Shown here: in pieces, positions 1 to 64,000 of the stretch
Layout of the letters: the number at the start of each line of letters is the position of its first letter
Position numbering within the stretch: position 1 is the first letter of the stretch
Origin: Actinobacteria bacterium IMCC26256
GTDB lineage: Bacteria; Actinomycetota; Acidimicrobiia; IMCC26256
Direction of reading: 5' to 3'
Assembly: GCA_001023575.1 (NCBI GenBank)
Contig: CP011489.1
Location: 372,001-436,000, forward strand
DNA: 64,000 bases
Notes under the pieces: model-generated
The model's database searches: none
What the model was told of the DNA's origin: nothing
What the model saw: the letters and a program-made list of their open reading frames with translations, nothing else
Program-made: the position numbers and the translations under genes

Positions 1-210
1 AACAGGTGTGCCGATTGCTTCGATGCGATCGATTAGCCATTGGGCATAGTCGTCTTTGTTTCCGCCGAAATCAGTTGGGAGCTCACAACCAAATCCTGGC
101 AAAGCGGCTACCTCGATCTCAAAATCAGTTAGCAGCGCGCGTAGTGGGGTCCACAAGGAGGTGGTGTCCGGTACTCCGTGAACTAGGAGTGCTGTCATGC
201 GTGGAATCAT
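1..210 (-). CDS. Alpha/beta hydrolase, N-terminal part (runs off left edge)
   Basis: The minus strand encodes about 70 residues beginning MIPRMTALLVHGVPD and continuing without a stop to the window edge. The short hydrophobic strand followed by HGVPDTTSLW is the first beta strand and oxyanion-hole loop (HGxP) of alpha/beta-hydrolase-fold enzymes. The nucleophile elbow and the His and Asp of the triad would lie outside the window. The start could be the ATG at 210 or the one at 198; neither has a clear ribosome binding site. Substrate cannot be inferred. It is divergent from the small gene at 353. Confidence 0.7.
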   Translation of the reverse strand, partial: MIPRMTALLVHGVPDTTSLWTPLRALLTDFEIEVAALPGFGCELPTDFGGNKDDYAQWLIDRIEAIGTPV

Positions 211-352
211 GGCACTTGATTGAGCAAAGAGTGCACGATGTTCTAAGAAATTTACCGACAGCGTTGATTGACACCACTTGACGCGCGTCGTGCGCGATGC
301 TCTGGTCGCACCAAGCCATTAGAACCAACTAGGTGACCCGAAGGAGTGAATC

Positions 353-502
353 GTGAGCAATCGGATTAGTCGTACTGCCCCCTCCGCCACTCACCCCAAG
401 GATCGCGCACTCTTCGAGCGCATTGACTCGGTGCTCTCCGAGTACGAAAAGCAGATCAGGCAGTCGCTAACGCCTCGACGACGTACTCGACGCACGCGGT
501 AA
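353..502 (+). CDS. Small basic hypothetical protein (49 aa)
   Basis: A GTG start at 353 sits 6 bases after a strong AAGGAG ribosome binding site (341-346) and opens a 49-residue frame. The product is hydrophilic and ends in an arginine-rich tail (PRRRTRRTR). No family is recognised. The last 47 bases overlap the 3' end of the convergent serC gene, so the basic tail is antisense to the SerC C-terminus. The good ribosome binding site argues for a real gene; short length and lack of homology knowledge argue for caution. Confidence 0.4.
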   Translation: MSNRISRTAPSATHPKDRALFERIDSVLSEYEKQIRQSLTPRRRTRRTR

Positions 503-1589
503 GCGCCTCTACATCTGACGGCTCGATAGAGGGAAACATAGCGATCCTTAGTTGATTGCGACCAAGTTTTCTATACGGCTCAGTATCGAGAATACCGTTG
601 TTTCTAAGCACTTTTGCGATCTCAGCAGCATCAACAGAGTCTACGAAATCAATGGTTCCTGTAACAGTGCTGCGTGACCCTGGGTCGCGAACATAGGGGC
701 TAGCGAAGTCGCTCGCATCCGCCCATCCGTAGAGAGTGGCTGCCGACTGGTCGCAACGGCTCGCTGCCCACTCGAGGCCGCCTTGCTCGAGCATCCACTC
801 AACCTGCTCTGCGAGGAGAAAGAGGGTGGCCAAAGCGGGGGTGTTATAGGTCTGGTCGGCCCGCGAGTTCTCGAGTGCTAATGGGAGACTGAGGCTCGGT
901 GGCATCCATCTGCCTGAAGCGGCGATCTGCTCAATTCGCCTAATGGCGCGCGGTGAACAGGTTGCAATCCATAGCCCACCATCCCCGCCGAAGCATTTCT
1001 GCGGAGCGAAGTAATAGACATCGGTGGCGTTGGCATCGAACCTCACTCCTCCCGCGGCCGAAGTGGCGTCGACAAGAACCAGAGAGTCTCCTGGTGGACG
1101 GATCACAGGGCATGCAACCCCGGTGGAGGTCTCATTCTGTGGGAAAGCGCATGTATCGATGCTGGAGTCGGGGCGTAGAAGTGGCGGGACGCTTCCTGTC
1201 TCGCACTCAATAACACTGGGGCTCTCAAGGTGCGGTGCATTGAGCGCAACCTTCGCAAACTTGGATGAGAACTCGCCTATGACAAGGTGCTCGGATCGCC
1301 GCTCAATCAATCCAAATGCGGCCGCATCCCAGAAGAGTGTTGAGCCTCCGTTGGCGAGTAATACCTCATAGCCATCGGGGAGTGAGAACAACTGCGACAT
1401 ACCTGCACGTAGGCGCGAGACAACTGTTTTAACCGTTGGCTGGCGGTGACTTGTGCCTAGGTATGTGGAAGCGGCATCAGCTAATGCTGAAATGCCAGCG
1501 GTACGAACCTTGGAGGGCCCGGAGCCGAAGCGTCCGTCGGATGGAAGTAAAACAGATGGGATGCGAATAGTGCTCGTGTCGATGCTCAC
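456..1589 (-). CDS. serC: Phosphoserine aminotransferase
   Basis: 377 residues. Pyridoxal-phosphate enzyme that transaminates 3-phosphohydroxypyruvate with glutamate to O-phosphoserine, the second step of serine synthesis; cytosolic. The N-terminus has the family start region (FGSGPSKVR) and the central APQKCFGGDGG motif carries the lysine expected to form the Schiff base with PLP. Length and overall pattern resemble the short actinobacterial/mycobacterial SerC rather than the E. coli form. It stands alone, upstream of and codirectional with the acyltransferase at 1642, and its 3' end overlaps a small convergent frame. Confidence 0.9.
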   Translation of the reverse strand: MSIDTSTIRIPSVLLPSDGRFGSGPSKVRTAGISALADAASTYLGTSHRQPTVKTVVSRLRAGMSQLFSLPDGYEVLLANGGSTLFWDAAAFGLIERRSEHLVIGEFSSKFAKVALNAPHLESPSVIECETGSVPPLLRPDSSIDTCAFPQNETSTGVACPVIRPPGDSLVLVDATSAAGGVRFDANATDVYYFAPQKCFGGDGGLWIATCSPRAIRRIEQIAASGRWMPPSLSLPLALENSRADQTYNTPALATLFLLAEQVEWMLEQGGLEWAASRCDQSAATLYGWADASDFASPYVRDPGSRSTVTGTIDFVDSVDAAEIAKVLRNNGILDTEPYRKLGRNQLRIAMFPSIEPSDVEALTACVEYVVEALATA

Positions 1590-1641
1590 TCTGCGAGCCT
1601 ACGCAAAATCGCCGCTACCTAAGGGGTTGGGATGAGTTTTA

Positions 1642-3045
1642 CTAGGTGAGAGGAGTCTCGCCGAGGGCCAGGACCTCTGCAAACGACTCGCGTTGAGCCT
1701 TGAGGAATGTCTCGATATCGGGGACAGCTACTGCATCGACGTTGACTCCGATGCAGGCGGTGCCGCAGTGAGAGAGAAGTGTGAGATTCGCTGCTGCTCC
1801 GGAGAGCGGCCCGAACGCGTACATGCGCTGTAACTCTGCGCCGGCAGCGTAGAGAGGGATCGGCGCGCCTGGAACATTGCTAGTAACAAAATCTGCCCCC
1901 TTGAGCATCGCCCCAAAAATGGCGGTACTCAGAGTTGTCGGGAGTTGATTTAATACCCCTGCAAGCGCATCGGTGAGAGCGATTGCTGGTTCATCGCGTA
2001 TCCAACGGCTAAGGCGCCCAACCTCCGCTATGCGCAGAGTCGGGTCTTCAATCGTCATGGGGACCAAGAACCGAGCAGGCGTGAAGTGGTTTCCGCCGAG
2101 GCCAGCGCCCTCATCGCGAATGCTGATCGGCATCACCATGCGCAGCGACTCCGGCGACTCCCCGTGGAATTGGTGGTACTTCATTAATCCGCCGAGGACC
2201 GCTGCGACATAAGCGTCATTAAGCGATCCACCGGTGGCCTTGGCCGCGCGCTTGAGGTCGTCCATCGGAACCTCGAGTGTTCCGAGCGATCGAGCAAGGG
2301 TGCGTGACCCCATAATCGGCGACTTGGGATTGGTGGCAGGCTCCAGGAAACGAGCGACGCTGCCGATGGCCCTTCCTGCGTCCACCGCTGTGTCCTTTGG
2401 TTTGCTCAGTACCGAGCGACCGATGCTCCCCGCGGAGCCAAAGCTTCGTAGTGCGATGCCAACCGCTCGACGGCGTCGATGTTTGATGGACTCAGTGATG
2501 AGGTCAAGCGCTCCAAATGAGGTCAACTCTGCATCAGGTTCCTGCCCGGATAGAGGTTGACCGTCGCGCTCTAAATCGAAGAGCATCATCAATAGCTTCA
2601 TTCCGCCGATACCGTCGGTTAGCGAGTGGTGGACTTTTAGGACCATCGCTGCGCGATCGTCGTCTAGCCCTTCAACAACGGTGTATTGCCACAGGGGCCT
2701 TGCTCGATCGAATCCGGCCATCGCGCTGTTGCGCGCGATATCAAGCACGGAGTCGATCGTTCCGTCAGAGGACCTAAGTCGCGTCATGTGGAATGAGAGG
2801 TCAAAGTGTGTGTCCGCGGTCCACATAGGCGGCCCAACCCGCAGCATCGGCGTTGCGACGCGTTGACGCATGCGCGCAATCGTCTTGGTCCCCGCATCAA
2901 CTCGTTTTACTAGGGCATCCCAGTCGGGTGCGCGGTCTAATAGGAGGACAGTGACGATGGTCGACCTAAGGAGAGGGTCTTTCTCGATATTCCACATGAG
3001 AGCGTCTGAGTCGCTCATATGAAGATCAAAGCGCTCGTTGCTCAT
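1642..3045 (-). CDS. WS/DGAT-family wax ester synthase / diacylglycerol acyltransferase
   Basis: 467 residues. The catalytic HHxxxDG motif appears as HHSLTDG at residues 139-145, typical of bifunctional wax ester synthase/acyl-CoA:diacylglycerol acyltransferases that make storage lipids at the membrane. The N-terminal MSDSDALMWNIE and the later NDAYVAAVLGG region also fit the family. Length matches the usual 450-480 residues. Neighbouring enoyl-CoA hydratase (3107) fits a fatty-acyl-CoA context. Acyl acceptor (fatty alcohol or diacylglycerol) cannot be told from sequence. Confidence 0.9.
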   Translation of the reverse strand: MSNERFDLHMSDSDALMWNIEKDPLLRSTIVTVLLLDRAPDWDALVKRVDAGTKTIARMRQRVATPMLRVGPPMWTADTHFDLSFHMTRLRSSDGTIDSVLDIARNSAMAGFDRARPLWQYTVVEGLDDDRAAMVLKVHHSLTDGIGGMKLLMMLFDLERDGQPLSGQEPDAELTSFGALDLITESIKHRRRRAVGIALRSFGSAGSIGRSVLSKPKDTAVDAGRAIGSVARFLEPATNPKSPIMGSRTLARSLGTLEVPMDDLKRAAKATGGSLNDAYVAAVLGGLMKYHQFHGESPESLRMVMPISIRDEGAGLGGNHFTPARFLVPMTIEDPTLRIAEVGRLSRWIRDEPAIALTDALAGVLNQLPTTLSTAIFGAMLKGADFVTSNVPGAPIPLYAAGAELQRMYAFGPLSGAAANLTLLSHCGTACIGVNVDAVAVPDIETFLKAQRESFAEVLALGETPLT

Positions 3046-3106
3046 TATGTGTTCATCTCTGCGTTGTCACTGATGCAGTGCGAAGTGCCATCTGAGTTAG
3101 ACCAGA

Positions 3107-3880
3107 TCATGACTGTTGGCCTCTGCCACGATCAACAACATCACTACGGCGACGTGCAATCTCGGCTGGATCAAAGCGCCAATTTTTAAAGGTCTCACGC
3201 TCGTTTTGTAGTGCATCTTGAGCAGTCATCTGAGAGTTCGCGTCGTAGAGGCGCTTTAGAGCTCTGACTGCTTTCTGATCGTTGCTAGCGATGTCTTCTG
3301 CGATCTTGATAGCGGTAGGCATGAGGTCGTCATGCGCTACGACACGATTGACAAGGTGAGCACGCAGAGCCTCATTAGCATTCATGAAGTTGCCGGTGAG
3401 ACTCATCTCCTTTGCCCGCCGAAGTCCAACAGCCTCCTGAAGGAAGACGCTCATTCCGCCTGCGGGGACAAGGCCTACACGTGCATGGGTATCAGCGAAC
3501 GTCGCGCGTTCTGAGGCAACAAGGATGTCGCACCCAAGAGCAAGTTCAAAGCCACCTGTTACGCAGGCTCCATTGATGGCTCCGATTACAGGTTTCGTCG
3601 CACTCCAGAGAGAGGTAAACGGGCTGAGTGCGGCTGAGTCGCGTCCACCAACAAGATTGATCTCGGCCGAACCAAGTTCGCGTAGATCTAGACCTGCGCA
3701 GAAAGCCGGATCTGCCCCAGTCAAGATAATTACGTCGGTAGCATCACTCGCCTCTGCATCATTGATGGCAGTCGAGAGTTGAGTCAGTAGCGCTGAACTG
3801 AGAGCATTCCTAGCCTCAGGGCGATTGAGCGTGATCGTTGTGATCCGCTCGAAGGTCGTGCTCAACACAAGGTCCGTCAT
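3107..3880 (-). CDS. Enoyl-CoA hydratase/isomerase family protein
   Basis: 257 residues, the usual length of a single-domain crotonase. Seen: N-terminal ITLNRPEARNAL, the oxyanion-hole strands around AGLDLRELG and GACVTGGFELALGCD, and the C-terminal trimerisation helix region. Crotonases bind acyl-CoA thioesters and most hydrate 2-enoyl-CoA in beta-oxidation, but the fold also covers isomerases and lyases. The residues aligned with the usual catalytic glutamate loop (ARVGLVPAGG) are not the canonical PE.LG type, so exact reaction is left open. Codirectional with the WS/DGAT gene downstream. Confidence 0.88.
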   Translation of the reverse strand: MTDLVLSTTFERITTITLNRPEARNALSSALLTQLSTAINDAEASDATDVIILTGADPAFCAGLDLRELGSAEINLVGGRDSAALSPFTSLWSATKPVIGAINGACVTGGFELALGCDILVASERATFADTHARVGLVPAGGMSVFLQEAVGLRRAKEMSLTGNFMNANEALRAHLVNRVVAHDDLMPTAIKIAEDIASNDQKAVRALKRLYDANSQMTAQDALQNERETFKNWRFDPAEIARRRSDVVDRGRGQQS

Positions 3881-3922
3881 AGAGAGGGCCCCTGCGGTGC
3901 GGTTACTCGAAGTGAGGTCAGG

Positions 3923-4009
3923 TTATCGACGGCCGACGAGGGGTCGCTTGCCATGGTTGGCCTTGTTGCGACGGGCTCGTAACTTGCGCTTTTTTGTCTT
4001 CTTGCTCAC
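3923..4009 (-). CDS. Mini ribosomal protein bL37 homologue (28 aa)
   Basis: A 28-residue, very basic protein starting with GTG at 4009, seven bases after AGGAG. The core KANHGKRP matches what I recall of the mycobacterial 50S protein bL37 (H37), a roughly 24-residue protein seen in cryo-EM structures of mycobacterial ribosomes, and the rest is lysine/arginine-rich as in that family. Length, composition and motif together make this a strong assignment by established knowledge, although no search was run. It is divergent from the YchF-family gene at 4135 and too short for routine gene callers. Confidence 0.8.
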   Translation of the reverse strand: MSKKTKKRKLRARRNKANHGKRPLVGRR

Positions 4010-4134
4010 GACTGACTCCTGGGGCACTTGTGCGGATTGGGGATCGTAGACCAGAGGGAGGCGCCACGTCCCCTCGGGGTGGCAGAGGCCTGCGCTGCGG
4101 GGGTTTGGGGTCTCCTGCCGGTACCCTGTCAAGC

Positions 4135-5154
4135 GTGGAGCATCTTGGGCTAGTTGGCCTCGCCGATTCAGGGCATGACCGTTTATTCGCTGCGCTTACT
4201 GGCATGTCAGTAGGTGGAGCCTCCGAGCGCACGGTAGGGATCGTGAAACTGCCTGATGCGCGTCTTGATCAGCTCGGCATAATGTCGAAGACTGAGAAGC
4301 TCGTCCCCGCCACTTTTGAGATTGCCTATGTTCCTGGGCTCGCTCCTGAGCCAGGCAAAGGACTCGGGAGCCGACTGCTAGGAACCTTACGCGACTGTGA
4401 TGCGATCTGCTTCGTACTGCGCTCAGATGGCGTTGACCCCGAGGATGATCTCGCCACTATTGAGTATGAACTTGTTCTCGCAGACCTCGCCTCCGTTGAG
4501 CAGCGACTTTATAAGCAGCAACGACTTGCAAAGGGCGATAAGTCGCTCCTTGCAGAGATAGCGGTCCTCGAACTAGCAGTCGCAATTCTTGGCGAGGGAA
4601 CACCGATCTGGAGATCTGATCTCAATGACGAACAGCGCGTGCATCTCGACCCGGTCTTTCTCCTAACGAATAAGCCAGTACTTCTTGTAGTTGATGTCCC
4701 TATCGATCGCATTGACGAGATCGACTCAATCGCAGCTCCTCTCGGCGAGGGTGCTCTCGGGGTATGCACTGAGATTGAGGGCGACCCAGATGTCATCGCA
4801 TCGGTTGGCGAGGAGCGCGCTGCGCTGCTTGCAGATTTTGGGGTTACTGAGAGCGTGGTGCCGCGGCTCGCTCGCTCTGCTTTCCTAATGCTAGGTCTGC
4901 GAACGTTCTTTACAACCGGGGAGAAGGAGACTCGTGCCTGGATCTTCCGGGCAGGGGCTAAAGCCCCTGAGTGCTCCGGTGTGATCCACTCTGACTTGCA
5001 GCGAGGATTCATTCGAGCCGAGGTAGTGCACTGGGATGAACTCCTCGAGATCGGAGGCTGGTCTCAGGCGAAAGACGTTGGCCGCCTGCGCGTTGAGGGC
5101 AAAGAATATGTAGTCGCCGATGGTGACGTCATGGAGATTCGATTCAACGTCTGA
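4135..5154 (+). CDS. YchF-family protein with degenerate P-loop and intact TGS domain
   Basis: 339 residues from a GTG at 4135; an upstream in-frame start at 3994 would lie inside the antisense bL37 gene and is unlikely. Family YchF (Obg-like ATPase that binds ribosomes). The C-terminal TGS/DUF933 part is well conserved: TFFTTGEKETRAW, GVIHSDLQRGFIRAEV, KEYVVADGDV and the terminal FNV. The N-terminal loop that should read GLPNVGKST is GLADSGHD (residues 8-15), so the phosphate-binding lysine and the following Ser/Thr are replaced by His and Asp, and the nucleotide-specificity motif after LLTNKP is also altered. It probably lacks normal ATP binding but may still bind ribosomes. Followed three bases later by the DUF192 gene. 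Confidence 0.85.
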   Translation: MEHLGLVGLADSGHDRLFAALTGMSVGGASERTVGIVKLPDARLDQLGIMSKTEKLVPATFEIAYVPGLAPEPGKGLGSRLLGTLRDCDAICFVLRSDGVDPEDDLATIEYELVLADLASVEQRLYKQQRLAKGDKSLLAEIAVLELAVAILGEGTPIWRSDLNDEQRVHLDPVFLLTNKPVLLVVDVPIDRIDEIDSIAAPLGEGALGVCTEIEGDPDVIASVGEERAALLADFGVTESVVPRLARSAFLMLGLRTFFTTGEKETRAWIFRAGAKAPECSGVIHSDLQRGFIRAEVVHWDELLEIGGWSQAKDVGRLRVEGKEYVVADGDVMEIRFNV

Positions 5155-5157
5155 GGT

Positions 5158-5496
5158 TTGGGGTTTACCGTGTGGCTCATGCGCGATCTCGTAAGTATTG
5201 CCGCAGCCGAGGTACCCGCGACTCGGGGCGCCCGCCGAAAGGGACTCCTGGGGCGTGACGGAATCGAAGGTGCGTTTGTTATCAAACCTTGTAGGCAGGT
5301 TCACACTGTGGGTATGAAGTTTGCAATCGATGTTGCATTCTGTGACCGCACTGGTTTAGTAGTTCACAGCGCAACTCTGAAGCCTGGAAGATTGAGTCGT
5401 TTGGTAATGCGCTCATCACTTGCGATTGAGGCTGAGGCCGGTTCCTTTAAATCCTGGGGGCTAGCGATTGGCGATGTAATTGAGGTGAGGTCGTGA
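5158..5496 (+). CDS. DUF192 family protein
   Basis: 112 residues, a small beta-rich DUF192 domain. Family hallmarks seen: the GLLGRDGIEGAFVIKPCRQVHTVGMKF block and the C-terminal EAEAGSFKSWGLAIGDVIEV. Function of the family is not established. The start is taken as TTG 5158 preceded by GAGG; a GTG at 5170 in the same frame is an alternative. The gene follows the YchF-like gene closely and its stop overlaps the rsmI start as GTGA, so the three appear to form one transcript. Confidence 0.85.
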   Translation: MGFTVWLMRDLVSIAAAEVPATRGARRKGLLGRDGIEGAFVIKPCRQVHTVGMKFAIDVAFCDRTGLVVHSATLKPGRLSRLVMRSSLAIEAEAGSFKSWGLAIGDVIEVRS

Positions 5497-6335
5497 GCGG
5501 ATCATTAATTGTTGTAGCTACACCTATTGGGAACCTTGGTGATTTATCTCCACGTGCCGTGGAGGCACTTGCAGGCGCAGATGTAATCGCATGCGAAGAT
5601 ACGAGACGCACGCGAGGGCTTCTTACCCACTCAGGAATCGCTGCAGCCGGTCGACTTGTAAGTGTGCATGCGCATAATGAGGATGAGCGAGCGGAGCGTC
5701 TTGTGACGCGCATGCTCGATGGCGAGAGGGTCGCATACGTAACCGATGCTGGCACTCCAATGGTGAGTGACCCGGGTGCGCGTTTGGTGCAGGCGGCAGT
5801 TCTTGCCGGAGTAAATATCGAGGTAGTGCCAGGACCGAGTGCCGTGCTTGCGGCGCTAGTGCTATCGGGTTTCCCCGCTGATCGCTTTGCGTTTGAGGGT
5901 TTCATCCCTCGACGCGGCAAAGAGCGTGCAGCGAGGCTCTCCTCGATTGCTCAGGATCTTCGCCCAACGGTTCTCTATGAAGCGCCGAATCGAGTAGCGG
6001 CGACACTCGCGGACCTAGCCGATGCTTGTGGCCCGCAGCGGGCGTGCTGTGTTGCTCGGGAGTTAACCAAGATGCATGAAGAGGTCAAGCGGCTTTCGCT
6101 CGGTGACGCTGCAGCGTGGATGGCAGTTACGGAGCCGCGCGGCGAGTACGTAATCGTGGTGGGCCCAGGAGTCGAGGTAGAGGTTGTAATTGATGACGCG
6201 ACTCTGCTGAGTGCTATTAGCGCCGAGATGGCATCAGGAGCGTCCCTGCGAGATGCATCTGCATCGGTTGCTGAGATGCACGCCGTGCCAAAGCGTCGGG
6301 TTTACGAACTCGCGCTCGCTTCGCAGCGTAAATAG
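5493..6335 (+). CDS. rsmI: 16S rRNA 2'-O-ribose C1402 methyltransferase RsmI
   Basis: 280 residues. SAM-dependent tetrapyrrole-methylase-fold enzyme that methylates the ribose of C1402 in the decoding centre of the 30S subunit. Motifs: LIVVATPIGNLGDLSPRAVEAL at the N-terminus, CEDTRRTRGLL, YVTDAGTPMVSDPGARLV and the GPSAVLAALVLSGFPADRFAFEGF block, all diagnostic. Full length. Starts with GTG overlapping the DUF192 stop. The order rsmI, AbrB-like, metG, tatD is the same as in Bacillus. Confidence 0.95.
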   Translation: MSGSLIVVATPIGNLGDLSPRAVEALAGADVIACEDTRRTRGLLTHSGIAAAGRLVSVHAHNEDERAERLVTRMLDGERVAYVTDAGTPMVSDPGARLVQAAVLAGVNIEVVPGPSAVLAALVLSGFPADRFAFEGFIPRRGKERAARLSSIAQDLRPTVLYEAPNRVAATLADLADACGPQRACCVARELTKMHEEVKRLSLGDAAAWMAVTEPRGEYVIVVGPGVEVEVVIDDATLLSAISAEMASGASLRDASASVAEMHAVPKRRVYELALASQRK

Positions 6336-6374
6336 CGACCTGAGCGAATAAAGAGAGGCGTAATTTAAAAGTGG

Positions 6375-6629
6375 TTAAGTGATCGGTCGCCCCTCGGATA
6401 AGCGTGTCACACATGCCTCACAAATCAGGCGGTCTGCAAACTCTCGCAGCTGATCCGGCGAGTCGCAGAAGGTGCAGCCGCGTGCCACCTTGCGCATAAC
6501 TACTCGCTGGCCATCTATGGAGACATCTATTAGGTCACCGACCTCGATTCCGAGGGATCGTCGGATCTCAACCGGAAGAACGACTCTCCCGAGCCTGTCA
6601 ACCTTTCGGGCAATGCCGCTATCGCTCAT
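6375..6629 (-). CDS. AbrB/SpoVT-type DNA-binding protein with zinc-knuckle tail
   Basis: 84 residues. Residues about 5-48 form a swapped-hairpin AbrB domain (GIARKVDRLGRVVLPVEIRRSLGI, GDLIDVSIDGQRVVMRK). The C-terminal part has CTFC and, 16 residues later, CEAC, a likely zinc-binding pair of CxxC motifs. AbrB-family proteins are dimeric or tetrameric transition-state regulators; the zinc tail resembles that of some Actinobacterial AbrB proteins. It is divergent from metG with a 107-base spacer, and could regulate itself or its neighbours. Targets are unknown. Confidence 0.8.
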   Translation of the reverse strand: MSDSGIARKVDRLGRVVLPVEIRRSLGIEVGDLIDVSIDGQRVVMRKVARGCTFCDSPDQLREFADRLICEACVTRLSEGRPIT

Positions 6630-6736
6630 AGTTCTGCGTTTTCGTCTTGGATATTTCCGAGATCATTGGCTAAATCCTTCGATTGAGAGTCTCCCACGGG
6701 CAGGGCCGGGGCCTGTCAGAACGGTAGCGTAGGCGT

Positions 6737-8263
6737 GTGGCCCAGAAGTTTTATGTGACAACCCCTATCTACTATGTAAATGACGTTCCTCATATTGGGC
6801 ACGCTTATACGACCGTCGCGGCTGACACGCTGGCCCGCTGGCGCCGATTACATGGCGATGATGTGGTCTTCCTCACCGGAACCGATGAGCATGGACTCAA
6901 GGTTCAGCAGGCCGCCGAGAAGAATGGCGTCTCGCCACAGGAGTGGGCAGATAAGACAAGTCTTCGCTTTGCTGAGACATGGAAAATGCTCGACATCACC
7001 AACACCGACTTCATACGCACAACTGAACCGCGACATCGTGTGGCAGTTCAAGAGTTCTTGCAGCGCGTCTATGACAACGGTTTCATTGAATTAGATAGTT
7101 ATGAGGGGCTCTACTGCGTCCCCTGCGAGGCCTATTACGTTGAGGATGACCTGAACAACGGCAACTGCCCCGACCACGGCATCCCTGTAGAGAGAGTTAA
7201 AGAAGAGAATTATTTCTTTAGGCTCTCGCGTTTTGAGCAGAGGTTGCTTGACTACTACGCAGAGCACCCGGAGGCAGTTGCGCCTGAGTCTCGTCGCAAC
7301 GAAGTGCTCGGTTTCATAAAGCAGGGACTGCGCGATTTCTCAATGAGCCGTACCTCAATTACTTGGGGAATTCCACTTCCCTGGGACGAGAACCATGTCA
7401 CCTACGTATGGTTTGATGCGCTCTTTAATTACTGCACCGCTGTTGGTTTTAGTGCTGACCCTGAGCGTTTCGCTGAGGTTTGGCCAGCCGATTACCACCT
7501 AATCGGCAAAGACATTCTGAGATTTCATGCCGTGTTCTGGCCAGCGATGTTGATGGCAGCGGGTCTTGAGCCTCCAAAGCATGTATTCGCTCACGGGTTT
7601 CTTATGGTCGGCGGCGAGCGCATGAGCAAGACGCGCTTGAACCAGATAGCACCCGCTGATCTTGTTGAGACCTTTGGCTCTGATGGATTTAGGTATCACT
7701 TTCTAGTCGATCAGCATTTTGGCCCCGACGGCGATTTCTCGTTTGAGCAGATGCTGACGCGCTACAACGCTGACCTCGCGAATAACTTTGGAAACTTGGC
7801 GAGCCGTGTACTCAACATGGCGGTCTCCTACTGCGACTCGGCTACGCCCTCATCTCGTGAGAACGGTCCATTGGCCGCGGCATCTGTGCATGCCCTTGAG
7901 CGACTCGAGACGGCTATGGAGTCGCTTAACTTCTCATCCGGCTTCACTGCTGTTTGGGACTTCATAGGGGCTACAAACGCTTATATAGAAGACCGTCAGC
8001 CATGGGCACTTAGTAAGGCTGGGGATGCTGAGGCGACCGCTGCCGTTATCGGCGACTGCCTAGAAGCACTGCGTATCATCGCGATTCTGTCATCGCCGGT
8101 TCTTCCGCGAGCGTCGAGCGAACTCTGGAGCCGACTCGGATTACCGGGATCACCAACAGAGGCGCGACTACCCACCGACGTCGTGTGGGGTAGCGCGTCC
8201 ACAGTAGGGAACTCCCTCGTGAAGGGCGCAGCACTCTTTCCTCGACTCGACGTACCCAGCTAG
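6737..8263 (+). CDS. metG: Methionyl-tRNA synthetase
   Basis: 508 residues, class I aminoacyl-tRNA synthetase charging tRNA-Met. HIGH motif present (VPHIGHAYTT, near residue 20), the KMSKS loop is RMSKT (GGERMSKTRLN), and an insertion with CVPC and NGNCPDH can bind one zinc. The C-terminal anticodon-binding helical domain is present; the dimerisation tRNA-binding domain of longer enzymes is absent, as in mycobacterial MetG. GTG start at 6737. Its TAG stop shares its last base with the tatD start. Confidence 0.95.
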   Translation: MAQKFYVTTPIYYVNDVPHIGHAYTTVAADTLARWRRLHGDDVVFLTGTDEHGLKVQQAAEKNGVSPQEWADKTSLRFAETWKMLDITNTDFIRTTEPRHRVAVQEFLQRVYDNGFIELDSYEGLYCVPCEAYYVEDDLNNGNCPDHGIPVERVKEENYFFRLSRFEQRLLDYYAEHPEAVAPESRRNEVLGFIKQGLRDFSMSRTSITWGIPLPWDENHVTYVWFDALFNYCTAVGFSADPERFAEVWPADYHLIGKDILRFHAVFWPAMLMAAGLEPPKHVFAHGFLMVGGERMSKTRLNQIAPADLVETFGSDGFRYHFLVDQHFGPDGDFSFEQMLTRYNADLANNFGNLASRVLNMAVSYCDSATPSSRENGPLAAASVHALERLETAMESLNFSSGFTAVWDFIGATNAYIEDRQPWALSKAGDAEATAAVIGDCLEALRIIAILSSPVLPRASSELWSRLGLPGSPTEARLPTDVVWGSASTVGNSLVKGAALFPRLDVPS

Positions 8264-9060
8264 TGACAGGGGGTTCGAGTGAGTGGGTTCGAGTGAGTAA
8301 TGACCTGCGATGGGCTGATAGCCACGTTCACCTTTTCTCAATAGAAGAGGGCGCAGAGGTAGCGCTCGAGAGAGCACGCGCAGCAGGTATCGAACTATTC
8401 GTATGCGTCGGGACCGACCTCGCTACGTCCCAGGCATGTGTCGAACTTGCAACAGCCCATTTAGATGTAACTGCAACGGTTGGGCTGCACCCCCACGATG
8501 CGGTGAACCTGCACAGGGAGTTGGAGCAACTCGATGAACTCTCTCGCCACCCCGAGGTAGTGGGCATCGGAGAGGCTGGCTTCGACCTCTTCTACGAGCA
8601 CTCCTCACACGCGGAGCAGGAGGAGGCATTTAGATGGCAAGTCTCCCTCGCCAAATTCCTTGGGAAGAGTCTTGTGATTCACTCCCGCGACGCATGGGAT
8701 GACACATTCCGGGTGCTTGAGACCGAGGGTGTCCCGGAGAAGACAATCTTTCATTGCTTCACCGGTGGGCCCGAAGAAGCAGAGCGAGCCCTCGCCCTTG
8801 GCTGCTACCTCTCCTTTAGCGGAATCATTACTTTTAAGAATGCCGACGACCTGCGCGCAGCGGCTGCGATTACTCCCCTTGAGCGCGCGCTTGTTGAGAC
8901 GGACGCGCCTTACCTCGCTCCAGTGCCTCACCGCGGTCGACCAAACGAACCGCTCTACGTGTCCTATGTAGGTGAGGCACTCGCCGCGGCGATGGGGCGC
9001 GAGGTCGAAGAGGTGGCTTCGGTGACGACCGCAACCAGTAAGCGTTTGCTTGGGCATTGA
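8263..9060 (+). CDS. tatD: TatD family metal-dependent hydrolase/DNase
   Basis: 265 residues. TIM-barrel metal hydrolase with the expected ligands: DSHVHL near the N-terminus, GEAGFD, VIHSRDAWDD, HCFTG and VETDAPYLAP. Members are 3'-5' DNases with proposed roles in DNA repair and turnover; some act on D-aminoacyl substrates. Starts with GTG overlapping the metG stop, so translation is probably coupled. The same tatD-rpfB/yabE-ksgA-ispE order is known in mycobacteria and Bacillus. Confidence 0.9.
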   Translation: MTGGSSEWVRVSNDLRWADSHVHLFSIEEGAEVALERARAAGIELFVCVGTDLATSQACVELATAHLDVTATVGLHPHDAVNLHRELEQLDELSRHPEVVGIGEAGFDLFYEHSSHAEQEEAFRWQVSLAKFLGKSLVIHSRDAWDDTFRVLETEGVPEKTIFHCFTGGPEEAERALALGCYLSFSGIITFKNADDLRAAAAITPLERALVETDAPYLAPVPHRGRPNEPLYVSYVGEALAAAMGREVEEVASVTTATSKRLLGH

Positions 9061-9135
9061 GGAAATATTGAGGCGGCACCTGCGCCTCTGCTAGATAATT
9101 CCCATTATATGTATTACAGATTGACCCTGTAGGGC

Positions 9136-10896
9136 GTGGGTCGGTACGGTCAAGCGTCCCCTAATCGGCCGCTTGGTCGGTGCGGGGTGGCCCCTTCAAG
9201 TCGCTGGGGCCTCTGCTCTCGAAAGGGCCGACCAATCCGCGATAACTCCACTCGGGCGGGTGCCCGAGCAGGCTCTACGAACCACGAATCGCGGGCGCGT
9301 CGTTATGCCTTGCGATCCGTTCGGCCATCACCCGCGCGCGTTGAGGCACCTGAGCCTGCGGCGTGGCTACCGATTCTCGATGTCACCGATGCGATCGCTC
9401 GGAGTGAGGCGATCTATGCGTTAGTGCAGGCCGAGGTGAGCACTGATTCGCTAGAGGTCCAGTTCTCGCGAGGGCTAGACCTAATAGAGCTTGAGCGTCC
9501 GAGTGCTCTAGCTGCATTGGCCGAGGCATCGGACCTTATCGAGTCCGATTTTTGGTCCACCTCTGGTGTGGAGTTCGATCTAGCGGTCGCTAACCCTGAG
9601 CTTGTGGGCTTCGCCCCGGCTCGCGTATTCGAGGGAGCGAGCACCTCAGCCGCCGGATTAAAGAGCGGTATAAAGAGCGGTTCAAACGTTGAGCACCTCA
9701 AGGATGCTGACTCCTCGTCCCGAGTCTTGGAAGGCAGCGCTAAGTCTTACTCAGCTCTTGCAAAACGTCGCCTGCGAATTCGTCATGCTTATCGTTCTTT
9801 AGCCTTCGTGGTCGTTTTGCTTTTGGTAGCGCTAGTGGGGGCCCGCATCTTCGGAAGCACGCCACCAGTTCGCTACGTGGCGGTATCTGTAGATGGATCA
9901 GTGAGCACCATTGAGACACGTGGGCGCAGCGTCTCAGATGCACTTACTGCCGCTAATGTCGAGCTCGGTAAGCACGACCGCGTTCTACCTAGCGCCTCGA
10001 CTCCGTTGACAGATGAGACCAATGTTCGAGTTCTCAGGTCTTTCCCTGTCATTCTCGATTTTGATGGCACCACTAGCAGAGTTCAGACAACTCGGAAATC
10101 AGCAGAGGCATTAAGCAGAGAGCTTGCCTTAGGCGATGCGGTGGTTACCTCCGCTCCTAAGCGGCTCTCGGCCGGAGCCGCTGTGACCCTGCGAACCCCG
10201 CGCTCAATTACTGTTCTGGCAGATGGATCTTCGCGCACTCTCACCACTACGAATCTCACGGTCGGCGAGGCCCTTTTTGCTAGCGGGGTAGCGATTGGCG
10301 TGAACGATGAAGTAACTCCGCCGGTGGGTTCGGCTGTGGCCAAGGGCCTCACGATCCAAGTAACGCGCCTGTCGCAGGGCGAGCGAGCAGTACTCGTTGC
10401 AGTACCTGCGGGCGAGGAGCGTAGGAACGATTCATCCTTAGATGTTGGGGCGAAGCGCGTGATCCGTCCGGGAACAAATGGGCAGAATCGCGTCGTCTAC
10501 AGAGTCGTTCTTCGTGACGGTGTCGAGACTTCTCGCCAAGCGATCCGAACAGAGGTTGTAGTAGCGCCCGTCCCGCGCATCGTGGCGGTCGGGACTCGAA
10601 GTGTAAGGCGCAGTGCTGCCTCGGGGGCTGGCACTCCCGCAGTCCAGGGAACTAGTCGCAGCGAGTCTGGTCAAGGAACTCATTACGCTTTTACCTCCTC
10701 TTCGTGCGCACATAAGTCATTGCCCTTTGGGACTGTGGTGAGGATCATCAATCTCAATTCGGGTGCAAGTACTACCTGCACAATTAGAGATCGGGGCCCG
10801 TTCGCAACTGGTCGCATCATCGATATGTCGCTAGATACTTTTGCTCGAATAGCTCCCCTTTCTCAGGGAGTAATTCCAGTTCGCATCGAGTGGTAG
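9136..10896 (+). CDS. DUF348-G5-RlpA-like cell-wall protein (YabE/RpfB-position)
   Basis: 586 residues. N-terminal cytoplasmic, poorly conserved region of about 215 residues, one membrane helix at about 222-240, three DUF348 repeats (about 246-300, 303-352, 355-408), a G5 domain (about 412-485; SQGERAVLVAVP, then RVVYRVVLRDG and TEVVVAPVPRIVAVG) and a C-terminal double-psi beta-barrel (about 511-586) with TSSSCAHKSLPFGTVVRI and the catalytic-type Asp in RDRGPF (D552). It likely acts on peptidoglycan outside the membrane. It holds the rpfB position between tatD and ksgA but has an RlpA-like barrel instead of the Rpf muralytic domain. The GTG start is uncertain; the first 80 residues may not be translated. 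Confidence 0.85.
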   Translation: MGRYGQASPNRPLGRCGVAPSSRWGLCSRKGRPIRDNSTRAGARAGSTNHESRARRYALRSVRPSPARVEAPEPAAWLPILDVTDAIARSEAIYALVQAEVSTDSLEVQFSRGLDLIELERPSALAALAEASDLIESDFWSTSGVEFDLAVANPELVGFAPARVFEGASTSAAGLKSGIKSGSNVEHLKDADSSSRVLEGSAKSYSALAKRRLRIRHAYRSLAFVVVLLLVALVGARIFGSTPPVRYVAVSVDGSVSTIETRGRSVSDALTAANVELGKHDRVLPSASTPLTDETNVRVLRSFPVILDFDGTTSRVQTTRKSAEALSRELALGDAVVTSAPKRLSAGAAVTLRTPRSITVLADGSSRTLTTTNLTVGEALFASGVAIGVNDEVTPPVGSAVAKGLTIQVTRLSQGERAVLVAVPAGEERRNDSSLDVGAKRVIRPGTNGQNRVVYRVVLRDGVETSRQAIRTEVVVAPVPRIVAVGTRSVRRSAASGAGTPAVQGTSRSESGQGTHYAFTSSSCAHKSLPFGTVVRIINLNSGASTTCTIRDRGPFATGRIIDMSLDTFARIAPLSQGVIPVRIEW

Positions 10897-10952
10897 GCCA
10901 GCCAGAGATTTACTACAAAAGTATTCACTCCAGTCGTCAGCCCAATAGTTAT

Positions 10953-10988
10953 GCCAGTAATCAGGCCAGTAATCAGGCCAGTAATCCG
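10953..10988. repeat. 12-bp tandem repeat, three copies
   Basis: Three consecutive copies of GCCAGTAATCAG (last copy ends CCG) lie in the 127-base spacer between the YabE-like gene and ksgA, about 35 bases before the ksgA start. No terminator-like hairpin accompanies it. It may be slippage-generated or carry a binding site; nothing in the sequence decides this. Confidence 0.6.
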
Positions 10989-11023
10989 CGTCGTGAGGCA
11001 TCAAGCCTGCGACTATTCAGGGC

Positions 11024-11863
11024 GTGATTCTCCCAACCGCTACCTCTATTAGGGCGCTACTTGCAGAGTACGGTGCTGCGCCGAGTAGAGCCCTAGGTCA
11101 GCATTTCTTGGCAGATCCCAATACCGCCCGCAGGATTGTCCGACTCGCGGACCTTGAGCCAGGTGCGCGCGTATTAGAGATCGGGCCCGGGGTTGGTTCA
11201 CTGACCGCCGCGTTGCTCGAGGCAGATGCAAGCATTACTGCACTTGAACTCGACCGACATGTTCTGCCGTTACTCGACGCGGTACTCGAGACAACGGGGA
11301 TGGCTGATCGCGTCAATGTGGTTCATGGAGATGCGATGACTGCAGACCTCGCTGCCATTAGCGGCGAGTCTCCGGTTATTTGTGTATCGAATCTTCCCTA
11401 CAACGTGGCGACGCCGATTGTGATGCGACTCCTAAACGAGGCCCCCAATGTGACACGCCTTCTTGTGATGGTGCAGCGCGAAGTTGGAGAGCGCATGGCT
11501 GCCAAGGTTGGTGGGCGTGAATATGGAGCGGTGACTGTCAAGATTGCGTTTCATGGTGTAGCTCGGATGGTGGGCACTGTTGCACCCTCTGTATTCCTAC
11601 CGCCTCCCAAGGTTGACTCCGCTCTTGTGCGGATTGACCGGCATCCCCAACCAGTGGTTGATGTTTCATCGCGTGAAGCCCTGTTTGGAATCATTCAGGC
11701 GGGATTTGCGCAGAGGCGAAAGATGCTTCGTAGAGCTCTCGTTCCTATGTTCGGCGATCGGACTCTCGAGTTGTTGGAGGCAGCCGGGATTGATCCTGCT
11801 GCGCGTGCAGAGACGATCGAACTTGGGTCATGGGCTGCATTAGCAAGGGCTGCCGAGGTATGA
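11024..11863 (+). CDS. rsmA: 16S rRNA dimethyladenosine transferase KsgA/RsmA
   Basis: 279 residues. Methylates A1518 and A1519 of 16S rRNA late in 30S assembly, using SAM. Motifs: LGQHFLADPNTARRIVRLA, the SAM loop VLEIGPGVGSLTAALLE, and the catalytic NLPYNVATPIVMRLL; C-terminal FAQRRKMLRRAL. GTG start at 11024. The stop overlaps the ispE start as ATGA, so the two are translationally coupled, the same pairing as in M. tuberculosis (Rv1010-Rv1011). Confidence 0.95.
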   Translation: MILPTATSIRALLAEYGAAPSRALGQHFLADPNTARRIVRLADLEPGARVLEIGPGVGSLTAALLEADASITALELDRHVLPLLDAVLETTGMADRVNVVHGDAMTADLAAISGESPVICVSNLPYNVATPIVMRLLNEAPNVTRLLVMVQREVGERMAAKVGGREYGAVTVKIAFHGVARMVGTVAPSVFLPPPKVDSALVRIDRHPQPVVDVSSREALFGIIQAGFAQRRKMLRRALVPMFGDRTLELLEAAGIDPAARAETIELGSWAALARAAEV

Positions 11864-12711
11864 GGGCAAATGTAAAACTCACTCTTGCTCTGCATGTGAC
11901 TGGCGTTCTGCCGGATGGCTACCACTCACTTGATGCATTGGTTGTGGAGGTAGATGCCCCGAGTGATGTCGTTACGTTGGATGAGAGAGGAACAGGGATC
12001 TCATGCAGCGTCCATGGACCGACGAGCAGAGGGGTTCCATCGGACGATTCAAACCTTGCAGTGCGAGCTGCCCGTGCACTCCTCCCGGAACTCAAAACCC
12101 TCTCGATTGATATAGAGAAAAATATTCCATCGGGTGCAGGGCTTGGTGGAGGATCGTCCGATGCGGCGGCAGTCATACGCTCTCTCTCCCTGCAATATGG
12201 AGTCTCGGATGCCCGTGCTGAAGAAGTAGCGCTGAGCCTCGGTGCGGATGTCCTGGTCTGTCTTCGTGGAGGCGTGAACCGAATGCAGGGGATAGGCGAG
12301 ATCGTGACTCCACTTGCCTCACCCGGGGACCTCTCGCTTTTGATAGCCGCTGCGCCATTTCAATGCTCCACGCCAGCGGTATACCGAGCATGGGACGAGA
12401 TGGGTGGCCCCATCTCGCACCGCGTTATTGAGGCTCCAGTGCTATGGGCCAGTATCTGGGTCGGGGAGTGGCGAAATGATCTAGAGCCCGCGGCCGAGAA
12501 GGTGGCTCCAGATCTATTGGAGTTCAGGATGATGGTGGAGGCGATATGTGGGCGCCCCGCAATTCTTGCTGGAAGTGGTTCTTCCTACGCAGTGGCGATG
12601 CCTGATGCTGGCGTATCCGCTGCTGCAGCGGCCCAAATTGGAGCCATGAAAGGATGCAGCGCCTGGTCCGGACGCGTATCGACCGCCCCACAGGAGCGGT
12701 CGATTACATAG
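11860..12711 (+). CDS. ispE: 4-diphosphocytidyl-2-C-methyl-D-erythritol kinase
   Basis: 283 residues from the ATG at 11860, which overlaps the ksgA stop; an in-frame ATG at 11830 inside ksgA is less likely. GHMP-family kinase that phosphorylates CDP-methylerythritol in the MEP isoprenoid pathway. Seen: ANVKLTLALHVTG with the catalytic lysine, the DGYHSLDALV block, the ATP loop PSGAGLGGGSSDAAAV and the C-terminal LAGSGSSYA. It indicates isoprenoid synthesis through the non-mevalonate route. Convergent with the bS22 gene 22 bases downstream. Confidence 0.93.
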   Translation: MRANVKLTLALHVTGVLPDGYHSLDALVVEVDAPSDVVTLDERGTGISCSVHGPTSRGVPSDDSNLAVRAARALLPELKTLSIDIEKNIPSGAGLGGGSSDAAAVIRSLSLQYGVSDARAEEVALSLGADVLVCLRGGVNRMQGIGEIVTPLASPGDLSLLIAAAPFQCSTPAVYRAWDEMGGPISHRVIEAPVLWASIWVGEWRNDLEPAAEKVAPDLLEFRMMVEAICGRPAILAGSGSSYAVAMPDAGVSAAAAAQIGAMKGCSAWSGRVSTAPQERSIT

Positions 12712-12733
12712 ATAAAATCGAGACCGGGTTTGG

Positions 12734-12835
12734 CTAGCGACCCTGCTGGCGACGCGCCCAACGCGTCTTCTTCAACAGTTTCTTGTGCTTCTTTTTACGC
12801 ATGCGCTTGCGGCGCTTTTTAATTAGTGAACCCAT
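12734..12835 (-). CDS. Mini ribosomal protein bS22 homologue (33 aa)
   Basis: A 33-residue protein starting MGSLIKKRRKRMRKKKHKK. It has the same length and nearly the same N-terminal pattern as the mycobacterial 30S protein bS22 (AURKAIP1/COX24 domain), which binds near the decoding region of 16S rRNA. Recognition is from memory of that sequence; no search was run. The gene is antisense between ispE and tRNA-Gln. Together with bL37 at 3923 it shows that the ribosome carries both actinobacterial mini-proteins. Confidence 0.88.
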   Translation of the reverse strand: MGSLIKKRRKRMRKKKHKKLLKKTRWARRQQGR

Positions 12836-12934
12836 GAGGATCGGAAACATACCCGCAAGATGCTCCGGGTGTCACATCGCGCACACCCACGGTTCGGAAG
12901 GGCTTGGCGGGTAGTCTCACAGCATCAGCGTCCG

Positions 12935-13005
12935 TCGGGGGTGGTGTAACGGCAGCACGGGGTCCTTTGAAGTCCCAGGTCGGGGTTCGAAACCCTGCCC
13001 CCGAG
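12935..13005 (+). tRNA. tRNA-Gln (anticodon TTG)
   Basis: A 71-base cloverleaf: 7-bp acceptor stem (12935-12941 with 12998-13004), short D arm, anticodon loop CTTTGAA with anticodon TTG at 12967-12969, and T arm with TTCGAAA loop. The 3' CCA is not encoded. The anticodon stem pairs GGGTC with GTCCC and therefore contains one T-T mismatch. Anticodon TTG reads the glutamine codons CAA and CAG. Confidence 0.92.
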
Positions 13006-13017
13006 CCCGCTATCAAG

Positions 13018-13044
13018 GGCATACTGCTATCTAGGCGGTATGCC
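13018..13044 (+). terminator. Hairpin after tRNA-Gln, possible terminator
   Basis: GGCATAC and GTATGCC form a 7-bp stem with a 13-base loop, starting 13 bases after the tRNA. There is no T-run after it, so an intrinsic terminator is only a possibility; a processing signal is an alternative. Confidence 0.35.
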
Positions 13045-13168
13045 AAGATCGTGATAGGCGAGTAACAAAGCGAGTGCCAGCGAGACCGAATATTCAGGCC
13101 AAATATCTAAAGCGCTGATCAGTGGATAATCCAGCAACCAGAATGATGAGATGGAGGAGCGAGCAGAG

Positions 13169-14593
13169 ATGGCGGTAAAACGGCCTCTGGCCGCAATCGT
13201 GCTCGCAGCGGGCGAAGGAACGCGTATGCGCTCTGAGACCCCAAAGGTTCTTCACCCTCTCGCCGGGCGCCCCATGCTCGCGCATCTCGTAGATGCGTTG
13301 ACAGCGTTAAGTACTGACGAGATGCATATTGATCGTGTCGTAGTTGTGGTTGGGCATGGGGCCGAGCGTGTAACGACGACTCTTCAGGATGCGATTAGCA
13401 CGTCAACGCCGGTCGACTTCGTTGAGCAGCCTGTGCAACGCGGTACCGGTGACGCTACCGCCGTGGCGCTTAGCGCATTCTCTCAGGATGCAGGGATCGA
13501 TGAGGATGATGTAGTTGTTCTCGTCGCCGACGTTCCACTACTTCGCACGGAGACGATTAAGGAACTAGTGCTTCTGCATCGCGAGAGCGATGCTGCGGCG
13601 ACACTGCTTACAATGCATCTAGAGGACCCGACTGGATACGGGCGCATTGTTCGTGATGCAAGAGGACTAGTAGCACGCATCGTGGAGCAGTCTGATGCCG
13701 ACGAGAGCGAGCTAGCAATCACGGAGGTTAACCCTGCTATTTATTGCTTCAAGCGCAGCCTCCTTGCTCCAGCGCTCCGCCGCTTAACCGCCACAAATGC
13801 ACAGGGCGAGTATTACCTCACCGACGTAATCGGAGTCCTTAGGGAGGCGGGGCATAGCGTCTCTGCCTTGACCGCTGATGACCATCTTGAGTGCATGGGT
13901 GTAAATGATCGAGTCCAACTAAGCGCTGCAGAGCGAGTGCTGCGCGAACGTATCAACACTCGATGGATGCGTGAGGGGGTGACGATGGTCGATCCGAGTG
14001 CAACATATATAGATGCAAGTGTCACTCTCGAAGCCGATGTTCGACTCCTCCCGGGAACCATTCTTGAGGGCGATACAAGAGTTGGTTCCGGGGCAATCAT
14101 TGGGCCTAATTCTCGGCTCACCAATACTCGAGTGGGTGAACGCTCAGTTGTGCAGAGCACGAATGCTCGCGACTCTGAGATCGGCCCCGACTGCACAGTG
14201 GGCCCTTACGCGTCGTTAAGGCCAGGGACCAGACTTGCAGCAGGGGTCCATGTCGGTACTTATGTGGAGCTAAAGAACGTCGAGGTCGACGAGGGTGCGA
14301 AGATCCCTCATCTTGCATATATCGGGGATGCAACAATAGGTGCTCGCTCCAATATCGGAGCGGGGACCATCACTGCGAACTACGACGGCAAGATGAAGCA
14401 TCAGAGCGTTATTGGAGCGGATGTTCGTATCGGATCCAATACGGTTCTGCGTGCACCAGTAAGTATTGGCGACGGTGCGTATACCGCCGCTGGATCAGTT
14501 GTTACACGCGATGTCCCACCAGGAGCGCTCGCTAAGGGTGTTCCTGCCGAGATAGATGAAGGTTGGGCCGACCGGCTCGAGGAAGGATCCTGA
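13169..14593 (+). CDS. glmU: Bifunctional N-acetylglucosamine-1-P uridyltransferase / glucosamine-1-P acetyltransferase
   Basis: 474 residues from ATG 13169; GGAGGA lies about 10 bases upstream, and an ATG at 13151 would add six residues. Makes UDP-GlcNAc for peptidoglycan and other glycans. N-terminal nucleotidyltransferase domain has LAAGEGTRMRSETPKVLHPLAGRP; the C-terminal left-handed beta-helix has hexapeptide repeats (IGPNSRL, VGPYASLRPGTRL, YIGDATIGARSNIGAG) and the catalytic region TANYDGKMKH. Immediately upstream of prs, as in Bacillus (gcaD-prs) and mycobacteria. Confidence 0.94.
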   Translation: MAVKRPLAAIVLAAGEGTRMRSETPKVLHPLAGRPMLAHLVDALTALSTDEMHIDRVVVVVGHGAERVTTTLQDAISTSTPVDFVEQPVQRGTGDATAVALSAFSQDAGIDEDDVVVLVADVPLLRTETIKELVLLHRESDAAATLLTMHLEDPTGYGRIVRDARGLVARIVEQSDADESELAITEVNPAIYCFKRSLLAPALRRLTATNAQGEYYLTDVIGVLREAGHSVSALTADDHLECMGVNDRVQLSAAERVLRERINTRWMREGVTMVDPSATYIDASVTLEADVRLLPGTILEGDTRVGSGAIIGPNSRLTNTRVGERSVVQSTNARDSEIGPDCTVGPYASLRPGTRLAAGVHVGTYVELKNVEVDEGAKIPHLAYIGDATIGARSNIGAGTITANYDGKMKHQSVIGADVRIGSNTVLRAPVSIGDGAYTAAGSVVTRDVPPGALAKGVPAEIDEGWADRLEEGS

Positions 14594-14594
14594 A

Positions 14595-15584
14595 ATGGAA
14601 CTCGTACCTACTAAACGGCTTCAACTCTTCGCAGGGCGAGGCAATGCTGAGCTCAGCAATGAAATATCGGCTGCGCTCGATGTTCCGCTAGGAGAGGTGG
14701 TCCTCTCGACATTTGCTAACGGCGAGATCTACTGCCGCTATGGCGAGAGCATTAGAGGCTCAGATGTCTTTATTATTCAGAGCCACTGCGAGCCAATCAA
14801 TGAGCGCGTCATGGAGATGCTGATCATGATCGATGCCGCAAAGCGTGCGTCGGCAAAACGCATTACAGCGGTGACCCCCTTCTATGGCTACGCGCGTCAG
14901 GATCGCAAGGCTGAGGGGCGCGAACCAATTACAGCTCGACTGATTGCAGATCTCATCACTGTTGCTGGAGCAGACCGCGTCGTATCCGTTGACCTCCACA
15001 CAGGTCAGATTCAAGGCTTCTTTGATATGCCGGTTGATCACCTCACTGCTGTTCCGCTTCTTGCTGAGTATTTTGCAAAGGGAATTACCCCCGGCGAAGA
15101 GGTAACCGTCGTATCTCCAGACGCTGGCGGAGGAAAATTGGTTCGCCGCTTCTCCAACTACCTTGCTGAGTACGACATTGCAGCTGAGCTTGCGTTTATT
15201 GACAAGCGACGCCCAAAGGGGACCCACAACATTGCTGTCGCCAATGAGGTTGTCGGTGAGGTTGCTGGGCGCCACTGTGTGCTTGTCGACGACATGATCG
15301 ATACTGCAGGGACCGTGGCCGCGGCTGCTGGACTCCTAAAAGAGCGTGGCGCTGCATCTGTGCGTGTTCTTGCTACCCACGGTCTCCTCTCTGGGCCAGC
15401 GATTGAGAGACTCAAGGCGGCCCCGGTTGAGGAGGTAGTGGTGACGAATACAATCCCGATCCCCGAGGAGAAGCGCTTCGACCGACTGACGGTTCTCTCG
15501 ATCGCCACGATCATCGCCGATGCCCTTGATGCTGTATTTGAGGACACCTCGGTGAGTGAACTCTTCCGCGGAGACAACGTTTAA
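14595..15584 (+). CDS. prs: Ribose-phosphate pyrophosphokinase
   Basis: 329 residues from ATG 14595, chosen because GGAAGGA sits seven bases upstream; a start at 14556 inside glmU is rejected. Produces PRPP from ribose-5-phosphate and ATP for nucleotide, histidine and tryptophan synthesis. Motifs: FANGEIYCRYGES, the catalytic loop region PFYGYARQDRKAEGREPI, DLHTGQIQGFFDMPVDHL and the PRPP-binding VLVDDMIDTAGTV. One base separates it from glmU. Confidence 0.95.
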   Translation: MELVPTKRLQLFAGRGNAELSNEISAALDVPLGEVVLSTFANGEIYCRYGESIRGSDVFIIQSHCEPINERVMEMLIMIDAAKRASAKRITAVTPFYGYARQDRKAEGREPITARLIADLITVAGADRVVSVDLHTGQIQGFFDMPVDHLTAVPLLAEYFAKGITPGEEVTVVSPDAGGGKLVRRFSNYLAEYDIAAELAFIDKRRPKGTHNIAVANEVVGEVAGRHCVLVDDMIDTAGTVAAAAGLLKERGAASVRVLATHGLLSGPAIERLKAAPVEEVVVTNTIPIPEEKRFDRLTVLSIATIIADALDAVFEDTSVSELFRGDNV

Positions 15585-15589
15585 CACCC

Positions 15590-15636
15590 TTAGCCCGGCT
15601 TCGGGTAGCCTTTCGAAGCCCGAATTTATGGGCTAA
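15590..15636. other. Nested hairpin between prs and rplY
   Basis: TTAGCCC (15590-15596) pairs with GGGCTAA (15630-15636), and inside it GGCTTCG (15597-15603) pairs with CGAAGCC (15614-15620). No T-run follows, so it could be a weak terminator or a structured leader of the rplY-pth-mfd transcript. The lower stem needs a bulge of nine unpaired bases on its 3' side. Confidence 0.45.
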
Positions 15637-15714
15637 ATCCTCTCCGTTTGGCTGAACGCCTACTCGGCGGGCCACAATAGGGACCCCACAAACACTTTAA
15701 GGACGCATAGCGCC

Positions 15715-16335
15715 ATGACTGACGCAACTCTTCTCGCAACAAATCGAACCTCACGCGGCTCCGGCCCGGCTGGCCGCATGCGCAATGTAGGTGATGTACC
15801 TGCAGTTATCTATGGGCTCGGTGCGGATACGGTGACCATCTCCGTCTCGGCTCGCGAACTCGATCGCATTCTCCACTCGGATACTGGAGTCAACAGCCTC
15901 ATCTCCCTGAGTGTTGAGGGCGAAGAGGTTCTTGCGCTTGCTCGTCAGATTCAGCGACACGCAACGCGAGGCATCCTTCAGCATGTTGACTTCATTCGCG
16001 TCCGTCGTGATACCGCGGTATCTGCTGAGGTGCCTCTGCACTTGGTAGGCGAAGCGCCGGGGACCAAGCAGGGCGGAAAACTTGAGCAGCAGCTCTTCAC
16101 AGTTACTGTCTCCGCAAAGCCCGACAAGATTCCTTCGTCAATTGACATCGACATCTCTGGCCTTGAGCTAGGTGACCAGATCCACGTCGCCGACATTCCA
16201 GTTAGCGATGGCGTCGTGATAGCGCTCCCCGGTGACGCACTTGTTGTCCAGGTAGCGGTTCCTCGTGGTTTGACTGATGGCGAGGGTGCCGAGGGTGCAG
16301 AGGGTGCCGAGGGCGCAGAGTCCGCCGAGGCCTAG
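15715..16335 (+). CDS. rplY: 50S ribosomal protein bL25 (CTC form)
   Basis: 206 residues. Binds 5S rRNA in the central protuberance. N-terminal L25 domain (TNRTSRGSGPAGRMRNVGDVPAVIYG, LLARQIQRHATRGILQHVDFIRV-like pattern) followed by the beta-rich CTC/TL5 C-terminal domain. It ends with an acidic EGA-repeat tail (four EGA units) that is low complexity and probably disordered. ATG start at 15715. Followed three bases later by pth, the same order as ctc-spoVC in Bacillus. Confidence 0.94.
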   Translation: MTDATLLATNRTSRGSGPAGRMRNVGDVPAVIYGLGADTVTISVSARELDRILHSDTGVNSLISLSVEGEEVLALARQIQRHATRGILQHVDFIRVRRDTAVSAEVPLHLVGEAPGTKQGGKLEQQLFTVTVSAKPDKIPSSIDIDISGLELGDQIHVADIPVSDGVVIALPGDALVVQVAVPRGLTDGEGAEGAEGAEGAESAEA

Positions 16336-16338
16336 TCA

Positions 16339-16941
16339 ATGCCGCGGCGCTCTCCTGATGCGGCGCGGAGGGGCACCCCGGCCGACTACTTGGTAGTTGG
16401 TCTAGGAAATCCAGGCGATGAATATGCTCGTACGCGCCACAACGTAGGCACAGATGTTATTGAGATTCTCGCCAAGCGTCACTCTGCAAAATTGCGCAAA
16501 GGTAAAGAGCGTGCCTTCGTAGACGAAGTTCGTGTTGGCGACTTGAGAGTAGCGATGGCAATTCCACAGACGTACATGAACGACTCCGGAGATGCTGTTC
16601 GCCTCCTGGCTCACCGCTACGGCGTGGCTACAGAGCAAATAATCATCCTTCACGATGAGCTCGATCTTCCGGTGGCGGCGCTGCGCATCAAAGAGGGTGG
16701 TGGCCTCGCTGGGCACAATGGGCTGCGCTCCATTAAGTCGCATCTGCACTCTGATGCCTTCCTCCGGGTGCGCATCGGAGTTGGGAAGCCAACTAGCAGC
16801 GCTCAGGGTGCAGACCACGTCTTGGATCGCTTCTCCAAACGCGATCGCAAAGAAATTGACGTGACCCTTGAACTCGCTGCAGATGCTGTTGAGGCAATTG
16901 TCTCAGATGGTGTCGAGGCCGCGATGAACCGATTCAACTAA
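16339..16941 (+). CDS. pth: Peptidyl-tRNA hydrolase
   Basis: 200 residues. Releases peptides from peptidyl-tRNA that drops off ribosomes. Motifs: VGLGNPGDEYARTRHNVGTDV with the catalytic His, PQTYMNDSGDAV, ILHDELDLP and GGGLAGHNGLRSI. Complete, close behind rplY and nine bases ahead of mfd. Confidence 0.95.
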   Translation: MPRRSPDAARRGTPADYLVVGLGNPGDEYARTRHNVGTDVIEILAKRHSAKLRKGKERAFVDEVRVGDLRVAMAIPQTYMNDSGDAVRLLAHRYGVATEQIIILHDELDLPVAALRIKEGGGLAGHNGLRSIKSHLHSDAFLRVRIGVGKPTSSAQGADHVLDRFSKRDRKEIDVTLELAADAVEAIVSDGVEAAMNRFN

Positions 16942-16949
16942 GACCCCTC

Positions 16950-19900
16950 GTGCCGACGCCCCCTCTACACGCTCTCCCAGCACTCCTCTTTGAAGACCCC
17001 GCAGTTATTGCCGCTGCGGCTGTGGCGGAGTTGGTCTCCGTCCCGGATGTAGCGCGCCCACTCTTCATCGCTGCATTGAATCGGCTGACGGGTAGGCGCC
17101 CTCTCCTAGTTGCAGCGCCTACCGCCGCTGAGGCCGAGCGCATAGCGGGTGACCTAATTCCGTTGCTCGGCGCTGAGGCGGTTGAGTTATTCCCGGCATG
17201 GGAGACGCTGCCCTTCGAGAGGGTCTCGCCGAATCTTGAGACGATGGGGCGAAGGCTTCGAGTTATGTGGCGCCTACGCACTGACGATGAAACGCTCTCT
17301 GTAATTGTTGCTCCGGTGCGCGCTCTCGTGCAGAGGCTGGGTCCTCACGTAGAGGATGTAGAGCCCATCATCTTGAGCGCTGGCGAACATGTAGATCGCG
17401 ATGCGCTTGTTCAGAGCCTTGTAGAAGCCGGTTATCGACGCGAGTATCAGGTTGAGGCGCGCGGCGAGGTCGCGGTCCGCGGATCGATCGTTGACGTTTA
17501 TCCATCAACCGCTGATCATCCGGTTCGCATTGATCTCTGGGGTGATGAGGTTGAGCGTCTATCTGGATTCTCTGTTACAGATCAGCGCTCAACGCGCGAT
17601 CTAGAGATGGTCACGATCTTCCCCGCAAGAGAGTTGCTACCTACCCCCGAGGTCAGAGAACGCGCACGACTTCTTATTAGTGAAGCACCTTGGGGTCGCG
17701 AGCAGTGGGAGAGACTCTCTGAGGGTCAGACCTTCGACGGGATGGAGTCGTGGCTGCCGTGGCTCTCGGGTGATGAGCATCTGCTTACCGATTTATTGCC
17801 CGCTCGCTCGCAGGTGCTTTTGCTTGAGCCACGAAGACTCCGTGATCGAGCAGGTGATCTGTTGGCCGACGAGGATGCCCTCGCCGGGGTGCTTGCAGGG
17901 ACATGGGGTGCAGAGCCCGATGCGCTCGCGCGCCTTACCCTGAACTTTGACCGGCTTCTGAGTAGCAGTAACGCGATGGTCACAAATATTCTCGGAAGCC
18001 CAGACCGCCCTGAGACTCCACATTTTGCAGCCTCTGCTTTTGATCCGGTAGTCGGTGACGCTGAGGCTCTGGCAGACCGGGTCCGCCAGCTTCGCACCTC
18101 TGGCGTGCGCGTTGTTGTTGCGGCTGAGGGCCCAGCGAGCGCGCGACGCCTATCTGAGGTCCTCACTAACGAGAACATCGATGCTCCTTACTTGGAGATC
18201 CCTCTCGTCACGGCGGGTGCGGTGAGTGTCGTTGTTGCACCGATAGAGCGAGGTGTTGTCTCTGTAGCGTCGGGAATTGCGCTCATTGCAGAGGCGGATC
18301 TATCTGGGAGGAGACGCGTCCACCGCAAAGCTAGAGGTGCTCGCCGCTCCGCTGATTACTACGACGATCTAAAGGTCGGCGATTATGTAGTGCATCAGGT
18401 GCATGGCGTTGGGCGTTTTGAGGGCATGGGGAAGCGCTCCATTGGTGGAGTGGAGCGCGACTACCTCATGCTTGCTTATCGAGGTAGTGATCGCTTATAT
18501 GTCCCGACTGATCAGATCTCAACAGTGCGCAGATATACCGGTGGCGATAGCCCATCCCTCTCTCGAATGGGTGGCGCCGAGTGGCAGAAAACTCGGAGCA
18601 AAGTTCGTAACGCAGTAGCCGCAATCGCTGCTGAACTCGTGACGCTTTACCGAACCCGCCTGGCTACACCAGGGCATGCGTTTGGGCCTGATACGCCGTG
18701 GCAGCGCGAGATGGAGGATGCCTTCCCATACGAAGAGACTCCGGATCAAATGCAGGCCATCATCGAGGTTAAAGAAGATATGGAGCGCTCGACTCCGATG
18801 GATCGACTTGTCTGTGGCGACGTTGGTTACGGCAAGACCGAGATCGCTATCCGCGCAGCTTTTAAAGCGGTGCAGGAAGGTAAGCAGGTCGGGGTATTAG
18901 TCCCTACAACGCTGCTTGCGAATCAACATGGTGAGACTTTTCGTGAACGCTTCTCCGGATTTCCAGTGTGTGTCGAGGTGCTCTCTCGGTTCCTAACGAC
19001 AAAGGAGCAGAATGTCGTTGTTGAGGGAGTGACTACAGGGCAGGTCGATATCGTCATCGGTACCCATCGCCTTCTCTCCGAGGATCTTGCATTCAAGGAC
19101 CTAGGGCTTCTCATTATTGATGAGGAGCAGCGATTCGGAGTCGAGCATAAAGAGAAGATCAAACATCTACGTGCCCATGTTGATGTTCTTACTCTCTCGG
19201 CGACTCCGATCCCGCGCACGTTAGAGATGAGCCTCACCGGAATCCGAGACCTCTCATTGGTGCAGACGCCACCAGAGGAGCGTCAACCGATTCTCACCTA
19301 TGTAGGTGAGTACGACGAGCGGGCTGTCTCTGAGGCGATTCGACGCGAGCTCCTGCGAGAGGGGCAGGTCTTCTACGTACATAACCGCGTGCAGGATATT
19401 GACCACGTAGCGGAACAAATTCGTGAGCTAGTGCCAGAGGCGCGCGTTGTGATTGCTCATGGGCAGATGGATGAGGGTTTGCTCGAGAGAACGGTCATTG
19501 ATTTTGCGGATCGGAAGTCAGACGTCTTGGTCTGCACAACGATTGTCGAGAGTGGCCTCGATCTTCCGATGGCGAATACCCTGGTGGTCGATAGAGCGGA
19601 CCTCCTAGGTCTCGCACAGCTTTATCAATTGCGCGGGAGAGTTGGGCGACGCGGTCACCGCGCATACGCATACCTCCTCCACCCTCGAGATAAAGCACTA
19701 TCAGAGGAGGCATACGAGCGGTTGAAGGCGATCGGCGAGTTTACGGATCTTGGTTCGGGGTTCAAGCTCGCCATGCGTGATCTAGAGATTCGTGGTGCTG
19801 GCAATATGCTCGGTGGAGCGCAGAGTGGGCATATTGCCGCAGTCGGATTTGATCTCTACTGCGAGCTTGTCACCGAGGCAGTTAGCGAACTGAAGGGTGA

Positions 19901-20360
19901 GCGCATTGAGCAGCCGTTTGATGTGGTTTTGGACCTGCCAGCCGATGCACATCTTCCCCGCGATTATGTTGAGCGTGATGATGTGCGCATGGAGGCATAC
20001 CGCCGCCTTGCGGGTGTAGAGAGCCCTCAAGATGTCGATGACATCGAGGCCGAGTGGCTAGATAGGTATGGGCCGCCACCTGCGGCAGCAGATGCGCTCC
20101 TCGACGCAGCGCGACTGCGCGCCGAGTGCGTGAGGCTGAGAATTAGCAACGTAAGCATTATGCGTACAACGGCGAGACTCGTGGGGCTCTCGCTCCCCGA
20201 GAGTCGCAAGGTACGCCTAACACGCCTTGCCCCGAAGTCCATAGCGAAGGACTCGGAGGTTGTGATTCCCTTAGATGCGCCTCCGAACGGTGTTGTTGGT
20301 GCGTTAACAGCGCTCCTAATGGAGTTAATTCCTCCCGAGGATACTGCCCAAAAGAGTTGA
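16950..20360 (+). CDS. mfd: Transcription-repair coupling factor Mfd
   Basis: 1136 residues. DNA translocase that removes stalled RNA polymerase and recruits UvrA. N-terminal UvrB-homology part (PFERVSPNLETMGRRL; later RGEVAVRGSIVDVYP), RNA polymerase interaction domain beginning at DLKVGDYVVHQVHGVGRFEGM, then the RecG-like helicase with Walker A GDVGYGKTEIA, DEEQ box LLIIDEEQRFG and the TRG region. The C-terminal autoinhibitory domain is present. GTG start. Slightly shorter than the usual 1150-1200 residues. Confidence 0.95.
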   Translation: MPTPPLHALPALLFEDPAVIAAAAVAELVSVPDVARPLFIAALNRLTGRRPLLVAAPTAAEAERIAGDLIPLLGAEAVELFPAWETLPFERVSPNLETMGRRLRVMWRLRTDDETLSVIVAPVRALVQRLGPHVEDVEPIILSAGEHVDRDALVQSLVEAGYRREYQVEARGEVAVRGSIVDVYPSTADHPVRIDLWGDEVERLSGFSVTDQRSTRDLEMVTIFPARELLPTPEVRERARLLISEAPWGREQWERLSEGQTFDGMESWLPWLSGDEHLLTDLLPARSQVLLLEPRRLRDRAGDLLADEDALAGVLAGTWGAEPDALARLTLNFDRLLSSSNAMVTNILGSPDRPETPHFAASAFDPVVGDAEALADRVRQLRTSGVRVVVAAEGPASARRLSEVLTNENIDAPYLEIPLVTAGAVSVVVAPIERGVVSVASGIALIAEADLSGRRRVHRKARGARRSADYYDDLKVGDYVVHQVHGVGRFEGMGKRSIGGVERDYLMLAYRGSDRLYVPTDQISTVRRYTGGDSPSLSRMGGAEWQKTRSKVRNAVAAIAAELVTLYRTRLATPGHAFGPDTPWQREMEDAFPYEETPDQMQAIIEVKEDMERSTPMDRLVCGDVGYGKTEIAIRAAFKAVQEGKQVGVLVPTTLLANQHGETFRERFSGFPVCVEVLSRFLTTKEQNVVVEGVTTGQVDIVIGTHRLLSEDLAFKDLGLLIIDEEQRFGVEHKEKIKHLRAHVDVLTLSATPIPRTLEMSLTGIRDLSLVQTPPEERQPILTYVGEYDERAVSEAIRRELLREGQVFYVHNRVQDIDHVAEQIRELVPEARVVIAHGQMDEGLLERTVIDFADRKSDVLVCTTIVESGLDLPMANTLVVDRADLLGLAQLYQLRGRVGRRGHRAYAYLLHPRDKALSEEAYERLKAIGEFTDLGSGFKLAMRDLEIRGAGNMLGGAQSGHIAAVGFDLYCELVTEAVSELKGERIEQPFDVVLDLPADAHLPRDYVERDDVRMEAYRRLAGVESPQDVDDIEAEWLDRYGPPPAAADALLDAARLRAECVRLRISNVSIMRTTARLVGLSLPESRKVRLTRLAPKSIAKDSEVVIPLDAPPNGVVGALTALLMELIPPEDTAQKS

Positions 20361-20437
20361 AATATTCAAGCATTCCGGGAGCAAGAGTCTTGCCCGAACC
20401 CACTAGACCCCTTGGGCGCCGGTAGCATCTCCAATTC

Positions 20438-21472
20438 ATGAAGAATCGATCGCTCAGACTCATCTCGCTCTTACTCGTCTCTCTTTTTGCAGTTACCGCT
20501 AGCGCATGTGGTGCGCTTGATGGATATGCAGCAAAGGTAAACGGAGAGGTATACACGCAGGCAGCCTTCAAAGCCGACCTAAAGGCACAGCGAGATAACA
20601 AGGTTTTTTATGACACCGTGAGAAAGGCAGCGGGGACTACTAGCAGCGCCGGCACGATTAGCACACAAATCTCGAACGACTGGTTGACGAACGTTGTCTA
20701 TCAACTAGTTCTTAGTCAGGCGGCCAAAGAGAAGAAGATTAATCTGACCGATCAGGATCTAAGTTCCGTCGAGGCAGAGTTTGCCCAGAGCACTGCCGGG
20801 TGGAGCGCGTTCCCAAAGAGTTTCCGCGCGAAAATTGTTAAGGCAACAGCTCTCACCCGCGGTCTTCAGGCCGACATTGTTGGGGAGCGCTCACCGAGCG
20901 AGGCAACCGTAGAGGCTTTTTACACTCGCAACGCCGATCGCATCTGCCCAAGTCAAAAAGTTGTCCTACATGTTCTCGTCGCTACCCAGCCTGAGGCGAT
21001 TGCTGTCGAGAACTCGCTCAAGGGCGGAGGCGACTTTGCTGCGATTGCGAAGGCTCAGTCAACGGATACAGGTTCGTCCGCGGCTGGAGGAAGCCTTGGC
21101 TGTTTAGCCGCAGGGAGTTTTGTTCCAGAGTTTCAGAATGCAGCAGATGCACTTGCTCCCGGAGAGACCTCGGCTCCAGTGCAGTCGCAGTATGGCTGGC
21201 ATGTCATCCGCGTTCTCCCTGCAAGTTACGCGTTGCTGACTGATCAAGTGCAGCAGGCTTACTCGCAAATCGCTCAATCAACCTTTAATACATGGTTCCA
21301 GAAGAAGCTAGCGAAAGCCGTAGTCAAGATTGACTCCTCATATGGAGTCTGGGCGAATGGCAAGAACGGTTATGCCGTTTCTTCTAAGCCGGCCCCCAAA
21401 GTGCGCGAGCTGCCGGCAAAAAACTCTGGTTCACAAGGCATCACGGGCGCTACTGGTAACTCAACGCCGTGA
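20438..21472 (+). CDS. PrsA/SurA-like peptidyl-prolyl isomerase lipoprotein
   Basis: 344 residues. Lipoprotein signal peptide with lipobox ending ASAC, lipidated Cys at 24. A SurA-N-like helical part is followed by one parvulin domain at about 168-262 (QKVVLHVLVAT, DFAAIAKAQSTD, GGSLGCLAAGSFVPEF, QSQYGWHVIRV). Expected to help fold secreted proteins at the outer face of the membrane. Its C-terminus is GITGATGNSTP, a glycine/threonine tail also seen in other exported proteins here. The stop overlaps the mazG start (GTGA). M. tuberculosis has the lipoprotein LpqU in the adjacent position. Confidence 0.88.
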   Translation: MKNRSLRLISLLLVSLFAVTASACGALDGYAAKVNGEVYTQAAFKADLKAQRDNKVFYDTVRKAAGTTSSAGTISTQISNDWLTNVVYQLVLSQAAKEKKINLTDQDLSSVEAEFAQSTAGWSAFPKSFRAKIVKATALTRGLQADIVGERSPSEATVEAFYTRNADRICPSQKVVLHVLVATQPEAIAVENSLKGGGDFAAIAKAQSTDTGSSAAGGSLGCLAAGSFVPEFQNAADALAPGETSAPVQSQYGWHVIRVLPASYALLTDQVQQAYSQIAQSTFNTWFQKKLAKAVVKIDSSYGVWANGKNGYAVSSKPAPKVRELPAKNSGSQGITGATGNSTP

Positions 21473-22932
21473 TCCCCAAAGTCGTTGTCGTCGGGCTAGG
21501 CCCGGGAGGCGCCGACCTAGTCATGCCGCGAGCATTAGTAGCACTAAGAGGTGCCCCTGTCCTCGTGCGCACTGAGCGCCACCCTGCGGTCCAAGAACTC
21601 CGAGATGCAGGGATAGAGATGCTCTCGCTCGATGAGGTCTATGAAACTGCTCCCGATCTTGATGCTGCGTACGCGGAGATTGTGCGGCGCGTTGTTGAGG
21701 CAGCAGTTTTTTCAGGGAGTGTCGTGTATGCAGTTCCCGGGAATCCTGGGGTTGCAGAGCGTGCTGTAGGGATGCTGCGCGTGCTTGCAACTGCCGGAGA
21801 GATAGAGCTTGAGATAGTGCCAGGGCTCTCGTTCGTAGATATTGCTTGGGCTCGCATCGGGGTGGATCCAATGGCAAACGGTGCGCGAGTTGTAGACGGA
21901 AGAAACTTCGTCGTATCTGCCGCAGGGCGAAGCGGAGCATTACTGATAGCGCAGTGCGACTCTAAGTTTGTACTCTCAGACGTAAAGCTTGCATTGCTTG
22001 AGGTGCTCCCTCCGGAGTCTGAAGTGCTTGTACTCCAGCGTCTAGGCCTTCCGAGCGAAGAGGTTTTCCCACTCGCTCTCGAAGACCTTGACCGGCGAGT
22101 AGAACCAGATCACCTAACTTCAATCTACGTAGATACCGGCGAAGCATTGGTAGCAGGAGAGTTCGCAAGCCTGTTCTCGATCGCTGAGCGACTGCGTGCT
22201 CCTGGAGGTTGCCCTTGGGACGCAGAGCAGACTCATCGTTCCCTCTCGCGTTATTTATTAGAAGAGGCCTACGAGACAGTGGAGACTATTGAGGGGCTAT
22301 CGATTGATGCTCCAGCAGGCGAGGCTGACCTCGATGCTTATGCGCTACTCGCCGACGAACTTGGAGATGTTCTCTACCAAGTTGTGTTCCACTCAATTCT
22401 CGCTGAGGAGGCAGGGGCCTTCACAATGGCGGATGTCTCGCGAGGCATACAGGACAAATTAATTAGGCGCCATCCTCATGTCTTTGGTGAGGTTGAGGCG
22501 AATACCTCAGATGAGGTCCTTGCGAATTGGGAGATGATTAAAAAGGAGGAGAAGGGCACATCCTCGATAATTGAGGGGATCAGTGCATCGCTCCCCAGCG
22601 TCCTCTACGCGCTGAAACTTTTTCGCAAGGCAGAGACACTTGGGCTGCTCCCCGATGGGCGTGCTGGCGCACTCGCTGAGTTAGATGCCAGCGTTGAAGC
22701 GGTTCGTCAAGGGGTAAGCGGTGGCGATGATCCAATCATTGGGGATTTATTAGCGGCAGCGGTCGCCCTATCGCGTGCGGACGGGGCTGATGCCGAGGCT
22801 GCTCTCCGAGCATGGACCAAGCGTTTTCGAGCACATTTTCTGGCTACCGAGGCCCTCGCCGCATCTGAGGGTGTCGATCTTCACACCGCCGAGCCTGGAG
22901 TGGCTCGTGCGCTCTGGGGTCGGGCTGGTTGA
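21469..22932 (+). CDS. mazG: Tetrapyrrole methylase-like / MazG nucleotide pyrophosphohydrolase fusion
   Basis: 487 residues. N-terminal tetrapyrrole-methylase-like domain (VVVGLGPGGADLVMPRAL, VVYAVPGNPGVAERAV) joined to a MazG domain (LRAPGGCPWDAEQTHRSL, LLEEAYETVETIE, DELGDVLYQVVFHS) that hydrolyses NTPs to NMPs and cleanses the nucleotide pool. The fusion is the same as Bacillus YabN and actinobacterial MazG. GTG start overlapping the preceding stop. It sits downstream of mfd and upstream of eno and divIC as in both reference gene orders. Confidence 0.92.
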   Translation: MIPKVVVVGLGPGGADLVMPRALVALRGAPVLVRTERHPAVQELRDAGIEMLSLDEVYETAPDLDAAYAEIVRRVVEAAVFSGSVVYAVPGNPGVAERAVGMLRVLATAGEIELEIVPGLSFVDIAWARIGVDPMANGARVVDGRNFVVSAAGRSGALLIAQCDSKFVLSDVKLALLEVLPPESEVLVLQRLGLPSEEVFPLALEDLDRRVEPDHLTSIYVDTGEALVAGEFASLFSIAERLRAPGGCPWDAEQTHRSLSRYLLEEAYETVETIEGLSIDAPAGEADLDAYALLADELGDVLYQVVFHSILAEEAGAFTMADVSRGIQDKLIRRHPHVFGEVEANTSDEVLANWEMIKKEEKGTSSIIEGISASLPSVLYALKLFRKAETLGLLPDGRAGALAELDASVEAVRQGVSGGDDPIIGDLLAAAVALSRADGADAEAALRAWTKRFRAHFLATEALAASEGVDLHTAEPGVARALWGRAG

Positions 22933-22975
22933 GCACAGGTGGCGCGAGGGTGTCCATGCGTGCTCCAATCCCTAG

Positions 22976-23746
22976 ATGGCTACATACGAAGTCCTCGGAA
23001 GTCAGGTCTCTACCCCAGTTGAGATTCGCGATGCGCGATCTTGGTTCTCCACATTCTCGGTGCCGCTCGAGAGCGCTCGCGACCTAATCTCGTATAGCGG
23101 TCTCGAGCCCTCCCCAATTATGGGCAAGCGCGCTCTTGTGAGTCTTGGATTCGTTAGGTATGTGGATGGAGATTTAGGCCCCTATCACGAAGTAGTTGTC
23201 GCCGTAATAGTAAAAGCACCAGTAAGCGCACCTGGGAGTGCACCTGGGGAAAAGAAGAGTGGCGAGACCGGTGCGTTTATTCATCAGTTGCCCGTGAACC
23301 AGCCGTTTACCTGCGCCGCTGGGAGAGGAATCTGGGGCTTCCCAAAGTTTGTTACAGATATTGAGATTGACGAAGGCCTCCATAGGGATACCGGGACACT
23401 CAAGATCGATGGCGAACTGGCACTAAAGATCTCTATTGCGCACGGCGTACCAACCCGCTTGCCAGACACATCTCTAGCCGCGTACTCATGCGGCGATGGA
23501 GTGCTGCGTCGAACAGAGTGGCGTCTTGACGGTGAAGGATCACGCGGGCGGCCGGGGGGAGTGAAGATCGAACTAGGCGATAATGCATTCGCAGATGAAC
23601 TGCGTGTACTTGGATTCCCTCGCAGAGCACTTATGAGCGGATCAATGCGCAGGGTGCGTATGACATTCGGAGATGCTGAGATTATCGATCTGGAGCCACC
23701 AATTACCACTGAAGCGCCAGAGTCAATCGTGGGAGCAAGTAAGTGA
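22976..23746 (+). CDS. Acetoacetate decarboxylase family protein
   Basis: 256 residues. The fold is suggested by the conserved GIWGFPKF block (about residues 121-128), where the lysine corresponds to the Schiff-base lysine of acetoacetate decarboxylase (YPKK type), and by the preceding LPVNQPFTCAAGR. Family members decarboxylate or dehydrate keto acids, and several are of unknown substrate. Its stop overlaps the GTG start of the adjacent short-chain dehydrogenase, so the two probably act on related substrates. The pair interrupts the otherwise conserved mazG-eno order. Confidence 0.8.
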   Translation: MATYEVLGSQVSTPVEIRDARSWFSTFSVPLESARDLISYSGLEPSPIMGKRALVSLGFVRYVDGDLGPYHEVVVAVIVKAPVSAPGSAPGEKKSGETGAFIHQLPVNQPFTCAAGRGIWGFPKFVTDIEIDEGLHRDTGTLKIDGELALKISIAHGVPTRLPDTSLAAYSCGDGVLRRTEWRLDGEGSRGRPGGVKIELGDNAFADELRVLGFPRRALMSGSMRRVRMTFGDAEIIDLEPPITTEAPESIVGASK

Positions 23747-24546
23747 CATTCCGAGGTCGCGTAGCGCTAGTTACAGGGGCTGCAAGCGGTATTGGGTTGT
23801 TGGCCGCCAAGCGTTTGGCGGCTCAGGGAGCTCTCGTCGCTGCTGTTGATCTCACCCTTGAAGGCTTGGCGCCGGCTCTAGAGCACTCGCCGAATGTGCG
23901 TGCATATGCTGCAGATGTAACTGATCAGGGCGCAGTAGATGATGTTGTAGCGCGCATTACAGCCGAACACGGGGGAATTGACCGAGTCGTTAGCGCCGCA
24001 GGAATTTGTCTTCCGGGGCTGCTTCAAGATCAAGCAATAGAAGATATTTCTCGTGTCATGGATGTGAACTACGGCGGTAGCGTTCGGATGGTTAAGGCAG
24101 TACTTGATGGAATGATTGAGAGAAGTCGCGGAGACATCGTCTTGATCGCATCTTTGGCTGGATGGATTCCGTCATATCGCATGGGGGCATATGGAGCCTC
24201 CAAGTTTGCGGTGGTTGCATTCGGTGAAGTGCTATCTCATGAACTTCTCGGGACTGGGCTGCGTACGGTCGTTGTCTGCCCACCGCCGGTGGATACGCCG
24301 ATGCTGATCGGGATCAACGAAGCGGACCCGAGAGCACTTGAAGGGCTCCCAGGGATTGAGGCTAGAGAGGTTCTTGACTCCGCTGAGGCAGCCCTTGAGC
24401 GTGGCGAACTATTCGCATTCCCTGGCCCTAAAACGAGGCAAGCAGTGAGGACTCGGCGCCTTACCCCCGAGCTCCTATGGCGACGGCTCTCTCGCGTTGA
24501 GGATGGCCCAGCGCGTCAACCTCGCCACGGCGCTCCCCCCGCTTGA
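23743..24546 (+). CDS. Short-chain dehydrogenase/reductase
   Basis: 267 residues. Classical SDR: NAD(P)-binding VTGAASGIGLLAAKRLA, acidic residue after the second strand (VAAVDLT), SAAGICLPG for the NAG-type motif, catalytic Ser near IASLAGW and YGASK (Tyr-Lys). Reaction is oxidoreduction of an unknown alcohol or ketone. The GTG start overlaps the acetoacetate-decarboxylase-like gene, giving a two-gene unit. Confidence 0.88.
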   Translation: MTFRGRVALVTGAASGIGLLAAKRLAAQGALVAAVDLTLEGLAPALEHSPNVRAYAADVTDQGAVDDVVARITAEHGGIDRVVSAAGICLPGLLQDQAIEDISRVMDVNYGGSVRMVKAVLDGMIERSRGDIVLIASLAGWIPSYRMGAYGASKFAVVAFGEVLSHELLGTGLRTVVVCPPPVDTPMLIGINEADPRALEGLPGIEAREVLDSAEAALERGELFAFPGPKTRQAVRTRRLTPELLWRRLSRVEDGPARQPRHGAPPA

Positions 24547-24589
24547 TCGGGACAACCCCTAAATATCCGAGGAGTATTAACCCTGATAA

Positions 24590-25989
<1,400 letters not shown>

Positions 25990-25990
<1 letters not shown>

Positions 25991-26415
25991 TGGCGATGTT
26001 GAAGAAGAACGCACCGAAGAAGAACGCGCCGAAGAAAAATGGTCTGGCTCCCAAGACGCGCTCCCCAAGAAAAGGTGTGACCGGCGCTAATCAAATCCCG
26101 CGTTGGGGGAGAATTGTTGCTTTTTCTGTAGGTTTAATTGCACTATTCGCTGTCCTCGCATATCTATTCCCTGTGCGTTCATATATCCATCAGCAGAATC
26201 GAATCAGCGCCGCCGAGAAGCAATTAGTCCTTCTCCGGACCCAGACCAAGATTCTTAGAGATCAGAAGCAGTTACTAGAGTCCCCCGCCGAGATTGAGCG
26301 CATTGCCCGCGCTCGCTTCGGGATGGTTAAACCAGGGGAGCAGGCATGGGCGGTAGTCCCCGGGTCAACAGGCGTCACGGGTGGCGTAGGTGTAACAGGA
26401 TCCACTTCCCCGTAG
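25990..26415 (+). CDS. FtsB/DivIC-type septum formation initiator
   Basis: 141 residues. Cytoplasmic N-terminus with a repeated KKNAP element, one membrane helix (about 41-57, IVAFSVGLIALFAVLAYLF), then a coiled coil (about 62-95) and the short RIARARFGMVKPGEQ domain of FtsB/DivIC proteins that join FtsL and FtsQ in the divisome. Outside the membrane it ends with a glycine/threonine-rich tail (GSTGVTGGVGVTGSTSP). Position directly after eno matches Rv1023-Rv1024 of M. tuberculosis. Confidence 0.9.
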
Positions 26416-26422
26416 CGAAGCG

Positions 26423-26908
26423 ATGCCCCTTACACTTCAATGCGTGCCAACAAACCCAGCAGACCTTGAAGCCGTAACCCTCCTTCTGGGGCGAGAGCCG
26501 CGCGCAGAGTTTGAGGTAGTGGTGCGCGGAGACAATGGCGAGCCTGTTGTTCTTAGGAACGCATCACTTATGTATGACTCCACGCCGATGCCGACTCTTT
26601 ACTGGCTCGTAGATCCTGAACTCAATCGGCGTGTCGGAACGCTTGAGGCAGAGGGTGGGGTGCGCGCCGCTGAGGCTGCAGTAGATGCAGGCGCATTGAT
26701 TGAGGCCCACGATGCCTATGCAGCCAAGCGAGACGCCTCCCTACCTGAGAGTTACGAGGGTCCGCGTCCATCTGGCGGTGTCGGGGGTACACGCATTGGC
26801 GTGAAGTGTCTACATGCCCATTATGCGAACTTTCTTGCAGGGGGAGTCGACCCTGTAGGTGAATGGGTAGAGAAGAGACTCTTGAGCGAAGTTGAGGAGT
26901 CTGAGTAA
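26423..26908 (+). CDS. DUF501 domain-containing protein
   Basis: 161 residues. Recognised by the family features LLGREPRAEFEVVVR, the PTLYWLVDPELNRRVGTLEAEGGV block and GGVGGTRIGVKCLHAHYANFLAGG near the C-terminus. Function of DUF501 is not known; it is regularly found between divIC and ppx in Actinobacteria, as here. The C-terminal Cys-Leu-His-Ala-His segment could bind metal (inference). Overlaps the ppx start by one base. Confidence 0.88.
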   Translation: MPLTLQCVPTNPADLEAVTLLLGREPRAEFEVVVRGDNGEPVVLRNASLMYDSTPMPTLYWLVDPELNRRVGTLEAEGGVRAAEAAVDAGALIEAHDAYAAKRDASLPESYEGPRPSGGVGGTRIGVKCLHAHYANFLAGGVDPVGEWVEKRLLSEVEESE

Positions 26909-27834
26909 TGAGATGTGCAGCGATTGATATGGGAACAAACTCAACTCGTCTTCTTGTTGCAGATGTTGAGGGATCTGGGGCCGAAGCAGATGTAAAGACT
27001 CTTGAGCGCCTGATGACTATTACTCGCCTCGGCGAAGGGGTGGCATCGACCCGGCGATTGAGCTCTGCGGGTATTGAACGCGTCTGTGTAGTGCTACGCG
27101 AGTACCGCGGTGTAATGGAGAGCCTGGGGGTAGAGCGTGTGCGTGCAACTGCAACGAGTGCCGCACGTGACGCCGAGAATCGCGATGAGTTTGTTAAAGC
27201 TGTAGAGGATGCGCTCGGGTTTGCTCCAGAGATCATCACGGGTGAGGAGGAGGCAGCTCTCTCTTTTCTTGGTGCAACGGCGGGCCTAGATGCGCCTGGG
27301 CCATTTCTTGTTGTTGATATCGGTGGAGGCTCAACAGAATTCGTGGTCGGCACCGATAAACCCGAGGGGCTCATCTCCATTGATGTGGGGTGTGTTCGAG
27401 TTACGGAGACATTCCTTCACTCAGATCCTCCACTCCCAGACGAACTCTCAAATGCTGTGCAGGTATTGCGTGATCACATGGCTGATGTCGTTCGAGAGGT
27501 TCCAGGGGTACGCGACTGTGCGACTCTTGTAGGGCTTGCCGGTACTGTCTCAGCGGTCGCTTCAATCGAGCAGGGATTAGTCGAGTACGACCGATCTCGG
27601 ATCCACGGCTTTCGCATCACTCGCGCAGCAGCAGAGGATGTTTTCCGAACGCTCGCCACTGAGTCGCTAGAGCAGCGCAGATTCAATCCAGGATTAGAGA
27701 CTGAGAGGGCATCTGTAATTGTCGGTGGATGCATAGTTCTCGTATCTGTGCTTAGGTCCCTTGGGTATGAAGAGGTACTGGTATCCGAGTCCGACATCCT
27801 TGATGGGGTGGTACGGATGCTCGCAGCTACTTAG
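26908..27834 (+). CDS. ppx: Exopolyphosphatase / Ppx-GppA phosphatase
   Basis: 308 residues. ASKHA-fold phosphatase: AAIDMGTNSTRLLVAD phosphate-1 loop, ATSAARDAENRDEF, GEEEAALSFLGA and the second phosphate loop FLVVDIGGGSTEFVVG; GLAGTVSAVASI follows. It degrades polyphosphate or hydrolyses pppGpp. The short, single two-lobed form resembles mycobacterial Ppx1 (Rv0496/Rv1026 type). Last gene of the eno operon. Confidence 0.92.
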   Translation: MRCAAIDMGTNSTRLLVADVEGSGAEADVKTLERLMTITRLGEGVASTRRLSSAGIERVCVVLREYRGVMESLGVERVRATATSAARDAENRDEFVKAVEDALGFAPEIITGEEEAALSFLGATAGLDAPGPFLVVDIGGGSTEFVVGTDKPEGLISIDVGCVRVTETFLHSDPPLPDELSNAVQVLRDHMADVVREVPGVRDCATLVGLAGTVSAVASIEQGLVEYDRSRIHGFRITRAAAEDVFRTLATESLEQRRFNPGLETERASVIVGGCIVLVSVLRSLGYEEVLVSESDILDGVVRMLAAT

Positions 27835-27853
27835 CGCTAGATACGATCTTTAA

Positions 27854-28954
27854 ATGATTGAGCGACTGTTACTAGGACCTGGCCCCTCGAACGCCTACCC
27901 AGAGGTGCTTGAGGCGCTCTCGCAGCCAGTTCTTGGCCATCTTGACCCTATGTTCCTCTCACTGCTCGATGAGACGAGCGAACGCCTGCGTAGCGTATTC
28001 AAGACCTCGAATGCTCTGACCCTACCGATTAGTGGAACAGGGTCTGCTGGCATGGAGGCATGCTTTGTCAATCTGCTTGAACCCGGAGACACTGCGATTA
28101 TCGGTGTCAACGGAGTTTTTGGTGAGCGTATGTGTGAGGTGGCGCGACGATGCGGTGCAGAGGTTCTGCGAGTGGAGGCTCCTTGGGGAGATCCAATCGA
28201 TCCGCAGCGATTGCTTGATGCCCAGCGCTCTAATCCCCAAGCGCGCGTTGTAGCGGTGGTACACGCGGAGACATCTACCGGAGTAGAGAGTGAGATCGCA
28301 CCGCTAAGCATTCTTCAAGAAACAGATACTTTGCTGATTGTCGATACCGTCACGGGCCTAGGTGGCGTCCCGGTAAATGTTGACGCGTGGGGAGTGGATG
28401 CTTGTTACTCCGGGACACAGAAGTGTCTCGGTGTCCCTCCGGGCCTCTCGCCAATTACTCTCTCGCCACGCGCGGTTGAGCGCATAAAGAATCGCTCCAT
28501 ACCAGCGCAGTCGTGGTATCTAGATCTTGGCTTGATCGGCGACTACGTAGGCGCTGCGCGTAAATATCACCACACTGCCCCTACCTCGATGATCGCGGCT
28601 CTCCATGCAGGCCTCGGGGTGCTGCTCGATGAAGGGCTAGAGGCTTCGTGGGCTCGCCATCGCTCGGTGGGGTCGCAGTTGCAGAGCTCGTTGGTAGAGC
28701 GAGGATTTAAACTCATTGCCCAGGATGGCTACCGACTCCCACAACTAACCGCAGCTTGGCTACCCGAGGGAAGCGATGAAGCCACACTCCGTAGAGCGCT
28801 ACTTGATGGCTGGAGTATTGAGGTAGGCGGAGGGCTTGGTGCATTCGCAGGTAAGGCTTGGCGCGTTGGGCTCATGGGGCACTCAGCGCGCCCCGAGTCA
28901 GTCGAGCGACTAATAAGCGCAGTCGACGCTCTTGGGTTAAATAGCCAGCCTTAA
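27854..28954 (+). CDS. Class V aminotransferase (alanine-glyoxylate/serine type)
   Basis: 366 residues. PLP-dependent fold-type I enzyme of the AGXT/serine-pyruvate branch: LLGPGPSNAYPEVLEAL and LGHLDPMF at the N-terminus, SGTGSAGMEA, VVHAETSTGVE, and YSGTQKCLGVPPGLSP containing the PLP lysine. Likely converts glyoxylate or pyruvate to glycine or alanine with a second amino acid donor. Twenty bases after ppx, so it may be cotranscribed. Confidence 0.88.
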   Translation: MIERLLLGPGPSNAYPEVLEALSQPVLGHLDPMFLSLLDETSERLRSVFKTSNALTLPISGTGSAGMEACFVNLLEPGDTAIIGVNGVFGERMCEVARRCGAEVLRVEAPWGDPIDPQRLLDAQRSNPQARVVAVVHAETSTGVESEIAPLSILQETDTLLIVDTVTGLGGVPVNVDAWGVDACYSGTQKCLGVPPGLSPITLSPRAVERIKNRSIPAQSWYLDLGLIGDYVGAARKYHHTAPTSMIAALHAGLGVLLDEGLEASWARHRSVGSQLQSSLVERGFKLIAQDGYRLPQLTAAWLPEGSDEATLRRALLDGWSIEVGGGLGAFAGKAWRVGLMGHSARPESVERLISAVDALGLNSQP

Positions 28955-28967
28955 TGAAGCCTTCATT
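28953..28967. terminator. Small hairpin between convergent genes
   Basis: AATGAA and TTCATT pair around a three-base loop at the stop codon of the aminotransferase, facing the 3' end of the oligoribonuclease gene. The stem is short and AT-rich with no T-run; termination is only a possibility. Confidence 0.25.
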
Positions 28968-28983
28968 GAACCTTTGAGTCTCG

Positions 28984-29568
28984 CTACTCGGTTGGAGTAG
29001 CGGGCAACTGAAGGAAATTATCGCGGTAAAAACGTAACTCCGAGATTGACTCGAGAATGTCCCCTAACGCGCGATGCTGCTCCGCTTTTCCGGGGCGCTT
29101 CTTGTAAACCGCCGGGTTCCAGCGCCGCGCTAGTTCCTTCAGAGACGAGACGTCGATGCTGCGGTAATGGAGATACTCCTCGAGTTCCGACATCATGGAG
29201 TCAAGAAAACGCCTATCAGCACCGATTGAGTTACCGCATAGTGGGGCAGTTCGCGCGGTCGGTATATGACTGCGAACATAAGCCAACGCCTGGGAATGCG
29301 CATCCTCGACGGATACCGTGGATGCCCTGATCTCGTTGATGAGCCCAGACTTGGTATGCATTTTGGTTACGAAGTCATCCATCCCGGCGAGTTCTTCCTC
29401 GGTGGCATGGATCACGAGATCAAGGCCCTCATCGAGGGGGTTGAGATCTACATCGGTCACGATGACTGCTATCTCAACAATGACGTGGCGTCGGATGTCG
29501 AGGCCGGTCATCTCGAGATCAAGCCAGACGAGGTGCTCTGGGGCGTTGGAGGCAGTTGGTTTTGGCAT
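28984..29568 (-). CDS. orn: Oligoribonuclease
   Basis: 194 residues. DEDDh 3'-5' exonuclease that degrades 2-5 nucleotide RNAs and linear pGpG from cyclic di-GMP breakdown. Motifs: VWLDLEMTGLD (first D and E), a later CGNSIGADRRFLDSMM and HRALGDILESISELRFYR (His and Asp). Full length with the expected C-terminus. Convergent with the aminotransferase. Confidence 0.94.
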   Translation of the reverse strand: MPKPTASNAPEHLVWLDLEMTGLDIRRHVIVEIAVIVTDVDLNPLDEGLDLVIHATEEELAGMDDFVTKMHTKSGLINEIRASTVSVEDAHSQALAYVRSHIPTARTAPLCGNSIGADRRFLDSMMSELEEYLHYRSIDVSSLKELARRWNPAVYKKRPGKAEQHRALGDILESISELRFYRDNFLQLPATPTE

Positions 29569-29669
29569 CGATTGGAGAGCCTACGGGCTGTGGAGCACCA
29601 CAGGTGCATGCCCCGCTAATCTCCGCAGTTCAGGGTGATAAGTAATTTGTAGTGAGAGGAGGGTGACGA

Positions 29670-30275
29670 ATGACGAGCAGATCTTCTATCTTTATTGACG
29701 GGCCGCGAATCACCCTGCGCCCTTTAAAAGACTCAGACTTCGAAGCGTGGAGAGAGGTTCGCAATGCGAACCGCGATTGGCTTGAGCCATGGGAGCCGTT
29801 ACCTGACTCCGGGACCCCAGATGCGACTTCGGACAAATCTGCTTTTCGATCTCGGTGTGCAGCATGGGATCGACAGCGTCAGTTCGATGCTGCCTATGGC
29901 AACGGTATTTTCTATCAAGACACTCTGATCGGTGAGGTAAGCCTCGGCAGTGTGCAACGCGGACCATTCCAGTCTGCATATGTTGGTTATTGGATCGCAG
30001 AGCAGCATGCGGGGAAAGGACTAGCCCCCGAGGCGGTGGCCCTTACTCTCAGATTTGGGTTCGATACGCTTCGACTGCACCGCATTGAGGCCGCGATAGT
30101 GCCGCGTAACGCTGCAAGTCGTCGCGTGGCAGAGAAACTTGGTCTGCGTAACGAAGGCACTTCAATAGGGTTACTGCAGATTCGTGGGGTCTACGAGGAT
30201 CACGTGAGGTATGCGATGGTCTCGTCTGAGTGGGAGGATCGGCGCGCTCAGATCGAGAGCGATTTCCTATCTTGA
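29670..30275 (+). CDS. GNAT acetyltransferase, RimJ/RimL type
   Basis: 201 residues. N-terminal ITLRPLKDSDFEAWREVRNANRDWLEPWEP is typical of ribosomal-protein-alanine N-acetyltransferases; YWIAEQHAGKGLAPEAVALTL holds the acetyl-CoA pyrophosphate loop, and VPRNAASRRVAEKLGLRNEGT follows. A GAGGAGGG ribosome binding site precedes the ATG. Substrate (ribosomal protein or small molecule) is not determinable. Convergent with the membrane protein at 30288. Confidence 0.88.
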   Translation: MTSRSSIFIDGPRITLRPLKDSDFEAWREVRNANRDWLEPWEPLPDSGTPDATSDKSAFRSRCAAWDRQRQFDAAYGNGIFYQDTLIGEVSLGSVQRGPFQSAYVGYWIAEQHAGKGLAPEAVALTLRFGFDTLRLHRIEAAIVPRNAASRRVAEKLGLRNEGTSIGLLQIRGVYEDHVRYAMVSSEWEDRRAQIESDFLS

Positions 30276-30287
30276 GAGTTCGCTTAG

Positions 30288-30965
30288 CTATCGGAGTTGA
30301 GTTAGGGAGAAGCCTTTTTTGAGCGCTTCGTACTCTGCTACCGCCGGTTTGATGCTCGATACTTGACTTGTGTAGATCCGATCAAGGGTCAATAACATTG
30401 AGGTGTAAATGAGCGTTTTGCCGACTTTATAGACGAATTCTTTATATGCAGCTGTGCCGAATACTGCAGGGGCGCGCTGCGAGACAAACTCTCCGTTGGA
30501 GTCTTCGACGAGAGCCTTAGCTGCCTCGTTTAGTGCATTGAGGGGATCCTCTGCGGCGCTCTCGGGCTGCTGAGTCCAATTGATTGAGAACCTAAGGTCT
30601 TGGCCCACGTTGCTCGAGACAGTGACGCTCTTGGTTGCACCCGCCCCTGACGAGACGCGCTCCGGTGTCGTTGGGAAACGCGCGCTGAACCCGTCGCCCT
30701 CGTAGACCTGCCCCTCGCCGTTAATGAATCGTTCGACAGCAGAGCCGGCGGTTGCGTTGATGATCCACCCCCAGGCAACAACACCTAGGGCAAGAAGAAC
30801 AATCGCTCCGAGACCCCATCCAACTGCAGTCATGATCGGCGAGCGGTCTTGTGTAGGAAGAGCCTCAAGGATTACAGATTCATCCACCTCATCCACCAAG
30901 TCCTCATCAACTGAGTCCGTTGGTGGTTGCTGCGATTCGATTACCTCGGAGTCGTAATCGCTCAT
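30288..30965 (-). CDS. Single-pass membrane protein of unknown function
   Basis: 225 residues. An acidic N-terminus of about 45 residues is followed by one membrane helix (about 46-70; GWGLGAIVLLALGVVAWGWII) and an extracytoplasmic domain of about 150 residues beginning EGQVYEGDGFSARFPTTPERV. That last pattern resembles small secreted domains in which a protein fits a variable of the form of a value with cutoff, but no family is recognised. It lies 44 bases downstream of the crotonase gene at 31010 on the same strand. Confidence 0.75.
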   Translation of the reverse strand: MSDYDSEVIESQQPPTDSVDEDLVDEVDESVILEALPTQDRSPIMTAVGWGLGAIVLLALGVVAWGWIINATAGSAVERFINGEGQVYEGDGFSARFPTTPERVSSGAGATKSVTVSSNVGQDLRFSINWTQQPESAAEDPLNALNEAAKALVEDSNGEFVSQRAPAVFGTAAYKEFVYKVGKTLIYTSMLLTLDRIYTSQVSSIKPAVAEYEALKKGFSLTQLR

Positions 30966-31009
30966 TCTGTAAAGGGTAATAGCGCAGGGCTCTTCAATCC
31001 GAAGTCTCC

Positions 31010-31750
31010 TCAGCGGCCGGTTCGCTCAGCGAACCACGGTTGGCCAAATGACCAGACCTGATCGATGAGCTCGTTGGCCAAGGCCTCAGGGTGGTTTGAA
31101 GTGGGGTGCGCATTGCGCAGGGTGGCCTTGGTTCGAATAGAGAGATCCCGAGGCGCTGCTGCTGCCCGCTCTGCATGGTCGACTGCTCGATCCAGGAGTG
31201 CGTCATCTGAGACGCACTCCCAAGCAAGCCCGATTGTCGCTGCGCGTGCTCCGTCGATGCGGACTCCGAAAAGATCTATAGCTGCAGCGGCTTGGGGCCC
31301 AACTGCGCGGTCGAGTAGCCATGTGTGCCCTCCACCTGGGTGAATGCCTATCGAGAGAAATCTTGAGTCGAATCGAGCTGATTCACCTGCAATGCGCAGA
31401 TCACACGCAAGTGCAAGGTTAAAACCCGCTCCCACTGCAGGGCCGTTTACAGCTGCGACTGTCGGGAGGGAGCAGTTAAGCACCCGCAGGAATCCCTCGT
31501 AGACGGATGTCACCGACTCGGGGTCTCTCTCGCCGCTACCCATTGCCGCGAGGTCTCCGAGATCTGCGCCGGCACAGAAGGCTTTTCCTGCACCGGTGAT
31601 GACTACCGCTCCAACATTCTCATCATCCTCTGCTGCATCTACCGCCGAGACAATTCCGGCGACTAACTCTGCTGAGAGAATGTTTCGCCGCTCTGCATCA
31701 TCAATCGTGACGATCTCGACTCTGCCTCGACGCTCGATGTGTACTGGCAT
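31010..31750 (-). CDS. Enoyl-CoA hydratase/isomerase family protein
   Basis: 246 residues, single crotonase domain: ERRNILSAELVAGIV, VITGAGKAFCAGADLGDLAAM for the first oxyanion-hole strand, and AAVNGPAVGAGFNLALACDLRIA for the second. Substrate is a CoA thioester; the exact reaction is not clear. Its start codon shares one base with the stop of the epimerase upstream (TAATG), so the four minus-strand genes from 33814 to 30288 could be a single lipid-related transcript. Confidence 0.87.
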   Translation of the reverse strand: MPVHIERRGRVEIVTIDDAERRNILSAELVAGIVSAVDAAEDDENVGAVVITGAGKAFCAGADLGDLAAMGSGERDPESVTSVYEGFLRVLNCSLPTVAAVNGPAVGAGFNLALACDLRIAGESARFDSRFLSIGIHPGGGHTWLLDRAVGPQAAAAIDLFGVRIDGARAATIGLAWECVSDDALLDRAVDHAERAAAAPRDLSIRTKATLRNAHPTSNHPEALANELIDQVWSFGQPWFAERTGR

Positions 31751-32790
31751 TACTCGTTCCCTTCTCGAATTATTGCGGGGGAGTGACGGAAGAAAGTCTC
31801 GACGTCGCGCTCGTAGCGGTATGAAGGATTGCTGTCCCCTACAACTGACTCGAGGCGGAGGCTTCTTGCAAACGCATTTACCGTAGCTGCGGTCGTGTAC
31901 TTGTACTCAAATCCAGCGCGCCTATACGCACGAGTATCGACGACTCTTCCGTAGCGAAGCAGGTCAAGCACCTCAGGGGGTAGGTCGACAACGCGTGTCA
32001 TTCGTAGTGGCTCGGCCGCCCAGTTTGTAAAGAATGGAGGGAGAGGGATCCTGCGCTTTCCGACAACTTCGCAGATCTCACTCCACGGCATGGTCCCTCT
32101 ACCAGCAACGTTATAAACGCCGGGAATGTCGTTTCTAGTCGCAAAAATAAGGGCCCCTGTGATGTCCTCCTCGTGGACAAATTGGAGGCGAGGATCAAAG
32201 CCAAGAATCTCCGGGACGACCGGCAGGCTGAGAGAGCGAGCAAATGGCGAGGTGATGTCGTCGCCGAGTGCATTCGAGAAACGAAGTTTGGTCACTACAA
32301 CGTGCGGATTGTCGACTGCAAAGTCGCGCACAAACGCAGAGGTCTCTAGCAGCGACCGCTCGACTTCGGTATGGGGAGGGGTTGTGCGCTCCATCTCCTC
32401 ACGGAAAAAATATGGATCTCGCTTGCCTGCTCCGTATATCAACGTTGAAGACTTAACAATCAGCTTGCGAACGGTACTACCAGCTGCTCCAGCGGCTGCT
32501 AACAGGTTCATTGTCCCGATCACGTTGACTTCATGCATGCGTCGATTGCTGTTCTCTGTTGAGTCAACAAGCAGATGAGTATGGAGAATTGTGTCGACCT
32601 TTGTCGCCTTCACGATGCGCTGAAGAATCGAGTAGTCGGAGTCTGCTCTTACGAACTCTGTTCGTTCTAGCGGGAGGCGAGGTTCGTTTGTGTCAAGTCC
32701 AACAATTACCTCTACATCGTCAAACTGCTCAAGAGCCTGCGCGAGGCGACTCCCCCAGAAAGTCCCTAGACCTGTTACTAGTACGCGCAT
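31750..32790 (-). CDS. NAD-dependent epimerase/dehydratase family protein
   Basis: 346 residues. Extended SDR with Rossmann motif VTGLGTFWGSRLAQAL, an acidic VGLDTNEP end of the second strand, and HTHLLVDSTENSNRRMHEVNVIGTMNLL. The usual YxxxK appears altered: the segment KSSTLIYGAGKRDPYFF contains the Tyr but not a lysine four residues on. Such atypical members occur widely in Actinobacteria next to acyltransferases like the one at 32798. Substrate is unknown; it may act on a sugar- or lipid-linked substrate. Confidence 0.85.
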   Translation of the reverse strand: MRVLVTGLGTFWGSRLAQALEQFDDVEVIVGLDTNEPRLPLERTEFVRADSDYSILQRIVKATKVDTILHTHLLVDSTENSNRRMHEVNVIGTMNLLAAAGAAGSTVRKLIVKSSTLIYGAGKRDPYFFREEMERTTPPHTEVERSLLETSAFVRDFAVDNPHVVVTKLRFSNALGDDITSPFARSLSLPVVPEILGFDPRLQFVHEEDITGALIFATRNDIPGVYNVAGRGTMPWSEICEVVGKRRIPLPPFFTNWAAEPLRMTRVVDLPPEVLDLLRYGRVVDTRAYRRAGFEYKYTTAATVNAFARSLRLESVVGDSNPSYRYERDVETFFRHSPAIIREGNE

Positions 32791-32797
32791 GATTGAT

Positions 32798-33814
32798 TTA
32801 CCACCAAGTGCTGCGGCGTGAGCGCAGCATGTCGTAGAGGGCCTCTTGAATGCGTTCGCGAATCATCTCTGAAGCATCCATAACGCGTGCTCGTGAGTAA
32901 CGCTCTTGATCTGGCTCGGCAGTAAAATGAATCGGTTCGAGCACGCGAATGCGGAATTTTGCAGGTAAATATGCCAATCCTCCAAGGGGGCCGAACATCA
33001 GCATGTTGGCAGTAATCGGCGCATATGGGATGCCAAGAAGGTTTGCTAGGCGCTTGCTCTTGAAAAGAATCGGCATCGACTCCTCTGCTCCGACTACTGC
33101 AATCGGAATAATCGGAACACCTGCGCGCATGGCAATCTCAACAAACCCACCGCGACCAAAGCGCGCGAGTCGATATCTATCTTTGTAGAGCTTGCCTGTT
33201 CCCTTGGCGCCCTCGGGGAACACGAGAACCAATTGTTGATCTTCTTTTAGTAGTCGGTAGGCGTTATCAGGGTGGGCAGTTACTCCACCCGCGCGTGACC
33301 AGAGTGTCCCAATTGCGGGTAGATCTCTGAATAGGTACTCGGCCAACCCATAGACGGGTCTTCCTAGTTGGGTCTCGATTCCATGCATGATGGCCGGTGC
33401 ATCTGACGGAATCGCTCCAGCGTGATTAGAGACAAGTAGAGCACCACTCTCGGTCGGTATGTGCTCGATGCCTTCCCACTGCACGCGGAACCAGTATCGG
33501 TACAGAGGGTCGTACATACGCCTAGCAATGCTGCGCACTCTTTCGCTGCGCCCCCACGGGTCTACATCTCCTCTGCGAATCTCGCGGTCTGGAGGCTCTG
33601 GGTCGGGGAGCTCGCGAGATCTGCGCGCCGGTAATGGAACAAGCGCGCGCGTTGAGGATTGCTCTGCACTTGGTCCAAGATCAATCACATTCTCCTCGCC
33701 CTTAACGGCCTCCATGACGCGCTGAACAGCCTCGTAGGAGGCTTGCTCCGTGGTCGATTTGGGGTCGTCAAGGTGCCCGGGCATACCGCAAGGCAACATC
33801 ACCAACGGCGCCAC
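32798..33814 (-). CDS. 1-acyl-glycerol-3-phosphate acyltransferase-like protein
   Basis: 338 residues. PlsC-type domain in the second half: SNHAGAIPSDAPAI corresponds to the catalytic His/Asp region, LVFPEGAKGTGKLYKDRY is the acceptor-binding FPEG block, and GVPIIPIAVVGAEE follows. The N-terminal 100 residues are hydrophilic and low in conservation. Membrane-associated acyl transfer to a glycerolipid is likely. The GTG at 33814 is the most upstream start; ATG at 33799 or 33784 is possible because no ribosome binding site is obvious. Confidence 0.85.
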   Translation of the reverse strand: MAPLVMLPCGMPGHLDDPKSTTEQASYEAVQRVMEAVKGEENVIDLGPSAEQSSTRALVPLPARRSRELPDPEPPDREIRRGDVDPWGRSERVRSIARRMYDPLYRYWFRVQWEGIEHIPTESGALLVSNHAGAIPSDAPAIMHGIETQLGRPVYGLAEYLFRDLPAIGTLWSRAGGVTAHPDNAYRLLKEDQQLVLVFPEGAKGTGKLYKDRYRLARFGRGGFVEIAMRAGVPIIPIAVVGAEESMPILFKSKRLANLLGIPYAPITANMLMFGPLGGLAYLPAKFRIRVLEPIHFTAEPDQERYSRARVMDASEMIRERIQEALYDMLRSRRSTWW

Positions 33815-33914
33815 CGCAACTCGGCGCTTCAGGGGGGTTTAAATCGGGGTTCTATTTGGGGGTTATTGAGGCTAGAAAAGAACACTGTCACACCCATCTG
33901 GGAGAGTCATTTAC

Positions 33915-34364
33915 GTGACTGGTGTACCCGCTCTTCGCTTCGCCTCTGTGGCCCGTTCCCTCGGAACCGCTGCGCGCGCCTCAGGCCTTGAGGTCCCTGC
34001 ATTCCGCAGCCCGCCTCGCATCCCGGATGTAAATCGGTCGATTCGGAGATACCCAGGGGGCTCGGTGGTCTCCGTGAAGATCAAGGGCCGCCCACTCGGA
34101 AGGGTCGTGGAGGACATGGTCGATGGGGTACTCATCTCTAATCGAGTCCGGGGCGAGGCATCCCCAAGGCTCCGCCTAGCTCTGCTGCGCGCTGCCCTCG
34201 GTGAATTTCTTCCAGAGACTCAGCTCCCAAATACTCAGATCGCAGATGGAGGAGACGCTGAGGCATCGCCGGTAATCCGCGCTGATTCGTTACCTGAGGC
34301 ACCCGCGGCATCTACCCTTGAGCAACCTGCCCGGGTGGCGGAACGGCATACGCAGGCGGCTTAA
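33915..34364 (+). CDS. Conserved-looking hypothetical protein whose 3' end lies inside tRNA-Leu
   Basis: 149 residues from a GTG at 33915 with GGAGAG eight bases upstream. The first 100 residues look structured and conserved in style (VPAFRSPPRIPDVNRSIRR, GGSVVSVKIKGRPLGRVVEDMVDGVLISNRV); I recall similar small proteins in Acidimicrobiia and related groups but cannot name a family. The last 50 residues are low complexity. The final 36 bases overlap the tRNA-Leu gene and the TAA stop at 34362-34364 is exactly the tRNA anticodon. The overlap could also mean that the real C-terminus is tolerated noise. Confidence 0.6.
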   Translation: MTGVPALRFASVARSLGTAARASGLEVPAFRSPPRIPDVNRSIRRYPGGSVVSVKIKGRPLGRVVEDMVDGVLISNRVRGEASPRLRLALLRAALGEFLPETQLPNTQIADGGDAEASPVIRADSLPEAPAASTLEQPARVAERHTQAA

Positions 34365-34411
34365 AACCGCCCGCCCGAAAGGGCTTACGGGTTCGAGTCC
34401 CGTCCCGGGTA
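34329..34411 (+). tRNA. tRNA-Leu (anticodon TAA)
   Basis: An 83-base class II cloverleaf with acceptor stem 34329-34335 / 34404-34410, anticodon stem GGCGG/CCGCC, anticodon TAA at 34362-34364 in loop CTTAAAA, a long variable arm (GCCC GAAA GGGC) and T arm with TTCGAGT. CCA is not encoded. It decodes UUA (and UUG). The 5' half overlaps the preceding coding frame. Confidence 0.95.
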
Positions 34412-34482
34412 CTTAAGAGTTGTGAATCGGGCAGGGTGCGGTGGCGAAGCTTGTAGATCCGTGCGCCTAGTGTGGCTCCCCT

Positions 34483-34890
34483 ATGCAGATAAGTACCGCA
34501 ATGTTTTGTGACTTCGCACAGGTTCGTGAGGGGCTTCTCTTCGTCTCCTCGGGTGGAGTGACTAGATCCCTTCGTGACGAACTACCAGCCCCCATTGGAG
34601 TCTTCCTCGCTATGGTCATTGAGCTTGATCGATTCGAGGCGCAGCAGCAGCACACCCTGCTAGTGCGTGTGATCGATGAAGACGGCAAAGAGCTCGCAGA
34701 GGTAAACGGAACCTTCGAGTTCGGTTCTCCAGAGTTGCTACTAATTGATGAGCAGCCATCTATTCCGATAACCCTCGATATCCGCAATGTGGCGGTCGAG
34801 CGGTATGGGCCGGTGCTGGCGAATATCTATGTTGACGGCCAGATCCTTCACGGAGTCAATCTCCACGTGATGCAGTCTCCTAACTCTTAG
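34483..34890 (+). CDS. Hypothetical protein, DUF6941-like
   Basis: 135 residues, mostly beta-strand in character. The opening FCDFAQVREGLLFVSSGGVTR resembles the DUF6941 family (short AQV..GKL..GGG pattern), which has no known function. Further strands occur around HTLLVRVIDEDGKELAEV and NIYVDGQILHGVNLHV. The ATG at 34483 lacks a clear ribosome binding site, and ATG 34501 is an alternative. It follows tRNA-Leu and is convergent with the HAD gene. Confidence 0.7.
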   Translation: MQISTAMFCDFAQVREGLLFVSSGGVTRSLRDELPAPIGVFLAMVIELDRFEAQQQHTLLVRVIDEDGKELAEVNGTFEFGSPELLLIDEQPSIPITLDIRNVAVERYGPVLANIYVDGQILHGVNLHVMQSPNS

Positions 34891-34905
34891 AGCCTTCTCG
34901 CGCCC

Positions 34906-34929
34906 TTAGCGTTAGCCCACCGTCGCTAA
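34906..34929. terminator. Possible bidirectional terminator
   Basis: TTAGCG and CGCTAA form a 6-bp stem with a 12-base loop between two convergent stop codons. Weak stem and only short A/T tracts flank it, so the assignment is tentative. Confidence 0.3.
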
Positions 34930-35595
34930 TTAAAGAGAGATTCCAAAGACTTCGCCGAGTTCAGCTAATGCGTCTCCGACATCGGCGACCTTGATCGTGG
35001 TCATCCCCATTGCTCTCGCAGGCTTGAGATTGATCCCTAAATCGTCGAGAAAAACTACCTCTGCTGGTTCTACCCCGAGTCGCTCACAGGTCAATTCGTA
35101 GATACGCGGATCAGGTTTGCGCATCCCCTCGACGGCTGACTCGACGACGATGTCGAAGAGACCAAGGTGCCCAAGAGAGTGAGGCCGTGCATCGGTGCGC
35201 CCTCCAGCGAGTGCCCAGTTATTTGTCAGTGCACCTATGAGGAGTCCAATACTTCTTAAGGCATTAATTGCAGCGACCATCTCTTGGCGCGGAGTAAGGC
35301 TTGAACCCACCATGGCCATGAGTTGCTTTGCGGAGATCTCCTCGCCTGCAAGCAAAGCCTCGCCCTCTAACTCAGAGCAGAACTCCTTGAAGGTCACGTC
35401 ACTTCTCTCTAGGCGTGCCCATGCACCGTCTTCAGCGCTGCGCGCAATGACTGCGCGGACAAATCCCTTACTTAAACCCTCTTCCCTTTCGTATGCATCG
35501 AATGCATCGAATGGGGATGGGAAGACAACTCCGCCGAGGTCGAAGAGAACCGCACGAAACTGAGTCAAGTTGCCTGCGGGTTGTGCTTGGATCAC
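34930..35595 (-). CDS. HAD-family hydrolase
   Basis: 221 residues. HAD motif I appears as LFDLGGVVF (nucleophile Asp with Gly-Gly variant usual in the YihX/epoxide-hydrolase N-domain branch), motif II region in LIGALTNNW, the conserved Lys/[13 protein letters not shown] and motif [20 protein letters not shown]. Probably a phosphatase acting on a small molecule. Its 5' end overlaps the stop of the LLM gene by four bases, so both are one operon. Confidence 0.88.
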
Positions 35596-36632
35596 AGACA
35601 GAGTTCGGCCATCACGCGGATTGCCTCAATCTGCGCAGAACCCACAATAAGTGTCCCAACTCCAGATTCGCGCCAGGCATCAAGACGGTCAGCGATGCGC
35701 TCCTTAGGTCCGATGAGTGCGATCTCATCCACGAGCGAGTCGGGCACCGCAGCCGCAGCCTCGCGCTTCTTACCATCAAGGTATAGATCCTGAATTTCTT
35801 TGGCCTCGGCCTCGAAGCCATAACGACATGCGAGGTCGTTGTAGAAGTTCTTCCCTCGAGCGCCCATCCCGCCAACGTAGAGAGCGATCATTGGCTTAGC
35901 GAAGCCGCGAAGCATCTCGAGATCGTCACCTAGGAGCACTGTGACCGTAGGAGCAATATCGAAATTGGCGAGGGTCTTATCACTCCCGGCTTTAGCGAAC
36001 CCAGCCTCAACTGCGCCTTCAAAGGCATCTGCGTAGCGCTCTGGAGAGAAGAATATCGGTAACCATCCGTCAGCGATCTCTGCTGCGAGCTCAACGTTCT
36101 TTGGTCCAATTGCAGCGAGGTAGATCGGGATGTCAGAGCGTCGCGGGTGCACGATGATCTTTAGGGGCTTGCCTAAACCAGTCGCGCCGGGACCTGTATA
36201 TGGAATGTCGTAGTGCACGCCGTGGTGCTCGAGCGGTGCTTCGCGTCGCAGAATTGTTCTAACAATCTCAACATATTCGCGAGTGCGACCTAACGGTTTT
36301 CCGTAAGCCTCGCCGTGCCATCCCTCTGCTACCTGAGGGCCAGATGCGCCGAGACCAAGCATGAATCTGCCGCCACTCATTAGGTCAAGAGTCGCTGCGG
36401 TCATAGCAGTCATGGCTGGGGTACGCGCGGGCATCTGCATGATCGCTGGGGCAAAAGACATATTCTCGGTATTCGCAAGCATCCATGTCAGTGGTGTAAC
36501 GGCGTCAGTGCCGTAAGCCTCTGCTGTCCAGCCCGAGGAGTATCCAAGGCGGTCGGCCTCTCGCGCTACTGCTAGCGCTCCTTCAAGATTTGATCCCCAG
36601 TCTTGATAACCAAAATTTACGCCGAGTTTCAT
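35592..36632 (-). CDS. LLM-class F420-dependent oxidoreductase
   Basis: 346 residues from ATG 36632, chosen because AAGGAGAGG lies about six bases upstream and the preceding frame is not family-like. Bacterial-luciferase-like TIM barrel: [52 protein letters not shown] and [17 protein letters not shown]. Members use coenzyme F420 (or FMN) as hydride carrier, consistent with an actinobacterium. The substrate is unknown. Confidence 0.9.
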
Positions 36633-36814
36633 TTTGCGCCTCTCCTTGAGGCCGGACTCTTGCCCGGCGATTTTGTCATGTTTCCACGCTTCGTTGTATC
36701 GGTGCGAACTATTGGCTGAACAATCCCGCGTGGCGATAACTGATGAGGTTGCCGCGAGATTCTCCTGCCCCACCACGTGAGGCGATGGGTAGGGGTTAGC
36801 CCTAGGCTCTGCTC

Positions 36815-37822
36815 ATGATTGATCTACATACTGAGGTAGTCGCTCCACCAAGCGCTAAGCGCATTTTGATGCTGATACATGGGTTCGGTGCCGACGAGCG
36901 TGACCTCGCAGGGCTTCTTCCCTACCTTGACCCGGAGGGGGCTTACTGTGTCCTGCTGCCTCGCGGACCAGAGGGAGTTGCGGGCACTCCTGGGTATGCC
37001 TGGTATCAGTGGGACTCCTCGGGTGCTCCAGATATAGCGCGCTTTACTGAGTCGCTAGACGCACTCGATGCTCTCCTAGACATTGAGTGCGAGGCGCGTG
37101 GTTTTGAGCGCTCGGAGGCAATCGTTGGGGGCTTCTCACAGGGTGGTGGTATGGCCCTTGCGTTGGCGCTGCGAAGTGGAGCGACGATGCCCAAGGCTGT
37201 GTTGGCTATGAGCCCTGCGATCCCTGGGCCGCCGCTCCCGGTCCTGGTCGACCCCGAGAGCATCAAGGCTCTACCAATCCTTATTGAGCACGGTACCGAG
37301 GACGAGATTGTCAAGGTTGCCAACGCACGCTCCCTCGCTCGGGACCTTGAGTCGCGCCTCGTACCTGTTACCTATTTAGAGTTTCCGATGGGGCATGGTG
37401 TGGCGATTGAGGGGATCGAGGCAGCGCGAGCATGGCTCGCTGAGGTTGAGGCGGGGCAGTTGCCATCGGTACCGGTGCCAGACGATCCCCAAGAGGGTCC
37501 GGTTCGCAGTGTGACCACCGCTTTATTTGCGCGCGAGGTTCTACAGAGCGAGTTGCCTGTGATCGTTGATTTTTGGGCACCTTGGTGCCAACCGTGTAGG
37601 CAGGTCTCACCGATTGTTGAGCAGATCGCCGTAATGCGCGCGGGTGCTTACAAGGTCGTGAAGATAAACATCGATGAGGAGCCGAGCCTCGCTGAGCAAT
37701 TTGGTGTACAGAGCATCCCAATGATCGCCCTATTTAGAAACGGCCGACTCGAGCGCGTATGCCAAGGGGCCAAGCCGCGTCCTCAGATTGAGGCTGATCT
37801 CGGAATGCTTGTTATTCCTTAA
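36815..37822 (+). CDS. Alpha/beta hydrolase (phospholipase/carboxylesterase type) fused to thioredoxin
   Basis: 335 residues in two parts. Residues 1-212: serine hydrolase related to the phospholipase/carboxylesterase family, with IHGFGADERDL, nucleophile elbow GFSQGG (Ser108), Asp163 in GTEDEIV and His194 in MGHG. Residues about 228-335: thioredoxin fold with WCQPC (Cys258, Cys261; canonical is WCGPC), the INIDEEPSLAEQFGVQSIP segment and cis-proline at 302. A linker of about 15 residues joins them. No signal peptide, so it is likely cytosolic. The combination is unusual. Confidence 0.88.
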   Translation: MIDLHTEVVAPPSAKRILMLIHGFGADERDLAGLLPYLDPEGAYCVLLPRGPEGVAGTPGYAWYQWDSSGAPDIARFTESLDALDALLDIECEARGFERSEAIVGGFSQGGGMALALALRSGATMPKAVLAMSPAIPGPPLPVLVDPESIKALPILIEHGTEDEIVKVANARSLARDLESRLVPVTYLEFPMGHGVAIEGIEAARAWLAEVEAGQLPSVPVPDDPQEGPVRSVTTALFAREVLQSELPVIVDFWAPWCQPCRQVSPIVEQIAVMRAGAYKVVKINIDEEPSLAEQFGVQSIPMIALFRNGRLERVCQGAKPRPQIEADLGMLVIP

Positions 37823-37838
37823 CTGCTCATCTGAGCAG
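37823..37838. terminator. Hairpin after fusion gene, possible terminator
   Basis: CTGCTC and GAGCAG form a 6-bp stem with an ATCT loop immediately after the stop codon, facing the 3' end of the convergent NlpC/P60 gene. The short stem and lack of a long T-run keep confidence low. Confidence 0.35.
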
Positions 37839-37845
37839 ATGCTGA

Positions 37846-38895
37846 TCAACCCGGTCGCGCAGCACCCATCACGTTACCCATGGAGGCGATCTTCACAACA
37901 TCGCCAGTCTGGGGCGCTGTAATGATCAAGCCTCCGCCGATATAAATTGCGACGTGATCCGATCCGTTTGTCCCCCTGAATACGAGGTCGCCTGGCTGGA
38001 GTGCTGACAGAGGAACATGCGGGAGGGATCTGTACTGCGCACCGGAGAAGTGAGCAAGACGCACCCCTGCTGCACCCCATGCCGCCATCGTGAGCCCTGA
38101 GCAGTCGAAGGTATTGGGCCCTGAGGTTGCGTAGCGGTAAGGCTTTCCAAGCTGTGCTCTAGCGAAAGCAATCGCTGTAGCGGCGCCGGGGGATGGTGCG
38201 GGAATATTGGGGAACCTCTCAGGGTTACCGGTTCGGCCACGACTTGGATTCACCGTGGTATTACGCACCGCGGCTGCACGACGCGCCTGCTCCTGAGATA
38301 CAAGCCTGGCAATATCTCCCTTGACCTGAGATAGGAGTCGTCGCTGCTCGGCGTTGGCTGCCGTGACCTGTGCCTGGGCACTTGCTACAGCATCTCGCTG
38401 AGCCGCAGCAGCCGCTTTCTGGCGCTCGAGCTCGGCCTTCTGCACGGCTAGTTCCTCGCGTGCGCGCTGGAGCGTCTCGAGGAGAGTTCCATCGTGCTCC
38501 GCTGCGGCGGCCGCGTATTTTGACCGGATACCTAGCTCGTTGATCTTCTTAACGCTTGTTGCACGAAGCGGAGTTCCCGTAGCGGCTCCCTTGTAAATGG
38601 TGGAGGCCCGGCTCGAGAGAACGCCAGTAATGCGTGTGGCCTGCGCCTGTGCCTCGTCGGTTCGTCGCTGAGCCTCTGCGATGCCTGCCTGGGCCTCTGC
38701 TACCCGGAGGCGAGCGCCGTTGAGGCGCTCGGAGAGCATGTTGGTCCGCTCGCCGTTCGCAGCGATTGATGCCTCAAGCGCTGCCGCTTGGCGACGCTTG
38801 CTGTCAACGGGAGCGCTAGAGGCAATCCCTGCGAAGCCGATAGAGGCCGAGAGGAGTGTTGCGATAAATGGTGTTATTGATTTTCTTAAGTTCAT
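37846..38895 (-). CDS. NlpC/P60 family cell-wall hydrolase
   Basis: 349 residues from ATG 38895, preceded by AGAGGA about ten bases upstream. A signal sequence (about 1-27, ending ASSAP) is followed by a long alanine/glutamine-rich coiled coil (about 30-205) and a C-terminal NlpC/P60 domain with FDCSGLTM (catalytic Cys265), GDLVFRGTNGSDHVAIYIGGG (His314). The architecture matches RipA-type endopeptidases that cut peptidoglycan stem peptides during division. Translation from an ATG at 39000 would add 35 residues unlike a signal peptide. Confidence 0.88.
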   Translation of the reverse strand: MNLRKSITPFIATLLSASIGFAGIASSAPVDSKRRQAAALEASIAANGERTNMLSERLNGARLRVAEAQAGIAEAQRRTDEAQAQATRITGVLSSRASTIYKGAATGTPLRATSVKKINELGIRSKYAAAAAEHDGTLLETLQRAREELAVQKAELERQKAAAAAQRDAVASAQAQVTAANAEQRRLLSQVKGDIARLVSQEQARRAAAVRNTTVNPSRGRTGNPERFPNIPAPSPGAATAIAFARAQLGKPYRYATSGPNTFDCSGLTMAAWGAAGVRLAHFSGAQYRSLPHVPLSALQPGDLVFRGTNGSDHVAIYIGGGLIITAPQTGDVVKIASMGNVMGAARPG

Positions 38896-39052
38896 TTGGG
38901 GGCCGTCCTCTGATCCGAGCGCACTGCTCGTCTCCTCGGTTGGTCCTTGCCGAACACGGCTTGCACAGCAGTTGGACAGGTTTTGAATTAGACATGACAA
39001 CCCAAAGGTGAGGGGTTGCTGATGCCCTAGACCCTAGGCGGCGGGGCGGTCC

Positions 39053-39094
39053 AAGTGCTACGCGGGGAGCCCAAAAGGGCTCTGACCAGCACTT
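39053..39094. other. Nested hairpin upstream of the NlpC/P60 gene
   Basis: AAGTGCT (39053-39059) pairs with AGCACTT (39088-39094), and inside them GAGCCC/GGGCTC (39067-39082) encloses an AAAA loop. It lies in the 214-base spacer between two minus-strand genes. It may be the terminator of the upstream thioredoxin-fold gene or part of the NlpC leader. There is no T-run on either strand. Confidence 0.45.
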
Positions 39095-39109
39095 TCGCGA
39101 TATTTTGGC

Positions 39110-39556
39110 CTAGGAGTCTTTGAACTCCGGGGCCGACCAAGCCATTGCCTTGGCAATTGAGTTAGCGACCCTCTGCCACTCTGTCGGGTTCCATCCCTCA
39201 GCTACCTCGCCTACCGAGGTGTCCTGGCGAATGTGAACCAAAGCGGGGAGAGAGGTGATCCCAAGTCCTGCCATAAGACTCCGCTCGGGGTCGACGAAGG
39301 TCATTACCTCGTCGGCCCTCTTGCCAAGGATTCTTCGTGCAATCGCTGAAGTGGTTGGAACAACAAACGCGGTTCGGCAGTCTGCGTCCCCAAGGACCTT
39401 GAATATCTCGTCGGCGATCGGGAAATACTTTGTCGCCTCCATCTCATCCGGGAGGATCACAAGGCACAACTGAAACATCGTGGTCCAGTCGTCTATAGAG
39501 CGGCTGCTTCCGGAGATTGTCTCGAGCGCCAATTGGGGATCTGGGTTGGTTGCCAC
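39110..39556 (-). CDS. Thioredoxin-fold protein lacking the CxxC motif
   Basis: 148 residues with GTG start at 39556. The order of segments (LCLVILPDEMEATKYFPIADEI, then TAFVVPT, then VMTFVDPERSLMAGLGITSLPALVHIRQD) with a cis-proline-like SLPALV fits a thioredoxin-like fold. No CxxC is present where the active-site helix begins, so thiol redox activity is unlikely. Function is unknown; a binding or scaffolding role is inference. Divergent from the PPOX-fold gene at 39646. Confidence 0.65.
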   Translation of the reverse strand: MATNPDPQLALETISGSSRSIDDWTTMFQLCLVILPDEMEATKYFPIADEIFKVLGDADCRTAFVVPTTSAIARRILGKRADEVMTFVDPERSLMAGLGITSLPALVHIRQDTSVGEVAEGWNPTEWQRVANSIAKAMAWSAPEFKDS

Positions 39557-39645
39557 AGTTTGGAAGGTTACCCTGCCGCGCTAGGTAGCCTCGGTCTCGC
39601 GCGGCCCCCAAATTGCGAGCGGGGCCTTCTTGACGGGAGCGAGCC

Positions 39646-40107
39646 ATGAGCAGACGAGACATCATCCGCATGACCGAGGCCGAGGTTGAGTCCTACCTCA
39701 CCACAGGGCGAGATCTTCAAGTTGCCTCCATTAATGCTGACGGCACCCCCCACCTTGTCACGATGTGGTTCGCGCTCGTAGATGGTGACCTCTGCTTCTG
39801 GACCTACGGACGCAGTCAGAAGATCGTGAATCTCCAGCGCGACCCGAGGGTTACGGTGCTTGTCGCCGATGGGGATGTCTACGAGAAACTTCGTGGAGTA
39901 TCCGTGGCGGGCACCGCTACCGTTATTGAGGATCGAGATGAGGTCAACGCTATTGGTGAGGCCGTCTTCGAGAAATACTGGATGCCCATTACTGATGAGG
40001 CTGTGCGCGAGGGCGTGCATTCGATGGGCGCCAAGCGCTTAGGGGTGCGGATAACTCTCGACAAGGTCGTCTCCTGGGACCACTCCAAACTCGAAGGCGC
40101 CTACTAA
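39646..40107 (+). CDS. PPOX-fold protein, possibly F420-dependent
   Basis: 153 residues. Pyridoxamine-5'-phosphate-oxidase-like split barrel: VESYLTTGRDLQVASINADGTPHLVTMWFALVDGDLCFWTYGRSQKIVNLQRDPRVTVLVADG. In Actinobacteria this short form usually binds F420 or FMN and reduces small molecules. The conserved KR/Lys-rich cofactor loop is present (RSQKIVNL). ATG start. The 3' end is followed by three copies of CCCCACCG and then the first large palindrome. Confidence 0.83.
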   Translation: MSRRDIIRMTEAEVESYLTTGRDLQVASINADGTPHLVTMWFALVDGDLCFWTYGRSQKIVNLQRDPRVTVLVADGDVYEKLRGVSVAGTATVIEDRDEVNAIGEAVFEKYWMPITDEAVREGVHSMGAKRLGVRITLDKVVSWDHSKLEGAY

Positions 40108-40115
40108 CTAAATAC

Positions 40116-40139
40116 CCCCACCGCCCCACCGCCCCACCG
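40116..40139. repeat. 8-bp tandem repeat, three perfect copies
   Basis: CCCCACCG occurs three times in a row after the stop of the PPOX-fold gene and abuts the left palindrome, sharing its first base. It may mark a duplication or slippage event at the boundary of the palindrome-bracketed unit. Confidence 0.7.
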
Positions 40140-40188
40140 AACTTCGGGTGATTAGTGTCGCCATAGCGACACTAATCACCCGAAGTTC
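40139..40188. repeat. Palindrome, left copy (23-bp arms, 4-base loop)
   Basis: The arms GAACTTCGGGTGATTAGTGTCGC and its exact complement enclose a CATA loop. The same sequence with a TATA centre recurs at 41171-41220, in the same orientation, 1032 bases downstream; both copies are preceded by CCACC. A 54-base segment (40134-40187 versus 41166-41219) differs at one base only. It could form a very stable RNA or DNA hairpin; function not known. Confidence 0.9.
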
Positions 40189-40233
40189 AATCGATTTGGG
40201 CAAGTTGTCACAGTCTGACCGTACGGTCCACAC

Positions 40234-41187
40234 ATGGTTGACAGCATGGAAGCAGTCGCCCGGCGCCAGCATGGACTCATTGCTAGGAGTCAGGCAATCA
40301 ACTCGGGTTTAACCCCCTCAGCAATTAGACACCTAGTCACCTCTCATCGTTGGTGCCCAGCCGCTCATGGTGTGTATCGAATTGAGGGCGCTCCACTCAC
40401 ACCGCGTGCTGAGATGCTGGCGCTCCTGATGTCGATTGATGCCGAGGTATTCGCGTGTCGCTCGAGTGCAGCCGCTCTGCATGGCCTACCCGGCTTTACC
40501 GTTAAACCATTTCACGCCCTCGTAGCGGGAGACCTCCATCTGCGAAATACTCGAATAAGGATTCATCGCTCGAGTCGCTTTACTCCAGCGAACTATGTGG
40601 TGATCGACTCAATTCCAACTACCGATATTGCTCGCACACTCTTCGACTTAGCCGGATGCTTGCCTCTCGGAAGGGCCGAGCGTTGCGTAGATGCCGCGCT
40701 GGCGCGCGAACTGGTCAAGGCCGATGAACTCCGAGGCGTATTCGAACGCCTGGCTCGGCGCGGACGTCTCGGGTCGGCATCAATGCGGATACTGCTCGAG
40801 GACAGGGGAGTGATTGGCTATGTCGCACCTGAGAGCGAATTAGAGCGGCGCTTTATTAAACTCCTAAAGCAACTCGATTTTCCAACACCAGAACTCCAGG
40901 TATCGATCGGCGGGGCGCTCAATCTCATCGGGCGCGTCGACGTATTTTTTCGCGAAGCACGCCTTGTGGTTGAACTTGATGGTATTGAGTTTCATGGAGA
41001 GTTAGCAGACCGACGCGATGACGCAAAACGGGATACAGCTTTAATCGCTGCCGGTTTTCGAGTTGTGCGCTTTACCTGGAACGATGTTGTCGGGCACCCC
41101 AGATACGTGGCAGACCGTCTGAAGGGGCTGCTCGAACCACCCAAACCACCCACATCTCACGTAAACCACCGAACTTCGGGTGATTAG
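40234..41187 (+). CDS. DUF559 (Vsr-like) nuclease-fold protein with AbiEi-like N-terminus
   Basis: 317 residues. The N-terminal part (about 1-100; HGLIARSQAINSGLTPSAIRHLV, then HGVYRIEGAP) resembles the winged-helix antitoxin domain seen in AbiEi-type proteins. The C-terminal part (about 197-297) is DUF559, a PD-(D/E)XK-like endonuclease domain: PESELERRF, GRVDVFF (Asp236), VVELDG (Glu247, Asp249), FHGELADRRDDAKRD and VRFTW. No partner toxin gene adjoins it. It is bracketed by two near-identical palindromes, and its stop codon TAG and last codons lie within the right palindrome. It may be a mobile or defence-type gene; activity is unproven. Confidence 0.82.
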   Translation: MVDSMEAVARRQHGLIARSQAINSGLTPSAIRHLVTSHRWCPAAHGVYRIEGAPLTPRAEMLALLMSIDAEVFACRSSAAALHGLPGFTVKPFHALVAGDLHLRNTRIRIHRSSRFTPANYVVIDSIPTTDIARTLFDLAGCLPLGRAERCVDAALARELVKADELRGVFERLARRGRLGSASMRILLEDRGVIGYVAPESELERRFIKLLKQLDFPTPELQVSIGGALNLIGRVDVFFREARLVVELDGIEFHGELADRRDDAKRDTALIAAGFRVVRFTWNDVVGHPRYVADRLKGLLEPPKPPTSHVNHRTSGD

Positions 41188-41220
41188 TGTCGCTATAGCG
41201 ACACTAATCACCCGAAGTTG
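41171..41220. repeat. Palindrome, right copy
   Basis: Perfect 48-base palindrome (41172-41219) with a TATA centre; the outermost base pair found in the left copy is lost here. It contains the stop codon of the DUF559 gene and lies between that gene and the convergent metallo-hydrolase, so it can also serve as a bidirectional transcription barrier. Confidence 0.9.
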
Positions 41221-41227
41221 GAGGAGA

Positions 41228-42076
41228 TTAGAAGCCTAGGGCTCGCAGCATTGATGGCGGGATTGATCCAGGGCTCTCACCTGTAGCGAGCATCTTTGCT
41301 CTCTCCACATTGATCGCATCGCGCTCGGCGCGCTCAAGCCAAGAATCCCACGGACCTGCTCCTATCGCCGCAGGGTCGCCGTCTGCTGCGACGCATGCGC
41401 GTAGGTAGTTCTGCAGAGCGCGCACATCATCGGCGCCGCCTATTGGTCCGTGCCCTGGAACGATTGTCTCTGCCATTTCAACTGCAATCTCTAAGACCTC
41501 AGCCCACGTCGCTACATCTCCTTGAAACGCAAGAGGGGTAACGCCGAAGAAACATATGTCTCCTGCGAAGAGCACATCCGCGTCCTCAACAAGAACCATC
41601 ACGTCTCCAGCGGTGTGCCCCGCGGCTGGAATCACTTCGATGCGCGGAGTAACCATCGCTGGTTCATCTATTACATGGCTTACTGGTCGAGTTCCGATCG
41701 CCTCGAGCTCGTCGAAGCCACGCGTGAAGGCCGGCATAAATGCTTTGTAAGCCGAGATCGGCATTTCTTGATCAAGTAGATCACTCGTTACGGATGAAGC
41801 TAAGACCATCGCATTGCGAAACGCACTCGTTCCGCCAACATGATCAATATGCGCATGAGTCAGGACGACTCTGCGAACGGGTAGGCCTAGAGCGTTTACT
41901 GCTGCGGCAAACGGCTGCCACTGCTCGGGAACCATCAGGGTGTCGATCACTGTTAGGCCGTCGTCATCAAGCACAACGCCTGCATTACTCACACCAGACT
42001 CGCCCCCGGGCTGGAGCCAGACCATTACTCCGTCTGCGATTTCATGCAGGGTGAGGGTTGGGGAGTCGCTAGCCAC
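41228..42076 (-). CDS. Metallo-beta-lactamase-fold hydrolase
   Basis: 282 residues. HxHxDH motif appears as THAHIDHVGG, with later ligands in AGHTAGDVMV, LFAGDICFF and VPGHGP, all typical of dinuclear zinc MBL hydrolases. GTG start. Substrate is unknown; hydrolysis of a thioester, lactone or phosphoester is possible. Divergent from the CoA ester lyase at 42158. Confidence 0.88.
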   Translation of the reverse strand: MASDSPTLTLHEIADGVMVWLQPGGESGVSNAGVVLDDDGLTVIDTLMVPEQWQPFAAAVNALGLPVRRVVLTHAHIDHVGGTSAFRNAMVLASSVTSDLLDQEMPISAYKAFMPAFTRGFDELEAIGTRPVSHVIDEPAMVTPRIEVIPAAGHTAGDVMVLVEDADVLFAGDICFFGVTPLAFQGDVATWAEVLEIAVEMAETIVPGHGPIGGADDVRALQNYLRACVAADGDPAAIGAGPWDSWLERAERDAINVERAKMLATGESPGSIPPSMLRALGF

Positions 42077-42157
42077 AGGGTGAGAGTACCGGCCCCGGAG
42101 GGTATTTAGCGATGCCGAGTAGAAGCGGGACTCGCTTGATGATTACGCTCCACCCCT

Positions 42158-43099
42158 ATGTCAGAACGCACACGATCCCTGCCCCGTCGCTCATGCCTCT
42201 CAGTACCAGGTTCGAGCGAGAAGATGCTTGCCAAGGCCCCCGGCCTTGGAGCCGACATGGTGTTCCTCGATCTTGAGGACTCCGTATCGCCGCTCGAGAA
42301 AGAGGCGGCACGCTCCAAGGTTGTAAATGCCATCAAGTCGCAGGACTGGGGTGAAGCAGTCCTCTGCGTCCGTGTCAATGCATGGGATACAGAGTGGACG
42401 GTCTACGACATCCTTGAGGTAGTCGGGAACGCAGGTCCTCGCCTTGAGGAGATCATGCTCCCCAAGGTTCAGAGTGCTGCCGAGATCGTCGCGATGGATC
42501 TTCTCCTCACACAGGTCGAGAAGAAGGCCGGTCTGCCAAACGGACACATTGGTATCGAGGCGCAGATTGAGACAGCGCGCGGACTGATCAACGTCGAAGA
42601 AATATGTGCGGCTTCCTCACGGCTCGAGACCATCATCTTTGGCCCGGCTGACTTTGCTGCATCTATCGAGATGCCGGTCCTCACCGGCGGAGTTCAGATC
42701 GATGAGTACCCAGGCGATCACTTTCACTATGTCTTCTCAAAGATATTGATGGCGGGGCGCGCTAATGGTCTGCAGGTCATCGACGGACCATTCCTTAAAA
42801 TCCGCGACCATGACTTATTCCGCGACTACACGAATCGCACCAAAGTTCTTGGTTACGACGGCAAGTGGGCGCTGCACCCCGAGCAGGTTGTGATTCTAAA
42901 TGAGCTATTTACACCGACTCAGGAGCAGTTCGACCGAGCATTCGACATTCTCGATGCCTATGAGCAAGCCACTACAGAGGGCGAGCGCAAGGGCGCAGTG
43001 ATGTTCGGTGACGAGATGATCGACGAGGCAAGCCGCAAGATGGCTACCAAGTTTGTTACTCGAGGATCTCGTGCAGGGATGACCCGCAGCGCCGAATAG
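42158..43099 (+). CDS. CoA ester lyase (HpcH/HpaI aldolase / citrate lyase beta family)
   Basis: 313 residues. TIM-barrel enzymes that cleave malyl-CoA or related CoA esters. Seen: RSCLSVPGSSEKMLAKAPGLGADMVFLDLEDSVSP (N-terminal barrel strand with the EDSV), VRVNAWDTEW, LPKVQSAAEI, IEAQIETARGLINVEEI and FGPADFAASI, with the C-terminal WALHPEQVVILNE. Length resembles L-malyl-CoA/beta-methylmalyl-CoA lyases. Acyl-CoA dehydrogenases and a MaoC dehydratase occur within 8 kb, pointing to CoA-thioester metabolism. Confidence 0.88.
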   Translation: MSERTRSLPRRSCLSVPGSSEKMLAKAPGLGADMVFLDLEDSVSPLEKEAARSKVVNAIKSQDWGEAVLCVRVNAWDTEWTVYDILEVVGNAGPRLEEIMLPKVQSAAEIVAMDLLLTQVEKKAGLPNGHIGIEAQIETARGLINVEEICAASSRLETIIFGPADFAASIEMPVLTGGVQIDEYPGDHFHYVFSKILMAGRANGLQVIDGPFLKIRDHDLFRDYTNRTKVLGYDGKWALHPEQVVILNELFTPTQEQFDRAFDILDAYEQATTEGERKGAVMFGDEMIDEASRKMATKFVTRGSRAGMTRSAE

Positions 43100-43131
43100 G
43101 TCAAATTCGAGTCCTCAAATTTTTGCGGGTC

Positions 43132-44772
43132 TTATGCTTCTAAGGCTTGCTCCGTAAGCCTGCGGGCGATTACGCGAAGGCAGAGAGTCTCGTCTGCTCC
43201 CTCGAAGATCGAGAGCACGCGAGCGTCAACGAAGTAGCGAGATACGTCGTACTCCTCTGCATACCCCATGCCGCCGTGGAGCTGCATGGCTTCGCGAGTT
43301 ACCCACTCTGCTGCACGGCATACGTAGGCCTTGACCATCGAAGCCTCAAGAGCACCTTCGCCGCGAGCCATCATGCGAGATACCTCATAGGAGAACTGAC
43401 GCCCCGCGCATATGAGTGCAGCCATCCTCGCCAACTTTGCCTTAGTTAGTTGGTACTCAAAGACTGGCTTCCCAAAGACGCGTCGATCAAGTGTGTATGC
43501 GAGCCCAGCCTCGAAGGCGGCCTGCATGAGCCCCACTGCGCGCGCTGCGGTCTGAAGCCTGCCGTTCTCGAAACCCTCCATCTGAAAGTAGAAACCTTTT
43601 CCTAGGCCGCTCTCTCCTCCGATTAATGCACCTGCTGGAACGTGCCAATTGTTGAAGGCAACCTCATATGAATGCATTCCGCGATACCCGAGGGTGTCGA
43701 TTGCTCGACCCTCCATCTTCCCGCCGAGACCATCTTCGAATGCGAAGGAGTGGCCGGTTGCTGGTGGTTTCTCGACCACAAACACCGATAGGCCGCGGTG
43801 GCCCTTGGAGCGGTCTGTATCTGTGCGAGCAAGCAGCATGATCGTGTCCGCACGCCCCGCAAATGTGCACCAGGTCTTTACGCCGTTGATCGCGTACCCA
43901 TCTCCATCGGGTGTCGCCATAACATTTACGCCTGCGACGTCTGATCCGAAGTCGGGCTCTGTGACCATTACGCCAACGATGCGCTCGCCAGATGCAATCT
44001 GCGGAAGCCAACCGTGTTTCTGCTCTTCGGTCCCACCGCGCACAATCGCGCGAGTGAGAATCTCTGGGCGCGTAATCAGTGCACCACCTGCTCCGAGAGA
44101 TCCCCAAGACAACTCCTCGGTCGCAACACACATCGCGAGATAATCCGACTCGCCACCTGCAGCAAAGCCTCCGTACTCCTCTGGAACAGAGAGGCCGAAA
44201 CCGCCGATCTCTGCCATTCCTTGGAGGATCGACTCAGGTATGTCTTCGTTGTTGCGATGAATGTGCTCAGCAACAGGGCGAATCTTGTCATTCGCAAATC
44301 TGTGGAACGTGTCGCGAACCAAATCAAACTCATCGTCGAGGTGAGCAGGGCCGGTGCCTTTCTTCATAACATCGTCAGCAAGCAACTCTAAAAACTCAGG
44401 GGAGCGGAATCGGGATACAAACTCTGTGAAGGGTGCGAGCACAACTGCATCTACGCCCCAAGAGTCTTGACGCCCGAATATTCGTGACTCAAGGTCCGCG
44501 ATGACATCTGCGATATATGCAAAAGAGAGACGCGCCTCAAACTCTCCATGCAGTGCGTATGCGAGCATGACCTGCGAACCCGCGACTGCACTCGCAGCAT
44601 GAGCAAGGTCATATGCAGCAATTTGTTGTCTATCGAGGAGGTCGACTGAAATACGTCCATTCTCGACGGAGCGTGTAGCGAGGGTATTGGAGGCCGTATC
44701 GATAATTAAGGCGGCGGCCTCTACGAGCGCTACGGCTGTTGCGTGATGTGCAGTGGCGTTGAGTTCAGTCAT
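43132..44772 (-). CDS. Acyl-CoA dehydrogenase
   Basis: 546 residues, longer than the usual 380-400 because of an extra N-terminal helical segment of about 150 residues. FAD-dependent alpha,beta-dehydrogenation of an acyl-CoA. Motifs: VMVTEPDFGSDVAGV, NGVKTWCTFAGRAD, MHSYEVAFNNWHVPAGALIG and LHGGMGYAEEYDVSRYFVDARVLSIFEGADE, the last including the catalytic Glu region. Convergent with the CoA ester lyase, with 32 bases between. Confidence 0.9.
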   Translation of the reverse strand: MTELNATAHHATAVALVEAAALIIDTASNTLATRSVENGRISVDLLDRQQIAAYDLAHAASAVAGSQVMLAYALHGEFEARLSFAYIADVIADLESRIFGRQDSWGVDAVVLAPFTEFVSRFRSPEFLELLADDVMKKGTGPAHLDDEFDLVRDTFHRFANDKIRPVAEHIHRNNEDIPESILQGMAEIGGFGLSVPEEYGGFAAGGESDYLAMCVATEELSWGSLGAGGALITRPEILTRAIVRGGTEEQKHGWLPQIASGERIVGVMVTEPDFGSDVAGVNVMATPDGDGYAINGVKTWCTFAGRADTIMLLARTDTDRSKGHRGLSVFVVEKPPATGHSFAFEDGLGGKMEGRAIDTLGYRGMHSYEVAFNNWHVPAGALIGGESGLGKGFYFQMEGFENGRLQTAARAVGLMQAAFEAGLAYTLDRRVFGKPVFEYQLTKAKLARMAALICAGRQFSYEVSRMMARGEGALEASMVKAYVCRAAEWVTREAMQLHGGMGYAEEYDVSRYFVDARVLSIFEGADETLCLRVIARRLTEQALEA

Positions 44773-44875
44773 GGTCGTGAGCCTACCGAGGCTGCGCGGT
44801 TGGCTCCGAAACTGAGAACAAGTGTTAAGGCCCGTATCACGGCGCTAATCATTGGTATCCCGCTGGTGCTTGTCC

Positions 44876-46093
44876 TTAGAGGATCGGGATTGTTGTTTGG
44901 GTAGTCGTGGTGGTAGTGGAGCCACGCGGGCGCGTTGTAGTCGTTGAGGTAGAGGAGGTAGACGAGGTAGTTGAGGATGATCCTGTCGTCCCCGTGCTCC
45001 CTGTGCCCCCTGTCACTCCGCTTACTCCCGAGGCACCGGTCGCTCCACTCGCTCCGGTTGATTGGGTCGCTGGGCCGAGAGTCGATGGTCGAGTGCCGGG
45101 AATATAGGTCGACCCCTTCGTCTCGACAACGCGTTGTGGGTATCCGGTTACTGCTTGATCGCGTAGGTGCCAAACGAGGTCAATCTCATCGAAGACCGCG
45201 CCTCCTAGGTACTCGCCACCCGCAGGGGATAGGTGCACTCCATCTCCGGCTCGAGCGAGTATCGAGTCGCCGCTCGCATCGATGATTCGAGTTGCATACT
45301 CTCCATTGGCATCATCGAAGAGGCTATAGCCATCAATCCAAACAACGCTTGGGAAACCCTTCGCTACGTTGCGCTGAAGTTCTCCGATCTGGCGAGCCCC
45401 ATTATTGATCTTTGCGTCCTTCATGACTGGAGGCGAAACCCAAAACACAGTTCGGTTTTGATCCCCAACAAGGATCTGCATCATCTCTTCGGTCTTCTTC
45501 TCGTACTCAATTGACCACTTAGGCCTAACAGGTTGCTGACCCTCAACGATTGGAGAGTCGCCACTAAGTTGTCTGCCTGTAACAATCGGGTAGTCGTTGG
45601 TTCCGATGATGAAGGCAATTGCCTCGGGCTTGAGTCGAGCAAGTTCGGCTGTCGCTCGTTTGGGCCAGTTGAAGAACCCGGGATTGGCTAGACCACTTGA
45701 GACGCGCGACTCGTATACAGGTGCGACTACTCCAGTATCTGCTGCGATACGCCCAAGCCCAGGCCCAAGAGATCCAGCAAGAGAGTCCCCACCGATCCAC
45801 AACCGAAGGGGCTGCTTTGCTGTGAGCGCTCGTCGTTTCGTTCCCTTAGTGAGCTCAACGGGGCGGTCGACAACGTGGTCTTGCTTATCAATAGTTTTCT
45901 CGCGCTCAGAGGGTTGAGATAGAACCGAGAATCTCTCCCTCTCCGCGTACGCGGCTGCGGAACCGACGATCATGACGATCACAAGTGTCGAGAGCAGCAA
46001 GGTCGTTCGACGTTTGCGTTGATGTCGCCTGCGCCTTGCGTCAGCGCGCCGGGAGTGGGGGCTGATGTCGTCGGTTGCCATTAGGCGCTTCAT
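44876..46093 (-). CDS. Exported SGNH/GDSL-like hydrolase (DUF459-type) with glycine/threonine-rich tail
   Basis: 405 residues. Basic N-terminus then a membrane helix (about 29-48; LLLSTLVIVMIVGSAAAYA), an extracytoplasmic SGNH hydrolase domain with LWIGGDSLAGSLGPG (block I, Ser), IIGTNDYP (Asn block) and DGVHLSPAGGEYLG (Asp-x-x-His). It resembles the DUF459 family, hydrolases of uncertain substrate, perhaps O-acyl groups on wall polymers. The C-terminal 60 residues are a low-complexity GATGASG / TTSSTSS / TTTTT tract. Codirectional with the ABC exporter upstream at 46127. Confidence 0.85.
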   Translation of the reverse strand: MKRLMATDDISPHSRRADARRRRHQRKRRTTLLLSTLVIVMIVGSAAAYAERERFSVLSQPSEREKTIDKQDHVVDRPVELTKGTKRRALTAKQPLRLWIGGDSLAGSLGPGLGRIAADTGVVAPVYESRVSSGLANPGFFNWPKRATAELARLKPEAIAFIIGTNDYPIVTGRQLSGDSPIVEGQQPVRPKWSIEYEKKTEEMMQILVGDQNRTVFWVSPPVMKDAKINNGARQIGELQRNVAKGFPSVVWIDGYSLFDDANGEYATRIIDASGDSILARAGDGVHLSPAGGEYLGGAVFDEIDLVWHLRDQAVTGYPQRVVETKGSTYIPGTRPSTLGPATQSTGASGATGASGVSGVTGGTGSTGTTGSSSTTSSTSSTSTTTTRPRGSTTTTTTQTTIPIL

Positions 46094-46126
46094 CGTACCG
46101 GGGAGACGGGCACCCGCAGCGTCGCG

Positions 46127-48004
46127 TTAGACGGAAAAGTCGGTAATCTCTTCTGCTCTGTCTGCTTGAGTTCTGTAGAGATCTGCGTAGAGACCCCCGA
46201 GGTTGAGCAGTTGGTCATGCGTGCCCTGCTCCACGATGCGGCCACCATCGACTACGACGATTCGGTCGGCTGCAACGATTGTGGAGAGTCGGTGAGCGAT
46301 TACCAGAGCGGTACGCCCCTTGAGCGCTTCGGCCAATGCTCGCTGGATTGCGAGTTCTGACTCAGAGTCAAGATGCGACGTTGCCTCGTCGAGGATGATC
46401 ACCGCTGGGCTCTTCAAGAGGACACGGGCAATAGCAATGCGCTGCTTCTCACCGCCGGACATCCGATATCCACGCTCTCCCACAACTGTGTTGTAGCCAT
46501 CTGGAAGTGTCGCGATTAGGTCGTGGATTCGAGCTGCTCTGCATGCAGACTCAATCTCGGCATCTGTTGCCTCTGGCTTCGCGTAGCGAAGGTTCTCTCG
46601 AATGGACGAGTGGAATAGGTGAGGATCCTGCATTACGAATCCGATTGCAGCGTGGACTGAATCCATGGTGAGTTCGCGCACGTCGTGACCATCGATACGC
46701 AATGCACCCTCGACGACATCGGCGACGCGAGGTACCAGCATCGCTGTTGTTGTCTTGCCAGCACCCGAGGGCCCAACGAGGGCTACGAATTCGCCTGGAG
46801 CGATTGAGAGGTTGATGTCCTGGAGTATCCATTCTGATGGCTCTGAACCGGGGGCCCCACCATCTTCGAGTGAAGCAAGCGAGACTAAATCAGGGGCCGG
46901 GTGGCGGAACCAAACATGATCAAAATCAATCTGACCCTTAGGAGACTCAAGTGTCACTGCGGTAGGTGATTCGGTGACTATCGAGGGGAAATCGAGAATC
47001 TCAAATACTCGCTCAAATGAAACAAGAGCGGTCATCACGTCGACACGGGCGTTAGTTAGCTGTGTGAGCGGCTGGTAAATCTGGCCCACATAGATGACGA
47101 AGGCTCCAACAGTTCCGATACTGATGGTCCCCACGATCGCCATATGACCACCGACGTAATAGACGACTGCGGTCCCAACAGCGGCGACCAATCCCAGTGC
47201 AACAAACAGCACTCTTGAGTACATCGCAGTCTGAATACCGATATCGCGGACTCGAGCGGCGCGTGATGCAAACTCGTCACGCTCTCGGTCGTGCGCTCCA
47301 AATAGTTTTACGACAAGCGCTCCAGCAACATTGAAGCGCTCGGCGATTGTGTTGTTCATTGAGGCGTTGACTACAAAGCTTTCGCGTGTAGCAGCCTGGA
47401 GACGCTTCCCAATGCGACGAGCAGGGATGATAAATGCGGGGAGTACTACAAGGGTAAGAATCGTGAGGCGCCACTCAAGGGCAAGCATTACTGAGAGCGT
47501 CACGACGAGTGTAATGACATTCGAGATCACGGTTCCGAGAGTCCCCGTCACTGCTTGCTGTGCCCCGATTACATCGTTGTTCAGTCGACTCATGAGGGAA
47601 CCGGTTTGAGTGCGCGTAAAGAATGCAATGGGCATACGTTGCACGTGGTCGAAGAGGGAGACGCGCATGTCGTAGATGAGCCCCTCTCCGACGATGGCCG
47701 AGTACCAGCGCTGAACAAGTGAGAGCCCGGCGCTTGCGACAGCGAGTGCTACGGCAGCGACAGCTAGCCATATTACAAGCCCCTCATTCTTGTTAGGCAC
47801 GGCGTTATCAAGCAGAGACCTAAACAGAAGCGGAGGAATAACCCCCACAACAGCGGAGAGCACAACGGTGATGATAAATCCGATTAAAGCGCCACGATAT
47901 GGGCCTGTCATTCCAAAGACGCGTCTAATTAGATCGCGTTCAAGGTGTTTGCCCTTCACGGCATCGGGGTCGTGCCTAAAGCTCATAAGTGTTTGGTGCA
48001 TCAT
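46127..48004 (-). CDS. ABC exporter, fused permease and ATPase (homodimer type)
   Basis: 625 residues. Six membrane helices in the first 310 residues, then a nucleotide-binding domain: Walker A GPSGAGKTT, Q-loop VMQDPHLF, signature MSGGEKQR, Walker B VIILDEATSHLD and H-loop VIAHRLSTI. All catalytic residues are canonical, so it should work as a homodimer that exports lipids or drugs. Start taken at ATG 48004; a downstream Met at 47986 is possible. Confidence 0.9.
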   Translation of the reverse strand: MMHQTLMSFRHDPDAVKGKHLERDLIRRVFGMTGPYRGALIGFIITVVLSAVVGVIPPLLFRSLLDNAVPNKNEGLVIWLAVAAVALAVASAGLSLVQRWYSAIVGEGLIYDMRVSLFDHVQRMPIAFFTRTQTGSLMSRLNNDVIGAQQAVTGTLGTVISNVITLVVTLSVMLALEWRLTILTLVVLPAFIIPARRIGKRLQAATRESFVVNASMNNTIAERFNVAGALVVKLFGAHDRERDEFASRAARVRDIGIQTAMYSRVLFVALGLVAAVGTAVVYYVGGHMAIVGTISIGTVGAFVIYVGQIYQPLTQLTNARVDVMTALVSFERVFEILDFPSIVTESPTAVTLESPKGQIDFDHVWFRHPAPDLVSLASLEDGGAPGSEPSEWILQDINLSIAPGEFVALVGPSGAGKTTTAMLVPRVADVVEGALRIDGHDVRELTMDSVHAAIGFVMQDPHLFHSSIRENLRYAKPEATDAEIESACRAARIHDLIATLPDGYNTVVGERGYRMSGGEKQRIAIARVLLKSPAVIILDEATSHLDSESELAIQRALAEALKGRTALVIAHRLSTIVAADRIVVVDGGRIVEQGTHDQLLNLGGLYADLYRTQADRAEEITDFSV

Positions 48005-48059
48005 CGTTGAGAGAACATAACGCTTCTGGCCTCAATTTCTCCTAGGGCGCATAGGCCCA

Positions 48060-49259
48060 ATGGTTAGTAACCTCTCAGGCATGACCGCTAAATCGTTCTC
48101 CCCAACTACGGACCCTGAGATTCGAGCCGAATTAACTGCTTCAGTGCGAAAGTGGGTGGAGCGTGAGGTCCTACCCGTCGCATTGGCCCTAGAGCATGCA
48201 GATGAGTACCCCGAGGCACTCGTCGAGCAGATGAAGGAGATGGGCCTCTTTGGGATCACCGTCCCTGAGGAGTACGGAGGCTTAGGGCTCGATCTCCTCT
48301 CCTACATCGCTGTAATAGAGGAACTCGCTGCCGGATGGATGTCGCTTTCCGGCGTCATAAATACCCACCACATTGCAGCCGGGCTGCTTGTGACCCATGG
48401 AACCGACGAGCAACGATCCTCGCTGCTTCCACGGATGGTCACTGGCGAGATGCGCGGTTGCCTATCTCTCTCCGAACCAGATGCGGGATCGGATACGAGG
48501 AATATTTCCTGTAGGGCAGTGCGAGACGGCGATGAGTATGTGATAACCGGCACGAAGGCATGGGTAACAAATGGGGAGCGCGCAGGTTTGGTTGCGCTCG
48601 CTGCTCGCACCGAAGAAGGCATTACTTGCTTCATGGTTGAGAAAGACCCCGGAGTCGCTTATGGCGGAATCACTGTTAGTAAAAATATTGGCAAACTCGG
48701 TTACAGGGGTCTTGAGACTGTTGAGATGCTCTACGACGCTCATCGAGTTCCAGCGAGTGCAGTTCTTGGTGGGGATGCGGGTGTGGGCAAAGGACTCGCC
48801 GCAATCCTTAGCGGTCTCGAGGTTGGTCGTATCAACATCGCTGCGAGAGCGGTTGGGGTTGCTCGTGCTGCATTTGAGGCGTCTATTAAATATGCCCAGC
48901 AGAGGCACACCTTTGGCCAGCCCATAGCGGCTCACCAGGCGATTGCGCACAAACTTGCAGACATGGGGACTCAGCTGCAGGCAGCGCGCCTACTTACGGA
49001 GCATGCAGCCCGACTCAGGGCAGAGACCGGCCGGGCAGAGGTCGAGGCTGGAATGGCCAAGCTGTTCGCTAGCGAGGCGGCCCTTGATATTGCTACTGAG
49101 GCAATGAGAATCCATGGGGGAGTCGGATACACCACAGATCTGCCGATAGAGCGGTATTTCCGGGATGCGCCGCTGATGATTATTGGCGAAGGCACCAATG
49201 AGATACAGCGAACCGTTATCGCACGTGGGCTCCTAAAGAGATATGCGATCGAGGAGTAG
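48060..49259 (+). CDS. Acyl-CoA dehydrogenase
   Basis: 399 residues, standard length. Motifs: LSLSEPDAGSDTRNIS for substrate and FAD contact, TGTKAWVTNGERAG, YDAHRVPASAVLG, ARAVGVARAAFEASIKYAQQRHTFGQPI and IHGGVGYTTDLPIERYFRDAPLMIIGEGTNEIQ with the catalytic Glu. Resembles the FadE19/isovaleryl-type branch but substrate is inferred only. ATG 48060 is used; Met at 48081 is an alternative. Divergent from the ABC exporter. Confidence 0.9.
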   Translation: MVSNLSGMTAKSFSPTTDPEIRAELTASVRKWVEREVLPVALALEHADEYPEALVEQMKEMGLFGITVPEEYGGLGLDLLSYIAVIEELAAGWMSLSGVINTHHIAAGLLVTHGTDEQRSSLLPRMVTGEMRGCLSLSEPDAGSDTRNISCRAVRDGDEYVITGTKAWVTNGERAGLVALAARTEEGITCFMVEKDPGVAYGGITVSKNIGKLGYRGLETVEMLYDAHRVPASAVLGGDAGVGKGLAAILSGLEVGRINIAARAVGVARAAFEASIKYAQQRHTFGQPIAAHQAIAHKLADMGTQLQAARLLTEHAARLRAETGRAEVEAGMAKLFASEAALDIATEAMRIHGGVGYTTDLPIERYFRDAPLMIIGEGTNEIQRTVIARGLLKRYAIEE

Positions 49260-49380
49260 CCACGCGTCGATGATTAGTTGGCTGATGATGAGTTGGTTAA
49301 GGCGATCGGTGGCATCGAGCGCTACCCCCTAGACTCTCCCCCCGAGGGCAATACCGCTACTTCTAAGGAACGCTTAAATC

Positions 49381-49980
49381 ATGCTCAGAAGACTCCCGTT
49401 GCTCATCTCGTTATGCGCCGTTGTACTGCTATCCGCATGCAGCGGTAGCACGTCTACAAATTTCACTCGAGGAGAGTATGTAGACGGCCTGCTAGTTGGA
49501 TACAAAGCTGACTCAACTCCAATTACAGCTACTGAGGCTCGATGCTTCGCTGAGTCAACGGTCGATGCAATTGGTGTCAATAAATTAAACAGTGCAGGGG
49601 TTAATCCTGCAACGGGTGCAACCTCCAAGGAGGTGAGAACCCTTCTTGAGGCTGATGATGCATCGGCTGCGAAGCGTCTCGGTGTCTCAATCTCGAAAGA
49701 ATCATGCTTCAAAATCTCGACACTATTGAAGGGTCAGATTTCAAGTGGTCTGCCCGGAGTGCTCGATGCAGACATTCAGTGCCTATCTGATGGCCTAGCG
49801 AAGGACCCAAATGTTCGAGCAGGCATGGTAAATGTTTTGATTGGGCGAGATGTTCCGACCCTCTTAGACACAATTAAAAAAGCCGGCGGGCCTGTCTCTG
49901 CTGGTTGTAACGTCGATTGGTCGAACTTTACGCCTGCGTCACCGCCGAGCGGCTTCCCGAGTGGTGCGACGGGCCTGTAG
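49381..49980 (+). CDS. Lipoprotein of unknown function
   Basis: 199 residues. N-terminal lipoprotein signal with lipobox LSAC (Cys20) following LISLCAVVLLSAC. The mature part contains three further cysteines (CFAES, SCFKI, CLSDG) and one more near the C-terminus, and no recognised domain. It is likely anchored at the outer membrane face. ATG start with AAGGA about ten bases upstream. Alone between two metabolic genes. Confidence 0.72.
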   Translation: MLRRLPLLISLCAVVLLSACSGSTSTNFTRGEYVDGLLVGYKADSTPITATEARCFAESTVDAIGVNKLNSAGVNPATGATSKEVRTLLEADDASAAKRLGVSISKESCFKISTLLKGQISSGLPGVLDADIQCLSDGLAKDPNVRAGMVNVLIGRDVPTLLDTIKKAGGPVSAGCNVDWSNFTPASPPSGFPSGATGL

Positions 49981-50086
49981 CGCCGGGGCCTAGTTTTCCC
50001 CCGGGCAGAATCGTCTCGGGGCCGGAGGAGACGAAGAATTAGGGCTCCTTTGAGCGTTCTCTCCCGACTTTTGGCATGATCGCCCC

Positions 50087-50587
50087 ATGACAATTCATGA
50101 GCGCCCATTCGGTCGGTACTACGAAGACTTCGAGATTGACGACATCTATAAGCACTGGCCAGGGAAGACCATCACGGAGGCTGACGATCATCTGTTCTGC
50201 ATGATGACGATGAATCATCACCCGCTCCACACTGATGCGTGGTTTGCAGAGACGCAGACGCAGTTTGGTAAGAACGTTGTTGTCGGCAACTTGGTCTACT
50301 CGCTAGTGCTTGGGATGAGCGTCCCCGATGTGAGCGGATTAGCGATTGCCAATCTTGAGATAGAGACGCTGCAGCACAAGCGACCCACTTTCCATGGCGA
50401 CACGATCTATGCAGAGACAAGAGTTCTTGAGAAGCGAGAGTCTTCAAGCAAGAACGATCGTGGTGTTGTAACTGTCGAGACCTTTGGGTACAACCAGCGC
50501 GGAGAAGAGGTCTGCTATTTCCGCCGCAAAGTGATGGTGCCTAAGCGAGAGGCCGCAAAGCCGCGGCAGCGACCCTACGAGTCGTAG
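50087..50587 (+). CDS. MaoC-family dehydratase
   Basis: 166 residues. Hot-dog fold: FGRYYEDFEIDDIYKHWPGKTITEADDHLF (N-terminal hydratase signature) and the MTMNHHPLHTDAWFA segment with the His/Asp-type catalytic region; later GLAIANLEIETLQHKRPTFHGDTIYAETRVLEKRES. Hydrates 2-enoyl-CoA or mesaconyl-type substrates. It is close to a CoA ester lyase and two acyl-CoA dehydrogenases, as in the M. tuberculosis Rv2498c-Rv2500c set, although here they are scattered. Confidence 0.85.
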   Translation: MTIHERPFGRYYEDFEIDDIYKHWPGKTITEADDHLFCMMTMNHHPLHTDAWFAETQTQFGKNVVVGNLVYSLVLGMSVPDVSGLAIANLEIETLQHKRPTFHGDTIYAETRVLEKRESSSKNDRGVVTVETFGYNQRGEEVCYFRRKVMVPKREAAKPRQRPYES

Positions 50588-50650
50588 GCCTAACCTCAGG
50601 ATAACGACCCATAAGTTGCGATCAACCTGTAATGGTTATCTCAATTTAAA

Positions 50651-50905
50651 TCAGGACGCATCTTCGCTTGGGTTGCTTGGGTTGCTTGGGTTGCTCTGGT
50701 CGCTCAGCCGAGATGCGTCTGGGAGTTTTCGATAGAGCATGAATCCGTAGCCTGCTTGCACCGCGAATAGGGCGAGAACAATCACGCCGAAACCTGTGAA
50801 TCCTGCGAATGCCATGGCGATCGCCACGATCAACACTCCGGCAACGCCGAGCAAGGTGAGGGAGAGCATGACCGTATTCAGTGTCATCGAACCGCGCTCG
50901 TTCAT
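50651..50905 (-). CDS. Small two-helix membrane protein
   Basis: 84 residues with two probable membrane helices (about 10-35 and 38-55) and a short C-terminal tail containing SNP repeats from a 9-base DNA repeat near 50665-50700. No family is recognised. Its start overlaps the stop of the alpha/beta hydrolase by four bases (ATGA), so the two are probably translationally coupled. Confidence 0.65.
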   Translation of the reverse strand: MNERGSMTLNTVMLSLTLLGVAGVLIVAIAMAFAGFTGFGVIVLALFAVQAGYGFMLYRKLPDASRLSDQSNPSNPSNPSEDAS

Positions 50906-51798
50906 CTCTTCAAGAACTCCATAATCATCGGGTTTACTATCTCTGGCTTCTCAATGTGTAAGAAGTGGCCGGCATCTGGAATCACAGCAACATCGAGTCC
51001 GCCCGGGTAGTGCGGGCGCAGCTCGTCCTCTTTCACCAGTTGCTCGCCCATACATCCATCATCGGCTCCGTGAAGGTAGAGCGCAGGAATATTGATCGGC
51101 GAAATAAACCCGGCCTGGACTGCGTCTAGGGCCGGATCGTTCGCGAGTGTTCCGTGTACGAAGCGGTAGTAGTTGAGCGCTGCGGTGAGGCTGCCAGGAG
51201 AAGCAAGTGTGTCTTTCAGCGCGTGCATATCCTCAGGGTCAGGGGTATACCCCGGAGACCAGTCCGTCCATAGCGTGTCAATTATTGCGAAGTCATTCAT
51301 CGGCACCACAAAATCGGCTGTAGGCATCTGGAAGAAGAACTGGTACCACATGCGCTTGAGCTGTTCGGGCTCCATCAGATAAGCGCCCATCGCAAGTGCG
51401 TGAGGAACTGCAATGGCGACCATCTTTGAGAAGCGATCAGGGCGATGCGCTACTGCGGTATGCGTTGTGATTGCTCCCCAGTCGTGCCCGATGATTACAG
51501 CGTCGTTATCTCCAGCCAGTTGATCAGCAAGTGCAAGCGCATCGAGTGCAAGCGATGCGACTTGATAATTACCGTCAGCAGCGAGTCCGGTAGGGGCATA
51601 ACCGCGCAGCCATGGAGCGACTGCGTGGTAACCAGCCTCTGCGAGAAGCGGCATGAGAAAACGCCATGTGGGTGCGTGGTCTGGGAAGCCATGCAGACAG
51701 AGAGCAAGGGGCCCATCCATGGGGCCGGCCTCTAGGTAGGCGATATCAACTCCATTTGCGGTGATGTGTGAGGGGTTTGTTTGTGAGGAAGTTGTCAT
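50902..51798 (-). CDS. Alpha/beta hydrolase (epoxide hydrolase-like)
   Basis: 298 residues from ATG 51798; a longer frame from 51858 adds an arginine-rich stretch not typical of the family. HGFPDHAPTW gives the oxyanion-hole motif, PWLRGYAPTG, the nucleophile elbow region IIGHDWGAITTH (Asp107-type, as in epoxide hydrolases), a cap domain and the C-terminal DAGHFLHIEKPE with the catalytic His. A substrate is not predictable. Confidence 0.87.
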   Translation of the reverse strand: MTTSSQTNPSHITANGVDIAYLEAGPMDGPLALCLHGFPDHAPTWRFLMPLLAEAGYHAVAPWLRGYAPTGLAADGNYQVASLALDALALADQLAGDNDAVIIGHDWGAITTHTAVAHRPDRFSKMVAIAVPHALAMGAYLMEPEQLKRMWYQFFFQMPTADFVVPMNDFAIIDTLWTDWSPGYTPDPEDMHALKDTLASPGSLTAALNYYRFVHGTLANDPALDAVQAGFISPINIPALYLHGADDGCMGEQLVKEDELRPHYPGGLDVAVIPDAGHFLHIEKPEIVNPMIMEFLKR

Positions 51799-51892
51799 GA
51801 GGGCAGAAGTTACTCGGCCTCCGTGGCGTGCGTTGGGCCGTCGGGGTCGTAGCATCAAAAGACCTAAATGATTTACTCGCTCTGGAGGGCAG

Positions 51893-52840
51893 TTGTCCGA
51901 GACAGTTATACGAACCGAGGGCCTGACGAAGGTCTACCCAGGGGATATTCGTGCAGTAAACGGCCTTGACCTTGATGTAAAGCAGGGCGAGATATTTGGC
52001 CTACTTGGCCCGAATGGCGCCGGTAAGACAACCACAGCCGGCATGCTCACGACCCGAGTTGTTCCTACCAGCGGCCGAGCATGGGTTGGTGGGGTTGAGG
52101 TTAGCGAGCACCCTGCACTTGTAAAGCAGGTAATCGGAGTAGTTCCTCAGTCCAATACTCTTGACCGATCGCTTGATGTGCGTGAGAACCTTTACTTCCA
52201 CGGTCGCTTCTTTGGCATGGGGGCGAAGGAGTCTCGACGTGAGGCGGATCGATTACTAGAGGTATTCCGCCTTACTGAGCGGGCAACAGCTCCCGTGCTT
52301 GCTCTCTCAGGTGGCATGGCGCAGAGGCTGATGGTCGCCCGCGCGATTATGCATCGGCCTTCGATCCTTTTTCTTGACGAGCCAACCGCCGGTCTCGATC
52401 CGCAGAGCCGCCTAGCACTTTGGGAGATTCTCGGAGACCTGCATAGAGATGGTCAAACAATTTTGTTGACCACTCACTACATGGAAGAGGCAGACCAACT
52501 CTGTGCCCGCATCGCCATCATTGATCATGGCGAATTGCTGGCTCTTGATACACCTGAAGCGCTGAAGAAGTCTGTCGGCGCGGATACTGTCGTCACTGTC
52601 TCCGCTCATGGAGATCTTGAGGTGCTAAGCGAGGTGCTGCGCACGAAGGTGCCTGGTGCTTCATCAGCTCGCTGTGTTGAAAACGCTGTTGTATTAGAGG
52701 TATCGGGCGGGGGTGGGGTTCTTCCGATTGTCATCGCGACCGCCGACGCGGCCGGGTTTACAGTCACCGACCTATCCATTGCAGAACCAACACTTGAGAC
52801 AGTCTTTATCAACTTGACGGGGAAGGACCTGCGGGACTGA
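51893..52840 (+). CDS. ABC transporter ATP-binding protein, DrrA type
   Basis: 315 residues, TTG start preceded by GGAGGG. Walker A GPNGAGKTTT, Q-loop VVPQSNTLD, signature LSGGMAQRL, Walker B LFLDEPTAGLDPQSR, H-loop LTTHYMEEADQL. The C-terminal 80 residues resemble the DrrA/NodI-type regulatory extension. Works with the ABC-2 permease that follows; the start of that gene overlaps this stop. Probably exports a hydrophobic compound or lipid. Confidence 0.92.
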   Translation: MSETVIRTEGLTKVYPGDIRAVNGLDLDVKQGEIFGLLGPNGAGKTTTAGMLTTRVVPTSGRAWVGGVEVSEHPALVKQVIGVVPQSNTLDRSLDVRENLYFHGRFFGMGAKESRREADRLLEVFRLTERATAPVLALSGGMAQRLMVARAIMHRPSILFLDEPTAGLDPQSRLALWEILGDLHRDGQTILLTTHYMEEADQLCARIAIIDHGELLALDTPEALKKSVGADTVVTVSAHGDLEVLSEVLRTKVPGASSARCVENAVVLEVSGGGGVLPIVIATADAAGFTVTDLSIAEPTLETVFINLTGKDLRD

Positions 52841-53724
52841 TGGCTAACGCAACGGAACCAACTACACCAATATCAACTTCATCAATATCAATTGCGCCCA
52901 TAGCGACACGATCGGCATCGAAGGCTTCGTGGACTGCATTCCGAGCGTTGTTACTCCGAGACCTCACTGTTCTCCGCAAGTCGCTGAAGGAGTTCATCCC
53001 ACGCACTTTGCTCCAACCATTTATGCTGGTATTTGTCTTCGCCTATGTATTCCCGAAAATTGGTCAGGGCGTAGGCGGTGGAGGAGCGGCGGCCGCGGCA
53101 TTCAGTACGCAACTAATCGCCGGGGTCATCGGCCTCGCCGTGATCTTCCAGGGCATTCAGTCTGTAGCCCTCCCGCTAGTGAACGAGATTGGATTCACGC
53201 GCGAGATTGAGGATCGCGTCCTAGCGCCATTGCCGGTTGGAATGGTTGGTGTCGAGAAGATCGCCAACGGTGCCATCAATGGGCTCATCGCAGCGGTATT
53301 GGTATTCCCCATTGCAGCGATAGTCCCAGCCACTCCCGTGCATCTACAGATCAAGTGGCTTGAGCTCATTACCCTCGCACCTTTGTCAGCGATTACGGCA
53401 GCATCTCTTGGGCTTTTTTTCGGAACCAAGTTTGAGCCCCGGCAGGTTCCAATGCTTTTTGGTGTAATCGTCTTGCCGATCACATTTCTCGGAGCGGTCT
53501 ACTACCCATGGTCCGCTCTCAGCGGCGTGAAGGCCTTCGGCGTCCCTTGGCTGCAGATCCTTACGCTTGCTAACCCGTTGGTCTATATGTCGGAGGGTTT
53601 CAGAGCGGCGCTCACTCCCACTCCGCATATGAGTCTCTGGGCTGTTTATCCAGCGCTGATTGGCTTCTCTCTGCTCCTAGGCGTTCTTGGTGTAAAGGGA
53701 TTCCGTAAGCGAGTCCTGTCTTAA
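52840..53724 (+). CDS. ABC-2 type transporter permease, DrrB type
   Basis: 294 residues. A charged N-terminus is followed by at least six hydrophobic segments (LQPFMLVFVFAYVF, AAFSTQLIAGVIGLAVIFQGI and others) in ABC-2 permease order, including the LPLVNEIGFTREIEDRVLAPLP conserved loop. ATG shares a base with the preceding TGA. Forms one transporter with the ATPase at 51893. Confidence 0.9.
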   Translation: MANATEPTTPISTSSISIAPIATRSASKASWTAFRALLLRDLTVLRKSLKEFIPRTLLQPFMLVFVFAYVFPKIGQGVGGGGAAAAAFSTQLIAGVIGLAVIFQGIQSVALPLVNEIGFTREIEDRVLAPLPVGMVGVEKIANGAINGLIAAVLVFPIAAIVPATPVHLQIKWLELITLAPLSAITAASLGLFFGTKFEPRQVPMLFGVIVLPITFLGAVYYPWSALSGVKAFGVPWLQILTLANPLVYMSEGFRAALTPTPHMSLWAVYPALIGFSLLLGVLGVKGFRKRVLS

Positions 53725-53879
53725 GCCGATGATGGATCCTGGTCAAGGTTCAAAATCGGGGCGAATACGAGGATTAACCGGTGGGCCGAGGTCTTGGAGG
53801 CCATAGGTCACATTTGGGCTGTCGCACTTTCGCACTAGAGACCTATGCCGGTAACGTTCCCTCCCTTATGTCTCGGGGG

Positions 53880-54782
53880 ATGAACGTAACTTTCTATGGG
53901 GTACGCGGCTCAACGCCATGCGACGATCCCGCTCTCGCGCGCTACGGCGGAAATACCTCCTGCGTAGTGATTGAGATCCCCGGAGCAGATCCGATCATTC
54001 TTGATCTTGGAACAGGCCTGAGAACCTATGGAGACTCACTAGTTGCCTCAGGTAATGCAGATAGGTGGAGGGGCTCGGTGCTCCTGACTCATCTCCACTG
54101 GGATCATGTCCAAGGATTCCCATTCTTCAAACCTCTTCATCAGCTCGGCAGTGAAGTAGATATCTATGGCCCCGATCACGGGGAGGCACCACTCTCGGAG
54201 ATGGTTGGGCGTTTTATGGGTCCCCCATATTTTCCGATTACTCCAGCGGAGCTAGGCGCAAGTGTGCGGTTCCACGATGTATCTCCGGGGAGTTTCAGAA
54301 TCGGAGACGCGATTGTCACTGCTCTCGCTGTTCGTCATACTGGCCCCACGCTCGGTTTTCGCGTTGATTGCGGCGATGTGTCAGTCGTCTATATGCCAGA
54401 CCATGGACCCGGATGCTCTTCTCTTGATGATGATGACTTCGTTCCGCAGGATGTAATCGACCTATGCAACGGCGCAGATCTGTTAATTCACGATGCTCAG
54501 CACACTCTCGATGAGTATCCCGAGAAGCGACACTGGGGTCATAGCAGCATTAATTATGCTGTAAAAGTAGCTCTTTCTGGTCGTGTTAGGAGTCTGGCGC
54601 TATTCCATCATGATCCAATGCACGATGATGCAGAGATTGACTCCATAGAGCAATATGCTGCTGGAATCGCTCGATCAGATGGATCCGGGCTTAAGGTTTT
54701 TGCAGCACGCGAGGGTCTAGAACTCAAGATCGAGCCAACCTTGCTCGACCTGACGCCGCAAGTTCAGAGAGCCGACCGATGA
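53880..54782 (+). CDS. Metallo-beta-lactamase-fold hydrolase
   Basis: 300 residues from ATG 53880, which follows GGGG; an upstream ATG at 53868 has no ribosome binding site. MNVTFYGVRGSTPCDDPALARYGGNTSCVVIE is the strand pair typical of the ribonuclease Z / phosphodiesterase branch, and the metal motif is LLTHLHWDHVQGFPFF. Further ligands in HDAQHTLDEY and FHHDPMHDD. Likely a phosphodiesterase or similar. Its stop overlaps the flavin reductase start (ATGA). Confidence 0.87.
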   Translation: MNVTFYGVRGSTPCDDPALARYGGNTSCVVIEIPGADPIILDLGTGLRTYGDSLVASGNADRWRGSVLLTHLHWDHVQGFPFFKPLHQLGSEVDIYGPDHGEAPLSEMVGRFMGPPYFPITPAELGASVRFHDVSPGSFRIGDAIVTALAVRHTGPTLGFRVDCGDVSVVYMPDHGPGCSSLDDDDFVPQDVIDLCNGADLLIHDAQHTLDEYPEKRHWGHSSINYAVKVALSGRVRSLALFHHDPMHDDAEIDSIEQYAAGIARSDGSGLKVFAAREGLELKIEPTLLDLTPQVQRADR

Positions 54783-55282
54783 CAGGGCATCCAGACGAGA
54801 ATGTCATTGGCCCAACAGCGAACGAGTTTCGAGATGCGCTTGGGCACTTCGCCACCGGTATCACGGTCATCACGGCCATGGATGACGAGGGACCTGTTGG
54901 GCTCGCAGCGAACTCATTTACATCCGTCTCGCTCGATCCTCCCCTTGTGCTTTTCTGCCCAGCTAAGACTTCATCTAGCTGGCCACGTATCGAGCGGGCT
55001 AATAGTTTTGCAGTCAATATTCTCGATGACGCTCAAGAGGAAGTCTGCCGAGTATTCGCTACTCCCGGAGAGGATCGATTCTCTAAAGTGGCTTGGCATC
55101 TCTCTCCGAGTGGCTCACCCCTGCTTGATGACGTGCACGCGTTTTTGGATTGTGTGCTCCACGAGGTCCACGACGGTGGCGATCATTGGATAGTCGTTGG
55201 GCGCGTAATAGATCTTGGAATCGAGGCCGACGCAGGACCACTCCTCTATTATCGGGGCCAATACGGCCGATTAGGGGAGTAG
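54779..55282 (+). CDS. Flavin reductase family protein
   Basis: 167 residues. FMN-binding split barrel: LGHFATGITVITAMDDEGPVGLAANSFTSVSLDPPLVLFCPAKTSSSWPRI, the DIM6/NTAB pattern, and a C-terminal HEVHDGGDHWIVVGRVIDL strand set with a terminal YYRGQYGRLGE. It reduces FMN or FAD, often for a partner monooxygenase, but no such gene adjoins. Coupled to the MBL gene. Confidence 0.9.
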   Translation: MTGHPDENVIGPTANEFRDALGHFATGITVITAMDDEGPVGLAANSFTSVSLDPPLVLFCPAKTSSSWPRIERANSFAVNILDDAQEEVCRVFATPGEDRFSKVAWHLSPSGSPLLDDVHAFLDCVLHEVHDGGDHWIVVGRVIDLGIEADAGPLLYYRGQYGRLGE

Positions 55283-55413
55283 CGCCCAACGGCCGGTAAA
55301 AACCCGCCTGTAATCTCAATAATCATCCCCTACAGGTGCCGCTCTTGTAGGCCGATACCCCCAAAGTTCCGGTAACTACCGGTCGACTTATTGAATGGGG
55401 GTGCGGACCAGTT

Positions 55414-57255
55414 ATGGATGATCTCAGCCTGCTTAGTGGGCACGCCGTTCTACGCGGGGTTGCTGACGTATCTGCACACCGTGAAGCGCATAGGCGTCGC
55501 CGCCTCGTTCAGATCATCGCTGGCCTCGGGCTAATTGCGACAGTTCTCTACTGGCGACTTCTCGCCGGTATTCCATTCACATTTGGATGGCCAGATATTC
55601 ATCTCTCATCAGAGATGCAGCAACTCCTCCCCGGAGTGGCTCTCATCATCGTGCTCGGTGCTGTGCTCGTGGTTCCTCTTCTATCTGCAGGGAAGTCGCC
55701 GCACGTCATGTATCGACCGAGCGAGATCCCGATCACTCTCGACGATGTAGTCGGCCTAGGCGTTGTCAAAGAAGAAGTCGTAAAGACCCTGAACCTCTTT
55801 CTTGCGTTTAGAACTTTTAGGGACCGCATGGGTGGCAACCCGCGCCGTGCAATTCTCTTCGAGGGCCCACCTGGTACCGGTAAGACCTACATGGCAAAGG
55901 CAATGGCGCGTGAGGCGGGAGTCCCTTTCCTATATGTATCTGCTAGCTCATTTCAGTCGATGTACTACGGCCAGACGAACCGCAAAATTAGATCTTTCTT
56001 CCGCAAACTCCGCACCATCGCGCGTCGTGAAGGAGGAGCGATCGGATTCATCGAAGAGATCGATGCCATTGCTGCATCGCGCAGCGGGGTGAGGTCTCGA
56101 TCCACTGAGGGCGTAAGCGGTCCTTCTAGCAGCGACTCCTCGGGTATTGAGAGATCAACAATGTCTGAGGGAATAAGCGGCGTTGTAAACGAGCTCTTGG
56201 TCCAGATGCAGTCATTCGATGAGCCCACTATCGGCAGTCGCATGAGGGGTGCGGTTATTGATCTTGTCAACAGGATGCTCCCCGAGATGAAGCAGTTTAA
56301 GAAGCGTCCTCCAGTCTCTTCAAACATTCTCGTTATCGGTGCGACCAACCGCGCTGCAGATTTAGATCCAGCGTTGCTGCGACCTGGGCGCTTCGATCGC
56401 TCCATCTCATTCGACCTGCCGAGCCGCAGCGGGCGGCGCGAGATCATTGACTATTACCTTCAACGCAAGGCTCATGTACCTGAGTTGGATCGTGAGGATC
56501 GCCGCGATCAACTCGCAGCTATCACCCTTGGCTACTCGCCAGTGATGATTGAGCACTTGTTTGATGAAGCGCTCGTCTGGGCGCTGCGATCGAATCGCGA
56601 GTCAATGGATTGGACCGACGTGCACCAGGCCAAGATGACCGAAGAGATCGGGTTAAAGCAGCCTGTCGAGTACACAGATGAAGATCGTCGAACGATCGCA
56701 ACACATGAATCTGGGCACGCAGTAGTTGCCTACCTCGTAGGGGTTGGGCGCAAACTTGAGGTTCTCAGTATTGTGAAGCGAAAGGATGCGCTTGGATTAC
56801 TTGCGCACTCTGATACTGAAGAACGTTTTACCCGAACTCGTACAGAGCTCATCGCTGCGATTCAAATCTCATTTGGTGGGATGACCGCTGAGGAACTCTT
56901 CTTCGGTGAGGCTGGAACCGGGCCAGGTGGTGATCTGGCATCTGCAACAAAAATCGCAGCACAGATGGTCGGATCCTTCGGGATGGCAGGGACCTTGGTG
57001 TCATTCGATGCTATTGAGCCTGGCCCTGTCTCAATGGGAATTGTCGGCAAGGTTCTCGGTAACGACGACGCACGCAGAGCCGTCGAACGAATCCTCGATC
57101 GAGCCAAGGGCGATGTGCGCGGCTTGCTCGATGCAAACCGCGATCTTGTTGAGGCGTTACGAGACGAACTTCTTCGTTTTGACGAGCTAGTCGGAGATGA
57201 AATTCTTAGTGTCCTCCATAAAGCGGAGGACGCGCGTGAAAGGGGAAACAAATGA
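55414..57255 (+). CDS. Diverged FtsH-like membrane AAA+ metalloprotease
   Basis: 613 residues. Two membrane helices (about 31-50 and 71-91), AAA domain at about 105-345 and zinc protease domain from about 415. Walker A GPPGTGKT (151-158); Walker B is FIEEID (212-217), with Glu in place of the usual Asp at 214 and the catalytic Glu215 kept; arginine fingers in RPGRFDR (323, 326). An unusual serine/glycine-rich insertion of about 80 residues (about 220-300) follows. HESGH (431-435) and GGDLASAT (Asp507) are the zinc ligands. Probably a paralogue of canonical FtsH degrading membrane proteins. Overlaps the next gene by four bases. Confidence 0.87.
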   Translation: MDDLSLLSGHAVLRGVADVSAHREAHRRRRLVQIIAGLGLIATVLYWRLLAGIPFTFGWPDIHLSSEMQQLLPGVALIIVLGAVLVVPLLSAGKSPHVMYRPSEIPITLDDVVGLGVVKEEVVKTLNLFLAFRTFRDRMGGNPRRAILFEGPPGTGKTYMAKAMAREAGVPFLYVSASSFQSMYYGQTNRKIRSFFRKLRTIARREGGAIGFIEEIDAIAASRSGVRSRSTEGVSGPSSSDSSGIERSTMSEGISGVVNELLVQMQSFDEPTIGSRMRGAVIDLVNRMLPEMKQFKKRPPVSSNILVIGATNRAADLDPALLRPGRFDRSISFDLPSRSGRREIIDYYLQRKAHVPELDREDRRDQLAAITLGYSPVMIEHLFDEALVWALRSNRESMDWTDVHQAKMTEEIGLKQPVEYTDEDRRTIATHESGHAVVAYLVGVGRKLEVLSIVKRKDALGLLAHSDTEERFTRTRTELIAAIQISFGGMTAEELFFGEAGTGPGGDLASATKIAAQMVGSFGMAGTLVSFDAIEPGPVSMGIVGKVLGNDDARRAVERILDRAKGDVRGLLDANRDLVEALRDELLRFDELVGDEILSVLHKAEDARERGNK

Positions 57256-57512
57256 TTCTCAACTCGCCTATACATCCAGTACGTATTCGTTGTAGTGACC
57301 AGGGGGCTGCCTCTCTCGCATGGGATGCAGCGAACCAAGGCCTCCCAATTGTGCTGCTTGCGGATGGAAACCCAGTCATCGCCGGCCGACTCGCAGCGGA
57401 GCTAACCGCAGCCCGAGCCAGAGTTGTAGTGATGGTCGGGTCTCCCGATGACCCGGCGGTTCAGGCCGTCGTAGACCAGCTTGCTAAAGAACTCTTTGGC
57501 CACGACATCTAA
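57252..57512 (+). CDS. Small protein of unknown function, coupled to the FtsH-like protease
   Basis: 86 residues starting at an ATG that overlaps the protease stop (ATGA), so translation is likely coupled. Pattern is alternating strand/helix (AWDAANQGLPIVLLADGNP, AARARVVVMVGSPDDPAVQAVVDQLAKELFG), suggestive of a small alpha/beta fold. No signal peptide, membrane helix or known family is seen. It may be an adaptor or substrate-recognition partner of the protease; this is inference from position only. Confidence 0.6.
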   Translation: MILNSPIHPVRIRCSDQGAASLAWDAANQGLPIVLLADGNPVIAGRLAAELTAARARVVVMVGSPDDPAVQAVVDQLAKELFGHDI

Positions 57513-57611
57513 GACGAGGCCCTTCTCCAAGGAGTAGTAGGCCAAGGCGACTCGGGTAACCTCGATAGTGGGTAGCCAAGCGAAATCCTCGCACGGCACG
57601 CGAGGAGCCAG

Positions 57612-59444
57612 TTGACCGCCGAGACCACCGAGATTATCGAGACCGCAGCAACGAAGAGCGAGGCAGATCAGCGCACTGAGCGCGACCTTGCTGCGCGCAC
57701 TGCTGGTTGGCGCCTAATGGTCGAGGCAGTTCGCCCCCAAAAATGGTGGATTGTTGTTGGGGTTGCATCCGGGTTCATCTGGACACTGGCACGTCTCGCA
57801 GTACCTCAATTAGCTGCTCGCGCAGTAGATGACGGGATACGTGGAGACGACCTCCATTTGGTACTTCTCCTAACGCTCGCGATGCTCGCTGTTGGGGTAG
57901 TGCAGGCGCTCACCACCGGCCTCCGTCGGTACTGCGCGTTTCGTATCGCACTTAGAACCGAGACCGACCTCCGTACCCGCCTATTCGCCCACCTACAGCG
58001 CCTCCATTTCGCGTTCCACGATGAGGCCCAGACTGGCCAGCTAATGGCTAGGGCTAATAGCGACCTTCAGCAAATAAATACGGTGGTCATTCTTCTCCCA
58101 CTCACAGCCGCGAGCATGCTCACCATGATCGGCGTGCTCATCATCATGATGATGAAGAGTGTTGTCCTAGCAGTTCTTGCACTTGGCCTACTCCCGCTTT
58201 TGAATCGTGCGGCTACGAGGTTCTCGTCGCGTATCACGCCCGCGAACCTTGCTCTACAGGAGGAACTCTCGGGCCTATCTGGAGTGGTCGAGGAGTCTTT
58301 GTCTGGCATTCGAATTCTCAAGGGCTTTGGTGCCGAGAGATTGCAGGTAAAGCGCTTAGACGACGCCGCCGATGGTGTGCTGAAGCAAGCATTGCGCGCG
58401 GCGAAACTACGCGCTGGCTTTATGCCCCTAATTGATCTACTCCCGACCCTCTCATTGGTCGCAATTATTTGGTACGGCGGGCACTTGGTGTTAGATGGCC
58501 AATTGGAGATAGGCGATATTCTCGCCTACAACCTCTATGTCCTGATGCTCATCTGGCCTCTGCGCATGGTCGGCATGCTGGTTGCTCAGTCATCGAGGGC
58601 ATCTGCAGCGGCTGGTCGGATTCATGAAATTCTCTCGACGGATGTGGCTGTGGACGATCCACCACATCCGATACCACTTTCAGATGGGCCAGGGAACCTT
58701 CTATTTGAGGGGGTTTCATTTGGCTATGGCCCTGGACGCCTTGTCTTGGACGGCCTGAATCTATCTATCGCGGGTGGAGAGGCTGTTGCGATTGTCGGGG
58801 CAACAGGCAGCGGCAAGACAACGGTGGCGCGGCTCGTCCCGCGTTTCTACGACGCCAACTCCGGGCGAGTCCTACTCGATGGAGTGGACGTTCGAGATCT
58901 GCGTGTGAGCGAGCTTCGAGATGCGGTTGGCATTGTTTTTGAGGACACGTTCTTATTCTCGGATTCGATTCGTCGCAACATTGCCTTCTCTGATCCCGGC
59001 GCCTCCATCGAGACAATTGAGCGAGCGGCGCGCCTATCTGGTATTCACACTTTCATTCAGAGCCTTCCTCAGGGCTACGAGACACTTATCGGAGAGCACG
59101 GATACTCCTTATCGGGTGGCCAGCGTCAGCGCATCGCAATCGCACGCGCTGTCTTGCATGACCCGCGAGTGCTGATCCTTGATGATGCGACATCTGCCGT
59201 TGACCCAAGTAAAGAGCATGAAATTCGAGCGGCACTCGCTGAAGTCATGGAGGGTCGCACAACACTGATCATCGCCCATCGGCCAGCAACAATTGCCTTG
59301 GCTGATCGCGTGATTCTCCTCGATGGTGGGCGATGTATTGCCTCAGGTACTCACGAGGAGTTGCTTGCTAGCAATGAGAGGTATCGCGAGATACTCGCTC
59401 GCTCTGACTCCACGGAGTCTTCGAGTCTGGAGGGATCCGAGTGA
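57612..59444 (+). CDS. ABC exporter subunit A (degenerate catalytic site)
   Basis: 610 residues with a TTG start and CGAGGAG upstream. Six membrane helices in the first 330 residues and a nucleotide-binding domain with Walker A GATGSGKTT, signature LSGGQRQR, Walker B VLILDDATSAVD and H-loop IIAHRPATIAL. The catalytic Glu after Walker B is replaced by Asp, the hallmark of the non-catalytic half in asymmetric heterodimers such as TM287/TM288 and mycobacterial Rv1273c. It pairs with the gene at 59441, whose GTG start overlaps its stop. Confidence 0.92.
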   Translation: MTAETTEIIETAATKSEADQRTERDLAARTAGWRLMVEAVRPQKWWIVVGVASGFIWTLARLAVPQLAARAVDDGIRGDDLHLVLLLTLAMLAVGVVQALTTGLRRYCAFRIALRTETDLRTRLFAHLQRLHFAFHDEAQTGQLMARANSDLQQINTVVILLPLTAASMLTMIGVLIIMMMKSVVLAVLALGLLPLLNRAATRFSSRITPANLALQEELSGLSGVVEESLSGIRILKGFGAERLQVKRLDDAADGVLKQALRAAKLRAGFMPLIDLLPTLSLVAIIWYGGHLVLDGQLEIGDILAYNLYVLMLIWPLRMVGMLVAQSSRASAAAGRIHEILSTDVAVDDPPHPIPLSDGPGNLLFEGVSFGYGPGRLVLDGLNLSIAGGEAVAIVGATGSGKTTVARLVPRFYDANSGRVLLDGVDVRDLRVSELRDAVGIVFEDTFLFSDSIRRNIAFSDPGASIETIERAARLSGIHTFIQSLPQGYETLIGEHGYSLSGGQRQRIAIARAVLHDPRVLILDDATSAVDPSKEHEIRAALAEVMEGRTTLIIAHRPATIALADRVILLDGGRCIASGTHEELLASNERYREILARSDSTESSSLEGSE

Positions 59445-61264
59445 GGGGCGGGTGGGTTGAGTCGGGGCCCCTCGATGACGAGTCGCGCATAGACCGTGCA
59501 GCCGCAGGGAGAGTAGTCCTGCGGCTTGGCAGAATGCTTCGCCCACAGCGCAGCGCGATACTGCGGGCAGTTTTTCTCCTCATTTTTCAGACGGCAGCGT
59601 TACTCGCCTCGCCCCTCGTCGTTCGTTACGCAGTTGATGCAGGGCTCGTCGGTAAGAGCGGACGGGCAATAAATATCGCAGCTGTCATGTATTTGGTACT
59701 AGCAGTAACAAGCGCTCTGCTCGGCAGATCTGTGATCTGGGCTGTTAGCCGCATTGGTGAGGACTTCCTACGGTCGCTGAGGGCGCGTGTCTTTAGGCAT
59801 CTCATTAATCTTGACCTTGGCTTCTTTGAACGCGAGAAGACAGGGCGCCTTGTCGCTCGCATGACCTCCGACATTGATGCATTGCAGGAGTTGGTTTCCC
59901 AAGGGCTAGTGATGTTCGTACAGAACGCGCTGATCTTCGTAGGGACTCTCGTGGTTATGAGCCTTCTCTCATGGCAACTAACTCTCTGCACAATTATTGT
60001 CGTGCCTCCGGTGATTTTTGCGAGCCTCTGGTTCCGCAAGCGATCTAATACTGCGTATCTCGAAGTACGCGACCGCGTTGGTACCAACCTTTCGACGCTC
60101 CAAGAGGGGCTTGAGGGCGTACGAGTCGTGCAGGCATTTGGGCGCGAGGGCGGCTTCATCGAGCGCTTCGAAGAGACGAACGAAGCACAGTACGACGCAA
60201 ATATCGCTACGGTAAATATCGCGACTCGGTACTTTCCGTTCGTTGAATTTATAGGTGTTGTTGGGCTTGCAGTTGTTGTGGGTGCCGGTTCGTACTTTGC
60301 GGACCGCAACATCCTGGAGGTAGGGACCGTGCTCGCCTTCGTGCTCTATCTCAACAACCTCTTCGAGCCGATTCAACAGTTAAGTCAGCTATACAACACT
60401 GTCCAGTCCGCCGCGGCGGCTCTGAACAAACTCTTCGGGCTGCTTGATACTCCTAACTCTGTGCCGGAGAAGCCAGGGGCAATCGACCTGCCTCTGGCTG
60501 GAGCGTTGACGGTCTCGGGAGTGACCTTCGCCTACGGAGGGGGTCCCCCCGATACGGATGGCGTATCGCACCCGTTGGGGCCGATAGTTCTCGCTGACGT
60601 CAATATCACCGTTGCTGCGGGGGAGCGGGTCGCGCTTGTCGGCCCTACAGGGGCAGGGAAATCAACGCTTGCAAAACTCATGGCTCGCTTCTACGACCCA
60701 ATCGAGGGTGATGTGAGTTTTGGGGGCGTCTCCCTGAGGGATGCAACGCGCAGATCACTCAGAGAGCGCATTGCAGTGGTGCCTCAAGAAGGGTTCTTGT
60801 TTGCGGGTACCGTTCGCGACAACATCCGCGTTGGATCCCCTGAGGCAAGCGACGCCGATGTGGATGCTGCAGTCGATGCACTTGGGTTGCGCGAGCATTT
60901 TGAGTCATTTCCTGAGGGGCTCGATACTGAGGTGCGTGAACGCGGATCTCGCCTCTCTGCAGGTGAGAAGCAACTCGTCTCGCTTGCAAGAGCGGCACTC
61001 GCGGACCCGACGGTATTGGTGCTCGACGAGGCAACATCTAATCTCGATCCAGGTACCGAGCTTGAGGTTGAGCGCGCGCTTGAAGCATTGACGCAGGGGA
61101 GAACTGTCATTGTTGTTGCGCACCGTCTCTCCACTGCACAGCGCTGTGACCGCGTGGCAGTGGTCGCCGATGGCCATATTCTTGAGATCGGCACCCACGA
61201 TGATCTCGTCTCGCGCGGCGATGCATATGCAGCACTCTTCGCGGCCTGGACTAGAACCGAGTAA
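59441..61264 (+). CDS. ABC exporter subunit B (canonical catalytic Glu, variant signature)
   Basis: 607 residues, GTG start overlapping subunit A. Membrane domain then NBD with Walker A GPTGAGKST, Q-loop VVPQEGFLF, a variant signature LSAGEKQL in place of LSGGQ, Walker B VLVLDEATSNLD with catalytic Glu, and H-loop VVAHRLSTAQ. Site 1 (A Walker motifs with B signature) is therefore degenerate and site 2 is the hydrolysing one. Likely a lipid or drug exporter or fatty-acid transporter. Confidence 0.92.
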   Translation: MRGGWVESGPLDDESRIDRAAAGRVVLRLGRMLRPQRSAILRAVFLLIFQTAALLASPLVVRYAVDAGLVGKSGRAINIAAVMYLVLAVTSALLGRSVIWAVSRIGEDFLRSLRARVFRHLINLDLGFFEREKTGRLVARMTSDIDALQELVSQGLVMFVQNALIFVGTLVVMSLLSWQLTLCTIIVVPPVIFASLWFRKRSNTAYLEVRDRVGTNLSTLQEGLEGVRVVQAFGREGGFIERFEETNEAQYDANIATVNIATRYFPFVEFIGVVGLAVVVGAGSYFADRNILEVGTVLAFVLYLNNLFEPIQQLSQLYNTVQSAAAALNKLFGLLDTPNSVPEKPGAIDLPLAGALTVSGVTFAYGGGPPDTDGVSHPLGPIVLADVNITVAAGERVALVGPTGAGKSTLAKLMARFYDPIEGDVSFGGVSLRDATRRSLRERIAVVPQEGFLFAGTVRDNIRVGSPEASDADVDAAVDALGLREHFESFPEGLDTEVRERGSRLSAGEKQLVSLARAALADPTVLVLDEATSNLDPGTELEVERALEALTQGRTVIVVAHRLSTAQRCDRVAVVADGHILEIGTHDDLVSRGDAYAALFAAWTRTE

Positions 61265-61286
61265 CTAGCCCCTCCCTAATTGCGCA

Positions 61287-62108
61287 CTAACGGAGGATGA
61301 CTACAGGCTCTAGGCGATGCGCAAACCGTCTTAGGGTCTGCATGACTGCGACCCCGATAATGAGAATGATGAGTGCATTGGCGAGTGCTCCTGCGGCGTC
61401 CCATGCGAGCGATGTACCAACATAAAAAGCCCAATATCTCTGCAGCGTCTCGGAGAATGAGAGGCCGGGCTTCCAAGAGAGTGCGCCGCCGTCTCTAACA
61501 AATGGCCAGAACCAGAGATTAAGAATCGCGCCGTATAAGAAACCCCAGATCCATCCATAGGCGGCGAGGAGAATTATCTCTAGGCGCTTCTCCATCCGCT
61601 GTGTCACGATGCCCAGAAAACCGGCACCTGCTCCCATCCATCCGAGAGCAAGCATTTGGAACGGCAGCCACGGACCAATTCCCCCTGTTACCAAAGCGCT
61701 TACAGACATCGAGGCAAGACCGAGAAGCATTCCAAAACGGGGGCCAAATGCAGCACCGGCAAGGATAATAAGAAAGAAGATTCCGCTTCCTCCCCCAGGT
61801 AAATCAAGTAGACGTAGCAGTCCTGAGGTTGCAGCGAGTACCCCAAGAATTGCGACAGTCGCCCCGTTCATCGTCCCTCGGCGAATCTCTAGTGCCAATG
61901 CTGCAAGGACGATTACTCCAACAAGCGCTGCAAGAAGTGGCGCATCACCAGCGTGGGCTGAGTTCGGTAGCGCATCTTGGGGTAACCAGAAGGGGTAGAG
62001 AAATGCTGCGATGCCGAGGACTGTTATTAGTAGGTACACGAATCGTGGGCGTGCAGAGCTCAATCCAAAACTACGGGCCTTGATCTCGGAGGTGGGTGCC
62101 GTGCTCAC
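61287..62108 (-). CDS. ECF transporter S component
   Basis: 273 residues, GTG start at 62108. Six to seven hydrophobic segments, including LGIAAFLYPFWLP, IFFLIILAGAAFGPRFGMLLGLASMSVSALV and GIGPWLPFQMLALGWMGAGAGFLG, which resembles the cobalamin-type or closely related ECF S components. The S component binds the vitamin or metal substrate and docks on EcfT/EcfA. Substrate (cobalamin suspected) is an inference. It is the last gene of the operon with cbiO and ecfT upstream. Confidence 0.8.
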   Translation of the reverse strand: MSTAPTSEIKARSFGLSSARPRFVYLLITVLGIAAFLYPFWLPQDALPNSAHAGDAPLLAALVGVIVLAALALEIRRGTMNGATVAILGVLAATSGLLRLLDLPGGGSGIFFLIILAGAAFGPRFGMLLGLASMSVSALVTGGIGPWLPFQMLALGWMGAGAGFLGIVTQRMEKRLEIILLAAYGWIWGFLYGAILNLWFWPFVRDGGALSWKPGLSFSETLQRYWAFYVGTSLAWDAAGALANALIILIIGVAVMQTLRRFAHRLEPVVILR

Positions 62109-62115
62109 GCCGTGC

Positions 62116-63687
62116 TCACTCTGCGATCACCATCTCTACCTCCTCAACAGTGAGAAATGGCGGCAAAACCCTGAGTACCTGAGGAGCAAATAGCGAGCCG
62201 GATAGGACTTGGCGCGCATCTCCCTCGGCAACGATCTCGCCGTCGCCCAGTACTGTCACCCGCGTAGCGCATCGAGCCGCGAGTTCAACATCGTGAGTAG
62301 CAAGCACGACAGCACCGCCACGCTCGGCATGGGAGCGAACCGCGAGTTCAAGCGCAGCGCGCGATGCGGCATCCATTCCGCGTGTCGGCTCATCAAGGAG
62401 CAGAATCTGTGCGCCCCCGATTGCGACGGCTGCAATCGCAACGCGCTGCCTCTCGCCACCAGAGAGTCCTCGCGGATGGCGGTGCTCAACCTCTCGCAGT
62501 CCGAGTGACTCGATCCAGCAATCAATCGCCCCTTCGTCGCGGGGCTTGCCAAGTAGTCGGAGCGTCTCGGCAAGTTCGTCGCGCACAGTCGGCGCGAATA
62601 GGAGAGTCCCTGGATCCTGCGGTACATAGGCGATGCTTGCGCTTCCTACGATCTCCCCTGAAGTTGCAGAGACGAGGTTGCTAAGCGCACGAAGAAGCGT
62701 GGTCTTACCAGAGCCGTTTCGCCCTAGGAGTGCAATCACATCTCCGGCAGCAATCTCCATGCTGACTCCATGTAGAACTCTTCGTCTGGCAATGTCGACT
62801 CGGAGATCCTTGGCAGAGAGCAGAGTCTCGCCGCGCGCTGGCCTCTGATCGAGGGGAGCTTTAAGATCTACGCCAAGCCGCGTCGCAGTCGCACGTGCAT
62901 CACGGACAGTCAATGGCAATTCGGGCCAGCCAAGCGCGCGCCCTAAGCGAGTAACACTTGGTGCACCGGGGTAACGACCTATGACAGCAGCGGTTGTGTC
63001 TGGACCATCTATTATTTCTCCACGAGACATAACTATTGCGCGGTCTGCGATTGGTGCTGCGCGCTCAAGCCTGTGCTCAGCGAGCAAGACCGTCGTCCCG
63101 AGGTCTGCATTGAGGCGCGAGAGCGCTGCCAGAACATCATCCGCACCCTGCGGATCTAGTTGTGAAGTGGGTTCGTCCAAGACCAATACAGAGGGCGCTA
63201 ACGCGAGGGCACCCGCTATAGCGCAGCGCTGACGCTCACCACCCGAGAGTGTCGCGGGGGATCTATCGCGAAGGTGCGCGATGCCGAGCGCATCGAGTAC
63301 TTCCTCAACCCTTCGACGCATCGAAGCCTCATCTAAGCCAAGGTTTTCTAGAGCAAAGGCAACGTCATGCTCAACGCGGTCGACAACAAACTGCGCCTCA
63401 GGGTCTTGATGCACAAAACCAACGATGTCTGCGAGGTCGCGAGGCAGATGGTTGCGTGTTGACCGCCCGCCAACGATTACCTCACCGCCGAAGGTTCCAC
63501 CAGTTGAGTGTGGAGCGAGGCCATTGACACAGCGGAGGAGACTGCTCTTTCCGGAGCCCGAGTCGCCCACAACAAGGAGCACCTCTCCCTCGAGAACCTT
63601 TAGGTCGATCCCGATCAAGGCAGAAGGCGAATCGGCACCTGCGCCCGGGTATGAAAAGGTGACTGAACGAAACTCAACTGTGCTCAC
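62116..63687 (-). CDS. Fused double ATPase of an ECF transporter
   Basis: 523 residues with two ABC ATPase domains in one chain. First: Walker A GDSGSGKSS, VHQDPEAQF, signature LSGGERQR, Walker B VLVLDEPTSQLD. Second: GRNGSGKTT, YVPQDPGTLLF, LSGGERQR, LLLDEPTRGMD. Such fusions power ECF importers of vitamins or cobalt/nickel (EcfA1-EcfA2 equivalent). GTG start shares the GTGA with the EcfT stop. Both sites look catalytically intact. Confidence 0.92.
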   Translation of the reverse strand: MSTVEFRSVTFSYPGAGADSPSALIGIDLKVLEGEVLLVVGDSGSGKSSLLRCVNGLAPHSTGGTFGGEVIVGGRSTRNHLPRDLADIVGFVHQDPEAQFVVDRVEHDVAFALENLGLDEASMRRRVEEVLDALGIAHLRDRSPATLSGGERQRCAIAGALALAPSVLVLDEPTSQLDPQGADDVLAALSRLNADLGTTVLLAEHRLERAAPIADRAIVMSRGEIIDGPDTTAAVIGRYPGAPSVTRLGRALGWPELPLTVRDARATATRLGVDLKAPLDQRPARGETLLSAKDLRVDIARRRVLHGVSMEIAAGDVIALLGRNGSGKTTLLRALSNLVSATSGEIVGSASIAYVPQDPGTLLFAPTVRDELAETLRLLGKPRDEGAIDCWIESLGLREVEHRHPRGLSGGERQRVAIAAVAIGGAQILLLDEPTRGMDAASRAALELAVRSHAERGGAVVLATHDVELAARCATRVTVLGDGEIVAEGDARQVLSGSLFAPQVLRVLPPFLTVEEVEMVIAE

Positions 63688-64000
63688 GGTGTAACCAGTT
63701 CATTCGAGTGTGAATCAATGACTGATTCCCATGGCCTGCGAACCATGGGGGCAAGCAATGGAATAAGAGCAATGACTGGGATCAAACCAACCTGTGGCCA
63801 CGCGAGCGGTGATGCGCTCCATGTAAGCGTGTCGTTACCGTAAATAGTTAGAACACCGAGAGCTGCTGGCGAGATCCATGCAAGTGCCACCATAAGAGCG
63901 TCTGCTTTTGTGATGCGTCTGCGCCTATACCGGGCTCGCGCATTGGAGCGTGAAGCAACCGCAACCGCTGCAATTATCAATGCCCCGCCGCAGAGACCGA
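63684..64000 (-). CDS. ECF transporter transmembrane protein EcfT, C-terminal part (runs off right edge)
   Basis: About 105 residues visible, ending with a TGA that overlaps the start of the double ATPase. The frame stays open to the window edge upstream of the first visible methionine-type codon, so the N-terminus lies outside. Residues resemble the C-terminal part of CbiQ/EcfT: a positively charged loop RYRRRRITKADALMVALAW, then two hydrophobic segments (ISPAALGVLTIYG; VGLIPVIALIPLLAPMV). It couples ATPase motion to the S component. Confidence 0.8.
   Translation of the reverse strand, partial: GLCGGALIIAAVAVASRSNARARYRRRRITKADALMVALAWISPAALGVLTIYGNDTLTWSASPLAWPQVGLIPVIALIPLLAPMVRRPWESVIDSHSNELVTP

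Follow-up and report, generated by a model that had tools for sequence, protein, structure and literature searches.

In a REPtron, a gene has copies of its own REP family on both sides, and the family is dispersed between genes, near 3' ends (PMC6006769, PMC3733652). The locus described here, in a 64,000-nt stretch of DNA (the window), shares with such REP-RAYT systems (REPtrons; TnpA-REP) a lone enzyme gene with palindromic repeats on either side (PMC6006769, PMC3733652, PMC2817692), the dispersal of these repeats near gene 3' ends, the pairing of one repeat type with each enzyme, and copies that are at times paired or in tandem. It differs in its enzyme, a Vsr-like DUF559 nuclease whose N-terminus is of AbiEi type, rather than a Y1 HUH transposase, and in its repeats, which are two-part hairpins of ~50 nt without a GTAG foot. 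A Y1_Tnp search that was positive in control genomes found no such transposase in the window's genome (G000; complete, 2.46 Mb, probably of the class Acidimicrobiia) or in the genome G117, and the preliminary description of the window had likewise seen no transposase. Hence, the unit is REP-RAYT-like in anatomy, yet it is no member of REP-RAYT. Among 16 genomes checked, 14 lacked RAYT-type transposases.

E. coli Vsr and Caulobacter VsrA (DUF559) belong to the same nuclease superfamily as the present protein (PMC12907096). They differ from it in being mismatch-repair-type enzymes linked to cytosine methylation. We know of no repeats that bracket their genes. The EDxHD/Vsr-like homing endonucleases (3r3p) have a profile-related nuclease domain and are likewise present or absent at a given site, whereas the enzyme studied here is free-standing, carries an AbiEi-type N-terminus and lies between two complete repeats, with no intron or intein. 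In AbiE type IV toxin-antitoxin systems, AbiEi binds inverted repeats, and AbiEi models match the N-terminal ~170 residues of the present protein, which is, however, fused to a nuclease and has no AbiEii toxin gene next to it. Among the open PMC papers searched, nothing was found that joins DUF559 to bracketing palindromes or repeats. The arrangement looks like an undescribed counterpart of REP/RAYT built on an unrelated enzyme, and we read the unit as a REPtron-like selfish arrangement in which a nuclease gene lies between its own ~50-nt hairpins and further copies are dispersed (probability about 0.6).

In the window, two 54-base blocks (40134-40187 and 41166-41219) that differ by one base enclose an intact AbiEi-DUF559 gene, as had been described. 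The two blocks are the sole copies in the 64,000 nt, for which 0.01 would be expected by chance. Folded as single-stranded DNA, the left block reaches -29.0 kcal/mol (z -13.7) and the right block -26.8 kcal/mol (z -12.4). Both had been taken for perfect palindromes; this is true of the right copy, whereas the left copy has a mispair at its centre. The TGA stop codon of the nuclease gene (41185-41187) does lie within the right copy, and the threefold repeat noted at the start of the left copy consists of three CCCCACCG units (40116-40139). The features of the locus are:

39646 to 40107, + strand: left neighbour, a PNPOx-family gene, retained at the empty site
40108 to 41211, no strand: unit missing at the orthologous site of G003 and G001, with junctions movable by a few bases either way
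40116 to 40139, no strand: threefold tandem CCCCACCG repeat at the left junction, missing at the empty sites
40139 to 40188, no strand: left bracketing hairpin repeat, 50 nt, with one central mispair
40234 to 41187, + strand: nuclease gene, 317 aa, with an AbiEi-type N-terminus (DNA-binding) and a C-terminal DUF559/Vsr-like domain; D236, E247 and H254 intact
41171 to 41219, no strand: right bracketing hairpin repeat, containing the 3' end of the nuclease gene (final codons plus stop)
41228 to 42076, - strand: right neighbour, a metallo-beta-lactamase-fold gene, retained at the empty site with 97-99% aa identity in G001 and G003

An Rfam search of the repeats gave only sub-threshold matches to microRNA hairpin families, which is due to the long stems of the repeats.

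The product of the nuclease gene matches Pfam DUF559 (E=4.6e-9) and AbiEi_4 (E=8.5e-6) as well as the PADLOC AbiEi model (E=1.4e-25, residues 5-178). A profile built from 26 relatives matches the solved chains 3hrl (8.7e-11), 3r3p (2.8e-7) and Vsr (1e-4). Chain 3r3p was deposited as a mobile intron protein, and we take it to be I-Bth0305I / EDxHD. Residues D236, E247 and H254 are invariant across the alignment of 26 members and thus, judged from the alignment, the Vsr-type active site of the window protein looks intact. The single-sequence AlphaFold model (mean pLDDT 34.8) was of no use. An NCBIfam search gave no name for the protein, a phage search gave no match, and protein look-ups among genome contigs and viral contigs gave no close relatives. 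The neighbouring genes are PNPOx-like and of metallo-beta-lactamase fold, and no AbiEii nucleotidyltransferase toxin adjoins the gene, which bears out the earlier remark that a partner toxin is missing. Two further DUF559 domains of a different type are encoded elsewhere in the genome (G000:C1:1839561-1839767 and 1814221-1814409), one of them in a 1246-aa frame.

AbiEi-DUF559 genes (E<=1e-12) occur in 87 of 396 sampled Actinomycetota genomes, often several per genome, and are annotated under names like 'type IV toxin-antitoxin AbiEi' and 'DUF559 protein'. For 77 Actinomycetota relatives from 41 genomes (mostly 27-38% identity; up to 19 kb of surrounding DNA per gene), each left flank was aligned to the right flank of the same gene, and a score of at least 16 was counted as bracketing. 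Matching repeats bracket 41 of the 77 DUF559 genes (53%) versus 5 of 512 mechanically called control ORFs of the same regions that lie more than 1.5 kb away (p about 4e-36); the threshold is reached by 9/694 of all control genes and by 0/77 with shuffled flanks. Batches that were fetched separately agree (20/39 and 21/38 bracketed), and at least one bracketed gene is present in 29 of the 41 genomes, while 36 of the 77 relatives have no detectable bracket. The repeats have a median length of 52 nt, and most are hairpins with mismatches or internal loops. Their pairs are direct in 15 cases and inverted in 19, and several loci (L171, L172, L188, L221) have at least two copies per side. GAAC/GTTC is found near the repeat ends in 17 of 34 cases, compared with a background of 18%. 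Furthermore, long palindromes (arm score 16) lie beside 9 of 80 DUF559 genes and beside 11 of 673 controls.

Presence or absence of the unit in relatives, which the preliminary description had named as a check, was found. In two sister genomes, G003 (96% DNA identity here) and G001 (89%), both neighbour genes abut and the whole ~1.1 kb unit is missing. All that is left of the repeat at the empty sites is its right end, (C)CCGAAGTT, which is extended to CCCGAAGTTCGGGG in G001 (G001 ...AAATACCCGAAGTTCGGGGAGATTAG; G003 ...CTTCCGAAGTTGG...). Neither site holds a whole repeat, and the comparison revealed no duplication beyond the repeat. Gain of the unit in G000 is a simpler account than two losses. 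G001 and G003 have repeats, and no AbiEi-DUF559 gene was found in these assemblies (G001-G003 are 72-79% complete). Of about a dozen solo sites compared in G000, G001 and G003, most are common to all three, and therefore any movement is either slow or already over. One solo repeat of G003 (L095) is missing from G000 (L084). Another repeat of G003 (L099) is flanked on its left like one G000 copy and on its right like a second (L081:4065-7560), and the 3.5 kb that separate the two copies in G000 are missing in G003, suggesting loss by recombination between repeats. An insertion sequence or classical transposon was considered and rejected in view of the mixture of direct and inverted pairs and the lack of a target duplication beyond the repeat.

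The main rival explanation is that the protein is a homing endonuclease which cleaves the repeat in chromosomes without the gene, whereupon break repair introduces a copy of the gene; the hairpins would then be targets and recombination ends instead of mobile units. The kinship with 3r3p, which was deposited as a mobile intron protein and is one of the nearest solved relatives, is in keeping with homing, as are the absence of the unit from two sister genomes and the retention of CCCGAAGTTCGGGG, the end of the repeat, at the G001 empty site. However, the gene sits between two complete repeats rather than within a single split site, a whole repeat is found at neither empty site, the repeat orientations are mixed (15 direct, 19 inverted), and homing does not explain the dispersal of the repeat itself. 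We regard homing as unlikely.

The REPtron-like reading draws on the copies outside the locus as well. Allowing up to 2 mismatches, the palindrome core TGTCGCTATAGCGACA is present 18 times in G000 (reversed control: 1), a genome with just one gene of the AbiEi-DUF559 type. The outer arms AACTTCGGG/CCCGAAGTT are almost unvarying over 60 halves from G000, G001 and G003, the exact 14-base core has more than one copy only in these three of the 296 genomes of the class, and a scan of 84,980 species for the two-arm pattern returned the window's genus only, plus one occurrence in Georgenia. Hence, the palindrome is a lineage-specific repeat family. When folded, a typical solo copy has outer and inner stems of 11 and 6 bp with an AT-rich 6x6 internal loop between them. 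A/B hybrids, which have a mismatched middle, make up 19 of the 25 classifiable copies; both bracketing copies are atypical for the family, being A/A and almost perfect. The feet are GAAC on the left and GTTC on the right, with no GTAG/GTGG tetranucleotide. Most solo copies in G000 start ~50 bases or less past a stop codon. A palindrome scattered independently of DUF559 genes had been named beforehand as speaking against a link with the gene; the family is indeed scattered and most copies have no adjoining DUF559 gene, but REPs around a single RAYT gene form the same pattern.

In the distant actinomycete Georgenia subflava (NZ_VUKD01000003.1, L112:865-914), a perfect 50-base palindrome follows a helicase-like gene and has the same AACTTC/GAAGTT ends and GTCGCTATAGCGAC core as the window family, with another middle. 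A public MAG titled Bifidobacterium breve (isolate TrH-25oct19-242, CAMDSG01; L108, L111, L114, L116, L118, L119) has the window repeat family, and its species label looks wrong. Exact-core palindromes in viral contigs were dismissed as unrelated chance cores that lack the paired outer arms.

The hairpin of one gene in G117 is present 29 times over many contigs of that genome and 0 times in seven other genomes. It comprises 11 bp, a 5x5 loop and 7 bp (50 nt in total, feet GTTC and GAAC), and among its copies the internal loop varies and the 11-bp outer stem hardly does. ORF positions around these copies were left out because the ORF calls are naive and the DNA is GC-rich. The G117 and window families have nearly the same shape and unrelated sequences. 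The L171 repeat of G113 has five copies, all at its own locus, and therefore dispersal is not universal. In Tsukamurella tyrosinosolvens NCTC13231 (NZ_LR134454.1), a 42-nt inverted pair surrounds the gene for WP_068740572.1 with a bracket score of 33, compared with 13 or less for the neighbour genes; the repeat has six matches in three records of this strain, and the best one per record lies under no annotated gene.

Each gene is matched to its own repeat. The four paralogues of G113 have four different repeats, and when the left flank of one paralogue was compared with the right flank of another from the same genome, only 1/136 cross-matches reached the threshold. This private pairing argues strongly against a generic terminator or a genome-wide repeat as the cause of the bracketing. 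Repeat similarity shows no trend with protein similarity; the one exception is a pair of orthologues that are 85% identical.

The hairpins might alternatively be AbiEi-type operator or terminator sites around a solitary regulator-nuclease, with the solo copies acting as ordinary 3'-end terminators. AbiEi proteins do regulate themselves via inverted repeats (PMC7319586), and the position of most G000 solo copies directly past stop codons is what terminators would show. Such a role, however, explains neither the matching left and right repeats, which change from paralogue to paralogue within a genome, nor 18-29 dispersed copies of one long sequence. Moreover, a scan of 39600-41800 found no intrinsic terminator (GC-rich hairpin followed by a T-run) at the window locus, and AbiEi genes without a nuclease domain on three plasmids have no bracket, which leaves this explanation quite improbable. 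That some other enzyme moves the repeats and DUF559 genes merely favour repeat-rich intergenic sites would fit the solo copies that remain in G001 and G003, where no gene was detected, but it is very improbable because private pairing and the bracketing of about half of the family versus 1% of neighbours are hard to obtain by hitch-hiking and a Y1 transposase, the most obvious candidate, was found in neither G000 nor G117.

The suspicion of a REP/RAYT-like unit raised by the preliminary description is upheld in its anatomical part by the scattered copies, the polymorphism of the unit and the private bracketing across the family, together with the lack of a neighbouring partner toxin gene and of a Y1 transposase; that the nuclease recognises and mobilises the palindrome, by binding, cutting and spreading the hairpins, is our inference. 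In the REPtron-like arrangement, the AbiEi-type N-terminal and middle regions would recognise the cognate hairpin as a duplex inverted repeat, a cruciform or a single-stranded hairpin. By analogy, recognition by the N-terminal part is plausible because AbiEi proteins bind their own ~23-bp inverted repeats and not those of one another (PMC7319586). The Vsr-like domain would then nick or cut the hairpin, and cutting may spread or maintain the repeats through strand transfer or through repair of the break with another repeat as template. The gene itself would persist via the repeat population and not as a freely transposing element.

More broadly, AbiEi-DUF559 proteins might be a second class of repeat-mobilising enzymes with an evolutionary origin of its own, in which a PD-(D/E)XK/Vsr-type nuclease binds and spreads a private ~50-nt hairpin and generates REP-like populations in Actinomycetota by a chemistry unlike that of HUH transposases; we put this at slightly below even odds. 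If many AbiEi-DUF559 genes are REP-like, a large family would gain a function and long hairpin repeats would have an origin where RAYT-type transposases are mostly missing; an unrelated nuclease would also have yielded the same genome architecture in a rare case of convergence. Dozens of natural private pairs make repeat-enzyme recognition testable.

Two palindromes in G082 (L151:7061-7105 and L150:19078-19120) have the outer arm CCCGAGTACATAGC in common and differ in their inner arms; a DUF559 gene follows one of them, and the other is solo. Long perfect or near-perfect palindromes at L213:2997-3036, L174:17369-17418 and L209:3814-3852 have no DUF559 gene near them and are possibly solo copies of further families.
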